Part shown: positions 1 through 64,000 of the stretch, piece after piece
Numbering within the stretch: the first letter of the stretch is position 1
Layout of the letters: each line of letters opens with the position of its first letter
Assembly (NCBI GenBank): GCA_029204225.1
Contig: CM055092.1
Coordinates: 10,133,806-10,197,805, forward strand
Reading direction: 5' to 3'
Length of the DNA: 64,000 nucleotides
Source: Diphasiastrum complanatum
Lineage: Eukaryota; Streptophyta; Lycopodiopsida; Lycopodiales; Lycopodiaceae
Program-made: the position numbers and the translations under genes
Notes under the pieces: model-generated
The model's input: only the letters and a program-made list of their open reading frames with translations
What the model was told of the DNA's origin: nothing
The model's database searches: none

Positions 1-327
1 AAAAACTCTTAGAAGGAAAGCTCCTTGAACTGGAGTACGTGTGGAACCCCACCCCACCCCCGTGCGTGCACGAGTGGAAAAAACACACACACATGTACAT
101 GCACACACACATAATGGCCTTTGAAGAGAACAATTGACTGGAACCTTTTTATAGACTTGTTTCTCAGACCACAGCTCACCACTGAAGTTGGTATATTAGC
201 ATTCATTTTATAAAGATAACATATTCTTTCAACAAATAAAAATGTGTAATTTTGAACTAATAATTTAACAAGTTTTTATGTCCTAAAAGGATTGACAACA
301 AGGCTTCTTGTCAGCAAAATGGACCAT
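1..327. other. left flank without recognisable gene
   Basis: I see no gene here. It holds a short CA-rich simple stretch near 86-112 and a C-rich run near 45-62. It lies just outside the target-site duplication of the copia element that follows, so it is probably the pre-insertion host sequence. Confidence 0.5.
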
Positions 328-332
328 TAATT
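328..332. repeat. left target-site duplication (TAATT) of copia element
   Basis: The five bases TAATT directly before the LTR at 333 recur directly after the other LTR at 6878-6882. Five-base duplications are the usual footprint of copia integrases. The match fixes both outer ends of the element. Confidence 0.75.
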
Positions 333-1432
333 TGATGAGAAAATCGAGTCAGCGCTCTGATACCACTGTTGGGAGTCGAGCGGTGCTCCGATACGAATGA
401 TGAGAATTGTGAGAAGAAAATTTCACGAAAAACATTCGCGACTCTCTTTCGAGATTCGGATGGAGTTCAGATGCGTTCGCTGCGCACTGCCAGCTGAAAC
501 ACTCCTACAATCCTCCAGAGGGTAGTCAGGTACTACTGATCTACGTTCATAAAATTAATATAGCATTTGACTTCATTTCAACCAAGGTGCAGAATTCAAC
601 AAGAAAACTCAAACATATCAAAATAAACAGCATAAGCATTCAACATTCAAGATCAGACACAACCAGAAAATAATCTATATTGATTTTCTCTGATTTCTTC
701 AGGGCACTGCATGCGAATCCACGCAGTGCGTTGGCGTGAGAGAAGCACGGTTCTCTCACGAGTATTAGTCTCGCTTTACTAGCGGACAATCGGATCTTCT
801 GATCCTAGACAGAATTGTCTTCTCGCATGTAGGCGGAGCTTCCGTCTGTGTTCGTCTTGATTGCTTACTAGCATCAGACTACTTCTTGTTCTTCTTTTCT
901 TACACGGTTACACACTGTGTATCCTATTGATATATGTCAAGTATTATTTAGTAAGTACAGTCTCTCTATGCAAATCTAAGATTAGAGTGATTAACCATCT
1001 ACAACTAACCAGAGAATTACAAGAGTGGCAGTTTAGCCACGACCTAGGGAGTATCTGCTGACGTCATGCCATCTGGTCAGATCTCTGTACTTCTGGTACT
1101 TGCGTGATCTCTGGTGGTACTCCTTGAAGCGTGAGGACAGAACAGGTTTCGTTTCCACTGTTGGTTTCGTTTACCTCGTTCGCCTTTCTCTCGTATAGGA
1201 CCGCAAGGGAATCTCGTTCGTGGATCGTTCGTGTTTGCGAACCGTTGGTCTTCGTCTTCGTTGACTTTCGTGTTCACGAAACTCTTCGTGTTTCGTGTCT
1301 TCAGATGTTCGAGTTTGCGAAGATGCTCGTCGTCGTCTTCGTTGACTTTCGTGTTCTCGAAACTCTTCGTGTATCGTGTCGAGGGGCTGTAAGCTATCAA
1401 GGCTTTGTGTTCAGAAACACTTTGTTTCTTCA
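333..1432 (-). repeat. 3' LTR of the copia element (left copy)
   Basis: This copy is 1,100 bp long, begins TGATGAGAAAATC and ends TTTGTTTCTTCA on the plus strand. It aligns along its whole length with 5763-6877. It contains short internal repeats around 1260-1375 built on TTCGTGTTCACGAAACTCTTCGTGT-like units. An open frame runs through its right part (see 1077-1432). Confidence 0.9.
1077..1432 (-). other. open frame inside the 3' LTR, continuous with pol
   Basis: The RNase H reading frame does not stop at the polypurine tract. It continues for about 118 codons into the LTR, to a stop at 1077. The LTR-coded part is hydrophilic and charged, with two near-copies of a TKSF-NTKVNEDDD-type segment and then an Arg-rich tail. 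The same frame is open in the other LTR (6522-6878) with only a few residue changes. No domain is recognised. It may be a C-terminal extension of Pol or simply an undisturbed frame in a young LTR. Confidence 0.5.
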
Positions 1433-1445
1433 GCTTCCTCTCAAA
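1433..1445 (-). promoter_or_regulatory. polypurine tract of the copia element
   Basis: On the minus strand TTTGAGAGGAAGC lies immediately before the 3' LTR start TGAAGAAACAAAG. A purine-rich tract at this place primes plus-strand DNA synthesis in LTR retrotransposons. Confidence 0.75.
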
Positions 1446-2210
1446 GCATGGTAGCCTTATGATCCCGAGACTGCTCCTTTGCCTCTCAAAGAGTCCTTTG
1501 TCCAGAGCCTTTGTGAAGATATTAGCAACCATATCTTTCGTTCCGATGAAGGTGGTCTTCTTCTCAATCAGATCCCTGATCAAGTGATACTTGATCCCAA
1601 TGTGCTTCATCCTGGAATGGAACACGGGATCCTTCGTGAGGTGTATTGCAGAGGTGTTGTCCATCTGCAAGACCAGTGGCTCGTTCCTTGTTTCGCCCAA
1701 TTCGTCCAGGAACTGCCTTAGCCAAATTATTTCGTTGGCCATCTTTGTTGCTGCTACGTACTCTGCTTCGCAGGACGACTGGGCTACAATGGTCTGCTTC
1801 TTGCTGACCCAGAGAACTGTTGCTCCTGATGCAATGGTGCATCCTCCTTAAACGCTTTTATTGTCGTTCCTGAGAGATGCCCAGCTAGCGTCGCTGTAGG
1901 AAAGTATCCTGAGACCTGCACCATGACAATAACACAAGCCATAATCCCTCGTTAATTGAAGATATCGCTAAATTCGTTTCGCAATCTTCCAATGTGTCGA
2001 GCCTGGATTCGTGCAGAATTTGCTCATCCTAAATACTGCATAAGCAATATCAGGACGTGTGTTGTCTGCATGGTACATCAGTGAACCTATCAGCCTTCTG
2101 TAGGGAGTGAGCTGCATCTGTTCTCTTTCTTCCTCAGTCTTTGGACTGTCATCATTTGTTAGCACCGTTCCTGCGAGCATTGGAGTGTTCGCTCCTTTGC
2201 AGTTCAGCAT
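1433..2210 (-). pseudogene. copia RT C-terminus and RNase H
   Basis: The upstream part (2210 to 1968) reads TPYRRLIGSLMYHADNTRPDIAYAV, the conserved end of copia reverse transcriptase. The downstream part (1742 onward) contains the RNase H end with MDNTSAIHLTKDPVFHSRMKHI and the IFTKALDKGLF tail. The stretch between has a frame change: RNase H residues on either side (SQDDW... region about 1840-1760) are in different frames. The final frame passes into the LTR without a stop. Confidence 0.85.
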
Positions 2211-2231
2211 CCCAAATTCTTCTAGGATCTT

Positions 2232-3051
2232 CTAGGTGTATCTGGACTGGTGAAGGTATAACTTGCCTCTCTCATAGTCCCTTTCAATTTGTAAGCCTAG
2301 GTAACACCTGGCTTCTCCCAGATCCACTATTTCGAAATGTTTCGAGATGTCTGTCTTTACTTCAGCAATTAGCCGCTCACTCCTGCAAAGTATCAGAGTA
2401 TCGTCCACATATACAGCCACTATGATGATCTGCCCATCTGTAACTCAGACATACACGTTGGAGTCAGCCAACAGAGGCTTGAATCCCAATGATTTCAGGG
2501 CCTGATCCTTCTTCTTGTACCATTGTCGGGCTAATTGCTTCAGACCGTAGATGCTTCTATGCATTCTGCATACATAGTCAGGAAGTGAATTCGAGACAAA
2601 TCTTGGGGTTGATCCATGTAGACTTCTTTGTCTAATTTACCATGCAAGAAGGCTGTCTTCTCGTCCACAATGTGGATCCTGAGGTCATAAGCTGCTGCAT
2701 ATGCGAACAACAGTCGTAGGGACGAATGTTTGACTACAGGAGAGAAGGTTTCAGAATAGTCAATGTCGTCTCTCTAAGAGAAACCCTTCGCTACCAGTCT
2801 TGCCTTGTATTTCGTCACACTCCCGTCTGGTCCATATTTGAGTTTGAAAACCCATTTGCATTTGACAGTCTTCGCTTATGAGGTAATGGCTCTAACGTCC
2901 ATACCTGGTTCTTCCTCATGGACTCCATCTCTTTGTTCATGGCTTGGATCCATTGGTCCTTTTCTGGACCTTCAATCGCCTCCTCGAATGTTTGTGGTTC
3001 GCCATTGAACCCGCAGAATTCTTCTGATGTGAAGGCTGAGCTGCCTGGCAC
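2232..3051 (-). pseudogene. copia reverse transcriptase
   Basis: The catalytic YVDDTLILCRSE block is at about 2415-2380, followed by FEIVDLGEARCYLGLQIERD. The N-terminal part at 3051-2815 includes EAIEGPEKDQWIQAMNKEMESM, the standard start of copia RT. The middle part between 2815 and 2420 is broken by stops and frame changes, for example a stop just upstream of the VAVYVDD block. It would copy the element RNA into DNA if intact. Confidence 0.88.
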
Positions 3052-3294
3052 AAATCTTGCTGGCGCTTTTTGTGGTCTTGTTGACCTTCTGGGAGATCCT
3101 CCCGGAACAACTATGCCTTTGCCCTTGTCTGCTCTGCTCAGTCTGGAACCATCTTGGTTTACAGGAACTGCGGCGGCAGGCTGCTTCTCGAATCTCTCTT
3201 CGTCTGATTTGTCGCTCGAATGGGAGACGACTCGAAAATCTTCGTTTTCGTATTCGTCCTCTGCTCCCTCTAACGTTGGCGGCAGGTCATAGTA

Positions 3295-4835
3295 CTATCT
3301 ATCCAGAACTTCATAGCTAACAGGGTCTTCGTTGGCCATTGTCCTGCTCTCGTCGAATTTGACATCCCTCACTGTTTTCACAATGTTCGTGTCTGGCAGG
3401 TAGATTCTGTAGTATGACGAATTATTGTCATAACCTACGAGAAACCCTTGCTCGGCTTTCTCATCAAGCTTCTTGCGAAGCTTATCAGGAATATGTGCAT
3501 ATGCTGCACAGCCAAATATTCTGACGTGAGACAGGTTGGGCTTTCTACCCCACCATAGCTCATGTGGTGTCGTGTGAGGAACACCAGATTTACCTGTCCT
3601 GTTCTGGATGTATGCGGCTGTAGCTACTGCTTCAGCCCACAGTGCCCTTGGAGCCTTCGAATAGGCCATCATGCATCTGGCTGCTTCCATTAGGGTCATG
3701 TTCTTTCGTTCAGCAACACCATTGTGCTGCAGTGTGTAGGCTGCAGTTCTTCTGTGAATGATGCCACGATCATTGCAGAAGTCAATGAAGCGATTCAAGA
3801 TATATTCGCCACCTCGATCTGTTTTGATTTGCTTCACCTTGCTGCATGTGCATCTCTCAGCCCAGTTCACATATTCTGTGAATTTGTCGAGTGCTTCAGA
3901 TTTATTTAGAATAAAATATACTCTAGCAAACTTGCTATAATCATCAATGAAGGTTATATAATAATTTGAACCTCCTACTGAGATCACGTTGAATGGACCG
4001 CAGATGTCAGAGTGCACCAGCTCCAGAATCTTTGTTGTTCTGTAGGAGTCTTTGACGAATGGTGTGCGTGACATCTTGCCTTTCAAACATGCATCACAGG
4101 TGGCCAAATTGGTTGCATTCGAGATGCTGACCCCTGTTATTGCTCTATGATGACTTGCCTGGTAGAGTGCCATTGAGTTCATGTGGCAGAGTCTTCTGTG
4201 CCACAGAGTGTCTGGCGAGTCGTCATGAGTCTGATGTACCTGATCTGCAAGTAGGCGTACCTTCAGATGATATAGGTTCCCTTTCCTTCTGCCTTGAGCA
4301 ATGAGAGTGCTGGTGCTGGCATCAATCACGTTGCATGCTTCGTTAGAAAACGTCACACGCATCCCTGCATCTGCTATTCTTGCTACAAAGAGCAAGTCTT
4401 GCTGCAGAGTTGGCACGAATAGAACGTCTTCGAGTCGTCTATCTCTGCCATTGGTGTTGAGCCAGAGTGAACCAATACCGTTCACTTGATGTCTGGATCC
4501 ATCTCCAAGAACTATGAATCTTGAGGGATCTGCACTTCTGAAATCAGACATGATTCGTCTTGATGTCACGAAGTGCGACGTGGCTCCCGAATCCAGGATC
4601 ACCTCGTGCGTGTCATACGTTGATGCTGCACACACATCTTCACAGATGTAGGCGATCGAACAATTTTTGTTCGTTCTTTCTTCCCCCATCTTCGAGCTCT
4701 CGGGCTCCTCGACATAGGATGAACTATTATCGTTCTCCTGTCTGTTCTGTGCTGATCTGTTTCTTGGGTTCTGGCGGCAATCCATGGCTGCATGACCCTT
4801 CTTATGGCAATGGATACACTCAATCTTGGGATTGA
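3295..4835 (-). pseudogene. copia zinc knuckle, protease and integrase
   Basis: A long open frame of 496 codons from 4785 covers, in order, the end of a CCHC knuckle (CIHCHKKGHAAMDC just upstream), the protease active site LDSGATSHFV, the pre-integrase zinc region with LWHRRLCHMN and CDACLKGKM, and the integrase core. The core shows D (HSDICGPF), D (KTDRGGEY) and E (NGVAERKN) in the normal order. The C-terminal RIFGCAAYAHIP block is also present. The frame is intact over this part. It is separated from gag by a stop after CRRDGHTVDT. Confidence 0.92.
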
Positions 4836-4839
4836 GCCA

Positions 4840-5648
4840 TCAGGTATCTACTGTATGCCCATCTCTTCTGCATCTCGTGCAGGTCTTCTTGTCGGCATCT
4901 TGTCGTTTCGACCTTCCTTTGGTCTTCCAATTGCCTTTGCTGGTCCCCTCTGCTTGCTGGTCACGATCCTGCCTCTGATTCGACTCCCTCTTAGGCTTGA
5001 ACTGTTTCTTTGATTTTTCTTTGTTGTCGTAGAGTGTCTGGTCAGAACCATCTTTGTGATCAAGATGCTCTCTGGCCTCGACTTCCTCTTGAATCTCGAC
5101 AATCGCCTTTTCGAGGTTCGTGGTAGGATCTTTCGCGAGCAGGGTTCGTGTCGTCTGGAAAGATCTGGGTAACACTCTCAATAGATATGTGAGCTGCTTC
5201 TCAGCTGATACTGCATTCTCTGCTCCTGAGTTGTGTAGTGATAGAAACAGATCCTTCATCTTTCTCACAAAAGAGGTGAGGTCTTTTCCATCCCACTGCA
5301 GATTCGTCAGCTGATCTTCCAGCATCATAATCTGACTTCTTGATTTCGTCTGAAATCTTGTGAGCAGTGTATCCCACATCTCCTTAGCTTTGGAGAGTGT
5401 AGCCAGGTCAAGTGTAAGGCTATCTTCGATGGAAGATGATAGCAAGGCTACTGCTTTGTCGTTTTTCTCCCTCCATTCGCGTAGCTCCTTGCCTGTTGTC
5501 GTAGGCATTTCTTCTGTGCCATCCACCCAGGGAAGAGTCCTTTGCCCTTGAGTATCAAAGATATTTTTACTTTCCAGGCTAGAAAGTTAGATCCCGAAGA
5601 ATCAAGTATAGTGCAGATCTTGTTCTGCATGTTGCTGATTGAAGTCAT
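4840..5648 (-). pseudogene. copia gag
   Basis: The start at 5648 gives MTSISNMQNK followed by SNFLAWKVKISLIL, the conserved copia gag opening. A frame change near 5526 is needed to continue into WREKNDKAVALLSSSI and MWDTLLTRFQTKS. The C-terminus is basic and leads to a cysteine pair CTRC close to a stop at 4840, upstream of the true zinc knuckle. Gag would form the particle that packages element RNA. Confidence 0.87.
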
Positions 5649-5748
5649 TGCTTCTTGAAGTCTGTTTTTCTTGTCGTTTGGTTGATTGTCTGAATGCTTG
5701 GCCTCCTGGATCTGCTAGCTTCTCGGTTATCTTAGAATATGACAGGGT

Positions 5749-5762
5749 GGCTCTGATACCAC
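5749..5762 (-). promoter_or_regulatory. primer-binding site (initiator Met tRNA)
   Basis: The minus strand reads GTGGTATCAGAGCC directly after the 5' LTR. This is complementary to the 3' end of plant initiator methionine tRNA, the usual primer of plant copia elements. A second TGGTATCAGAGC occurs about 35 bases inside each LTR (near 357-368 and 5787-5798), so the core motif is doubled. Confidence 0.8.
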
Positions 5763-6877
5763 TAATGAGAAAATCGAGTCAGCGCTCTGATACCACTGTT
5801 GGGAGTCAAGCGGTGCTCCGATACGAATGATGAGAATCGTGAGAAGAAAATTTCACAAAAAACATTCGCGACTCTCTTTCGAGATTCGGATGGAGTTCAG
5901 ATGCGTTCGCTGCGCACTGCTAGTTGAAACACTCCTACAATCCTCCAGAGGGTAGTCAGGTACTATTGATCTACGTTCATAAAATTAATATAGCATTTAA
6001 CGTCATTTCAACCAAGGTGCGGAATTCAACAAGAAAACTCAGACATATTAAAATAAACAGCATAAGCATTCGACATTCAAGATCAGACACAACTAGAAAA
6101 TAATCTATATTGATTTTCTCTGATTTCTTCAGGGGACTGCATGCGAATCCACGCAGTGCGTTGGCGTGAGAGAACTGTGTGGCGTGAGAGAAGCACGGTT
6201 CTCTCACGAGTATTAGTCTCGCTTTACTAGCGGACAATCGGATCTTCTGATCCTAGACAGAATTGTCTTCTCGCATGTAGGCGGAGCTTCCGTCTGTGTT
6301 CGTCTTGATTGCTTACTAGCATCAGACTACTTGTTCTTCTTTTCTTACACGGTTACACACTGTGTATCCTATTGATATATGTCAAGTATTATTTAGTAAG
6401 TACAGTCTCTCTATGCAAATCTAAGATTAGAGTGATTGACCATCTACAACTAACCAGAGAATTACAAGAGTGGCAGTTTAGCCACGACCTAGGGCGTATC
6501 TGCTGACGTCATGCCATCAGGTCAGATCTCTGTACTTCTGGTACTTGCGTGATCTCTGGTGGTACTCCTTGAAGCGTGAGGACAGAACAGGTTTCGTTTC
6601 CACCGTTGGTTTCGTTTACCTCGTTCGCCTTTCTCTCGTATAGGACCGCAAGGGAATCTCGTTCGTGGATCGTTCGTGTTCGCGAACCGTTGGTCTTCGT
6701 CTTCATTGACTTTCGTGTTCACGAAACTCTTCGTGTTTCGTGTCTTCAGATGTTCGAGTTCGCGAAGATGCTCGTCGTCGTCTTCGTTGACTTTCGTGTT
6801 CGCGAAACTCTTCGTGTATCGTGTCGAGGGGCTGTAAGCTATCAAGGCTTTGTGTTCAGAAACACTTTGTTTTTTCA
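5763..6877 (-). repeat. 5' LTR of the copia element (right copy)
   Basis: This copy is 1,115 bp long and nearly identical to 333-1432. It starts TAATGAG rather than TGATGAG, so the terminal TG has mutated to TA. It has a 15-bp tandem duplication around 6165-6183 (GGCGTGAGAGAA repeated). Being the 5' LTR on the minus strand, it would carry the promoter of the element. Confidence 0.9.
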
Positions 6878-6882
6878 TAATT
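6878..6882. repeat. right target-site duplication (TAATT)
   Basis: This matches 328-332 and closes the copia insertion on the right. Confidence 0.75.
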
Positions 6883-7830
6883 ATGGAGGTTGTTTGAAGA
6901 GTGACTCACCAATGACAAACTAGACAAGCCTTGTGAGTCTTAAATGACTCGTGAGCTAGTGGCATAAACGAGCTGCATAGTCTTTAAAGGCATCACCTTT
7001 GTAGTTAGAGGCCAACGCTTCACACTTTTAAAAATTAGTTCGTACTTGCTATGCGTGCATAGAGAAGCTTGTTGGAGGTAGAAGAATTCTTTAAATCTCA
7101 TGAGTTATGCTAGAATTGGTTTAAAGAATCTCTGTCTTGGGAAATTTTAGAGAGAGAAAACTTTAGTTCACGTGGTGTCATGTAGCCTCTAGGAGTTGTA
7201 TGTTGAATCTAGTTATTTAGGAGATCAAGAGAAGCCATTCTACCCTACAACTAGTTCACAGTTGGAGATTTCTACAAGTCGTTAGAGGCAACCACAACAA
7301 CTAGGAGAGAGCTTTAATACAACAATGTCTTTTCTAAAAGAAATTTGTGAAAAGAAATCAAGCAAGTGCAAGCTGCATGAAATTCTAGTGTAAATACCTT
7401 AGGTGTGCGAGAAAGTTTTAAAGTATAGGTTATTTGAAAGTAGTAGCTACAAGCTTAGGATGGCAAGTCCTGGTGATTTTAATATGGGAAATCTTACAAG
7501 CTAGATAGGTACAACTACAATGTGCACAAGTTCAAGACAAAAAATGTTCCCATGGCAAAAGATTGATGAGAGATTATTATTGGATAAGTAGCTAGACAAT
7601 TCATCATGTTATCAATTCGTCTATGGAAGATTATATGATTCGCACTTTAGTGATGCACCAAAGTTAGCTTTGGGATGTTCTAAAGTCAATGAGACAACCG
7701 ACGCTTTAAGGTTTTTGTACTTGAAAAAGAGGTTGCATTCTTTGAGGATGCACCCATGAGATGCCATAAAGACAACATTTTTTCCTTTCAGTTTGGGTTT
7801 GGTGGGTAAGATTGAAGCTCTAGGCAAAAT
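6883..7830 (+). mobile_element. degraded copia 5' part with gag remnant
   Basis: The first 570 bases hold no gene and look like an eroded leader or LTR. From about 7462 the plus strand reads MASPGDFNMG, then, after stops, LDRYNYNVHKFKTKNV, a clear relative of the copia gag opening (normally NYxxWKxKM). Further on, LRFLYLKKRLHSLRMH at about 7710-7755 matches the gag segment that ends LKRELxxLKM. Several stops break it. Confidence 0.6.
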
Positions 7831-7833
7831 TTC

Positions 7834-7906
7834 ATGTCATCAAAGTCTATGTGAAGATGGAAGATGGGAAAGTCTTTATTTCTTTGGGGCAGTTGGCCTC
7901 TACAAA
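7834..7906 (-). repeat. gypsy LTR start (3' LTR fragment), minus strand
   Basis: These roughly 75 bases are almost identical to 9530-9604 in the same orientation and inverted to 11096-11170. On the minus strand it starts TGTAATTTGTAGAGG after a purine tract (GTTGGAGGGG), so it is the beginning of a 3' LTR that has lost the rest. Confidence 0.7.
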
Positions 7907-8640
7907 TTACACCCCTCCAACCCATAAAGCGTTGTCCTCAACGAATATTTCTCAAATAAGAATCTAGAATTTCTGGATACTCTTTGAAAAAGTCTTCTTC
8001 TATCCATTTTGCATCCATGGTTGGATAATTCTTAAACTTGAGGAGGTATGGTGTTGACGTTAATTCTTTTTTTTCAGGTCTGATCTTGTGCATTAAAATC
8101 TGTTCGGATTGAAGAATCTCTTCGGTTCCTTGATCTTCTTCAGATCCCTTGAGATGGAATAAAATGGGCTTTTCTTACTGAATCTATCTGGAATAGTCCA
8201 AATTATTTCATTTCCATTCTTGGATTTTAAGTGGCCCTGAGACAAAATCCATAGTAATGTGTTCCCATGGGGATTCAGGAATGGGTAAAGGGTGAAGTAG
8301 TCTTGGAGTTTTCAACCCCCTTTAATCCTTAGTATGTTGACATACTAAACATGCATTTACATAATGTCTTGGTGGGTTGTGGCTTCCTATACATGATTTT
8401 AAAAGGTGTTTGAAATCCAGGTCACTGGCATACATAGTTTTTGATTGGAGTAAAGTCTTCATGATAAGCTATGGAGATATGATTAATTTTTTTTTTGGGT
8501 ATTCTTGATAAAGCATCGACAATCCTTATTGTCTTTCTGGGTGATGAATCAATGGAAAGTGGAAGGTACTACGTAGTTGGCCTACTCATGATGTTTTTCT
8601 TCAATAAGTCGTTGAGTGAGAAAGTATCTAAGACCTTGAT
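7907..8640 (-). pseudogene. Ty3/gypsy RNase H and integrase remnant, minus strand
   Basis: Reading downwards on the minus strand, 8640-8500 gives TDHQGLRYFLTQ, the RNase H to connection segment of gypsy Pol. About 8340-8160 gives an integrase piece equivalent to WEHITMDFVSGPL and FSKQAHFIP. About 8100-7930 is the C-terminal end leading to the polypurine tract. Large internal deletions and many stops are present. The same family lies inverted at 10600-11095. Confidence 0.72.
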
Positions 8641-9604
8641 GGTCCATCCCTTTTTCAAAGCACCTGAACACAAAAGCAAACACAGAGAGAACTAGGGAGC
8701 ATAAACCTGCAATCCATTTGGTAGGGGCGCACATTTCCTCTTATATAGAGAGTGGAGAAGCATTCCAAAGTGAATGAGGTGTTGTGGGGAAGACTCCAAT
8801 TGAACTAAAGATGAAGTGGAGTGCATGGGTGAGGTGCATTAGTTAGAGAGAGTGAATGGGTGAGTTGGATGGTGAAGTAAGAGTGTACGAGGGCGCCCCA
8901 TTCTAGGTGTGAAATAGCCTAGAAGCCATGTGCCAAGGTAGGTGGCTCAAGGTTTACACTTGGCCTCTTATTAACATATCACAACTTGGGAATTCACCCA
9001 AGTGCAATCTTACTAGGGAAAAAGCCAAAGTATGTGCCCATCTTATTTTGATTAATTCATTGGCACTTTTTTTCTAGAGGTTGCCCATCCTCAATCATGG
9101 TGGAAAAGGGTCAATAGGGTGATTAGTCCCTTGGCCTAGTCCCGATCTTTATAGACTCCTTTGAGCCTTCATTATAGACTTAGGAATAAGCCTTTTTTAT
9201 AAACTCTCTGAGCCTTCATTATAGACTTAGAAGTAAGCCTTCTTTGTTAACAGCCTTAAGCCTTCTTGTTCCTGTTCTTGTCCTTCAGGCACTTTCATAA
9301 GCAGGTCAGTCCTTAAGCCTAGAAGGCTTCTTATTCTTGTTATGGTTCTTCAGGCACTTTTGTGAGTACCTACACATACCTTCAAAGAAAGGTCAGTTTT
9401 CATACCATCAGACATGGCTCATAATAGGTTCTTAATTCTACAGGTAGTAATACCTGCACACTCAAATCATTAGAGCAATAAATTCATTCAATATCCAAAA
9501 AGAATAATGGTCATTGGTAGTTTCATGTCATCAAAGTCTATGTGAAGATGGAAGATAGGAAAGTCTTTATTTCTTTGGGGCAGTTTGCCTCTACAAATTA
9601 CACT
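8641..9604 (-). repeat. gypsy-family LTR, minus strand (truncated 5' LTR)
   Basis: This is an inverted copy of 11096 to about 12120. Shared landmarks are the TATATAGAGAGTGGAGAAGC block near 8742-8762, the repeated AAGCCTTCTT-rich segment at 9130-9350 and the terminal TACAAATTACA. Its inner end joins RNase H sequence directly, so everything from the LTR end through RT has been deleted. Confidence 0.72.
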
Positions 9605-9921
9605 TCACATTTTGGTATCAGAGCTAAGGTTGTAGGAAACCCTTCACATGGGGTTCACACATTAGTATCAGAGCTAAGGTTGTACATTTTGTGAATTTCT
9701 TGTGAGGGTTTTCTTTTTAGATGCCAACCCATCGAACTCTACATCTTTACTTTCAAATTGACTTCCCATCTGCTCTTATCTCTTTTTCTTTTCTTACAAG
9801 ACTTTTTCAATTCAAAAGAAAAACCATCTACAACTAGGTGGTCCTAGAGAGATCTTTGGATTTTCTTTTGTTTCCAACCCAATGCCATAAGAATTGCAGC
9901 TTCCATTTTTCTTTTTGAGGA
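9605..9921 (+). other. two primer-binding-site-like motifs
   Basis: TGGTATCAGAGCTAAGG occurs at about 9614, and a mutated second copy (TAGTATCAGAGCTAAGG) at about 9663, within a short direct repeat. These resemble initiator Met tRNA binding sites on the plus strand. They suggest the start of another degenerate LTR element running to the right. Confidence 0.45.
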
Positions 9922-10550
9922 GTGGCACTTTTCCGAATCCCAAGCTTTTCCATACTATTGGCCTTGAAATCTGTGTTTCAGGAAGGCTCTTTTGCTCCAA
10001 CAAAGATGACTAGCTCTTCACGAAGTGCTCCAAGCTTTTCCCCATCGCTATCGCCATCTCCATCTACATCACTTAGATCGACATCTTCTCGTCCGAGAAA
10101 AAGAAGAATTGAATTGCAAGAAAGTGGAAACAAAAAGATGATGAAAGAGCTCCATCCATTGTTCAAGAGACCTTTTGCATCAAGAACCCTAAATTGCATC
10201 GAGAAAATCAAGAAGACCAAGACTCATGCTCAGCATGATGAAGAATCCGATTATGAGACATTGGAAGCATACATGCAAAGAATCAAAAAGCCGCATGTAC
10301 AAGGAACATACAACCCAAAGTTAGTCATGGCCATTCAATTTTGAAGACCATACTAGTAAAACAAGGGAAGTATTTTCTTAACCATATTGATTGTCCATTA
10401 GGACCAAAAGAATGCTTTAAGTGTAGATGTTTTAAAGAAAATCATCAAATAGAGTGGTCAATCTCAAGTTGCACCAAGAATGATTTTGATTCGAATACCA
10501 TCAAGTACTTTTTCTTTGTATATTTTAATCATGCATGTTATGTGATCTAA
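9922..10550 (+). pseudogene. unrecognised open frames, possibly gag of an LTR element
   Basis: An open frame from about 10006 (MTSSSRSAPSFSPS) gives a Ser/Pro-rich then basic protein of about 112 residues, ending at 10344. A second frame continues with KECFKCRCFKENHQIEWS, which has a cysteine-rich look but no proper CCHC spacing. I do not recognise the family. The position, between primer-binding-like sites and a gypsy RNase H piece, makes a decayed gag plausible. Confidence 0.35.
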
Positions 10551-10589
10551 GCTTTTAGTAGCTTAACGCTTGTCTGCATACTATATGCA

Positions 10590-11095
10590 AAGTAAACTAT
10601 GGTGATATGTTGAATTCAATCGACATACATGAGAAAGAACTTCTAGCAATTATCCTTAAAGTATGGAAGCACCCATGAAAAAAACAATAAAGTTGTCGAT
10701 GCGACTTCTTCACCCTTTACCCATTCCTGAATCCCCATGGGAACACATTACTATGGATTTTGTCTCAGGGCCACTTAAAAACCAAGAATGGAAATGAAAT
10801 AATTTGGACTATTATCGATAGATTCAGTAAGCAAGCCCATTTTATTCCATGTAAGAAAAAGCTCAAGGGATCTGAAGAAGATTAGAAGAGATTCTTCAAT
10901 CCAAGCAGATCTTAATGCACAAGATCAGACCTGAAAGAAAAGAATTATCATCGACACTATACCTCCTCAAGTTTAAGAATCATCCAACCATGGATGCTAG
11001 ATGGATGGAAGAAGACTTCTTCAATGAGTATCCAAAAATTTTAGATTCTTATTTGAGAAATATTCGTTGAGGGCAACGCTTTATGCGTTGGAGGG
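10590..11095 (+). pseudogene. Ty3/gypsy RNase H and integrase remnant, plus strand
   Basis: About 10600-10670 reads a decayed HEKELLAIILKVWKH, the RNase H start of gypsy Pol. It jumps to LPIPESPWEHITMDFVSGPL (10712-10772), the integrase core. The C-terminal part continues to AAGAATCATCCAACC and a purine tract GTTGGAGGGGTG at about 11083-11095. Stops are frequent. It is the inverted partner of 7907-8640. Confidence 0.75.
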
Positions 11096-12268
11096 GTGTA
11101 ATTTGTAGAGGCAAAATGCCCCAAAGAAATAAAGACTTTCCTATCTTCCATCTTCACAGACTTTGATGACATGAAACTACCAATGACCATTATTCTTTTT
11201 GGATATTGAATGAATTTATTGCTTTAATGATTTGTGTGGCAGGTATTACTACCTGTAGAACTAAGAACCTATTATGACCCATGTCTAATGGTATGAAAAC
11301 TGACCTTTCTTTGAAGGTATGTGCAGGTACTCACGAAAGTGCCACAAGAACAAGAATAAGAAGCCTTCTAGGCTTAAGGACTGACCTTTCTTTGAAGGTA
11401 TGTGCAGGTACTCATGAAAGTGCCTAAAGGACAAGAACATGAACAAGAAGCTTTCTAAGCTTAAGACAAGTTAACAAAGAAGGCTCAGAGGAGTCTATAA
11501 AGAAGGCTAATTTCTAAGTCTATAATGAAGGCTCAGAGGAGTCTATAAAGATTCAAGGGACTGATCACCCTATTGACCACCCTTTTCCACCATGATTGAA
11601 GATGGGCAACCTCTAGAAAAAGTGCCAATGAATTAATGATTATTATGCAAAATAAGATGGGCATATACTTTCGCTTTTTCCCTAGTAAGATTGCACTTGG
11701 GTGAATTCCCAAGTTGTGACAATGAAAATTCATATGTTAATAAGAGGCCAAGTTTAAACCTTGTGCCACCTACCTTGCCACATGGCTTCTAGGCTATTTT
11801 ACACCTAGAATGGGACGCCTTCCTACACTCTTACTTCACCTTCTAACTCATCTTAACAACTCTCACAAGCTAATACACCTCACCCATTGACACTCTCTAA
11901 CTAATACACCTCACCCATGCACTTCACTTCATCTTTAGTTCAATTGGAGTCTTCCCCACACCTCATGGACTTGTACTTGACACCTCACTCACTTTGGAAT
12001 GCTTCTCCACTCTCTATATACGAGGAAATGCGCCCCCCTACCAAGAGGATTGCAAGTTTATGCTTCCTAGTTCCTCCTCTTTATTTGATTTTGTGTTCAT
12101 TTTCTTTGGAGAAGGAGCTTGAAGCTTTGGCTCAAGGATAAATCAATGGCATATGATATCTTGCTAGTTTTTTCCTAAACCTTGCATGATCAGTGCATGC
12201 TCTTTCATGAGCTTGCATGTTGTTTAAATCTTCTTGCATGTCTGTTTCCTAGCATCATTCAATCTACA
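11096..12268 (+). repeat. gypsy-family LTR, plus strand
   Basis: It starts TGTAATTTGTAGAGG directly after the purine tract and runs to CAATCTACAACCA before a primer-binding site. The TCTCTATATA block near 12011-12020 is a TATA-like element at the place expected for the LTR promoter. The last roughly 120 bases are repeated imperfectly at 12570-12676. Both a pol end upstream and a primer-binding site plus gag downstream are present. Confidence 0.68.
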
Positions 12269-12271
12269 ACC

Positions 12272-12560
12272 ATGGTATCAGAGCAAGGTTGGCTCTATTC
12301 AAAGCATAGATTGCCGAAGCAGTGTCTAATTCAAGTAGGCCTTGTGATTAACATTGCTTAAAGATCCTAGTTCAATTTGTGCTGGAGCTATGAATGCAGG
12401 AAACATGGTTATCTTCTTGGAAGGCAAAAGGAGCTATCCTATGTGGAGGCTTCAAATTTGTAGGAGGGCGCTGAGTTTGTTTAATCCTTGATAATGTAAA
12501 TGCCAAATTTGGCCTAGAAGAAACTCGAGCTATATGGGTTTCTGTCTTCTTAAGGAATTG
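12272..12560 (+). pseudogene. primer-binding site and gag start of an LTR element
   Basis: TGGTATCAGAGCAAGG at 12272-12287 is an initiator Met tRNA binding site. About 100 bases on, AMNAGNMVIFLEGKRSYPMWRLQI can be read, with the G-x-x-YPxWR signature of retrotransposon gag. The frame decays after about 12480. Confidence 0.6.
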
Positions 12561-12569
12561 TCAAAATTG

Positions 12570-12676
12570 GATGCAATCAGTGGCATATGATTTCTTGCTG
12601 GCTTTTTCCTAAACCTTGTATGATCAGTGGCTTAAATCTTCTTGCATGTCTGTTTCCTAGCATCATTCAATCTACA
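12570..12676 (+). repeat. second copy of the LTR 3' end
   Basis: GGCATATGATTTCTTGCTGG through CATTCAATCTACAACA repeats 12147-12262 with small deletions. It could be the end of a second LTR of a heavily deleted element. Confidence 0.55.
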
Positions 12677-13601
12677 ACAGATTCCTGGTACAGAAGGCAC
12701 ATTTTTTATGTCTCCAATCTTTCATGAAGGTAGTTGAACCTGTACTTTAACAACTCCCTTTATATCATGTGTGTAGCTATTTCCCAACTTCACATTTGAT
12801 CCATCATCTTCTTGAAAACTAGATAACCAATCTCGCCTAGGTGTCATATGCTTCGATGCACCTATACCAGTAAACTAAGACTCCTCTTCCATTGAGAAGT
12901 AACTTGAAGATATTGATGCCGAAAACAACTCACAATTGTCAAGATCCAAAGCACTTATCTTTGTATTAAGTTCTTCTTCTTCTTATCTTGCTTTTTCTTG
13001 AACTTGTTTTTTGACACTCTGCGTAATGCCTTAGCTGTCCTCAAATATTGAATTGCTTTCTTTCCATCTTTTGGTTGATTTAATTGATTACTTGTTGCTC
13101 TTGCTGCTTCTTTTGCCCTTTGTTCTTTTTCCGTTTGCCACCTTTCTTGGAACTTTCCCCTTGCTTCTTTGCTAAAATAATTGTTCCCAAGTCTTTGAAA
13201 ATCGTCCCTGCTAACAAGATTTTGTCGTGTCATTTCCTTCTATGGCAATAGTGCATTCAACTCATCAAAAGAAGGCCTTGTCTCAACATGTATCTTCTTT
13301 GAAACCAGCGAACGGTTAGCTGCAAAAAAACTAGAAAACAACAAACAATTATTCTATTCCTATCTTGACTAGCGAATTTCCTGCAGCAATGATCTCCACA
13401 AAGAATTTCACCAAGAAAACTCCTTCGTTGCTCCTCTAAAGCCATGATCCTCTCACAGATTTACGTTGTCCTCCTAACAACGTTGGCTCCACATGCAACT
13501 AATGCTCCTTCATTAATCTGATTGCACACCTACAAACCAATCTCTCTCCCTCACGTAGAATCTTGATAGCTTCCAAGATCAAGAAGCCTGCTCTTATACC
13601 T
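12677..13601 (-). pseudogene. copia gag-protease remnant, minus strand
   Basis: Reading the minus strand down from 13601: gag pieces at 13445-13257 (MALEEQRRSFLGEIL) and 13233-12955 (basic, Lys-rich), then a protease remnant at about 12895-12700. In the protease the normal DSGAS is changed to TGIGASKHMTPRRDW. A mutated primer-binding complement (GCTCTTATACC) lies at 13585-13596, just inside an LTR starting TGTTGGAATTC. The 12955-13233 part stays open for 92 codons. Confidence 0.6.
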
Positions 13602-13990
13602 TGTTGGAATTCGATTTAAAGTCAAGATAGGAGTTAACCTAATTAGTTTAGCACTCACACACACCAATCAAGATCAACATAAGAGAGGCATAACGATGAA
13701 ACTCTTTCTGGGAGACAATTTCCAAAAAGGGTAGTAAACCAAGTGCTCCTATCTCTTCGGTTATTCAGTTACTCTTTTAGAAGAGGAGTCTAGGGAGTAG
13801 AAAGCACTCAATATTAGAGTAAGAGGCATTGCGGATACTTGAAGAAGCAAAAAGGTTCCTTGAAACCACACTCAAGCACCATACTGGTGATCTAGACTGA
13901 GCTTGGAGAAAAACAAGGGATAATGCTACCTCAATCATTTGTTTTGGATCCTTAGAGAGCCGTCAAGAGACTTGACGTTGTAGAGCCAAG
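13597..13990 (-). repeat. copia LTR remnant (TGTTGGAATT family)
   Basis: It begins TTGTTGGAATTCG next to the mutated primer-binding site and contains TTAGCACTCACACACA, which recurs in a related remnant at 38274. The outer end is not clear. Confidence 0.45.
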
Positions 13991-14539
13991 CTACAAATTT
14001 ATATGGACGATGATCTTACGTACATATAGGTTGAGGAGAGGCATAAAGCCTTCCAGCAAGCTAAAGTGACATGTATACACCTAAAGATTCCAAGAAATAG
14101 AAAATTGGGGCACCCAGTATTGTCAACATATTGGGCCTCCCATCCACGCTGCTTGTAGATTGGGGTTTGGAACTGTAACGACATACATTCATCGTCCACT
14201 GTTGGTGATCGGATTGACTTCATTGGTGAGAGAGATCTATTACTCTTCATGGAGACTCATGAGAGTCAGCAGAAAGGATTGCCTACTTTTGCAATAAGAA
14301 GCAAGCCTATGACAAGTCGGAAGAGAGACGACCTTGGCATTCTCTATAGCTCTTCCACAACCGCATTTTGGCATGAGTTCATTCCACGCGCTTCACCTCC
14401 ACTCCTTGATGGTTTGCACACATGGATTGATTATGCCACCACCTTATATACCATTCATATTGACACACCCATTTCCATCTCTCCTGGACATTCTGAGTTC
14501 ACCTTCTTCACTGTTGAGTCCATAGCCCCATCAATAAAC

Positions 14540-15545
14540 TGAACATCTGTAAAAGCTAGATATATTGATGATTTTGAATCCGAGGTATTGATTCGTGCAG
14601 CTGAATTTTTGTCACGCCTCGTATCCACCTTACTTGATCGCGCACTCGCTTGAGGTTGAGATTGAATGGTTCCAGGGTGCCTTGCAAGAGGATCAGATCC
14701 GCCATGTATGTTTTCTAAGCGAAGTAGAGATTGACGAGCACTTTATCTCGTGTTAATTGGCACTTGGTGGTTTTTTGGTTAGTGTGGTCGTAACGGTAGC
14801 TGGAACGAAGATCAATCAAATGTTTTTTTGGCTTTGCCATAGTCAAAAAGGTCATCCATACGAGAGATAGGCTATTTATTGTGGATAGTAAGGCACGATT
14901 ATCAATTCAAAGTCGTTTGGAACCATCTCTACACAAACAATTATAGGAGCACCAAAAGGATTATGGCTGAGAACAATCAAATGTCAATGCAGAAACTTAT
15001 TGACTTTACCTTGGGCTGCTTCACACTCAGATTTAGACATACAATAGGGAGCACGAGAAGCAAGAATGGAATTGGGGAGAAAGTAAATATGGCGGTATTG
15101 TGGTTGACATCCTGGTGGCAGTGTGGTAGGCCTGTCAAATACGTGCTGTAAACGATAAAAAATCACTTGATGCATTGGCAAAGATGGAATGACAAAAGAT
15201 AGAATCGGATCACGTTGAGGTGCCTGAACACATATAACTGCTGCACAATAATCTTTCTGAAGGCTTCACATGAACTACTTATCAAATCAAATTTGGTGAT
15301 GCTGTTGAGATTCAATGCATGATAGTGATCATCAAGAGTGAAAGAAAGAGACTGATGTTGGAGATCCAAGGTTACAATGCCCAAGGATGTGAACCAATCG
15401 ACACGAAGATGAAATTTTGGTGCTTAATAGGGATAATATGAAAATCTACCTTTCCAACAAAGTCCCCAGTCCTAAACTCAATACCTCGAAGAATTTGAGT
15501 ACTCAGAAAAGTATGAGTTTGGCAACCTTGACTTGCAATGACTGA
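14540..15545 (-). pseudogene. Ty3/gypsy protease and reverse transcriptase remnant, minus strand
   Basis: On the minus strand, 15384-15290 reads MGIVTLDLQHQSLSFTLDDH, the segment that follows the aspartic protease in gypsy Pol (normally DWLxxLGxVTxDxxxxxxSF). After that come a PPxR-region relic and, near 14960-14930, NPFGAPIIV, equivalent to the SPFGAPILxVxKKDG start of RT. Stops and frameshifts are numerous. No LTR could be tied to it. Confidence 0.6.
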
Positions 15546-16400
15546 GAAGCAGCAATAGGATTTGGCTTTGATGCATGATGAATGAAATATGATTGCTCAC
15601 CTAAAGCCCTACAGGCAACAACATTGAGTTCTCCCACGAAGAGCTCTAGCTTTACCAATATTCAAAGTTGAGTAATGAGTGTCTCTAGTCCCTATCTTTC
15701 CTCAACAAATGCCCTAAAATGGAAGATTTTAGAGAGTTAGCCAACTTTATTAAATCATTGGGGTTCATGCAAGCAAAATCATGTTCTCTAATAGGACCCC
15801 CACTCTAATGACTTATCTAAAATATTTGAGGCCCTTGGCCAGTCAAAAATAGAAATGCATTAAAAGGACCCTTGGGTCTTTACATAAATTAAAAGGGCAT
15901 GTGGCCAACATATGAATAAAAAGATGAAAAATTTGATGAGAGACGGGCACACATGTTTACATATGAGAGATACTCACATAGTGTTACCTTACTTTTGTTG
16001 CTTCTACACCTATTTTGCGCTTCCTTATTAATTCTGTCTCATGTCAGTTTTCTATTGACACTCATGACTTTCTCATCAATGATGTCGCCGTTATCTGATT
16101 TTGCATCGGGCCCATCTTCTGCTATTTTCTTCTTCCATTTTTTGAGCCATCATCATCTGCTTCTTGGATGGTCATTTTATTGGTATCACAACAGCAGTGC
16201 TATAGCTTGTCCCTTTACTAATGATTTTTTTTCTTTATATATTATTGCTTGAAAATGGACCCTTTTGACTTTTTTTGTTGCACGTATCTTTTTCTAAGCT
16301 TTATCTTATGGCATCACCGATTTTTTGACTTTAATTCGTGAATTGGGATATATTATCCCACAAGTCCTCTGTGTTTATAATCTATGTACTCTCTATACAG
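15546..16400 (+). other. non-coding, probable PEX19 intron end
   Basis: I find no coding sequence that fits PEX19 in this stretch. It ends with a pyrimidine-containing tract and the acceptor TCTATACAG before the exon at 16401. The upstream part (to about 15950) may still belong to the gypsy remnant. Confidence 0.45.
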
Positions 16401-16988
16401 GACATGCAATCAATAATGGACACGATGATGCGCCAACTTTTGTCAAAAGATATTTTGCATGAGCCTATGAAGGAGATTGGTGAAAGATATCCAGAATGGT
16501 TGGAGGTTAACAAGTCAAAACTGTCTCATGAAGATTTCGTCCGTTATTCAAGGCAGCATCAGTTTATTGTGCAACTTTGCAAAGTCTATGATACTACTCC
16601 AGATGACTTCCAGAAAATTGTTGACTTAATGCATAGCATGCAAGATTGTGGTCAACCTCCAAGCGACATCGTGCGAGAACTTGCACCTGGACTGGAGCTT
16701 GGAGAGGACGGCTTACCAGTGTAATGTTTAATTATAATGTTTATTAGCTACACTAAAAGCTTTTAATCCTCAGAGCTCGTGAAGTTATTGATTTTGTTTC
16801 TTCTTGATGTTGGGGATTTGTTGGTCAGAAATTCTTCTGGAAGCTGCATTGCCATATGTAGGTCAATTGAATCCCATCATTTCTAATATTCTGAATTAAA
16901 CGGTGTCTTGTCTGTTTTCTGGTGCAGGCTTCCTGATTTTCCATTAGCAGGGGCTCAAGGTGGCAGAGAGAATTGCAATATCATGTGA
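16401..16988 (+). CDS. PEX19: peroxisome biogenesis protein 19, last two coding exons
   Basis: PEX19 is the cytosolic chaperone and import receptor for peroxisomal membrane proteins, docking on PEX3. The exons join 16401-16720 and 16928-16988. The first starts after TATACAG with DMQSIMDTMMRQLLSKDI and contains the hallmark LHEPMKEIGERYPEWLE and MQDCGQPPSDIVREL, the C-terminal membrane-protein-targeting helices. Donor GTAATG (intron 207 bp, ending GTGCAG) leads to LPDFPLAGAQGGRENCNIM and a stop. CNIM is a CaaX box, so the product should be farnesylated like other PEX19. If the splice is not used, the frame stops at 16724 after LPV and loses the CaaX box. The N-terminal two thirds (PEX3-binding part) is not found in the window, so its exons should lie to the left beyond the retroelements. 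Confidence 0.9.
16721..16927 (+). other. PEX19: last intron of PEX19
   Basis: GT-AG intron of 207 bp. The exon upstream ends CCAGT, in phase 2, and the acceptor is TTTTCTGGTGCAG. Phase joins to give GTG CTT CCT in the CaaX-coding frame. Confidence 0.8.
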
Positions 16989-17510
16989 GGCCATAGATGC
17001 AAAGCTGCCTGGTCGGCAACCCTGTTAGGAAGGTGTGCAGTCAACTTTGCCATTCTTGGCTGAGACAATTTGTTTTTTGATTGTCACATGATTGGGCAAT
17101 TTCCACCAATATGTGAAAATCCACCAGTCATTCTTTTCTGCTCATGAACTTCAAATTGGAGGACAATTGTGAAGGCTTTTGGTGACATTTGAGTTAGTCA
17201 ATACTCTTATTTTGTTGGTTACCAGATTGAACTTGTTACATAGAGGTTAGATACATTCCCGTTCTGTGCAAAAGCCTGTGTTGCAGTAAACTCGAATGTA
17301 AATGGCAATGGTTAATATACTTATGGAAGACTTTAATAACATCGTGTTCGAATGAAAATGGGGCTGTATTTGGGCCCGATCATGATAGCTTTTTAGCAGA
17401 ACATTCTTGTCGAATGTTGTTTGAAGTTTCTTTAATTCTGCAATAGTAACTGTTCTTGACAAAGGATTCAATTGCAATCTACCATGCTTAAGAGCAGTCT
17501 TAAATAAAGT
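16989..17510 (+). other. PEX19: probable PEX19 3' untranslated region
   Basis: T-rich sequence after the stop with no open frame. An AATAAA at 17503-17508 is a candidate polyadenylation signal. Confidence 0.4.
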
Positions 17511-20500
17511 GAAGATTCTCTAATTTGTCTTTGGAGTAGCTGTATGACATATTTGTACTGCATTTGGAAAAGATAATCAGCTCACTTGGAATCTAGCACT
17601 TGGAACAAGGTTGTGAATTGCTTTTCCAGCTACAGTTTTGGATGGAATGTCCAAACCACAAATGTCAACTGTGTTTAGAGGACTTTTGTCCTTTTCAGTT
17701 ACAAGACTGCACTTATCAGCAGTGTAATGGATCCATACACACAATGTGGGTTAAATTTATTCTGCATTTTTCCTCAACAGATTGTGTGGCATGCATGTAA
17801 TAAGAGTCAATATCAGCTACAAATGTATGGGGTTTTTTATTATGTTTTCTTCAACTACAGTCAAAAGGGATAGGATTAAAAAATGAACGTTTCAAAAAGT
17901 TTCAACTTTTGGCCAACTGAGGTTCTTTATTGCATGGAAGATCTGGTTGAAATTTGGTCCTCTTCCACATTTTTATGCCTCTCTCATGTCCTTAATTACA
18001 TTAGAGTGCTGATAAGTTTGGGCTTCGAACCAGTAATATGGCAGCAATGCATTCAGCCACTTTACCCCTGGCCTTCCCATGGGGGCCCCAGAGTCACAGG
18101 CCTGTCAACGTTTATCAGTTAGTCATAAAACCTCAAATTGCTGATCTCTGGTTGCAGCAAAACTTATTTTTGTCACCTGGCTTGACTTTGGGCTGATGAA
18201 GGCCATGTTTGTCATGATAAGTTACACCCTCTCTATTGAACACAGAAATTTTATGACCTAGAACTCTCTACTGGGAAACTGATGTTAGCTTATAAAAAGG
18301 GGATGATATCTGTGTGTTCTGGAGCCACAGCATCATACATGCGAATGGACATTTTGTTTTATCAGCAGTATTTGCAGTATATAAGGGCATCAAATTACGA
18401 GGACTGTAATTGTTCAAGTTTGAAAACGCTGTGCTTTCATGACGTGGGAGGCCCCCATGAAGTTCCAGTTTATTGTGTTGCTGGGGACTCTATCAACCTT
18501 GCAGTGTTGATGTAATGATCCATATTAAATTAAAAGCCCTTCTCATCCAAAGTTGTGGGAATAATTCTCCTCTCAGGAGAGGTGAAAGCCCAAGGGAATT
18601 TAAAAATGAGAATCAAGAAAGGAGCTACTTGGAACTTGTAAGTGTAGATGTTATCGTTCCCTTTTAATTACCCAGCTTTAGTAAGTAGTATTTGAACATG
18701 TCTTAGTGATTATTATCCCATTACACAATTCACAACATGTCTGGAGATCGTTGTAAGGTTCAATCCACTAACTCAATGTCTGTAAGATGTATAAAGGATA
18801 AGAAGAAAAAGCTGCTGGGAAGCTTTTGTCGGGATACAGGTTTAAGGTCTCTGGCTATTGGTGGCATACCTTTATCCTGTGTTTCTCACTGTTTCTAACA
18901 ACCTTTCAGAATTGAAATCTCCATAACCATTGAGATGACATCCAAACTATACATTCCTTCAAAAAAGCTTCTTGAGAAAGAGTCCAAAACTTATGAAAAA
19001 CTTATCTTTGTTTGGACTCTTGTTCCTACTACAACTACGGGAACCTCACCTCTTGCTGCCTTTGCGAAGATTGTAAAGCCTATGGGATTTTGCGCCTTTA
19101 CTTAAATTATTATGTTTCAAGGTTTGCCCATGCTTGTTATTCATTAGTTGTAGTTTTGTTTAGTGGAGAAAAGCTGTTATGTTAAAAGCATATTGCCCTT
19201 TTGTGGTATATGCTTGAGATTGTGGTATCACAAGATGTGATCCATTGTATCAGTTTGGAGTTGCTTTTGAGCAAGATAATCAAGTGCAATGCATAATTTC
19301 GTTATTAGTTTTAAGAAGCCTGAATTCTAATATGATTCTTAATTGAATGACAATGCTTTCCGACCATAGCATATATCATGGTTAACTGCAACTTTCACCT
19401 CTAATTAAGTGATTGTAGAATAAATTGTTTGGTATGTGTGGGGACACACTTTGTCTAGTGGCTTTTAGGTACCTCACATGGACGATATGATATCATATGA
19501 ATTCCAGATTATGCTATATTATGTTGGATAACGTCAATTCGTTTCGACCCAGAAAGCTAGCATAGTTTCTAGCAGATAACTATCCATTGCTACAGAAACT
19601 AATGATTCTAAACAAATGATCAACTAATGATTAGTTTTTGTAGTGATGGATGAGTAGGGGCACATTCAATCTGCGATTATAGGATGCGAAAGAGAGGTTA
19701 ACATTCTGCCTCTACACAGACTTAGCAAATGATCGTTTTCCAAGCTTTATTAAACATTTTCTATTTTGCTATGTACATGATGAGCATGGTAATCAAGACT
19801 TTTTTCTCTCTATATTTTAGCTTACATGATGATTTCTTATGTCTACCACAATCCTAAATGAAGAATGTAATTTTTCTTCTCTTCTTACCCTATATAGTTT
19901 TGATACGATGAAGCCATTCTTTCCAGCTCTGTTTCGTTTGATTCCGATCACTACTACATGACCAGAGCAATATCTTCACTATAATGTAATTGATCCGCAT
20001 TTACTCCCTGAGAGGTGATGTGGTGGTCTCGAGATCATGCTCCTAAGTGCAAATTATAGAGTAGTAGTAGTATAAAGATATTTTCATAAGAGTCACAGTT
20101 GAGGAGTGGCCATCATGCGTGGCTTTCCGTTGGTTGCAGTCCGTGTCTCTGGAAATACTCTTTTGGTTATCTACGGCTTACCCAAACTAGCCTAAATTGT
20201 AGCTTGACTGAGACTGGTTGCATCATATCTTTGATCTTGTGACCATTTTTTCATAAAGCAGTTCAAGTTTCAAGCCACAAGTTTTAGTATTGGTTGATTG
20301 AAAGGGTCAAAATCCACTTTGATCTTGCTAAATTGATAAAGGACATTCAATGCAGGTTCCTAATTGTTGCAATACCGTGTTTGATTTTGGCACCAACGTC
20401 CAAAGCAAAGTTCATGTTTTATATTTGAGGATGGTCTTGTCTATGTTGAACATGGACAAATCATTCTCAACATAGACAAGTCCATGCTGAGCGCAGACTT

Positions 20501-21814
20501 GCTCTTGCTGAGCACCAAGTTTAGCATGACTTTGATCCAAACAAAAGTTATTCTGTAAATCTCCTACTTAACATTTCTAAATTCTACAAGAGATTTCTAA
20601 GAACCCGTGCTTTCGAAGTTTAAATTGTACAATACGACAAACTCAACAATATCATTCACATGTGTCACTCTTGCAACTCACATGTAAATACTTTGTCATG
20701 TATATTATTGAAATGATTATAACATGTCATAATTTTGAAACCGATACAATAATATTCGATGTAATTGGGCCTTCCTTGGCACAAAGGGCTTTGCATGATA
20801 TTCCTTTCAATTATTTGGTTCTTATTTCAAAATTGACCAAGGTCATTAATATATGTAACTAGCATGAAACGCTTTTGTTCAATAATTCTAGATTAAATAT
20901 AGAATTTATGTTAACACGCCAGCATTTTGATCTTTGAACATCAACAATTGACACTTTTATCATTGATAGGATTAAATCGATTCATGTATAGGTGTACCCA
21001 AATAGTGGTCATGAGCCCATATCACTACCCCAAGAGTTTATATTAAGAATTAGCTCATTCATCGGTAAGACTTACTTTCCTCTCTTTGGGAAATTCCATT
21101 CCATGCACAGATGGCATACAACAAAAATTGTTTTACAAAGCTTTATAACAAAACAATATACTCTTCTCTTTGTGGAATTCACAAAAAAAGCACAAAGCAA
21201 ATTTGTTGTAATGCAAAATACTATTAGGTTCTATGTGTCATTGTGTTGTTGCCATGAACATATTCAATATTCACAAGTTAGTTGCCATATTGAAATGTGT
21301 CAAATGGAGGATGTGATTTTAAAGAGGTCATGAACGAGATTGCGCAAATATATATTAAAGCTAGATTGATCCAGACTTCTTGCTAGTAAAATAATCACGA
21401 AAGTAGTTGGTCAAGTGGACATTTACCTAATGCCACAAGAAGGGTTAGATAGCTACTTATCATATTCCATTAATTCATTGAGTTATGGTCACTGGAACAA
21501 AAGAAAATCTAAGGTACACCTAAAACCATATAAATTAGTACATGTCCTGTCAAATGCAAAAGCACGTTTGTTGAAAAGAATGCACAATTGCCAAAACATC
21601 ACAACTAAGACAAATTGCCAATTTGCCACTTTACTTATATTGAATGCCTTGGAACTAGCAATTTCCATTACATATGTTACAAAATTACTTCAACCATTGT
21701 TGAACAAAGCTTTTATCTCTTCTTGGCATTTCAATCATATTGCACATGCTTTGCTCTTAAAGAAAGCTAGATAGTGATTGGCAAGCCACCTTTTAAAATT
21801 GACAACAATGTAGT
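17511..21814. other. intergenic, no gene recognised
   Basis: Both strands lack long open frames with familiar motifs. At about 18022-18075 the minus strand has a tRNA-like string with a GGTTCGAAGCC B box and TGGCTGAATGC, a possible SINE relic. At 20436-20480 there is a perfect 14-bp inverted repeat. The rest is AT-rich and looks like eroded repeats. Confidence 0.5.
20436..20480. repeat. perfect 14-bp inverted repeat
   Basis: CTTGTCTATGTTGA at 20436-20449 is followed 17 bases later by its exact complement at 20467-20480. It could form a short hairpin. No flanking gene explains it. Confidence 0.6.
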
Positions 21815-24800
21815 TCATTTATATAAATTAATATGGAATAGCCATGGTAGCAAAATTGCAGTAATGAAGAGAGAAATAAGCAAGTTGCAGATTGGCATAC
21901 GATTCCACCATCGAATATTTGTTTCAGGAATATTGGTAGGTCTTTCTTGGATTCGACTATGTGCCTCCATCTCAATGCCCATGATATTCTTTGCAACTAC
22001 ACCGCATATTTCACAATTCCTAGACACAATTTTATTGTGTCAATCTCAATCTTTAGAATAAAAGAACTCTCTTAGAAGCAGCAATAACATTAGAGCATGG
22101 CAACGCATGAATTATCTCAATGGATAGTAACACAATATTAACTAAAGTTAATGAAGACATAAGAAAATGATAAGAAAACGAACATATGAATAGAATATAA
22201 ATAACATTTCTAATTTGGGATTGCAATAAATTGTCACCAATTTCATGGGTGAAGCTTGGTATAACATACCTACAACAAAAATGTTAAGGATCCATAATAA
22301 AACAAAACTATAGAAAGAAAAATAATTTACTAGCCAACTAGTAATACTTATGTCTCGACCACACCCAAGCATATGTTGCAATCTGGGTTTTGAAAGAGCT
22401 CACATTCTTTTGGGTAGCCCTCACATTGACCAGGAGGCAAAGAAATCAACAATTAAAAATCAACAACTATTACTCTAAAAGTGACATCAAAGACCTGAAC
22501 TTGCAAACAAGAATAGGAACCTGGATTTGTAAACAAGAGTTGCTTAGTCATAGACAATAGAAAATGGTAAATACAAAATGGACTCCTCAGCTCCACTTTC
22601 TTGAATTTGGAGATTGATCATCAAAGTTGAAATACCAAAGATAGAACTTAGCACCCAAGTGAATAATTTTCCTTTTTTCATTGAAATGAAAAATTGACTA
22701 CAAAAACATGCAAATTATCCAAGAAGAAGTGCACACAATAACAAGCAACATCAATTTCTACGTTAAATCTTTTTTGCTTTGCATCTATGGTAAATCTTTT
22801 CTACTTTGCATCAATAATCTTGATTATTGTTCTTAAGCAAACAAAATCAAAATAGCAAAATAGTTTTTTTTAACTTCCAAAACTTTGCATCGAGTTTCCT
22901 TTCAACATCTCGAACCAGTTCATTGAAACCAAATTCCAAATTTGCCAAACTAGAGTGTATAGTGTCATGAAGTCATAGATTTGGTGGAGAATAGGCTGAA
23001 ATTCTTCTTCTATTGCACAAGAAGCATTCAGAATCTTTATTACTTTTTAATATCAATAAAAGAATTCATAATCCAACTATAGTTACAAAAACATCTTCAT
23101 CCTTGAGTTTACCCAAAGTTCATTGACTAAGGAAAGCAAGGCTTCAAAGCAACTACTTAACCAATTAGAAGGCCAATTACAATAAGTTTACAATCTATCA
23201 TGACAAACATTTAGGAATTCTATGAAACTTCCACACACAATACAATAAAAAGGAGTTATGGAAATTTGAATTTAAGATAATGGAAGTTCTAATGATTTTT
23301 CGTTACACTTTTACTAGAAAGGAGATGTCTACTAACAGTTCCTATTGATAGATAAACTTCAATCAACAATGGTTCAAAAAAATGTGTTGGCAAATAAACG
23401 CAATAGTCTGACCATTATCCACTAAAATGACAAGATTTTTATGAAGCTTACAAAGAAGAACTTCCTCCTCGATAGAAAATGAATTATGATCGTTAGGAAA
23501 TGGAAAAGATAAGAATTTTATTCAAAGTGAGAACCACCTAATTAAATGCTTTAGCTTTCTATTCCAATGACAAACCATGGAATCCAAAAAATTATTCAAT
23601 ACGATAAATGAATTTTAGTAACACTTTGTTATATATTATGGTAAACATGCATTAGATGGAGGATGACATTATCATCTACACAATATACTAAGAATGATAC
23701 ATATCTTATCAAGTTTGTTGCTTCTATCATATCTATAATTTCTTCATATTTTACGAATAAGTGAAAAAGTAGGTAATTCCAATGAGACAATTTTTTATTG
23801 ATATTCAATCATATTGGTGATCTTATTAGTGAGGATATCAATTTTTTATTTGATACCATGTATTACTCCATGCATATCACAGATTATATGCAAGGACACC
23901 CTTATACAAGAGCATCCAACAAGAAATAAATAAGCACATTACTTTCCATACATTTGCAAGTAAAACGATGTGCTGAATTTCCATCACATCTTTGCATTTG
24001 GAACTTCATAAAGACCTGAATTCATAAAAGAACAATGTTCCAAAAAATTATGGACATGCATAAGATATTTTATTGAATACGTGGTCCCAATGATTACTCC
24101 CTCTCCAAAAGACTTCCCCATTTCTATCTCGCTCTTGTTCTCACTCTCGCTCTCCTTGATCCCTCCCTCTTTGAAAAATCTTCAATAATTTACAAAGAAA
24201 AACTTCCTCCATAGAAGACAAAGTATGAGCATTAGAAAATGAAAGAGGCAAAAGTTTCCTCAAACTAAAGGCCACATGATTCGAAACTTTAGATTTCCAT
24301 TCCAATAACCATGGAATCCAGAAGATTCTTCATACTACAGATGAACATAGTGATACTCTTAGTTATGTATTTTAACAAGTATGTATAAGTTGGAGGACAA
24401 ATTTATCATTTCTATCATCTATTGAGAAATGGGCTAACAAACTTTGGGGCGAAATGTCATATACATTAATGCCCTCCAACATGAGATAATGAATGATGAA
24501 TCCATAAAAACATATTTCAAGCTAATTCAATGCCAACTTTCATTAAATACCTATGAAGATAAGAGGAGTATGCTTGATTCATGCTCCTTCTAGACGCCTA
24601 AAAAAATAATGAGTTCATTCATAAGGCCTAATCACAATTATTTTTCAACATGCAGTGGCACTTTGAAGTTCATCAAGTTTGGTGCTTCTATCTCATCTAT
24701 TTCACAAAATCAAATGACAAAGCAAAACCTAATGAAACATTCTCATATCAATATTCAATTGCAACAATGATTTGATTTATCGCAATATCAAAGTTTGATC

Positions 24801-26459
24801 CAACAGCACTTAACGATCACATGAAAAATGTTCTATGATGCCTACAAGTTAGTGATCTTATTCTGATCATGGTACAAATTGTAGGTGAATACAATTGTAT
24901 AACAAAAAGGGCATGGAATCTTTAGATTACTCCATGGATATTACAAGTTATATGCTAAGAAACCCTCTCAAGAGCACCCAAGGTTACATTTACTTTCATA
25001 CATTAGCAAGCAAAGCAATCTGCTGAATTTCTATCACATCTTTGCTCAAAATCTTTGAAGAAAAAGGGTAGAGTCAACCAACCATGATGAAAAAAACATC
25101 TCTAACATGACACCCTCATGATGCCAAACAGTTTAAGCTAAATCTTATCGTCCAACCACAAAATTGATCCCTGAATAGCACTGACTATATGCTATGAATA
25201 GCACTGACTATATGACATATCATTGGTCCAGGAATATAAGAAGGCCATATGCTTAAAGAATATTATACTACTTTTGATGAATCTTAGAACATTCGATGCA
25301 TTAAGTATGTAACAAGAGTATGGAGCCAAAGAACATGCTTAATCACGACGAAGACCATCGATAAGTAGTAAAGATAACTACAAATTGAAAGCTTGAAGCA
25401 TAAACTGGCACATAATCAAAGTTAGCCCAACGATAACCCATTGGCACATAGTTATGAGAAATCATAACATTTTCGTTTTAGAGGATTCAAATGTCTCAAT
25501 TAGAATCATTACATTAGTTTTAGAAAATCAATCCAATTGGAATTCGTTGATATTCATGATTGTGTCTGAGATCAAATAAGGTCTTTCTAGAGCCAATTTT
25601 TTTTTTTTGATTGTTTGTATGATCCAAACAACAGGATAATAGCATGTGTTCGAAAGGACACCTTAAAGTAGCTCAAGTTCCGAATTAATCAATTTTAAGT
25701 CTCTAGACTGGTTAAAACGTAGATTGGAAATTTGAAATTCACATCTAGCTGCTACAATGCAGCAGTAGTTGCAAAACAGGAGATAACTAAGCTAATTCCA
25801 TTCATAATGGATTGCATGCTGGAGTGCAGATTATCAATATCAAGGACCTACGCTATTCAAATTTCAGTCAAATCTGTTGATAAAGAAATAAGGGAAACAG
25901 AACACCGAAATCACCCCATGCACATGAGCTAGGATGCACAGTAAGAGGATTGATCTAACCTGTTGCCCCTGATTTTGAACCAAGCTTCTGCGCAGATACG
26001 GTGAGCAGCAGCTAGGTCATGCTTGCAAGCGCAGCCGAGCTCAATAGCGTCGCCGCAGTCGGGCTGATTAAACAGGTTCAAATGACAAACCCTACACTCC
26101 ATCTCATCGCCCTTATCAGGCAGCACAGACCCCATTTCCAGCACCGTAGGCTGATTGCCATCACCAACACAAGCACCGGCAAGTCCACAAGTGGCCTGGC
26201 GGGTGGTCACAGAGGCTGAAGGCTGCATTTCCCCAGCCAAGCCATCTAACCCACATACCGGCACACTCTGCACATCTCTAACCGTAGGAAACTCGGCATG
26301 AGAGGCATTTGGTGATATATGTTCTGCTGGAGGCTCCTGCTTCATTTCAGAGAGTTCAGCATCTGATGGCCGAAGAATTTGCAAGACTATGTCGCTATTC
26401 TGCTGCAGTCCTAAATGAGTGTTGCTATCCGCGGCATTTGCAAGCAGATTATGCTCCAT
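21815..26459 (-). CDS. RING-CH (RINGv) membrane E3 ubiquitin ligase
   Basis: Two exons, 26459-25960 and 22019-21815, encode 234 residues. The join is AACAG|GTTAG ... TCTAG|GAATT and restores GNRNCEICG. The RING-CH zinc ligands are C122, C125, C143, C145, H153, C156, C169 and C172, the exact C4HC3 pattern, with the family signature ELGCACKHDLAAAHRICAEAWFKIRGNR. A hydrophobic segment near residues 209-228 (ICNLLISLFITAILLPWLF) should anchor the C-terminus in a membrane, as in plant RINGv proteins. The first 115 residues are low-complexity and lack a known domain. Such proteins pass ubiquitin from E2 enzymes to membrane substrates; the target is unknown. The single intron, 3,940 bp, splits the RING domain before its last cysteine pair. 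Confidence 0.9.
22020..25959 (-). other. intron of the RING-CH gene
   Basis: A GT-AG intron of 3.9 kb, very AT-rich, without recognisable coding sequence. It contains two related segments, around 23430-23660 and 24180-24420 (shared AGAAAACTTCCTCC and AACCATGGAATCCA strings), which look like an old duplication or two copies of one repeat. Confidence 0.75.
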
Positions 26460-26663
26460 CTAGCTCCAAACTGCATGTCTATCTGATGCATACGAATAAA
26501 ATAATGCGAATGAGTTCTCATGAACCTATGAATGCATCCATCTGCCGCAGCAGCAACGACTCCTTCATGTTTTTCCGATCATCTTCCTCATTCCTAAGCT
26601 TTCAATTACACTACCATATCTGATCAAACCGCTCTCATTCTTCACTACCTATGCTTTCTGATG

Positions 26664-26666
<3 letters not shown>

Positions 26667-26718
<52 letters not shown>
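26667..26718. repeat. (CT)n microsatellite upstream of the RING-CH gene
   Basis: An uninterrupted CT dinucleotide run of about 52 bases lies about 210 bases upstream of the start codon. Relative to the gene it is (GA)n and so falls in the promoter or 5' leader, where GA runs are common in plants. Confidence 0.9.
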
Positions 26719-26719
<1 letters not shown>

Positions 26720-28320
26720 GGCTGTGTGTCTAGTGGATAGTAAAATATTTTCATAAGGGGTTAAAATAGCTGACATGAGCAATTTGTTGGATAAATTTTG
26801 TTACTGAACCTGGATATGAAAATGAGAATGGTGCATGCTTATCCTTCCCAACACATCACATCGCCATTGGGTTACCCACCCCATACTTGAAGGCGCATCC
26901 TAACGACGACTCCATGTGCAAGCAAGGCCCCACTCTCATCCAGTGCTCTAGAATACTCCATAAAAGGTGGAGATACAACCATGTTCCAACTTATTGATCA
27001 TGCTCCATTGTTTGATGACGATGGGGACACTCCGTAGGGCCCCATTCTCATCCAACGCTCTAGAATACTCCATAAAGCTGGAGATACAATCATGCCAACT
27101 TTTGATTATGCTCCATTGTTGGATGAGAGTGGGCCCACCCTAGGAAGTGATTACGAAAACTCGCATCCATAGGCTCTATCTATATATGCATCTCTAGAAT
27201 CCTCTTTAGAGCTGAGCAAGCAAGCAACCATACGATATACAATAAGTAGGTGGTTTGATGAGTTGTGCTCATGTATTACATGCAACATTTAGCAACTAGG
27301 CCATATGGGCTTATAAGATTTTGGAACATAGAACAAAAGATTGTTGGTGAATGGTTAATGTTTGATGTCGAGTTGGGTAAGAAGGAGATTCACATAAACA
27401 ATGCTAGAACAAATACTCTACTACAATGCTACAACAAAAATGTGTATGGAGCATATGTGAATAGGAAGTTCTTCTTGAACTCAATATGATTACATGAGAA
27501 AGAATGAGGAGGATTTGAATATTCAAAAAGTGCTTAGTTATTCATTTTTCTCTTTTCCTTGCATAAGGTGCTTTTGTTTTTTTGGGGGGAGGGGGAGGGC
27601 CTTGTACTTACTTTAGTATCCAAACATTGGTATTTCTGCCACTTGGAAGTGGATCAAGGAGGTAGGTAGAAACCAATCAACATCAAGAGACTGGAATAAT
27701 CTTTTATTGTTATAAACTTATATGTCCTTGTACTAGATTAGTTTCTATTATTTTCTAACAAAGACAAATTTTAACAAACAAAAGTATTTTGGAGCTTTAA
27801 TATACATTTGAATGATTGTGATAGATGAAGGAAAAACAAAAGAGTATTGTAGATAGTGAACCTTGCCAACTGTAAACAAGAATGGTGCATCTTGTTTTCT
27901 TTGTGCTTTCATATTGCATGAATGGATATGTTTTTCCTACACCTCTGATTAAGTTGATAAGAATGAAAGCTTGGCATCTTTCCTCTCTCGCTAATCATAG
28001 TGAAGTCCTCATATGTTGCTCTTCTCCCTCCTGAACATCAACTAAGAAAGCCTCCAACTATGTTATGAAGATCTCCTTAATAGAAAAACCTAAATTTCAC
28101 ACTCATATTCACTCTTTAATAACCTCTACCTCTACTCTTTTGGAATAGATTGCTCAAAGAAAAGAATTTTCACAAGAGAGAATGAAAAACAAGTTTCTAA
28201 TTTTTTTTCTCCACACTGTTGTCAAGCAACTAGCCAAACATCATCATGCTTTGGTGAAAAATCTTAGGCTTTCTTGTAACTAGGAGGCTATTCTCTTATG
28301 CACATTAAAGAAGTTGATGG
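26720..28320. other. intergenic with an approximately 105-bp tandem duplication
   Basis: 26930-27036 and 27037-27135 are imperfect copies (GCCCCACTCTCATCCA ... CTCTAGAATACTCCATAAA ... GATCATGCTCCATTGTT). An open frame of 74 codons at 27265-27489 has no recognisable motif. Nothing else is visible. Confidence 0.5.
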
Positions 28321-28329
28321 TAATTGTAA

Positions 28330-28807
28330 AAACCACCAGGAAGACTACTAAGATGAGGACATGATCAACACACCTAGAGACTAGTGAGAGCCAAACCACC
28401 CATCCAATTGAGATGTATATGAACACCTCACCCCTGAGCCATGGCAAGTGAATACCCGAGGAGAGAAGAGAAACCGGCCACCTAGAGCCAAAAGCTTAAA
28501 TTGGAGGAGGGTGTGTCCCTACCCGTATACATAGGGATTAGAAGCCTGTGCATGCACCCATGCAACCTCCCATGCAATTCATCTAAACATACATATCTCA
28601 TGCTATCCTCATGCATATAACAGTTACAAGCCATGCACTGCTCCACATGTCTCAATAGGAGTGTCTGGGTTCTCTCAAGGTTATTAGTTACAAACTGGCC
28701 TTGACATGGAATTAAATCGAGGCGTAACCAACAATCTCGAACACTAGAGAGCTAGTCTACCATATTAGGACTATTCCAAGTCCTCTGAACTTGATATGGC
28801 CATAACA
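28330..28807 (-). repeat. LTR of an unplaced retroelement, minus strand
   Basis: On the minus strand a purine tract TTTAAGAGGGGAAGAA (28808-28823) is followed by TGTTATGGCCATATC, the typical start of a 3' LTR. The coding sequence just upstream (RTKLV) resembles the C-terminus of a gypsy Pol. The far end of the LTR is uncertain. Confidence 0.45.
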
Positions 28808-29321
28808 TTCTTCCCCTCTTAAACAAGTTTTGTCCTCAGAACGACAAAGAGAAGACATGGAAATTATTTCTTGAGCTTTCAACCTTTACCCAGGAATCAT
28901 TATCCTGAGTCTAATCTTTTCATCTAAAATAAGTACTTAGAGATGCAACAATTCTTCAATTGCTTGCCTCTACACATGAGTCTAACTCAGAATCCAAAAA
29001 TACCCTAAGTTATAAATCTTCTGAATGGATTGATCTTCTCCAAATAAAAGACATCCTTTCATGTAATTTCAATTATATGAACCACATGGTGAATCAATTC
29101 TTTTATATCGGACATCAAACTTAAAAGCTAAAGAAATTTCATTTTAATCATAGTCTAATTCTGTCCACCATGTCTCTTGAGATTCTTCTTGGAATCATAC
29201 CTTGATAAGAAGGACCCTCCTCCTCAATCCTTGGCACACTGAGCCTTGAGATGGCCTCTCAAAATCATCTTCTTGGTGCTCCTCGTCTCCTTGACATCAT
29301 CACCATTTGCAACACTTTCAA

Positions 29322-30160
29322 TCACATAAGAAACATCATTCTTAGGTGAACATAAGAGTCATCATCCACAAAATTGATATTTGAGTGCTCCATCCTCTCC
29401 TCTCGACAAATGAGCACTCCCTTGGCTTCCTTCACTTCCAACATATGATTAGTTCTCCCACAATTATTAAGCTTGAAGAGCCTACCATCTCTAATCCCTT
29501 TTGCAATGACTTTCCCTCCTTTGATGATAAAGCAAACATTGCAATCAAACTTGACACTACATCCTTTGCAAACTAATTGACTCACTCTCAACACATTTCT
29601 AGAAAATGAAGGGACATACGACACATTTTCAAGCTTTGCTTTCTTCCTTGATTCAAGCCAAATAGGAATGGTTCGTATGCCATGAATCACATATTCAACA
29701 CCATTTGAAACAAGAATGGACTCCTTAGAACTTGAGTATGATGTGAATGAAGAAAAATACTCCCTTTTGCAAGTGATATGTGACTTTGTCCCAACATCAA
29801 TCCACCAAGGATTTTCCGCCATAAAATTTGTTGGTGCATCCATGCATGCCATGAGAGACTCCTCCTTAATGAAGCCATATCCACCTTGATTGTTGCAACA
29901 TACTTGCCTTTCCTTTTGCTTTCTTTCATCATTCTTCTTCTTGTATCATTTGAAGGCCAAATGCCCCATCTTGCCACAATAGTGGCACCTTGATTTGGAC
30001 CTTCCATTTGCCTCCATTGATGCCATGGTAAGAAGTGCTTGTACACAAAGTACAAACTTGTGAAATGATTCTTCAAAGTTATTTTGTGACTTCCAAGACA
30101 CTAGATTTGAACACATCAAAAAACTAGAAAGATCTACAAAAGGTCTAGATATCAAATCTA
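29322..30160 (-). pseudogene. copia gag zinc knuckle and protease, minus strand
   Basis: The minus strand carries CHYCGKMGHLAF, the start of a CCHC knuckle (about 29990-29955), and then the protease PWWIDVGTKSHITCKREYF. The catalytic DSG is changed to DVG, so the protease is inactive. Downstream LENVSYVPSFSRNVLRVSQL matches the conserved copia stretch after the protease. The frame is open for 176 codons. Confidence 0.8.
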
Positions 30161-31698
30161 AGAATCAATCTTCACCCAAAAAACTAGTCACCTTGGAAAA
30201 TGGACCTTGCCTAGATCACAGAGATTAAGGCTCACTAAATTTGAGTTAAATCACACCAAAATCAGACTCGATCACTCCTATTGGACCCAACCAAGAACAT
30301 TGACTCTACCTCTTAAGAGTTGGAATGGATATGAAAGGATTTGATTACAAACAATGTCCTAGTTTTCCACCAATCTTGACTAGATCACTCATAAATTGAG
30401 ATTCTTGGACAAACAAGTAAGAATTGACTATTTTCCACTCAAATTTGTTGCCTCTCTCTCTATAATAATGATGGTTAAAAGTGAATTCAACTCCTTATGA
30501 TATCTTGCAATCACAATGTGAGATCAATCTCACAACCAATGTCAATCTCCTTGTATCTAGACATTGCTTCACTCCAAAGATGAAGAACTCCAAGACTTGA
30601 GCCAACCCCCTCCTAGAGCTTCAAAAACAATTCAAAACACTCAAGGACTCCACAAACAACTCAAACACAATGGATGTGCGTGAAACTATGTGGCTATGGC
30701 ACAAAAATCTCATCTAGATCATACACAAACTAGATTAACAATGCAAAATCATGAATTTTTGATGATCTAAGCTAGATATGAGCAATCCTTGGGTGCCCTA
30801 CCCACCTTCATTTGAATTCCAGTAAATTTTTCAATACAAGTCCTTTTGGCTTGAAAACAATTGCTTCACAAACCAGACTTCACTAACTTTCCAACAAGCA
30901 ATCATATACTAGATTTGGATCTACCTTGCAAAAACACCAATCATTAAAATTTTGGTGATCTCCCATGTGCATGAGCACCTCAGTCCGTACAGTACCCAAT
31001 ATGGATCAATTCATCATGATTTTGATCCCTTTTGATCTCAAAATCCACTTGATTGCAAACTATGTCCAAAGTAGCTCTCAAAACCTTGTTTTATTTCAAG
31101 CAATTTTCACATCAATCCATCCACCATCCTTAGGTGGATTTGAAATCTGAAAGAGTGTGAATTTTCTCTCTCACTAAGATGTGTGCTTCCAAGATCTAGA
31201 TCCACTCTGTAAGATCTTGATCACAAAGGAGAGACCAATCTGTCCACCAACGCCAATCAACTTGTATTACTGGATCTTGCCTTTCACAAAAGAAGGAACT
31301 CCAAGATAATTTGGATCACACACCAAACACAAGTTTCACACACCTCTATTACTCTATTTCAAGCCAAATAACGCTTAAGAACTATGAGTAAGAGTGAAAC
31401 AATGTGACTAGGATCTCAAAATCCCATCTAGAACTCTCAAAACCTAGATTGACAAGGCAAACTTGAGTTTTTTTATGCAACCACAAAGATTTGGTGCTCT
31501 TTGGAAAAAGTCACCAAGTTGGGTGCCCAACAAGTATTTACTTGCACACTTTGGATCACCACATAGAACACAATAAATTCTTAAAGTGGGGGCATCCCAC
31601 ACGTGCTCTAAGCACAATAGTCCGTACTGTACTTTTCAAATCCAAATCATCATGATTTTGGCCCCTCTTGATGCCGAAATCCCTTGGAACCTAAGGGT
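30161..31698 (-). pseudogene. eroded gag and leader of the same copia element
   Basis: No clear protein is readable, but the stretch lies between the zinc knuckle and a primer-binding site of the same orientation. Two segments resemble each other: about 30720-31000 and 31410-31670 share CATCTAGATC/GAACT, TTTTGGTGATCT and GTCCGTAC(A/T)GTAC strings, an internal duplication of several hundred bases. Confidence 0.45.
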
Positions 31699-31711
31699 GG
31701 CTCTGATACCA
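31699..31711 (-). promoter_or_regulatory. primer-binding site of the minus-strand copia
   Basis: The minus strand reads TGGTATCAGAGCC immediately inside an LTR whose plus-strand end starts TGTGAAGG at 31712. It fits initiator methionine tRNA. Confidence 0.7.
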
Positions 31712-31990
31712 TGTGAAGGTTTCACATATGTGAAGACTTGCCCAACAGCCACAATTGATCTTCTAAGGTATTTGTGATTGCACATAGATCTATCACATAG
31801 ATTGCATTCTACAATCTTCCTAGATTGATTCTAAGGCAAGAGTATAATTTCATGCACAATGAATCCACGTTCAATTGGCACTCAAAGCAATCAAAGTACA
31901 TCAAAAAAAATAAGTTCTCAACATGCTTTTAGAGAGAGAGAAACATCCTATTCTCGAGTAGAGAGAAAGTCCTCAAATAGAGAGGATATA
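31712..31990 (-). repeat. truncated LTR of the minus-strand copia
   Basis: The sequence after the primer-binding site, starting TGTGAAGGTTTCAC, should be LTR. It is cut short by a plus-strand gag that starts at 31996. Confidence 0.45.
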
Positions 31991-31995
31991 GAAAA

Positions 31996-32935
31996 ATGAC
32001 TTCGATAGGTTCCATTTTGTTGGAGCATGGTGAGAGATTGAACACCTCCAATTATGCCATTTGGAAGGTGAGGATGGAGTCCATTTTAGTGCTCCAAGAT
32101 GTGATGGAGATTGTGCTAGGACTCTAGGAGGAGCCTCAATGCTCTAAGAGGTCCAAAAGTACAAGAAGAGGGCTAGGATGGCCCTACACATCATATCTCC
32201 AATGAAGTGTTGAGGGAGATTGGCTATCCAAGGAGGCTTGGGACACATTGAAATCCATCTATGAGGCAAGGAACACATCAGGGTTGCTCACACTAAGGAA
32301 TCAAAAATTTTAGAGCTTCCAAAGGAGTGATGAGAGTGCCTCAAATTATGTTTTGAGAGTCAAATCTTCGTAGAGAGCTTGCTTGCACAGGAGACCAGGT
32401 CAATCCAAGAGAGCTAGTGCAAGTGATCCTAAATGGGTTGAAGGAAGAATTTGAAAACCTTGTTCAATCTTATGCAATCAAGGAGGAGCTTCCAAGTATG
32501 GAGGCACTACAAGGAGTTCTCATTTCTAAGAAGTGTAGGCAAGAGAACAAGCTTTTAAGGATCAATCAACTTTCCTTGAAGAACGATGGAGAGGTGAAAG
32601 CATACTTCACAAAGGACAAGCCAAGAGGAAGGGGCAAAGAATCAAGAAGGACAAGTCAAAGGAGGATAGTGATGAGGATTCATCACAAACATCAACAAGT
32701 TGCAAATCCAACAAGAAGTGCTTCTTTTGTGGTAAGAAGGGGCATTTTGCTTCTAATTGTTTCAAGAAGAAAGAGTTCCTCAAGCAAGCCAATCTTACTA
32801 AGGATAGTGAATGTGAGATAGAAGGGAGTTATGAAGAAGGATCTCTCATGATGTCTATGTACTCTTCTTCTAGTTTTGAAGTTGAAAATTCATGATGGAT
32901 AGATGGTGGATCTCATAAAACTCAGATCACTATCA
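31996..32935 (+). pseudogene. copia gag and protease start, plus strand
   Basis: The frame opens with MTSIGSILLEHGERLNTSNY then AIWKVRMES, the canonical copia gag opening. A gag core (MQVILNGLKEEFENLVQSYA) is at 32417. The knuckle CFFCGKKGHFASNC follows at 32718-32760, and WIDGGSHKT at 32898 is the protease site with DSGAS altered. At least three frame changes or stops break it. It lies head to head with the minus-strand copia. Confidence 0.82.
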
Positions 32936-33652
32936 ACGAACTCTATAGGACAAACAATTGTTTGTAGATCAAATAGTTGGTGAATTGTTTGCAAAATTAG
33001 AAATCATGTCCAGATTATTGGAAAGTAGACAAGGCGAATTAGAGGATCTAGTTTGTCATGAATCAAGAATATTGGGATATTGTTACTAGTGTTGTACTTA
33101 AAAAAAGAAAAGAAAAAAAAAAAGCTCATCATATCATTAATGTATCAGTTAAAGATATGATTATTCCACATATTAGACATGTTGTTGGACCAAAGGAACC
33201 TTGGGATACTCTCTGAGAATGCAAATCAATCTAAGGTTCTGTTCTTACTAGTAAGCTACACACTTTGAAAAAGGATACAAGATAATCAATGAGATTTTTT
33301 GACATGGGTGAAAGATCTAAGGGGACAATTTAAAGTGATTGAAAAAAGTGTTAATTTATCATGGTTGGAGAAAGTGTCATTGATATAGTTTTGGTATCCA
33401 TTATGCTTGATATCTATCACTAACCAATCAGAATTTTGTCATGATGTTATCTTTATGAAAGACTAGGCCTACTTTTAATGAATTGAATATTATTTTGTTA
33501 TGAGAAAAAATAACATGACATCATATCATGAACATTGATGATTTTAAAGAACAAGCATTCATTGCAAAGAAGTAGGGGAAAAAGGTGAAAAGTGGAAGAA
33601 GTGCGATAAGGTTTTATGTCCACATGGCCCAATGGTGTGTTTCCATGTGTGC
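32936..33652 (+). pseudogene. second copia gag remnant, plus strand
   Basis: About 33110-33560 can be read as decayed gag (HIINVSVKDMIIPHIRHV, then PKEPWDTL and a later RPTFNELN-like piece) with many stops. It is the 5' part of the element that continues at 34911, being split by a fold-back insertion. Confidence 0.6.
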
Positions 33653-34910
33653 TAGACCGTAACGGTGGCGGCCCAACTTCAATTTCGAGCAGCCACTTCC
33701 GAGATAAACCAATGACACTAAAACTCAAAATGAAGTGGGTGGGAAACCCGAGGCCGTGTCCTCGCACATGTCATTGCGTCGCGTCATGCCTCGTGTCGCG
33801 TCGTGCCTCGCCACATGCGGAAGGCAGGTGGAGTGAGCACATGTGGAGGAGGAAAATAGATTGCCTCTAGTAAAATAAGTGTAGCATCTCTTTACACCAT
33901 TATGTAGATCATGAAAAATTGCACACTTTTTCTTTTTGGATCACTTCAATCCGACGCACGGTTAAAAAGTTATGGTAGTTTGAAGATTCATACCCTACTT
34001 GATATCGGAGCCGAGCGACCAATGACCTGTTGACACTGAACATAATGCTCTGGTTGCATGGCTGAGATATTGTAGCATCTGTTTACACCATTGTGTAGAT
34101 AATGAAAAATTGCACACTTTTTCTTTTTGGATCACTTCAATCTGACACACGGTTAAAAAGTTAAGGCCATCTGAAGATTCATACCCTCCTTGATATCGGA
34201 GCCGAGCGACCCATGGCCTCTTCTCACTCAACATAATGCTCTGGTCGCGCAGCTCCAATACCGCAGCCACGCGACCAGAGCATTATGTTCAATGAGAAAA
34301 GGCCATGGGTCACTTTACTCCGAGATATCTCAGCCGTGCGACCGAAGTATTATATTCAATGAGAACAGATCATGGTCGCTCGACTCCGATATCAGGTAGG
34401 GTATGAATCTTCAAAGTACCATAACTTTTTAATCATGCATCGGATTGAAGTGATCCAAAAAGCAAAAGTGTGCAGTTTTTCATTATCTACGCAATTGTGT
34501 AAATAGATGCTACAATATCTCAGGCATGCAACCAAAGCATTATGTCCAGTGTGAACAGGTCATTGGTCGCTCGGCTTCGATATCAAGTAGGGTATGAATC
34601 TTCAAACTGCCATAATTTTTTAACCGTGCGTCGGATTGAAGTGATCCAAAAAGAAAAAGTGTGCAATTTTTCATGATTTATGCAATGGTGTAAAGAGATG
34701 CTACACTTATTTTACTAGAGGCAATCTATTTTCCTCCTCCACATGTGCTCACTCCACCTGCCTTCCGCATGTGGCGAGGCGCGACGTGACGCGACGCGAT
34801 GACATATGCGCGAGGACACGGCCTCGGGTTTTCCACCCACCTCATTTTTTATTTTAGTGTCATTAGTTTATCTCAGAAGTGGTTGTCCAAAATTGAAGTT
34901 GGGCAGTCTA
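33653..34910. mobile_element. fold-back (long inverted repeat) element
   Basis: The whole 1.26 kb is a palindrome. The left arm starts AGACCG...CCCAACTTCAATTT and the right arm ends with its complement. Each arm holds two tandem copies of a unit of about 190 bp (GATCACTTCAATC...GTTAAAAAGTTA...GATATCGGAGCCGAGCGACC), so the unit is present four times, two and two inverted. The centre has an exact 17-bp stem (34233-34249 and 34270-34286, ATAATGCTCTGGTCGCG). The outer arms are CpG-rich. No transposase is encoded, so it would have to be mobilised in trans. It splits a copia remnant whose gag lies to the left and protease to the right. Confidence 0.8.
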
Positions 34911-36189
34911 ATGATGTTCTCTCTCTATATTCTTAAAGGGCCCATATTGAGTCCGAAGTTTCTCTAATGACTTGAAATGAAGTTAACTACTTTGGATATT
35001 GGCAATTGTGAATTGTTTTAAAGATCAACATCTCCATGTGATTTTTCAAGAGAAGATGAATGCTGGTTTATCGATTCAGGTGCATCAAAGCATATGACAC
35101 CATGACGAGATTGGTTATCTAGTTCTCAAAAATCGATGTCAAGTTGGGAGACAATTATACTTACGACATCAAGGGTGTTTGGAAAGGTTCATATTTAATT
35201 ATCTTCAGAAAGGTTGGTGATATTGATGTTCTTTTTGTACTTTGGCATAAAGAAAAAGTTCTCAGTTTCAGCTATAGCAAAGCATATGATTGTGCAATTT
35301 GGTGAAGAATGATGTTTTATCAAGAAGAAAAACAATGAAGTGGTAGCTGAAGGTGTTTCCGTAGGAAGGCTAAATAAATTTTAGGCTTAGATGATAAGTC
35401 ATCCAGTGAGGATCGCCACTATCAAAGTGATGAGTAAATTATGGCATGAGAGGTTTGGACATTTGAAGTAAAATAGTCTACAAGATTTGAGGAAATTTAC
35501 CATGGTTACAAGTTTACCTCAAGTTATTTCACATTACAAGTTTTGTGAGGATTGTATCTTTGGAAAACATTATAGGCAGAAATGTTTGTCTAGTACAACT
35601 AGAGCAAAAAAAATATCTTAGAGCTTGTTCATACAGATTTGTGTGGTCCTATGAAAACAATTTCACGGTGGAGGAACAAGTTATTTTATGGTGTTTTCGA
35701 TGATATGGGTATATCTTCTCAAGAATAAAAGTGAGACATTCCAAAAAAATTATTTGGTTGAGGCATAGGTGAAAAAAAAAAAGGTAGACAGATCAAGATA
35801 TTTCATTTAGATAAAGGAATAGAGTACTTTCTGCTAAATTTTATGTGTCTTGTGAGGACAATGGTATAAAGAGACAATTGGCAAGTACGGAAACACCTTA
35901 ACAAAATGGAGTTGTAGAAAGAAAAAGTTGTTTGATTGTGGAAATTGGAGCATGCTTAGAGATAAGAATCTTCGAAATTCATTTTGGGGTGAAGCAACAA
36001 AAAGTGGTTTATCTTTTGAATAGGAATCGGACTCTAGAAGAAGCTTATACAGATAAGATACCTAACATAAGTCATTTGAGAGTGTTTGAGAGTGCATATG
36101 CTGTTATACATAAGGACATGAGAAGCCGGTTGGATTCAAAGCCAACACATTGTTTAATGCTTGGATATGATGATCTAGAAAAGGGATAG
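34911..36189 (+). pseudogene. copia protease and integrase remnant, plus strand
   Basis: CWFIDSGASKHMTP (about 35060-35102) is the protease. LWHERFGHLK and CEDCIFGKHY (35435-35575) are the pre-integrase region. LVHTDLCGPM-type and NGVVERK-type integrase pieces follow with stops. The C-terminal block KVVYLLNRNRTLEEAYTDK and ISHLRVFESAYA at 35990-36110 is well kept. The frame ends at 36189, where an inverted copia fragment begins; the RT start of the same family reappears at 37753. Confidence 0.78.
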
Positions 36190-36542
36190 GAAATGGAGGT
36201 CAAGTACATGGGATACCTTTGATAGTAGTTTGAATTGATCATGCTGGAATCGCAATCTTACAGTACCTTCACCTTCAATAGTGTGAGTACTATTGTCACC
36301 AAGATGAACAAATTTTGTCATGTTGTAAGGAGTGTAGGAGTTGAAGATCTCACGTTGATTGGTCATATGTTGAGTTGCTCCAGAATCCAAAAACCATGAA
36401 TCATCCAAAAATGATCAATCCTCTGATACTGAAAGGTTGAAAAGAACTGAAGAGTATGATATCAATTTGATATTACGAAAGATATCAAGTATTAGAGCTT
36501 TCTCTTTGATATCATATTGGAATTAGATAAAGTAGTGAAATT
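36175..36542 (-). pseudogene. copia protease fragment, minus strand
   Basis: The minus strand from 36408 reads DDSWFLDSGATQHMTNQ and FVHLGDNSTHTIEGEGTV, a protease with its catalytic DSG intact. It is followed on the plus strand by a primer-binding complement, so only about 370 bases of interior remain in this truncated insertion. Confidence 0.8.
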
Positions 36543-36554
36543 GCTCTGATACCA
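36543..36554 (-). promoter_or_regulatory. primer-binding site of the nested copia
   Basis: The minus strand reads TGGTATCAGAGC next to the LTR that begins TGTCGAAAAG on the plus strand. Confidence 0.75.
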
Positions 36555-37752
<1,198 letters not shown>

Positions 37753-37980
37753 CAAGACATGAGAAGTAGTATGAGGATCAAGATCAAGATCAATATCAAC
37801 ATGAGGACTCACAAGAGAATCAGCATGAAGATGCGGATGTACATTTTGGCTATGATATTAGAAACAAAAGATCCATCTACTTTCAAAGAAAAAGAGAAAA
37901 TACGAAGGAAAGCTATGGATGAGGAGTACAACTCTATCATGAAGAACATGTGAAGATTTTGCAAAATCTAGCTTGATTAG
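37753..37980 (+). pseudogene. copia reverse transcriptase start, plus strand
   Basis: ETKDPSTFKEKEKIRRKAMDEEYNSIMKN matches the opening of copia RT (normally KEAxxxxxWRxAMxEEYxSI). It continues the element broken at 36189. Confidence 0.72.
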
Positions 37981-39850
37981 TCTATACTTTCATGTACATA
38001 TGTAAATCTCTCACGTGTGGAGCATGTGCCCATGTGTGGAGGGTAGGCCTAATCATTTTTATTCATTTATGTTGAGTTTGAATAATCAATAGGCCTCAAA
38101 CTTGAGATCTAGTGAGATAGTGACATTTGTCACATGATGTTAGGATCCTTGCATATCTGCAACACACCCTTTTCTTGTAGCGAACCGACTTCTTAAAAAA
38201 TGTGTAATCTTTTTTAAAAAGTGCTCCAATAAAAAATAATTAGAAGTACCTTGCTTTCATACCACAATAGAATTATAGGTATAATTCAAAAAGTGAGTGA
38301 TCTAATCTTATTAGCACTCACACACATACAACAATGAATTGACAGAGCAAAAGTGAATAACTTAGATCCAAACTACATGTCTAAACTTGTTGTAGTGGAC
38401 ATGGAAGAGGGCAATTCTTTTTTATATAATATTTACCAATCTCTAACTTGGGTAAAGCTCAAGCATAAAGCTTATTCCTAAATGTAGCTCCCTATACTTC
38501 GTAAATGTCCAAGATAATTAATAATCAAAATTTATGTCCTATAGTAGTCCTCTAGCACCCTATTACATGCATAGAACTATAACTAACCTAAAAAGCATAG
38601 GCCCCTAAAATAGCTCGCAAGCATGGCCTAGTTACATTAGGAGTAAAATGAACATTAATTTCTAACACTCCATCTTCTAATTACCTTAACGAAATTCTCT
38701 TTGGTAGAACTACTCTTCGATCGATATATGGCAAAGATATACAAAAAATGGCTTGCATAAAGACATATATGATGTAGGTACCACAAATTAGATAAGGCTC
38801 AACATACCTTAATTGGTTTGATTCAGATCTACTACAATGATAATTGCTTTCAATGTAGAAACTACCTTCCAAGAGTTGGGGCTTCTCCATGATGAAAACT
38901 TTTGTTACTTTGCAATATTATCAAATGAGTTCCAATGTAGGATAATAATCTTATTCCATGACTGCCACACACAAAGTTCACATAACAAACAATAGATAAA
39001 AAATCAAGGACTTTTGACAATTTGTCAAGTGGATACACTGTTGATTGAAACCAATGATATTTTTATTTATATCTAACTAAGATGGAGTAACTTCAAAATG
39101 AGTATGGCTTATATGATGTTGATTTGGTGGTGGCATGTAGTATCAGTTACTTTATAGCTTTTTACTCCAGTTGGAAGCCGTAAAGCTTCCCTTCCCATAG
39201 TTGGATTGGAACAACCTTCATGCATGGCCTTTGAAACTATCTTTTTGTGAGGCCACAACAAAACTTGGCAGCTTAATATTTTTTCTCCATCCTAGTTTCC
39301 TAATGTAATGACAAGCTTCAACAAGGATAATTTATATTCTTCTTTATTTTATTGTTCTTGTCCATGGTTCATAGAAGCACAGAGTTCTGGAATGCTGCAT
39401 TCCAGGAGCATTCCGGATCGGAACGTTACAAAAGAAAAAGATTTTTCTTTTAAATCTATGTGTTGGGGTGGGAATAGACAACATTTAGGGATGTCAATTT
39501 CCAAACACATTGCAAGCATATTACTTACTCCTAACTAAACAAAACATAGTACATTGAAGTCCATTCACTAACAGAACAAAGCATTTGGACTTCAGCATGT
39601 TGGATACCAAAATTGAAACTTGAAGGCAACCACATAGTGCAGATCACACTGTTAAGTGTACATGATACAAAAACATGGAAATGATCCACATGCTTCATGA
39701 GAATGATTAATATGTCTAATACCATAAACGATAAAGCTCTGATATATACACTGAGTGGGCTGATGGCAAGTACATGAGTATAATAGATGGACAATGGACT
39801 CATAGAGTCATGTGACACAAAATAAAACCATCTCTATGGCTCAAGCATCA
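37981..39850. other. no gene; LTR relic of the TGTTGGAATT family
   Basis: At about 38264-38330, GCTTTCATACCACAATAGAATTAT and TTAGCACTCACACACA resemble the LTR start at 13597. This is likely an eroded LTR with its primer-binding complement. The rest shows no coding pattern. Confidence 0.4.
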
Positions 39851-39854
39851 TGAT

Positions 39855-41954
39855 CAGGATTCATCCTCACTATCATTGATAGACGAGTAAGAAGATAGAA
39901 AATCCTCCTCGAGTATGTGCAGTTGGGTCTCTGAACCCCTGCCATTACCTCTGCCCCTGCCTCTGCCGCTACCTCTAGGTTTACCAGGGCCTCATCGGGC
40001 CACTGCTCCCTCTACTTGTGATATTCTTATATCTACCTCAACATGCAAATCCATCAGGCATACCCTACACCTACCCCCCTCCCCGTACAGCTGATCTAGA
40101 CTCAGCTTCTCTCAACATCGAGATTAACCCACCCATCATCCTCTCCAATTTCCATCTCCATCTCATCATCCAAGGCCTCATCTTCCTCCTACTCATCATC
40201 GTCCAACTCCTCCTCAACCTCATCCCCACCCTCCCTCTTGCATCATCTACATCGGCCCTGGCCATGGATCTAGTGGTCATGTGTTGCCTCCTATCATGAC
40301 GTGCCAGCTCCCGATGATACACCAAAAAGATCTCATCATCAGCCGCAACGATTGTGTGCATGGCCTACTTTAAGTGTCCATGGATTTAAGGCACTCCTTG
40401 AAATTCACCTACCTAGGTGTGCCATCTCTCCACATGTTCCTGACTAGCCTCGAGTTGGTGGTGCAATAAACCAACTTGTTCAGTTGGAAAACGCTAAGCC
40501 TATTATGTCTCTTTGTGTGCATAAGAAACCAAGAGCTCCAATTTCGCTCACAAGCCCAAGTGGAACAATCCTGAGCAAGGATGCGAGTGGCAACAATGGT
40601 AATATCAAGAGCGGATTTGCTCACCACCCCCCACCATGTGAGCGGCTCCAACAAAAACTCGTCATACTCACCCTAAGATCCAATTAAACATCCTTGTCTG
40701 CACTCAAGATCCAACATCTGTCTCTCAATCTTGTGCAACAAGGGGCCATGACCTGCACAAAGACAGGACATTGTCTCAAAATGAATGAGTCGTCAGAAAA
40801 TGCAAACAAAGTGTCGACAATTACACGAGTGCTTGGGGGACAACCGTAACCTGGATACAAATTCAGCGTGCATGTCCTCTAGTCGTCCACAAGCTCGCCG
40901 TATGTGCGTATCGTATGTGTGTATGGCTCCAATAGCCCACATAGGCTACAAAAACCAAAGAAGTAATAATTGCATTGTAGGATAAACAACTCAACAATGC
41001 TAAAAGCTTTTACAAAACAAATGCACCAAACAGATTACAAAAAAACTAAACCAATGCTCATCAAAAAGCGGGTGTTGAAGGGTCTCCCCAATCCTATCCA
41101 TAAACTCATAAATGAGGCCGAGGTAAGACCCTCTCAATCCACCAACCTCAACACATGGTACACTGGCTGCAGGACCTCGACCAACTGCTTGGCCTGTCGC
41201 TAGAAATCATCTCCAAAAACAATCCTCTTGAACCTAAGTCCAATCGAATCGCTGCTACAATGCCAATGTGTATCTGCCCAACCTATCCTGTGTATGTGCA
41301 TGTGGTAATGGCCTAACTGTAGGGTGTGTGTGTGCTCCACCCTGTGGTCTCTCCCCAGCACCTCCCTTAGCCGCCATAGGAACTGTCGTCTCTGTTGAGC
41401 CTAGGTCACTACCCTCAGTAGGCCCTCTCCCAACCAACTCCCTTGATAAAAAAAAAAGCCTCTCCTATAGATGATGGCCCTGCTGCTGTTGTTGATGGTG
41501 GCCATGATGGGGTTGGCTCTGCCGATGAAGTCCGTGATGGCCCTGCTACTAATGGACTAGGCCATGATGGCCCTGGTGTTGATGCTGCTGTTGATGGAGC
41601 CCGTGATGGGCCTACTGCTGATGAACTAGGTTGTGATGTCCCTGCATCGCTACTGCCAGCCCCTGATCCTGTGCCAATAGAACCTAGCTGCCCACCAATT
41701 TGTACCTTGGGCCCTTTTACTACTGCTCCTCCATATGTGCTCAGTAGGCACTCTCGCTCAGGTGCAGGAACTGCCACACATGGGACAATGCCCATCGTCC
41801 ACCCATCTGGCCTGGTCAAACCAAGCAAGTGTGCTTTGATCCTCGTCACCATGTTGCGAAAGGTGGCATCGCAAAACAAACAACGCCATCTACGTGCACC
41901 TGAACTTATAAAAACTACGGTGTCTCCTTCCAAGGGATCCAACTCCGCCCACAC
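39855..41954 (-). pseudogene. hAT-superfamily transposase, decayed
   Basis: On the minus strand the start at 41954 gives a BED-type zinc finger: WAELDPLEGD then RRWRCLFCDATFRNMVTRIK and AHL...C. Next comes a Ser/Pro/Gly-rich linker. Around 41130-41080 LRGSYLGLIYEFMDRIGETL fits the region before the catalytic end. 40654-40440 is the hAT C-terminal dimerisation domain, with LTWWGVVSKS, ATRILAQDCSTWACERNWSS and HTKRHNRLS. An acidic, then Gly/Arg-rich tail ends with EEDFLSSYSSINDSEDES and a stop near 39860. The catalytic middle is largely lost, with multiple stops between 41240 and 40700. It is a class II cut-and-paste transposase relic. Confidence 0.8.
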
Positions 41955-41957
41955 GCC

Positions 41958-42245
41958 TCATCCTGCCACAAGCATGGTATAGAAACTGTCAAGACACTCT
42001 CCACCATTATCACTTCTAAAAACTTTGATCTTGTGATCATGATGCTTCTCAACAAATGTCTTAAACTTGAAAAAACTCTCAAAAACATGTGCTTTGGAGG
42101 AAAATAGATACACCCATCCGTATCTTGAGTAGGCTCTTTGTGCTAGCAAAATGCACATCCGAGTGGATAAACTTGAGAGGATGACTTGTCTTTGTGATTA
42201 AGCTTGGAAAAGGTAACTTGTGTGCCTTAGCCAAAGTGGATAAGT
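41958..42245 (-). pseudogene. copia pre-integrase and integrase fragment, minus strand
   Basis: The minus strand reads KAHKLPFPS then HPLKFIHSDV, followed by SRYGWVYLFSSKAHVFESFF and KIKVFRSDNGGECL, a clear copia integrase core with two of the three catalytic acids. It stops being copia where the hAT frame begins at 41954. Confidence 0.8.
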
Positions 42246-43058
42246 GAAAAAAGGGAGCTAAAACAAGCCTAGAGCTTCCTAAGACCTAAACCGTAATGCC
42301 AATGGACGCCTAAGATTTATCCTAGATCAATAAGCCCTAACCCCTACACCTAAAAAAAGAATGCAAAATGCCTCATGCACACCACCCACATGAATGCTCA
42401 TAGTGACAACTTATGCATAAACAAGCTTGGGAATATGCAATCACTCTCTCCCTAGCAAACCTACCGCCAAAGCAAGGAAAAAAAAAAAAAGAGTAAAAAA
42501 AAAGCTTCAATAAATTGCCTTGCTTGCAACTCTCCACATAATCAGTGTTGCCCTCTTCTTCTATGTGCTACATTCACCTTCCACTCATCATGGCCTTCAC
42601 ATAGAGTGCTCACACCACCCATCTGGCCTCCAATTCCTCTCTCCACAAGTTTTTATCTCTCCAACAAAGTGCGCTGGATATGGGGGGATCCAGAACGGCG
42701 TTCCAGTGCAATTTAGCCATGGTTACATGTGACCATCAACCTATTTATAAGAGTTTCAGGAGAAATCTGCATGCAGAAAGTATCCATTACTTTTAGTAAT
42801 CACCCTTATTGTGATGGGGCTCAAAGACTTTGTATAGATTCTGCGATACTGTTGCGAGGTGCTTCAATGCTTTGCAAAAAATAAAGGACAGCATACGGAG
42901 AATTAATGCATAACCATTATCTGTCTGCTTATTTCCATTTCTCCATCACACATAGGACATTCTCTAGGTGCAGACATATTTGATAGGTAATAACTCAAAC
43001 AAAAACTCCACCAATTTGTTTGCTACATAGTGGCTAGGCTGCCTACGTGATCTGATTG
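42246..43058. other. no gene recognised
   Basis: A-rich runs near 42480-42505. The right end is likely the 3' untranslated region of the epoxide hydrolase gene (transcribed leftward). A short block near 42675-42720 (CAGAACGGCGTTCCAGTGC) may be a transposon end. Confidence 0.4.
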
Positions 43059-46000
43059 TTACAACTTAGATGGAAGGGAAGCAAAGAAGTTCATAAGATG
43101 CTCATTCACTTCATTGGGCTTCTCCTCATGCATGAAGTGGCCACTTGCAAGCACAACAACATGAAGGTGGGGAACATGTTTCTGCATACCCCCTGTTAGC
43201 ACATATTTTTTTACCCCAGGTGAATGGTAAACTACATCCTGTTCACCTCCAATATATAATGCTGGGATTCGTATGCTCTGCTTTGCCCAAGGAGCCGTCA
43301 GTCTCCATGATCTGCATGAAGTTACAAGGATCAGAAACATCTGTAATTAAGTAGATGTACAATGCCATAGTGAACATTGGTCTAGCGTTCAGTTTTAAGT
43401 GAAAAAAATAAGATCCTTACAGCTCAGTTGCACGGTAGTAGTTAAGTGGACCTATGAAGCCTGATCTCTGAAACTGAAGACCCATGTAATCAAAATCCTC
43501 CTCTGTTACCCATGGGGGCAAAGTCTTTGGGACCTCTAGAATGTCCAAGATTTCCTTGTTCGTGGGTGCACATATAGCATTATAGTTTTGCAAGAGAATA
43601 AATTTTTTCAATACAGTTTTGGCTGTAAATCGTCCAAAATCTGCTTCCGCCCTTCCTGGCTCCTGGAATACCAAAATCAGCAGCTTAGTTCTTTACCCTT
43701 ACAACTAATACATTAGCAAACAGCAGCATCAGCATCTATTCATTTTCCAGCAGCAAAGATGCTATTTCTAGCAGAGAATGCATAAGTTCTATAAATTTCA
43801 ATCTTTCTTCTAGCAGAACCCATCATAATTCACTAATTTTGATCTGAAACATCTTCATCAAATATATTATACAATCAGTATGCCTAGACCAGTCTAGATG
43901 AGACACAAGAATAAAAGAGCATTAAAAGTTATGGCGCTACATTTTCAGCCTACTGAGAAAGGCATGGCATATGAAGTCCTACTCTCGTAGTCAGTATAAT
44001 ACAAAACCGATAATCAACCTCTAAGGCATGGCCTATGAAGTCCTACGTCTCATAGTCAGTATAATACAAAACCGATAATCAACCTCGCAAACATACTTTT
44101 TGAAATTGTCTTCGAATTGATCAAATTTAAAGCTGACAATAGTCTAAAAAGCAGACAACTAAGCCAAATTCCTTAAGAGAAGGTTTTGACTCTTGTAGAG
44201 TCAGAAAGGATCCACCAAGAAAGCAAGCCAAAAAAGCAATTGGATATTTCATGACCAAAAACTGAGAAATGGATTTCCCAATTTGTTTAAAATTTGGAAT
44301 ATCTATATTGAAACTGAGACATCTACTTTTACAAGAAAATGTCAAAGTGTTAATTATATCAACCACCGACACTACCTGATATGATCTGTTGCGAGGGCTA
44401 CATATTTAAGCTTAGATTTTCAATTTGACCCAAAAACATCTGGTAGGCAATTCTCCATGAAATCCTTGACATCCACTACTTTAATTTTCAATTTGACCCA
44501 AAAACATCTAGTAGGCAATTCTCCATGAAATCCTTGACATCCACCACTTTGATACCAATTGTAATGATCTACTATTGAAATATAGAAGATCGATGCCAAA
44601 AACTTTTACTTCATTGATCTCTTTACAAACCCCAATGGTGAAGACCATTGGCACTCATGTCACTATTGAACTTGTACTCACCAAGAATACGGAATAAAAG
44701 GCCCTGTACGCCAATTCACACTGACTGGAGGTCCAAACTAAGGTTAGATCTGGGAGTCATTGATTAGGTTAATTGTTGTTAATAAGAAAAGTCTAATTAA
44801 TTAGTGAATGGCCTAAACCATATAGTTTGATGTCCGATAATAACCAATAATAACAATGAGCCAAGCTCAAGTGATCACCAATAGCAAGCCTTTAATAACT
44901 GGTCTTTAGTTGTACAGATGCAACAATGTCATCATTGGCCTTGTTTAGTTGAACTCTTCTCTATAAGTCACTAGATTGACATTGAACAGCATTGTCACTT
45001 GTAAATTGGCCCCATAGACAGTGGGTCTCAACGAAAGTTACAAAGTTATTTTTTGATCTTTTACTGAGTCGGGACTTGTTAAAATGTTAGAAAAATATTA
45101 ATACCCCACAGCTTGCAGCCAACAAAGTTGAATGGTTCATCTAAACATGACAATTGTTTCGGAGCACTTGAATAATCACACAAATTGTTCATATCCTGGG
45201 GATCTGAACGTTGATTGAAAGTATACCTACTGGTTGGAAGATGATGTATACATAGATGTTTTCTGTGGTGGTATCAGCAGTTTATATTGGGTAGAGAGAT
45301 TGATTTAACTTGTGTAAAAGAGAGGGTAACCTGAAATCTGCGTACGTAATAACCTTCACCATAAACACTGCCTGCATATTTGAATTCACTTCCTTCTGGT
45401 CTCCTAGGAGTGAAAGGAACACTAAGGGCTACGATTGCTCTGACTCTGTCTTGTCGAAAAAGACATAGATGCCAAGCAATGATCGCACCCCAGTCATGGC
45501 CAACCACAAAAGCCTGCTTGCAACAAAACATCATCAAAAGAAAAGAAAGTAGAGACGAATTGTGCTTCATCAAAGGACACCAAGGATAACAGCGCATCGA
45601 GAAAAGGAGGTGACAGTGAGAATCAACAATCCAGAGCATAAATCACATAATACCTGGCGCACTTTCAAGGCATCCAATAATCCAATTATGTCACCCACAA
45701 TATCAAGTGCAGTATAATTCTCTGACCCCATTGGAGACTCTGTTTCTCCATAACCGCGCAAGTCAGGAGCAATTACATGATACCCAGCTCTAGCCAAGGC
45801 TGGAATCTGGTGGCGCCATGAGTACCACAATTCTGGAAATCCATGTAAAAGCAGGACCGCAGGACCTGATGACAAAAAGATCAAAGCTCCACGAGGTACA
45901 AATTCAAGAAGCTACAGCAGGCATAAAATACTCAATCACAAAGGGATTCTGCACCAGATTGAAGCACAAAATCAATGATGAATGAATCAATCCTCAAACT

Positions 46001-48323
46001 TCACAAGCCACCTTACAACAATTCTAACGAAATAATGTCTCTCCTTTTAGGACAGGCATCAGCCAAGCTGAGGATATCTATGCATCCTTGACCACCTGAG
46101 AGAAACGCAATCTGAATAATTCACCAATAAAAGGAAATAAAAAGTGCATTCAAAGGAAAGTGAATTATGAACTTCTTTAATCCACATAATTGTGCTGATA
46201 TCTTCTTGGGATGATCGAATACGCAGAGTTCATACCAACATCACTCACACCAGGTTATACAATGGCTAGAATGCAACAGTCTTCATATTCAACATTGCTT
46301 ATCTGTGGCATCAAAAATAGTTAGCAACATGAGAAAATTTGAGGCATATGCAAGCAAGACGGACAAAAATGGGCAACCCAGAACATCAAGCAACCACAAT
46401 AAGCATCATTAAAGAACGCCCAAAGAGAAGCCACTGAGAACTATGCATTGATACATTCACCGGTTTGCAATGTCCAATGTGCTACCAAAGGATCCAATAT
46501 TTACAAGAAAATAAACCTTGACAAGGAGGATGAACCTGAAAACAACAGTTTTGTTGGGAAAAAATTAAAGAAGAAGCTCAGATGAACTTGATTAGTGACT
46601 CTAATAGCAGAATTGGAGCCAGATTTTGGCACTTTATCTTACTAGAAGATATTTCAGGCTACATGAAAAAGTGGATTGAGAAAACAATTATGCAACATGT
46701 AGCATGTTTGGCTTGAGTTTGTGATGTGCACAATTTGTCATATGCATGAGCTGAAATACTGACCACTCTCAGGAGGATTTGCTTGTTCTCCAAAAACTAA
46801 AATAATGTGGTGAATTAAATCAGAACAGGATTTGGTAAATTTGTGTGTTATTAACATAGTTTGTTTGGCAATTATCAAAAAAGCAAATTGCTCCTTACTG
46901 TTCCTCATCCAATAATAAACATAACCTTGCTTTTCAAGAACAACAACATATTTGACAAATAGGCAAAATCATATTGCATTTGTTGAGCTCCAAATTTTCA
47001 TCATGACTGAATTTCCCAACAAGGACTGTCCATTAGAACAATTAGCCATCATGTTTGGTATGTCATAGACCAACTTAGGGATTGAAGGGCACTTCTGAGA
47101 CTCAAATTACACCCTCGTACTAAAGTAATGATTATTATGTGATCATCATTATATGTCTATTGTTCTTGATGTGATGCCATATTCACCATGCATGTTCATA
47201 GCTCCCATAAGTACAAGAGATTAACATCCACATACATTCCTAAACCTAAATGTAAGGTCCTCAGCTACAATATATCTATGCAATTTATGAATAGCCTCTT
47301 GTCCACCTGAATAAAACACACTCTTTGAAAGCAAATGGACCACCAGTGAAGTAGTTTCCCTTTTTTCTTCGATGCCTTGATTCTGTTTTCACAGTAGAGT
47401 TGAGAACCTTACTATCAATTTGTAAAAACTCCTTCCTTGCTACATCAATCCTCAATGATGTTTCTTCTTTACTCTGGTCCAGTTTATTTTTCTAGCCTAT
47501 TGGGTTTCAAATTTCTCGTTGTAGCATCTTCACCATGATGCAAAGGTGGGCAACTTCCTCATGGCTAAACTTGTTGTGGGCTATCCCATCTCATGTCTCC
47601 TGATATGCCATGATCCTATCATCCTTGGTTGGGTTGGACACAAGAATATATCAATGTAACCCTTTCATCTGTAGATGATGCTTTTTAACATCCACATGCA
47701 ACTGCCCTTGAAATCCTAAAGCCACAAAAAATCACTGAGATACCATACAGATACTTTCTATTTTTCTGCAGGAGATTATTAGATTTGTACTACCACTGGT
47801 AGGACATGGAGTATCTACCACATGGCAGTTGGGCAGTTGGGCAGGTGCCAATTTACAATTGCCCTATCGGCATTCATCAAAATTTGTTTGGCTATGAATA
47901 ATTGAGACAGATCGACCTTTTTGCTGAGCTGGATAGACTTTTCTTAGTCTCTGGAAGTATGATGGTATCACACAGACTGAAAATGAACGCTGCTCAATCA
48001 AGGATGGTAGTTAACACAATCACTCTATAAAAATTAGAGACTGCAAACATGGATATCTAAGACTAAGACTTCGATTTTTACTTGATGTTTACCCTCTTCG
48101 GATTCAAGTTAGGATTCCATTTTTTATTTTAATGGCTTCCAGCTCCCCATTGAATCAACTGAATCAACAATGCATAGAAGGGCGCAGCCAAGGGTGAAAA
48201 GGAAGAATGAAGCGCAAGCAAACATAAGAAGAGAGAAATTGACATGCCTGATCCTTGTTCAGCTATATGCATTGTGATGCCGTTTGTCTGAATATACCGA
48301 TGTGACACATCTTCTTGTATCAT
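43059..48323 (-). CDS. soluble epoxide hydrolase, complete five-exon gene
   Basis: Alpha/beta-hydrolase that opens epoxides (in plants mainly fatty-acid epoxides) to diols. Exons are 48323-48248, 45865-45654, 45513-45331, 43662-43421 and 43311-43059; they join in frame to 321 residues, the normal plant length. HGFPE (33-37) gives the oxyanion hole, GHDWGA (101-106) holds the nucleophile D103, and D263 (GGEQDVVY) with H296 (ASGHFMHEEKP) completes the triad. Lid tyrosines Y152 and Y232/Y233 are present in YYVRRFQEPGRAEADF and NYYRATEL. No signal peptide or peroxisomal C-terminus is seen (ends PSKL; the SKL-like end is followed directly by the stop, so a PTS1-type tripeptide is possible). Intron 1 uses GC at its donor. 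No frameshift or stop is present, so the gene looks functional. Confidence 0.94.
43961..44092. repeat. two tandem copies of a 65-bp repeat in intron 3
   Basis: GGCATGGCATATGAAGTCCTAC ... CCGATAATCAACCTC is repeated with few changes. It lies within intron 3 of the epoxide hydrolase gene. Confidence 0.8.
44426..44552. repeat. two tandem copies of a 64-bp repeat in intron 3
   Basis: CAATTTGACCCAAAAACATC ... CTTGACATCCAC(C/T)ACTTT occurs twice in a row. It is followed by GATACCAATTGTAATGATC, which may be the edge of an old insertion. Confidence 0.8.
45866..48247 (-). other. GC-AG intron 1 of the epoxide hydrolase
   Basis: This 2,382-bp intron begins GCATGT and ends CATCAG. It is AT-rich and shows no coding sequence or clear mobile element. 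Confidence 0.8.
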
Positions 48324-49096
48324 TGCAAATAGCGGCTGCAGCAGTCAGCTGACGAACACGATGCCCGAATGTACACCCACCAAAACAATTCCTGAATTTC
48401 CAGCCTGTGCATTAGTACGGTGTTTGTAAAGTTGCCATGTGACATGTTCATAGTGGTCATTCTAAGTGACACTCCTTATTATGCTTCATAATGTTTATTC
48501 ATATGAAAAAAGTCAAAGTATTCATTATTAGCAGGTGTGGCCGATTATGGTGTAAAAACAGGACTACTTGGGAATGAATTCTCTGTTATTTTGATTCATG
48601 CAATGCAGGGTAGTGATCAGTGCTTTGGACAGATGAGGAAAATGTTCCTCGTCCGGATTTAGGCTATTTTGTGTGCTTGCATGCGGCCGTGAAGCTTCTT
48701 TAATGTGCAGCGATCTCATGGATGAGCACCTTCAAGTTCTCCTCAGATGAGTTATCTGAGTTTATAAGTTATCCGGAAATGCTTGATGCAGGCTTTCCCG
48801 TGGTAACAATGATTATTCAATAACGGAATCATCTGGTCAGAATAAAGATCCCAGAAAGTGGCAGAAACTTACTATCATACAAAAACAAGAATTATAAAAT
48901 TATTGAAACGCTGTGTTCTGCCTCGACCCTTCATAGCAATCCACTGCTACAGCTTTCAGCAAAGCGAAGGTCCACGAGGACAAAGACGATCCTGTCATCC
49001 ATGGAGATATCGAACTATCCATATAATACTTTACCTATTCAATTTCGGCCACACCTACTAATAATGTCATTTAACGGGACCTTCAGCCCCTTAATC
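48324..49096. other. epoxide hydrolase 5' region, no gene
   Basis: Upstream side of the epoxide hydrolase gene (minus strand). It should hold the leader and promoter, but I cannot place a TATA box with confidence. Confidence 0.4.
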
Positions 49097-49215
49097 TGAT
49101 ACATTACGCTATGCTTCTTGGTTTCCAAGGGAAGGCTCGAACCTAAGACCAAAGAAACTTTGGATGTCAAGCTAACCAACTAAGCCAACCCCATTGGTTG
49201 ATACATTACGCTATG
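49097..49215 (-). mobile_element. very short tRNA-derived SINE-like insertion with 17-bp target duplication
   Basis: TGATACATTACGCTATG at 49097-49113 is repeated exactly at 49199-49215. The 85 bases between, read on the minus strand, contain GGGGTTGGCTTAGTTGGTTAG (an A-box-like start) and GGTTCGAGCC (B box), the two internal RNA polymerase III promoter boxes of tRNA genes. No acceptor stem can be formed. This is the structure of a tRNA-headed SINE, here reduced to the head alone. Confidence 0.75.
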
Positions 49216-50588
49216 GAATGAGTCCGGCAGGAATGAGTCCGGCAGAAGGCCATTATGCCCGATAAGGATTTTCAAAAAAATTAGGCCCACGTCTCGCCTA
49301 AAAAACTTAAAAAATGGCATGTGCCCAGCCCCTTTCATAATACTTTATGATGAGGTTGTGGGTGCTCAAGTTTTTTTTGGGCCTTGCCATGCAAAAGACA
49401 AAGAGTAGACAACGTGACACTATATGATCGGGTTGACTGAGGAATTTGTGAAAAATGCTAACAAATTCAAAGACTTGCTCAATATATAATATATGTAGGT
49501 CTTTTAACATGCACTTTTTTTTGCCAACTATTAAGGACCTTTTTTTTGGCATTTATTAGTGTGATTGAGTTTCTTTGGCAAGAGCAAGTTTTATTAGATG
49601 CATCACACTTGATTCTTTTTATATAGCATGAGCATAATGTATGATGATAAAGCCCTTACATATATCATGAGACGTTTGTGACAGTTGTGCAATCTTCGAA
49701 TCAAATATTCTATGTCAAATAGTGGAGCGATAATATCATCTATATTAAGAGAGAAGAATAATATAGAGCATTCGACAATGCTAACAATTGAGGCCAATTT
49801 TCATATTAGACTTAGAGTTTGACCTTTCAAAGTTATATTAGTCTAAAAGCATTTGAATAAGCATTTTTTGAAAGTGTGAGAAAGTGTAGTACACGAGTTT
49901 GATAGATTCAAATTTGAATGTTGGAGACATTGAATCGCCCTGCAATGGATCGCTAGTGAATAGGGAGCTTTTGCCTCAATTTGAGCCAAAAAAAAACAGG
50001 GATTTACAGATCTGAAAAAAAATTGAACATGAAAAAATAAACTCTGTAGAAAACTGAAAAAAGCCATAACTTTCTCTACGCTTATCGGATTGCTATGAGA
50101 TTTCGGCAGGTGCTTGGGGGTGCTGATTTGTGGCTAGGGAGGCTGCAAATTTGAGAAAAGATTCTGAAATCACTGATTTTGCTCAAAAAAAACAGATTCT
50201 GGACGTTTTTTAGAGCTTTTGGAGTTAAAACATCATAGCTTCTTCGCCGTACGTTCGTTTGACCTGAGATTTGGCACAGAGCATCCTCACAAGAGGGCGA
50301 CCTACTACAATAGGACCTCCAACCTGTTTGCAGACCTGAGCATGCATAAGTTCGCATCGATTTGGTGTTGTTTTTTTCACCTATTTTTGCAAAAAGTCGA
50401 CAAAATTTTAAATTTTTCCAATAACTTCTTCATTGGTCATCCATACTACGTCTTTGGGAATCAGAGAGTGATCTATCTTCACTGATTTATTTTACTTTCT
50501 ATTTTTTCTTTTCACAAAAAAAATCATTTTTGTTGTTTTTTGTATACATTAAAAAAAAAACTTTGTTTTTTCTGTGCTTTTTGTTCGT
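49216..50588 (+). other. no gene; probable LTR and leader of the gypsy element to the right
   Basis: No coding pattern. The part from about 50080 to 50480 reads like a retroelement leader directly upstream of the gag start at 50590. No clear LTR border or primer-binding site was found. Confidence 0.35.
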
Positions 50589-50589
50589 T

Positions 50590-51445
50590 ATGGAAGACGA
50601 CCGTGTCGATATACCCCTCAGCCCTCCTGTTGCCCTCCAATCACCACCACCCAGCCCTATGCTAGCCCTGACCATAATCCGCCTACTAGTACTTCCCCTT
50701 TTGTGCAAGCTCGCATGGATAGTGTGGAGAAGACCGTCGCAGAGATGCGAGCAATGATGGTAGCTGGTGGTTATGCGTCTTCCTCACAGCATGCCCCCAC
50801 CTTATCCTTATCCATTTTCATCTTATGTTGTTCGTCCTGTGTTACCTCCACCTTACCCATAAGACAAAGATATTAAGCCTACCCGTTTCACAGGAAATAC
50901 TCCCCAATGCAATACTGATATTGTAGATCGGTGGTTGCACAAGTGGGAGGAATATTTTGATTTGAAGCGGTCCCCAACTGATGAGGGTTGGCAGGTCTGC
51001 AAAGCTGCCTACCATTTCACTGATTTTGCTGACAAGTGGTGGTGCAAGTTGTTGAAGTCTAATCAGGCTCCATTCACTTGGCTTGAGTTCAAGCGAGCTT
51101 TCAAAGCTCAGTTTATTCCTACACATGAGCATGTGCGTGCAACAGATGCTTGGCTTTTGCATCGTTAGAGGCAGTACATGGTGCAGGAATATGACGATAG
51201 GTATCGTGAGATGCTTATCAAGATTCCAGAAAAAATTCATGATTGGCTAGTATTTCACAAGTTCATATTTGGTCTTCGTGAATAGTTGAGGCCTTCATTG
51301 CTTAATGAAGGGTGCAAGATCTTAGAAGAGTCAGTTGCTACAACTCTCAACTTTGAAGGTAATGTGCGCACCAAGGCTGAATATGGAGCGCCAAGCTGGC
51401 CTCAGAAGAAGGGTTTGCGAAAGTCTGGCCAAGCTGGTCAAAAAG
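50590..51445 (+). pseudogene. Ty3/gypsy gag
   Basis: The plus strand starts MEDDRVDIPLSPPV, shifts frame into ARMDSVEKTVAEMRAMMV, and reaches the capsid-type gag domain at 50900-51300. There RWLHKWEEYFDLKRSPTDEG, HFTDFADKWWCKL and FTWLEFKRAFKAQFIP are the usual gypsy gag landmarks. One stop (51166) and one more (51284) interrupt it. The basic tail ends near 51440; no zinc knuckle, protease or pol follows. Confidence 0.8.
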
Positions 51446-52440
51446 GCTTGAGGGGATGCTGGAAGGTCATGACGTGCTTGTCTTGTGTCCTCACATAATA
51501 TTATCAATTCTCGCATGGTGAGGAAGTTTCGCTTAGCTATTGTTCCATTTGATTATTGGTATACTGTTCAAATGCAATGTAGAATGTAGATGTCGATTAA
51601 TTTTTTTGTTTCTTGATTTTGTAGTCTCGGCATGCAGGTAAACTATATAGGCTGAGATTGTGGATCTGATCTTGCATTTTTACTAACAATCCTATCTTTG
51701 ATTGTTCTTGGATATTCCAAGCATCAAGAAATGGGTGTTTCTTGATTCTTGGGTTGCTAGAATTTTGTTAGGAAGTTAGCTTTCTTGATTCTTGTTTCTT
51801 GTTGTGTAGCTTAACTACGTTATTGTATTGTTCCCTGATTTCTTAGGATAGTTTGGTAGATAGATTGTAGATTTGCTCTCTGTCCCATAATGTTATATGT
51901 CCTTAAGCAAGGATTGGTTACAGGACCTATAAATGCATGTAGTTGAGTGAACGTAACCATTTCATCCCACTGACAGACTGGGAATTCTCGTTGAAAACTG
52001 AGAAGCATTTCTGCCCTGACACCGTTCTAAATAAGAGGACTTAATTGTAAAGAACTGGCTTATGAAAACAGGTAGAAACACCTGGTTTCCAGAGCGGTAA
52101 CCACTTGAGATGTAACAAACAGAAGAGAAGTAAAGAAGAAAAAAAAAACCGTGTTCACAGATTCGGCTGGAATCTGTGAACATTTGGTGCCATTTCCATA
52201 GCTACACAAACACTTATCAACGTCAAACCTTTCCGATCTGTGCTGCCAAACCATCACTCTGAAGTCTCCCACATGCATACTTATAGAGCTCGTCACTTTG
52301 GTCTCAACCGATGTACAGCTCCATTTTCGATCGAGGCCCCACGCTCCTCGTCTAGACCAGACCGGACCTTGTTTCATTCACCTATTGAAACCACACACCG
52401 ACTCTCGACTGAATCCCTACTAGACATATCCTGCCAAGTC
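51446..52440. other. no gene recognised
   Basis: T-rich sequence with a TTTCTTGATTCTTG motif repeated between about 51610 and 51800. No coding signature. Confidence 0.45.
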
Positions 52441-52446
52441 CCGAGT

Positions 52447-53088
52447 TAAACCTCAACCGATGCTCATCGATCAGATCTCACCCGAGCCTTTCAGTTGACA
52501 TCTCGATCGAAGACCTTCTGTCCCATCTCAACCGGAGCCTTTCAGTTCAATCTCGACTGGAGGTTTTCTCTCATATCTCGACCGAAGCTTTCTATTGGAT
52601 CTCGACCGGAGACATCTTGTCATATATCGACCAGAGGTTTTCTCTCAGATTTCGACCGAAGCTTTCTATCGAATCTCATCCGGAGACATCTTGTCAGATC
52701 TCAACCGGAGGCTTTCTCTCAGATCTCGACTGAAGCTTTCTATCAAATCTCAACCGGCAGCATCTTGTCAAATCTCGATCGAAGGCATCCTGTCAGATCT
52801 CGACCGGAGGCTTTCTGTCAGATCTCGACCAGAGGCTTTCTCTCATATCTTAACCGAAGCTTTCTATCAGATCTCAACCGGAGGCTTTCTGTTAAATCTC
52901 AACCGGAGCCTTCCGTCCTGATCTCAACCGAACACATTCTGTTAAATCTCGACCGAAGCACTCTGTCTGATCTCGACCAAAGCCAATTACTCAGATCTCG
53001 ACCAGACCATTCCTTAGATCTCGACCAGACCTTTCTATCAAATCTCAACCGAGGTTTTTCTATCAACTCTCAACCGAGAGTTTCAACT
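52447..53088. repeat. 25-bp minisatellite (about 25 copies)
   Basis: Units of 24-26 bp such as ATCTCGACCGGAGGCTTTCT follow each other with drift throughout. Because 25 is not a multiple of three, translation cycles through three related peptides, giving open frames of 215 and 108 codons that are artefacts of the repeat. It lies just left of a copia remnant, and may belong to its lost 5' end. Confidence 0.88.
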
Positions 53089-53134
53089 TACAGTCTGAAC
53101 CAAGTCAACTCCAAAACAAAGTCAACCTTATTAT

Positions 53135-54592
53135 TTGACTAGCTCTGAGGTGTTTGCCAAATACCATAGTTCTTTTCCAATTTATTGCAAAACCCTAACA
53201 CCCAAAAAAACAAAAAACTATGCCATTTGGACACAACCACATTATTCGTCTCTGATGAATATCTTAAAAAAAAAAAACAGTAAAGTTACCAAAGAGTCCA
53301 AGAGGCCTACTTGCCCAATTCTAAGGTACTCTAGATTTGTTATGGATCGTCCTTACGATCCGAATTCCACAGACGACTATCCACCAGAGATGGTCTCTCC
53401 ATCTACCGAACATGCTCGATTCAATAGATATTCTAGGATGAAATCCCAAGTCCAAGATCCATCAACCAATCCATTTGACAGATGGAAAATAAGAAACTCA
53501 ACATCATGTGTTTGTGCTGATCTATGTTGTTCATCGAATTCGAAAATTTGAGCACATTTTGTTTTCTAGAAACAAATTTTATCTGACTATAAGAAGACAA
53601 ATTTTTTGAGATTCAATATACTTGGAGATGTTTCTAAACATGAAGTTGATGGAACTGGTGTATTGTGGTTAGACATGAATCAGGGTGGCGAGAAACTGGA
53701 GGAAGTTCTCTATGTTTCTACTCTCGATAAAGATCTTCTATCGGTAGCAAAGATAGTCGACACAGGAATGTCAATAACCTTCATAAGGGACTCTTGTAAA
53801 TTGCTCAATGAAAATTCTGATAACCTAGTTACTAAAGGTAACAGAAATGGATCGAGTCTACATACCCGAAACTGGAAGAATAAAAGTTGTTCGAGATGTC
53901 AAATTTCGAATGGCCAATACACCCTATCGAAGGTTGATTGGATCGTTGTTGTATCTTGCCGACAACACTAGACTTGATATAGCATTTGCTGTATACAGGC
54001 TAAGCCAATTTAGTTAGAACCCAAGATCGTTACATTGGAAGTTAGCAAAAAGAGTAGTACATTATCTCCAAGAATTGGAAAACTATGGACTCTGTTATTC
54101 GAAGGAAGTTGGATTTCGAATCGAATCTTACAGTGACGCAAGCTGGGTATCCATGAAGGATGATAGCAAAAGTATTTCAAGAGGTTGTACTCTAGCATCT
54201 GGCACAACCATACTTTGGATAAGCAAGAAGCAAACAACAGTAGCTCAATCTTCATGTGAGGCTGAATATGTAGTAGCAACTAAGATGACAAATGAGCTGA
54301 TATGAATCAAACAAATGTTGCAAGGATTTGATAAAACTATTTCTGAACCTTGTGTCTTACTAATGGATCTTCATCAATCTATCTTATGAAAAATCCTGTG
54401 TTTCATCGAAAATGAAACATGTAGCTATCAAGTATCATGTTATCCGGGACTTAGTCGAAAAGAAGATACTGAAGATGGCCTTCATACCTACAGAGGAAAT
54501 AATAGCTGCTATCTTTACAAAGCCACTCAGTAAAGCTTTGTCTGAGAAGCAGCGGAGAAGATTTAATCCAACTGCCCACTTTGAGAGGGAGC
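53135..54592 (+). pseudogene. internally deleted copia, plus strand
   Basis: 53606-53870 reads FNILGDVSKHEVDGTGVLWL and LEEVLYVSTLDKDLLSVAKI, the post-protease region, closely related to the element at 333-6877. It then jumps to ANTPYRRLIGSLLYLADNTR at about 53910, the end of RT, so integrase and most of RT are deleted. RNase H follows (SYSDASWVSMKDDSKSISRG, VAQSSCEAEYVVA) and the MKHVAIKYHVIRDLV and FTKPLSKAL tail. The polypurine tract is TTGAGAGGGAGC at 54581-54592. Confidence 0.85.
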
Positions 54593-55182
54593 TGTAGAAT
54601 ACCTCAACAGACAAATCTCGGTTCTACCAACAAAGTGCATAGTCTAATTGACAAAGGCTGAGAAACCGAACTCGAAACATTTGTATTCTTGTTCGAACTA
54701 CATTCGAACTCGAACTTTATTCGAACTCGAACTCAAACTCTATTCGAACTCGAAAAAAAAGAAGAATAAATGAACTCTGGAAACAGAACGTTATTTTATA
54801 TCAACCGCCTTAACGATTAGATCGACTGTTACAGAAGGAAGAAGACCAAAAGACCTATCGGTGACAATATATATACATGTACACTTACTTATTGTATGTG
54901 CAAGACAACAAGAGATGTATATAGAAGAATCAGAATCAAAATTAACAAAATTCGATTGATCAAAGTTTGCAACAGATGATTTTTCTCAGTTGTTCTGATT
55001 ATCTAAAACTGTCTATCACACTCACTCATATATCTCCTAAAATCTCTTTATTCAATCAAAGTAGAAACTGCTCTATCAGTACATAGACCAGAATCAGACA
55101 CGATTGAAGACGTTGATATAAGTTTGATTTATTCAAACTTTCATCGTGTTCTCTGAAAGATAATTCCTAGTATTTTTCCTAC

Positions 55183-55183
<1 letters not shown>
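54593..55183 (+). repeat. 3' LTR of the deleted copia
   Basis: 591 bp from TGTAGAATACC to TTTTTCCTACA, with the inverted ends TGTAG/CTACA. Inside, 54688-54755 has repeated TTCGAACTCGAACT units. No matching 5' LTR is found in the window. Confidence 0.75.

Positions 55184-55186
<3 letters not shown>

Positions 55187-55234
<48 letters not shown>
55187..55234. repeat. (GA)n microsatellite
   Basis: About 48 bases of GA dinucleotide directly after the LTR. A shorter GA run is at 55293-55314. Confidence 0.9.
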
Positions 55235-55238
<4 letters not shown>

Positions 55239-55713
55239 GCGAGCATATCTCCGTGAGCACTTACATTAGAGATTAGGGTTTTTAGCTTTGTCGCTGAGAG
55301 AGAGAGAGAGAGAGATTGATGCGTTCCATTATGTCATTTTGTGGAGGTGGAGAATGAGATGCTTTCAATCCTGTTGAATGCTTCATGCAATCTGAGATTT
55401 CTTTAGATCTGTGACCTGAATTTTCATTTGAATAGTGCTGCTGTTTTTGGGATTGAATAGGTCGACCCAGGGCTAGGGCTGTTTTAGGGTTAGGGTTACA
55501 TTTTTAAAGTTTTTGGGACTGAAAATATCCACGGAGTGAGGTGCTGGACAGGTGAAAATAGCCAGAGGTGCTGGACAGATGAAAATAGCCATATCGTTAA
55601 TCCGTGACATAGAAAGACGCCCTAAGTCCCATTCAATACTACCTCAAAAGCTTTTGCCGGGAAAGGCTCGTTTCAGGGAAGAACACAAGAGGTGAAGGCG
55701 AGGAGTGGCGGCT
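55235..55713 (+). promoter_or_regulatory. promoter/leader of the O-fucosyltransferase-like gene
   Basis: It contains TTTAGGGTTAGGGTT at 55483-55497, a double telo-box of the kind found near transcription starts of plant growth-related genes, and a duplicated GAGGTGCTGGACAGGTGAAAATAGCCA block at about 55535-55590. No TATA box is obvious. Confidence 0.45.
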
Positions 55714-56212
55714 ATGGCGGAGCTTAGGCACTCCTCAGCAGCAGGAGGGGGTGGGGGTGCCGCTGTAGCGAGGCCTTCAGCTGCGCGCCACCACCCCGAT
55801 GCAGCAGCAATATCAACACTGTTATCACCCCCCCCCTCTTCCTCCAAAGATTTGGACCACGTCGATCATGTGGAGCAGCAACAACAGCAGCAGCATCATG
55901 GAAGCCGCAGGGAGTGGCGCTTTACTTCAGGATCAGCAGGCAGCATGGTAGCAGGGGCTTTTCTTGCGCTTCTTCTACTCCTGGCTGTGACCCTCACTCT
56001 GGCGCCTTCCATCTGGAGCCACCTCGTATGTTTCCTTTATTTGTTTTTCATCTTTAGGGTTTTAGGGGTTTCTGTCTTGAATGTTTTTCTTCTTGATCTA
56101 ATTTACGTAGTTCAATCCCTGAAAGCTTGCTGAACATTTCTTCGCCTATGCCATGATGCAGCGTCCTGGCTACCTTTGCAAAAAGGAAGGGTTCATTCTG
56201 CGTTGCCCGCCC
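55714..56212 (+). CDS. O-fucosyltransferase-like protein, first two exons
   Basis: Exon 1 (55714-56025) starts MAELRHSSAAGGGGG and has a basic/Gln-rich cytosolic part, then one hydrophobic segment near residues 78-97 (AGAFLALLLLLAVTLTLAP), a type II signal-anchor arrangement. Exon 2 (56162-56212), joined CTC|GTATG...TGCAG|CGT, encodes RPGYLCKKEGFILRCPP. That block closely matches the YLCKEDGIxLxCP segment just after the anchor of plant GDP-fucose protein O-fucosyltransferase family members, which act in the Golgi/ER lumen. Its donor GTGAGT is strong. The catalytic exons are not found in the remaining 7.8 kb, so the assignment rests on the anchor and this short motif. The first ATG in a good context was chosen; a GTG nine bases upstream is not used. 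Confidence 0.68.
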
Positions 56213-56900
56213 GTGAGTCTTTTCATCTATGCCAACAAACTATGCTTGAGACCTAAAGCTTTTACAGTTGCGAGCTTTTAGCACAGTTTCGAACACTCAA
56301 TATTTGATCATTTTTTAATAGGCTCAAATCAATGTATTGACATGCATTCATTTGTTTTGAATTTTCCTTTTCGCGGGTTTTTTAAGGAAAATTTCTTCTT
56401 ATAACGAACTTTAAAATCGAGAATTTTAAATCAAGCCTTTGATATATGTGTTTTTTTTTGTGAAATTTCGGTCTTTCTTAACTTTTTTATTTTTGAAACT
56501 TTTCAGCTAGAGTGCAAATGTTCTCTTTCAGGCATCATTGGACCATCAAAACCTTATATGTTGTGATAAACACATGGATTTGCATAGCATTCATTCTTGT
56601 GAATTCATGCACACTTACTGCTTACATGAAAGACATAACCAAAACAAGAAATGCAGCAAAATGACACTTATTACCTAAAAATATGGAGCACACACAGGAA
56701 AAGCAATGTTGCTCGTTGTATCTATAAAACTGCTTGAGTGGCATTCGAAGGATACATAGCTAAAGGAACACGGTTTGTGGTATGCATAAAACTTTTCGAG
56801 CCTAGCCTGCGACAACAGGCAGCTCAACATAAAAGGCAAACAAAGCTGGAACATCCATCCGTACACACACTATGTACATAAATACAACAACAGAAGATCA
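56213..56900 (+). other. start of the large O-fucosyltransferase-like intron
   Basis: AT-rich, no coding sequence. From here to at least 64000 no exon for this gene was found. Confidence 0.5.
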
Positions 56901-57843
56901 CTATCCGAAGATAGTTTTCCTATCGATGACCTCATGATCGAGAGGGATATATGTAGCTTCTTCATTATCGAGTGGTGAGAGAGGGGTCTCCAGTGTGGAC
57001 ATATCATTCGGCGTGTTTGCATTAGGATTTGCACTGTGGATGCTATGATCAATGCTTCGTGTTCTTGCTCCAAATTATCGTCCACGTGCAAGCTGTCTTG
57101 CAAAGAAGATGTTCAATGTTACCAAGGCAGGAACCAACATCGCCCGCCACGTTGATGCTGCTTGCTCTACATCCATACCAAGACCTTTGGAAGGTGTAAC
57201 CCAAGCTGCAGAAGGAAAATACTTTGCGGTTCTTAACATTGACAACAGACAAGCTATGAAAGATTGACCCATAGAACAGGTTGTACACGAATGCCCTTTC
57301 AAACACATTGCACGAAGTCAAGCAGACTCTGTTATTCACTTCAGAAGATCCCAGCTTTGCATAAAGCTCTTTCCCAAGCTCGAGGTCCTTAGTTTTAACA
57401 TTGTGTAATGCAACCTAGAAATGAGACTTTCCGAAATCCTTCAAACAATAGCCTACCATACCATGGAATGTATGCAAACCCTTTTGTGTGAGTGTCTTGC
57501 ACATGACCAGAGCTCCTGCTGGTGCTTGCACATCCCAACCCAACTGGTGCTTAATCTGCAAGTTCACGGTTTTGGCACTGGTGGCCATGATTCGACATGT
57601 CATTTGAAAATGCAAGTGCAGTAGCGTGCCTCCCCTCTCCAAAGCACACACCCCAGCTACACATTTCTCTGTTAGAAACTATTGCAGCAAAGGTAGCAAG
57701 CGAACGTCAACGTTCCCCCCTCCACAACCAACGGTGATGTTAAGTTCCAGATACTTCATGTTTGGTAAATTCACCTTCTTCACCTTCGATGGTGGCCTCC
57801 CACGCCCACGACCTGGATGTTTGGATGTGCTTCCGGTGTCCAT
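56901..57843 (-). pseudogene. HUH/Rep-like endonuclease (Replitron- or CRESS-Rep-like), broken
   Basis: On the minus strand a nearly open frame starts at 57843 (MDTGSTSKHPGRGRGRPPSK). YLELNITVG is a motif I-like strand. LERGGTLLHLHFQM is motif II with an HLH metal-binding pair at 57611-57619. Fifty-four residues later MVGYCLKDFGKSHF is motif III, with the candidate nucleophile tyrosine at 57448-57450 and the YxxK lysine at 57439-57441. The part after motif III stays coherent (VKTKDLELGKELYAKLGSSE, then in another frame YFPSAAWVTPSKGLGMDVEQ and STWRAML), then a third frame gives an acidic end to 56901. Breaks: TAG at 57679-57681 and 57415-57417, a frameshift between about 57300 and 57245, another near 57075. 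No helicase domain is seen. Family name is inferred from the motifs. Confidence 0.6.
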
Positions 57844-57909
57844 ATGTATATTCTGCATTCAGAACAAACAGAAAGTTTTGACAGAGCTTTGCAGATGAGA
57901 GACAGAGAC

Positions 57910-58520
<611 letters not shown>

Positions 58521-58640
58521 GTGTCATGTTGGCCATATCTTTCGTTGGACACGTGCCATGTTGGCCTTAACAAAAACATTGCATGGCCACGTGTCAGGTT
58601 GGCTCAAAATTTTTTGAACACGTGTCGCGCAACATGTGTT
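58521..58640. promoter_or_regulatory. cluster of G-box (CACGTG) motifs
   Basis: ACACGTG/CCACGTG/ACACGTG cores occur at about 58549-58555, 58580-58586 and 58618-58624, each in a CACGTG(T/C)C context and next to a repeated ATGTTGGC string. CACGTG is the core of G-box and ABA-response elements. No start site is evident beside it; it may be part of a repeat. Confidence 0.4.
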
Positions 58641-59250
58641 TGGACATGTTGATGTGGCATGACACATGTCGTGCACATACTCACCGGTGGGATGTATACC
58701 ATCTTCGTGTTGAGCGCGTATTGGTCGACTAAACGTTTTTCAAAATAGTGGGAACATATTAGCTACAACTTTGTAATCGTTAGCCAAGTCTTTTACAGTC
58801 ATTTGGACTATTGGAACTTGACCTTTTTTTTTTGATTAGTAATGGCTTCAATAGAAATGAAATTCGTTGTCACACTTAGGTACATACAAATCTACCATTA
58901 TGCATCTTCATGGGAATTTGGCCATATCTTTTTACTTTGTACTAAAATTTATCCCCTAGAAAAACTTCTTGACCAGTTCTCAGTTGTGTAAATTGAATGG
59001 AGCACTCCTTATATGGGGGTATGCTCAGTGATGCCCCATATGCTGACGTCCCTTACTCTATAAGCATTGCTGACTCCTCTCCACCTTTGTTCTTGCAATT
59101 TTGAATAAAGTACCCACGTTGTTTCTTATAATTTCTCAATAAGTTTCTTCTTTTTACACTTAGATACAAAGCGACTGTACGTACCACAATAATTATAGTT
59201 ATCATTTGTCCTTGGTGAGGTACTGCTAATCTTGGCTGATGTGTAACTAC
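58641..59250. other. no gene recognised
   Basis: AT-rich with no coding signature. Confidence 0.45.
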
Positions 59251-59620
59251 AATCTCGAGTCTTATGATTGTACTTACGTAGTACTTATTTTAGATTAGGA
59301 AGGGATTTTTTAAGACTTCTAGTTGACAATCTCAAAAGTCATTTTTAACATACATGTATCGTAAATTCCAATGTTGCCAATGCTAAATCAAGTGTCATGG
59401 TAAGGCATCTTAGGCACATGTGCAAACATTTCATGATAACGACTCCTTGTTGTTGGGTATACTTCTTTGCTACAAGATTGGCTTTGTGCTTATCTATCAA
59501 ACCATTTGCATAAGATATTGTTCTATACACCCATTTATGTCAAAGAGGTCTCTAATCTTTTGACAACTCCACTAACTTCCAAGTTCTATTTTTCATTTTT
59601 GGGTTATATGTTGGAATATC
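59251..59620 (-). pseudogene. copia reverse transcriptase fragment, minus strand
   Basis: The minus strand reads NRTWKLVELSKD then VYRTISYANGLIDKHKANLV and AKKYTQQQGV, the N-terminal half of copia RT. A stop lies after LSKD. No other part of the element is found next to it. Confidence 0.8.
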
Positions 59621-59650
59621 AATCCACACTCTAGAGAGAACTATCCAACA

Positions 59651-59723
59651 GGGCAGATAGCTCAGTGGTAGAGCATCCCATCCAGTATGAGGGAGGTCCT
59701 GGGTTCGAATCCTAGTTTGTCCA
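59651..59723 (+). other. tRNA-like sequence, probable SINE head
   Basis: 73 bases, GGGCAGATAGCTCAGTGGTA to GTTTGTCCA, fold as a tRNA: seven-pair acceptor with two GU pairs, D stem GCTC/GAGC, T stem CTGGG/CCTAG. The A box TAGCTCAGTGG and B box GGTTCGAATCC match the consensus. The anticodon stem has a mismatch and position 33 is C rather than U, so a working tRNA is unlikely. Together with the following non-coding body this is best read as the head of a tRNA-derived SINE, or a tRNA pseudogene. Confidence 0.65.
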
Positions 59724-60152
59724 TCCATATTATGATTTATGGATTTCCTACATCTTATCAAAGCAACCGGATCTGCAGCAAGCTTGTATGTTGGCACCTT
59801 ACCAAAAGAGGAGCTACTCTACTTTGTGATCTGAAATTTCAGCATCCTGCTGATTTTTCCAAGTGGAGTTTGGATCAGCTTTTTTGTCTCTTTTCAGGTT
59901 GAAGGAGGGCGCCCATCATTTGGCTTCCTCATTGGTTTCGGTGTAGGCTTCAATCGAAGCTAACCTAATTTTCAAGAAGCTGGTTTTTTTGTGCAGAAAA
60001 ACAGCCATCTATCCATTATCTTTTGGGCACTTTGGTTGCAGATTGGTAGACATCTTGTGCTCTTATTTTCAGCTCATTGTTTACTGGAAATTTGCGAGTA
60101 GATTTGGCTTTGGAAAGGCTCGCTTTCCTATCTACTACAAGCTGAAATTCTG
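59724..60152 (+). other. SINE body or copia leader, no gene
   Basis: The sequence between the tRNA-like head and the copia gag. No primer-binding site or LTR border could be recognised. Confidence 0.35.
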
Positions 60153-61035
60153 TTGGAGGTAATGGCGAAAGAATCGGAAGCTATCGGTTCTTTGTTTAGT
60201 GAAGAGCGGTTGGATGGCACAAACTACTCCTTGTGGAGTTACATGATGAAACATTTTATAATAGTGAAAGGGCTATGGGATTTCGTCAATGGTGATGAGG
60301 AAAGGCCTCCTTCTTTGGCACCTACTACACCTTGTGGATCATCATCATCATCATCTTCTACATCTTCGGAAGAATAAAAGAAGTCGGATAGAAGGGATGC
60401 ACAAGCACATTCTATGGTTGCTTTTGCGGTGAAAAGATCTATCTTACCTCATATTAGATCTTGTAAGACATCTAAAAGTGCGTGGGAAACACTTAATACG
60501 ATGTATAGGGTCAAAAATCCAACAAGAGTGGTGTATTTCCGAAATCAACTTTCTATGTTGAAGATGCAAGAAGGGGATCTAGTGACCAATCACTTGACGA
60601 AGATCAAGGATCTTCGTGAGGAGCTTCTCAATATTGATGAGATAATTGAGGATGCTCAATTTGTTTCCATTACTCTCAACTCTTTACCTTCCTCTTATCT
60701 TCCATTTGTTTCATCTTTGAGTATCTTGGGCTGCTTCTTCAAGAGGAGCGAATGAGGCAAAGCTTGGCGGGTGACACTCAACAAGATCAAGCTTTCTTCA
60801 TGAAAGGCAAGGGCAAAGGCAAGTCAAAAGGAAAGGGGAAGCCTCCTTCCAAGGATGAGCAAAAGCCCATTGGAGGACAAAATGTCAACACTCAAAAAAA
60901 GAAAGGGAAGTGCCGTTATTGCAAGAAGTATGGGCACTTCATCAAGGATTGTAAGAAGCAGCTTGCGAAAGAGGAGAGTAAAGGGATTGATACTAGTGCT
61001 TCACCATTCAGGTTCTGTTTTGCAAGTTGTTGATT
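60153..61035 (+). pseudogene. copia gag, plus strand
   Basis: The frame from 60162 (MAKESEAIGSLFSEERL) has DGTNYSLWSYMMKHFIIVKG, the gag opening with W-spacing. KTSKSAWETLNTMYRVKN and LTKIKDLREELLNIDEIIED continue in a second frame after a stop at 60375. The knuckle CRYCKKYGHFIKDC is at 60911-60952. A frameshift lies near 60730. Confidence 0.88.
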
Positions 61036-62530
61036 TTCAGTCCATTAAATGGGTGATTGATAGTGGTGCTATCGTCATATGACTTTTCGCAAAGAAGCAT
61101 TCACGAAATTAGTGAAAGTGCAAAATGGAAGCAAGGTACAATGTGCAGATAATGCATCTTATCCTATTCATGGAATGGGAATTGTAGCCTTCAATTTGGC
61201 TAATGGTGAAGAAAAGTACATTAAGAATGTGCTTTATGTTCCGGGAATCAAAACGAGTCTTCTTTCGGTTTCAACTATGTTGAAGCAAGGACTAGTTGTT
61301 GAGGTAAAGAAAGATAAGTGTCTTGTCAGGGATCCTAAAAGATGGATACCTATGAGTGACGAATTCCCTCTACATGTCTTGTAGCTTCTACATCACAATC
61401 ATTGGAGTTGGCTGAATTGTGGCATGCAAGGTTTGGGCATCTCAACTTTGCAAGTTTGAAGAAGCTGAAGACATTTAATATGGTAGAAGACATTCCTACT
61501 ATTGAGCAGCCGAAAGGGCATGTATGCGAGGGGTGCATATTTGGAAAGTTTCAAAGGAAGCCTTTTCCAATTGATGGAATTGTAAGGGTTCTTGATAAAT
61601 TTGATTTGGCTCATAGTGATGTTTGTGGTCCAATGAGGACCGAATCCATTGGAAAGTGCATCTATTTTGTGACTTTTATTGATGACTTTTCCTGTTTTAC
61701 ATGGATCTATCCTATGAAGGCTAAATCGGAAGTTTTTTTAACATTTCAAAGATTTTCCAGCAATGGTGGAAAATTAGTTTGGGCATTCTTTGAAGACCCT
61801 ACGCAACGATCGAGGAGGGGAATACATAAAGAGTACGTTCGGTGCATTTCTTCGAGAGAAGGGAATTCCACATCAAATGACAACTCCTTATACGCCTCAA
61901 CAAAATGGTGTTGCCGAGTGAAAGAATCGCACACTTATGGAGATGGCCCGTTGCATGCTCAAAGCAAAGGGGCTGCCTCGCAAGTTTTGGGCTGAAGCGA
62001 TTATAACGGCGGCATACATAAGCAATTGTAGTCCTACTAAAGCATTGAAAGTATTAACTCCTTATGAAGTTTGGTATGGGAAGAAGCCCACAATCTCTCA
62101 CTTTCGTTTTTTTGGTTGTATGGCTTATGCTTTTATTTCGGAGAAACTTCGTACAAAGCTTGAGGATAAATGAGTTAAATGCATTTTTGTTGGCTATAGT
62201 AGTGAAAGCAAAGGCTATAGGCTGTTCAATTTGAGCATTAACAAGATTATAGCTAGTCGTGATGTGCATTTTAATGAAAAGAATTCATTAGATGTGGCCT
62301 CAACTCATATCTTGAAGGGGGACAGCCGATATAGTGTGAATGTTGAAGTTTTTCCAGATTTGGTACCATCTTCTATTTATGGAGATAAGGGGTAGCAATC
62401 AACTAGTTTCGAACTGCCCAACACCTCATCGAGTTTAGAGCCTAATGTATATCAAGAACCGCCCATTGTTGCTTAAAATCAGCTCAGAGCAGTTTCGGAA
62501 AATCTTGGACAACAAATTGCAAGAAGAGAC
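61036..62530 (+). pseudogene. copia protease and integrase, plus strand
   Basis: IKWVIDSGAIV at 61044-61078 is the protease site, broken by a deletion just after GA. LWHARFGHLNFASLKKLK and CEGCIFGKFQ (61418-61550) are the pre-integrase region; HSDVCGPM and TFIDDFSCFTWIYPMKAKSE are integrase. A one-base shift near 61790 breaks the NDRGGEY part. The later KGLPRKFWAEAIITAAYISN and ISHFRFFGCMAYAFI blocks are intact. A stop at 62171 follows. Confidence 0.88.
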
Positions 62531-63410
62531 ATGGCTGTTGGACAACCCAAAACAGTCCCACGGTGGCTGTTGGCGACTTTGCGGGACAACAAAGTAAGTT
62601 TATTTTATAATGGAAAGACACGTGCCTCTACAAAATCAGTGGACATGCTGATTTTTTCAGATTATGCTCTTGCATCTCATGGAGATGTTGCAGGAGAACC
62701 TGATTTTTATGAGCAGGCCAAGGGAGTAAAATGTTGGGAGGATGCGATGCAAGATGAGTATGATTCACTCATGGAGAACCAGATTTAGGTTCTTGTTGAT
62801 CTTCCTTATGGGAAGAAGGCAATTGGTTCCAAATGGGTATACAAAATCAAGTACAAGGCTGATGGTACCGTTGAAAGGTACAAGGCAAGGCTTGTTGCCA
62901 AAGGCTATGCTCATCAAAAGGGGATTGATTATGAGGAGACTTTTGCTCCTACCGCTCGGATGACTACCGTGAGGGTAGTAACCTCTTTGGCTGCCCATTT
63001 TGGTTGGCGTTTGCGGCAACTTGACATAAAGACAACATTCCTCAATGGTGATCTCAATGAGGAAGTGTACCTTCAACAACCTGCTTGTTTTTGGTTGAAG
63101 GCCAAGAAGATAAAGTTTGTCTTCTGAAGAAGGCACTTTATGGACTGAAGCAAGCCCAAGGATGTGGTATCAGAAGATACATGCCTACTTTTGTGATCGA
63201 GGGTTTACTAACATTCCTAGTGAATCTACTCTTTTCGTCAAACATACTTCGGATTTTATCATCATTATTTTGCTTTATGTTGATGATATTATTGTTACGG
63301 GAAGTAATGAGCAGCCGATTGATGCCTTAATACTTGATCTTGGTACGGTTTTTGAAACCTCAGATTTAGGCCTATTGCACTTTTAGAAGGGGCTGGAATT
63401 TTCATCTCTC
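62531..63410 (+). pseudogene. copia reverse transcriptase, plus strand
   Basis: CWEDAMQDEYDSLMENQI, then after a stop VPNGYTKSS-equivalent (frame: SKWVYKIKYKADGTVERYKA) and VCLLKKALYGLKQA. The catalytic LLYVDDIIVTGSN block is at 63273-63311. SDLGLLHF ends it. Stops and two frameshifts are present. Confidence 0.88.
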
Positions 63411-64000
63411 AAGAACGCTACATTGGGCAGATTTTGAAGCGGTTCAATATGGAAGACCGTTTGCTACACCTATGGAGGCAGGCCCGAAACTAAGTAGTCA
63501 AGGTGATGGTGAACCATTTGATACTACTTTATATTGTCAAGCTATTGGCTGTCTCATTTACCTATGTAATCCAAGACCGGACATTTCTTATAGTGTCCCA
63601 CTCATGAGTCAATTCATGCATGCCCCGATGACATCACATTGAAAAGTGCTAAAAAGGATCTTTCGATATCTTCAAGGAACAATAAGTCATGGACTGGTTT
63701 TTCCTGCTTGTGATGATGCATGTATGGTTGGTTATAGTGACTCGGATTGGGGTTGAGATCAAGACACTAGATGCTCGACAAGTGGACATTGCTTTTTCTA
63801 TGGAAATTTTGCAATTTCTTGGTCAAGTAAAACGCAGTCCACTGTTGCTACTTCTTCTAGTGCCTCATCAGAACGGTCTATGAGATGTACTTTTTGTTTG
63901 TAATGATGCTCAACAAATTGTGCAAATGATTCTCTATGGAGTGTCATGTAGACATGTACCATAATCAACTTACCCACCACCCTTATGCTTATCGGTCAAC
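63411..64000 (+). pseudogene. copia RT end and RNase H, plus strand (runs off the window)
   Basis: CQAIGCLIYLCNPRPDISYS at 63538-63597 and, with frame changes, GYSDSDWG and STSGHCFFYGNF with WSSKTQSTVATSSS at 63730-63860 mark RNase H. The element continues or is truncated at the window edge; no LTR is reached. Confidence 0.8.

Follow-up and report, generated by a model that had tools for sequence, protein, structure and literature searches.

The locus and its broken gene

The window, by which we mean the whole stretch of 64,000 nucleotides analysed here, carries a broken transposase gene on its minus strand. This gene almost certainly belongs to a Replitron copy that is dead and truncated at its 3' end; Replitrons are eukaryotic DNA transposons without a helicase (Table 1). 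The element as a whole (about 2.16 kb) is larger than the span for which the gene was first reported (56901..57843).

Table 1. Features of the putative Replitron copy and its gene, in positions of the window.
Feature	Position	Strand	Basis or remark
Replitron copy (highly probable), group A, 2159 bp	56602..58760	-	blastn pile-up of same-genome relatives; 5' end present, 3' end truncated
5' terminal AATATGTT	58753..58760	-	reappears past the 3' end of relatives, to a varying extent
Polypyrimidine (TC)n-rich tract between 5' part and gene	57961..58517	-	tandem-repeat detection
Broken transposase gene	56901..57858	-	aligned to an uninterrupted 324-residue relative; carries three in-frame stops, a four-residue deletion and one frameshift (near 57270)
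AT-hook-like GRGRGRPPSK near the N-terminus	57784..57813	-	below Pfam cut-off (AT_hook, E 0.68)
Motif I-like YLELNITVG	57727..57753	-	sequence
HUH motif HLH	57610..57618	-	sequence; follows ERGG
Motif III YCLKD with single candidate catalytic Tyr	57436..57450	-	sequence
Frame-shifted C-terminal part with Replitron_C domain	56904..57272	-	Pfam and comparison with relative

When compared with the uninterrupted relative, residues 1-194 of this reference correspond to one frame that contains two TAG stops, and residues 198-324 to a second frame, in which the third stop and the four-residue deletion are found. The nearest relative spanning the entire 958-base gene is 91.2% identical to the window copy. 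An earlier sequence-only reading of this DNA had proposed that a real gene was inactivated here, and the comparison bears this out; the damage it had counted as two TAG stops and at least two frameshifts in fact involves a third stop, a single frameshift and also a small deletion.

The three motifs named in that reading (YLELNITVG, HLH after ERGG, and YCLKD) are present in this order in one minus-strand frame, which is far above chance. The E-L of YLEL occupies columns that are invariant among ten relatives, and motif III, read as GYCLKD, offers one candidate catalytic tyrosine (Y1). As for the AT-hook-like stretch near the N-terminus, an AT_hook match with E 0.37 was obtained in one of the four full-length relatives scanned.

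Against Pfam, the open piece of 87 amino acids matched Replitron_HUH (PF21859) with E = 1.5e-12 (48 bits, cut-off 28.5). When the whole minus frame was used and its stops were replaced by X, the same profile was matched with E = 5.3e-15 over positions 10-127 of 128, and a piece from another frame matched Replitron_C (PF21860) with E = 2.4e-8. The HMMER-type check with Replitron profiles that had been suggested along with the motifs thus found both domains above cut-off. Replitron_HUH and Replitron_C also exceeded their cut-offs in the four full-length relatives scanned, with the domain order of the window. Because of the scores of the Replitron profiles, a chance origin of the motifs is excluded. 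At Pfam E values up to 0.05, all three minus-strand frames of 56001-59500 yielded neither a helicase nor any third family. By its motifs and profile matches, the transposase is predicted to be a single-tyrosine endonuclease of the Rep-type HUH class with a C-terminal Replitron_C domain. The original idea of an HUH/Rep-like endonuclease without helicase is borne out by the Replitron profiles and the lack of a helicase family. A profile search against solved structures was without match up to E 5, and a single-sequence fold model of the window gene (pLDDT 37) was too poor to place the HLH and the tyrosine.

The gene had also been assigned to an intron, for which we found no confirmation. An exon-like open stretch is visible by eye upstream on the plus strand (about 55714-56026), and no downstream exon was identified. 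When all three plus-strand frames of 52001-64000 were scanned for exons with Pfam, at E values no higher than 0.05, retrotransposon domains of the Copia type were the only hits. A Copia-type retrotransposon occupies window positions 60180-63410 on the plus strand, with parts of gag, integrase and reverse transcriptase distributed over three frames. Furthermore, a diverged tandem array of 25-base units (20.5 copies, 69% matches) is located at 52471-52978.

Ends and internal tract of the element

When 20 genomic neighbourhoods were aligned with the window, the 5' ends coincided at 58760 (AATATGTTCCCAC), and the match broke off sharply at 56602. The 3' tails of 13 relatives were inspected: eight extend about 90 bases further, to GATTTTTTGAAATATTTTAAG, and then continue with CC, TC or TG, their termini reading AAGYC or AAGTG, and the remaining five are rearranged or end short. 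Because relatives run on beyond its end at 56602, we consider the window copy to be 3'-truncated, with about 90 bp missing. Its own terminal repeat is invisible for the very reason that this 3' end is missing.

Of the 27 copies whose 5' end is clear, among them short ones that lack a gene, 26 have a (TC)n run of at least 12 nt at a distance of about 205-385 bases from this end, loose pattern matches having been dropped by eye. Since it is present in nearly all of these copies, the (TC)n tract is regarded as part of the element.

In gene-bearing copies the paired ends are 1.7-2.6 kb apart, disregarding pairings with stray or tandem 5' ends, which reach 3.36 kb. Short gene-less copies occur at nine of the 20 loci, with ends 538-913 bases apart and without a transposase match. 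Most of these nine lengths are below the minimum of 0.9 kb quoted for Replitrons, and the window copy is within the quoted range.

Eight sequences were folded, of which one (L028:2310-2429) is not an end. No terminal hairpin stands out in the four true 3' ends among them (L028, L036, L044 and L049; z-scores -0.30 to 0.83). The lowest z-score, -1.7, belongs to the truncated 3' end of L027. A genome-wide 3'-end pattern was left unused, being too unspecific (2615 matches versus 2055 in a reversed control).

Copies in the genome and rival origins

The genome searched comprises 1.74 Gb in 5176 contigs. It contains eight matches to LEAFY (best 3e-52), a mark of land plants or their close kin, and 26 matches to dynein heavy-chain sequences (best 2.5e-96), which in a plant are a mark of flagellate sperm. 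Taken together, the host is therefore a non-seed land plant; the genomes of cycads and Ginkgo are far larger than this one.

With the 87-residue piece as query we obtained at least 150 scored matches among 199 candidates, a number which includes split matches of one copy as well as small contigs that repeat large ones. For Replitron_C, 65 matches were found. The matches are spread over large contigs; reading frames are uninterrupted in some copies, and many others are decayed. The search of the source genome for intact copies, which the sequence-only reading had advised, yielded several matches with uninterrupted frames.

We read 19 group A copies (L001 and L019-L036, one match per locus, leaving out the shorter duplicates L002-L010). 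Sixteen of them retain an HUH motif (14 HLH, 2 HFH) and 18 the tyrosine of motif III, shares that do not represent all copies, the 19 being among the best matches to the window. For 13 copies, the window's and decayed ones included, the whole-gene omega of group A is 0.59 (0.45 under another codon model). The log-likelihood of -3610.6 is 12.8 units better than the -3623.4 at the best grid point with an omega of 1. As expected, this fits a transposase gene under selection in active lineages with many copies decaying.

Some loci have a more complex layout. On the minus strand of L028 (about 1650 to 2940), a unit made of a group A 5' end plus its flank occurs four times in head-to-tail order, the period being 367 bases. 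In L020, a stretch of about 4 kb harbours two group A copies tail to tail; one of them is joined at its 5' end to a further 3' end.

The uninterrupted frames and the purifying selection in group A would also agree with a host gene derived from a Replitron by domestication, of which the window locus would now hold a pseudogene. We regard this as very improbable, as the matches are dispersed over large contigs and many of them are decayed. In addition, the copies share element ends, two of the 20 end pairs are accompanied by target duplications (see below), and nearly half of the 20 loci have the short gene-less copies described above.

Beside a Replitron, the sequence-only reading had considered a CRESS-type Rep that became endogenised; the source would then be a DNA virus of the geminivirus, nanovirus or circovirus kind. 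Such Reps are broadly the same type of enzyme, having HUH and a single tyrosine, and Craig is said to have described Replitron and CRESS Reps in 2023 as distant kin. At E values up to 5, with filters that drop most matches above about 0.1, no such Pfam family was found in five pieces. The minus frames of 56001-59500 are devoid of a helicase family, and a scan of viral contigs with one protein, the reach of which is close relatives, found none. The element moreover has defined ends that are common to many copies. We therefore hold a viral origin to be scarcely credible: from the pair of options, the Replitron one stood, its profiles being matched, and the CRESS one did not, no Rep profile of that kind being matched in the five pieces.

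A Helitron or a fragment thereof, although likewise a eukaryotic HUH transposon and compatible with rolling-circle-like junctions, is the least probable origin of all, given the missing helicase, the one tyrosine in motif III, the four folded true 3' ends in which no hairpin stands out, and ends (AATATG and AAGYC-AATATG) unlike the TC/CTRR of Helitrons, so that the early verdict against a Helitron holds.

Second and third subfamilies

A second Replitron subfamily shows 55-59% identity in the HUH part. Here the first histidine of the HUH motif is replaced: nine of the ten copies read have NLH and the tenth has DLH (L011, L013, L037, L038, L059-L063 and L069; L012 and L014, which duplicate L011 and L037, were not counted). 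One of these copies, L037, shares its contig with the window copy, at a distance of about 63 kb. In a midpoint-rooted tree of 51 rows, with duplicates and matches under about 95 residues left out, the NLH and DLH copies form one clade together with eight longer-branched rows that have the first histidine. These eight are placed inside the NLH rows with weak support, and the tree does not fix the direction of change.

Pairwise counts in the HUH part suggest selection on the NLH copies. The case for strong purifying selection in this subfamily is weakened by a whole-gene omega of 0.69 (0.58 under another codon model), the log-likelihood being only about 2.6 above that for an omega of 1. The NLH copies may have moved in trans. 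These relatives of the window copy bear on the question whether the HUH motif tolerates change.

A third Replitron type was seen at two near-identical loci (L015 and L016), with HLH kept, an arginine in place of the motif III tyrosine (GRCLKD) and an open frame.

The genome-wide pattern for the 3' end of the second subfamily gave 2366 matches at up to two mismatches (708 in the reversed control). Among the 100 perfect 3'-end matches listed (C1-C7), 90 run directly into (GA)n or (GT)n: 72 into GA, 7 into GT, and 11 into a GA run of 8 followed by other bases. For the 5' end of this subfamily, 30 rows have no more than one mismatch, and such a repeat precedes 13 of them. The repeat next to these ends is a microsatellite tail or else reflects a preference for such targets.

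3' ends and proposed transposition mechanism

On reading the table of 76 distinct loose-pattern rows, 24 were chosen as true 3' ends, in which TTTAAG is followed by C or T and then by C or G. Past the 3' end, the sequence equals the element's own 5' start for at least 5 nt in 17 of these 24 ends, versus 1.9% of random locus positions. The match lengths are 0 (two ends), 2 (three ends), 3, 4, 5 (five ends), 6 (two ends), 7 (three ends), 8 (three ends), 14, 16, 24 and 28 nt, with four ends thus reaching at least 14 nt. The 28-nt case corresponds to the full length of the reference, and there the 3' end is joined to a further copy (L020). A pattern for 3'-to-5' junctions was matched eight times, and not at all in the reversed control; one of the matches is just a usual 3' end, and two pairs are apparently duplicated, which leaves about five separate cases. 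In one of the junction cases, the 5' start runs for 16 nt before the sequence becomes unrelated (451 bases read).

We read the variable run of 5' start after the 3' ends as overshoot on a circular or tandem template. As the main alternative, this sequence would consist of remnants of tandem copies that were deleted later. Microhomology between the target and the 5' end could be behind the shortest matches, but it hardly accounts for those of 14 nt and more.

Target duplications flush with the 5' end, of 21 bp and 16 bp, were found in two of 20 end pairs, which are partly dependent on each other (L020, L024 and L028 are represented twice each, and L050 and L051 are near duplicates). Both duplications score above all of the 374 mismatched pairs (maximum 13.5), and a third end pair is marginal with a score of 11.5 versus a 99% point of 11. 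In the 16-bp duplication the second copy begins 8 bases past the 3' end. For the other 17 end pairs there is no convincing long target duplication, and lengths of 2-8 bp are indistinguishable from chance.

Returning to overshoot on a circular or tandem template, transposition of the living relatives would most probably proceed as follows. The enzyme would nick one strand at the AATATG of the 5' end and would remain covalently joined to this end via its tyrosine, and the single strand would be displaced by a host polymerase. Copying would then reach, and often pass by a few bases, the junction of the 3' end with the 5' start, the template being a putative circular or head-to-tail tandem intermediate. 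The new copy would enter another site, and the old copy would stay where it was. The window copy, for its part, has lost its 3' end and acquired its stops and frameshift.

In combination, these observations lead us to a tentative proposal, possible but on the whole rather doubtful: the terminal direct repeats of Replitrons may be a footprint of overshoot (0 to 24 nt, and once a whole copy) instead of a fixed part of the element, their ends may record a circular or tandem intermediate, and the Asn-Leu-His subfamily may have spread with the first histidine being dispensable. In any case, the related copies provide testable clues on how Replitrons move, namely a variable 3' overshoot and some long target duplications.

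Comparison with known systems

Helitrons are eukaryotic HUH transposons as well, and they are thought to use a rolling circle. They possess two tyrosines and a fused helicase, whereas the window element has one tyrosine and no helicase. With the Reps of CRESS DNA viruses, the element shares the Y1 HUH endonuclease class. Those Reps include a superfamily 3 helicase and are part of a capsid-bearing genome; the window element, in contrast, is without a helicase and without a close viral relative in the scanned contigs.

According to the passages on Replitrons in a 2023 review (PMC10741241), these transposons exist in liverworts, mosses, lycophytes and ferns and are absent from hornworts and seed plants. 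The same passages give lengths of 0.9-4 kb, terminal direct repeats of 5-11 bp and target duplications of 2-8 bp. The earlier remark that such elements are little described in land plants is outdated in view of the several non-seed lineages listed there. What looked like a rare plant gene fragment is, with near certainty, part of a recently recognised transposon group with many copies in the genome of a non-seed plant. Taken by itself, the window copy is an ordinary member added to the known Replitron group. None of the passages of the Replitron literature used for comparison deals with this genome, the founding description being outside that comparison.

Measured against these passages, the element agrees with Replitrons in its Y1 HUH and Replitron_C domains, the lack of a helicase, its kilobase size and its non-seed plant host, as well as in the short direct repeats at the ends, which are seen in relatives of the window copy. 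It differs in three respects from what the passages describe. Stretches of the 5' start of at least 14 nt follow four of the 24 3' ends, compared to direct repeats of 5-11 bp, and the target duplications in two of the 20 end pairs are 16-21 bp long, compared to 2-8 bp (PMC10741241). The third difference is the internal (TC)n tract that 26 of the 27 copies have in this genome.
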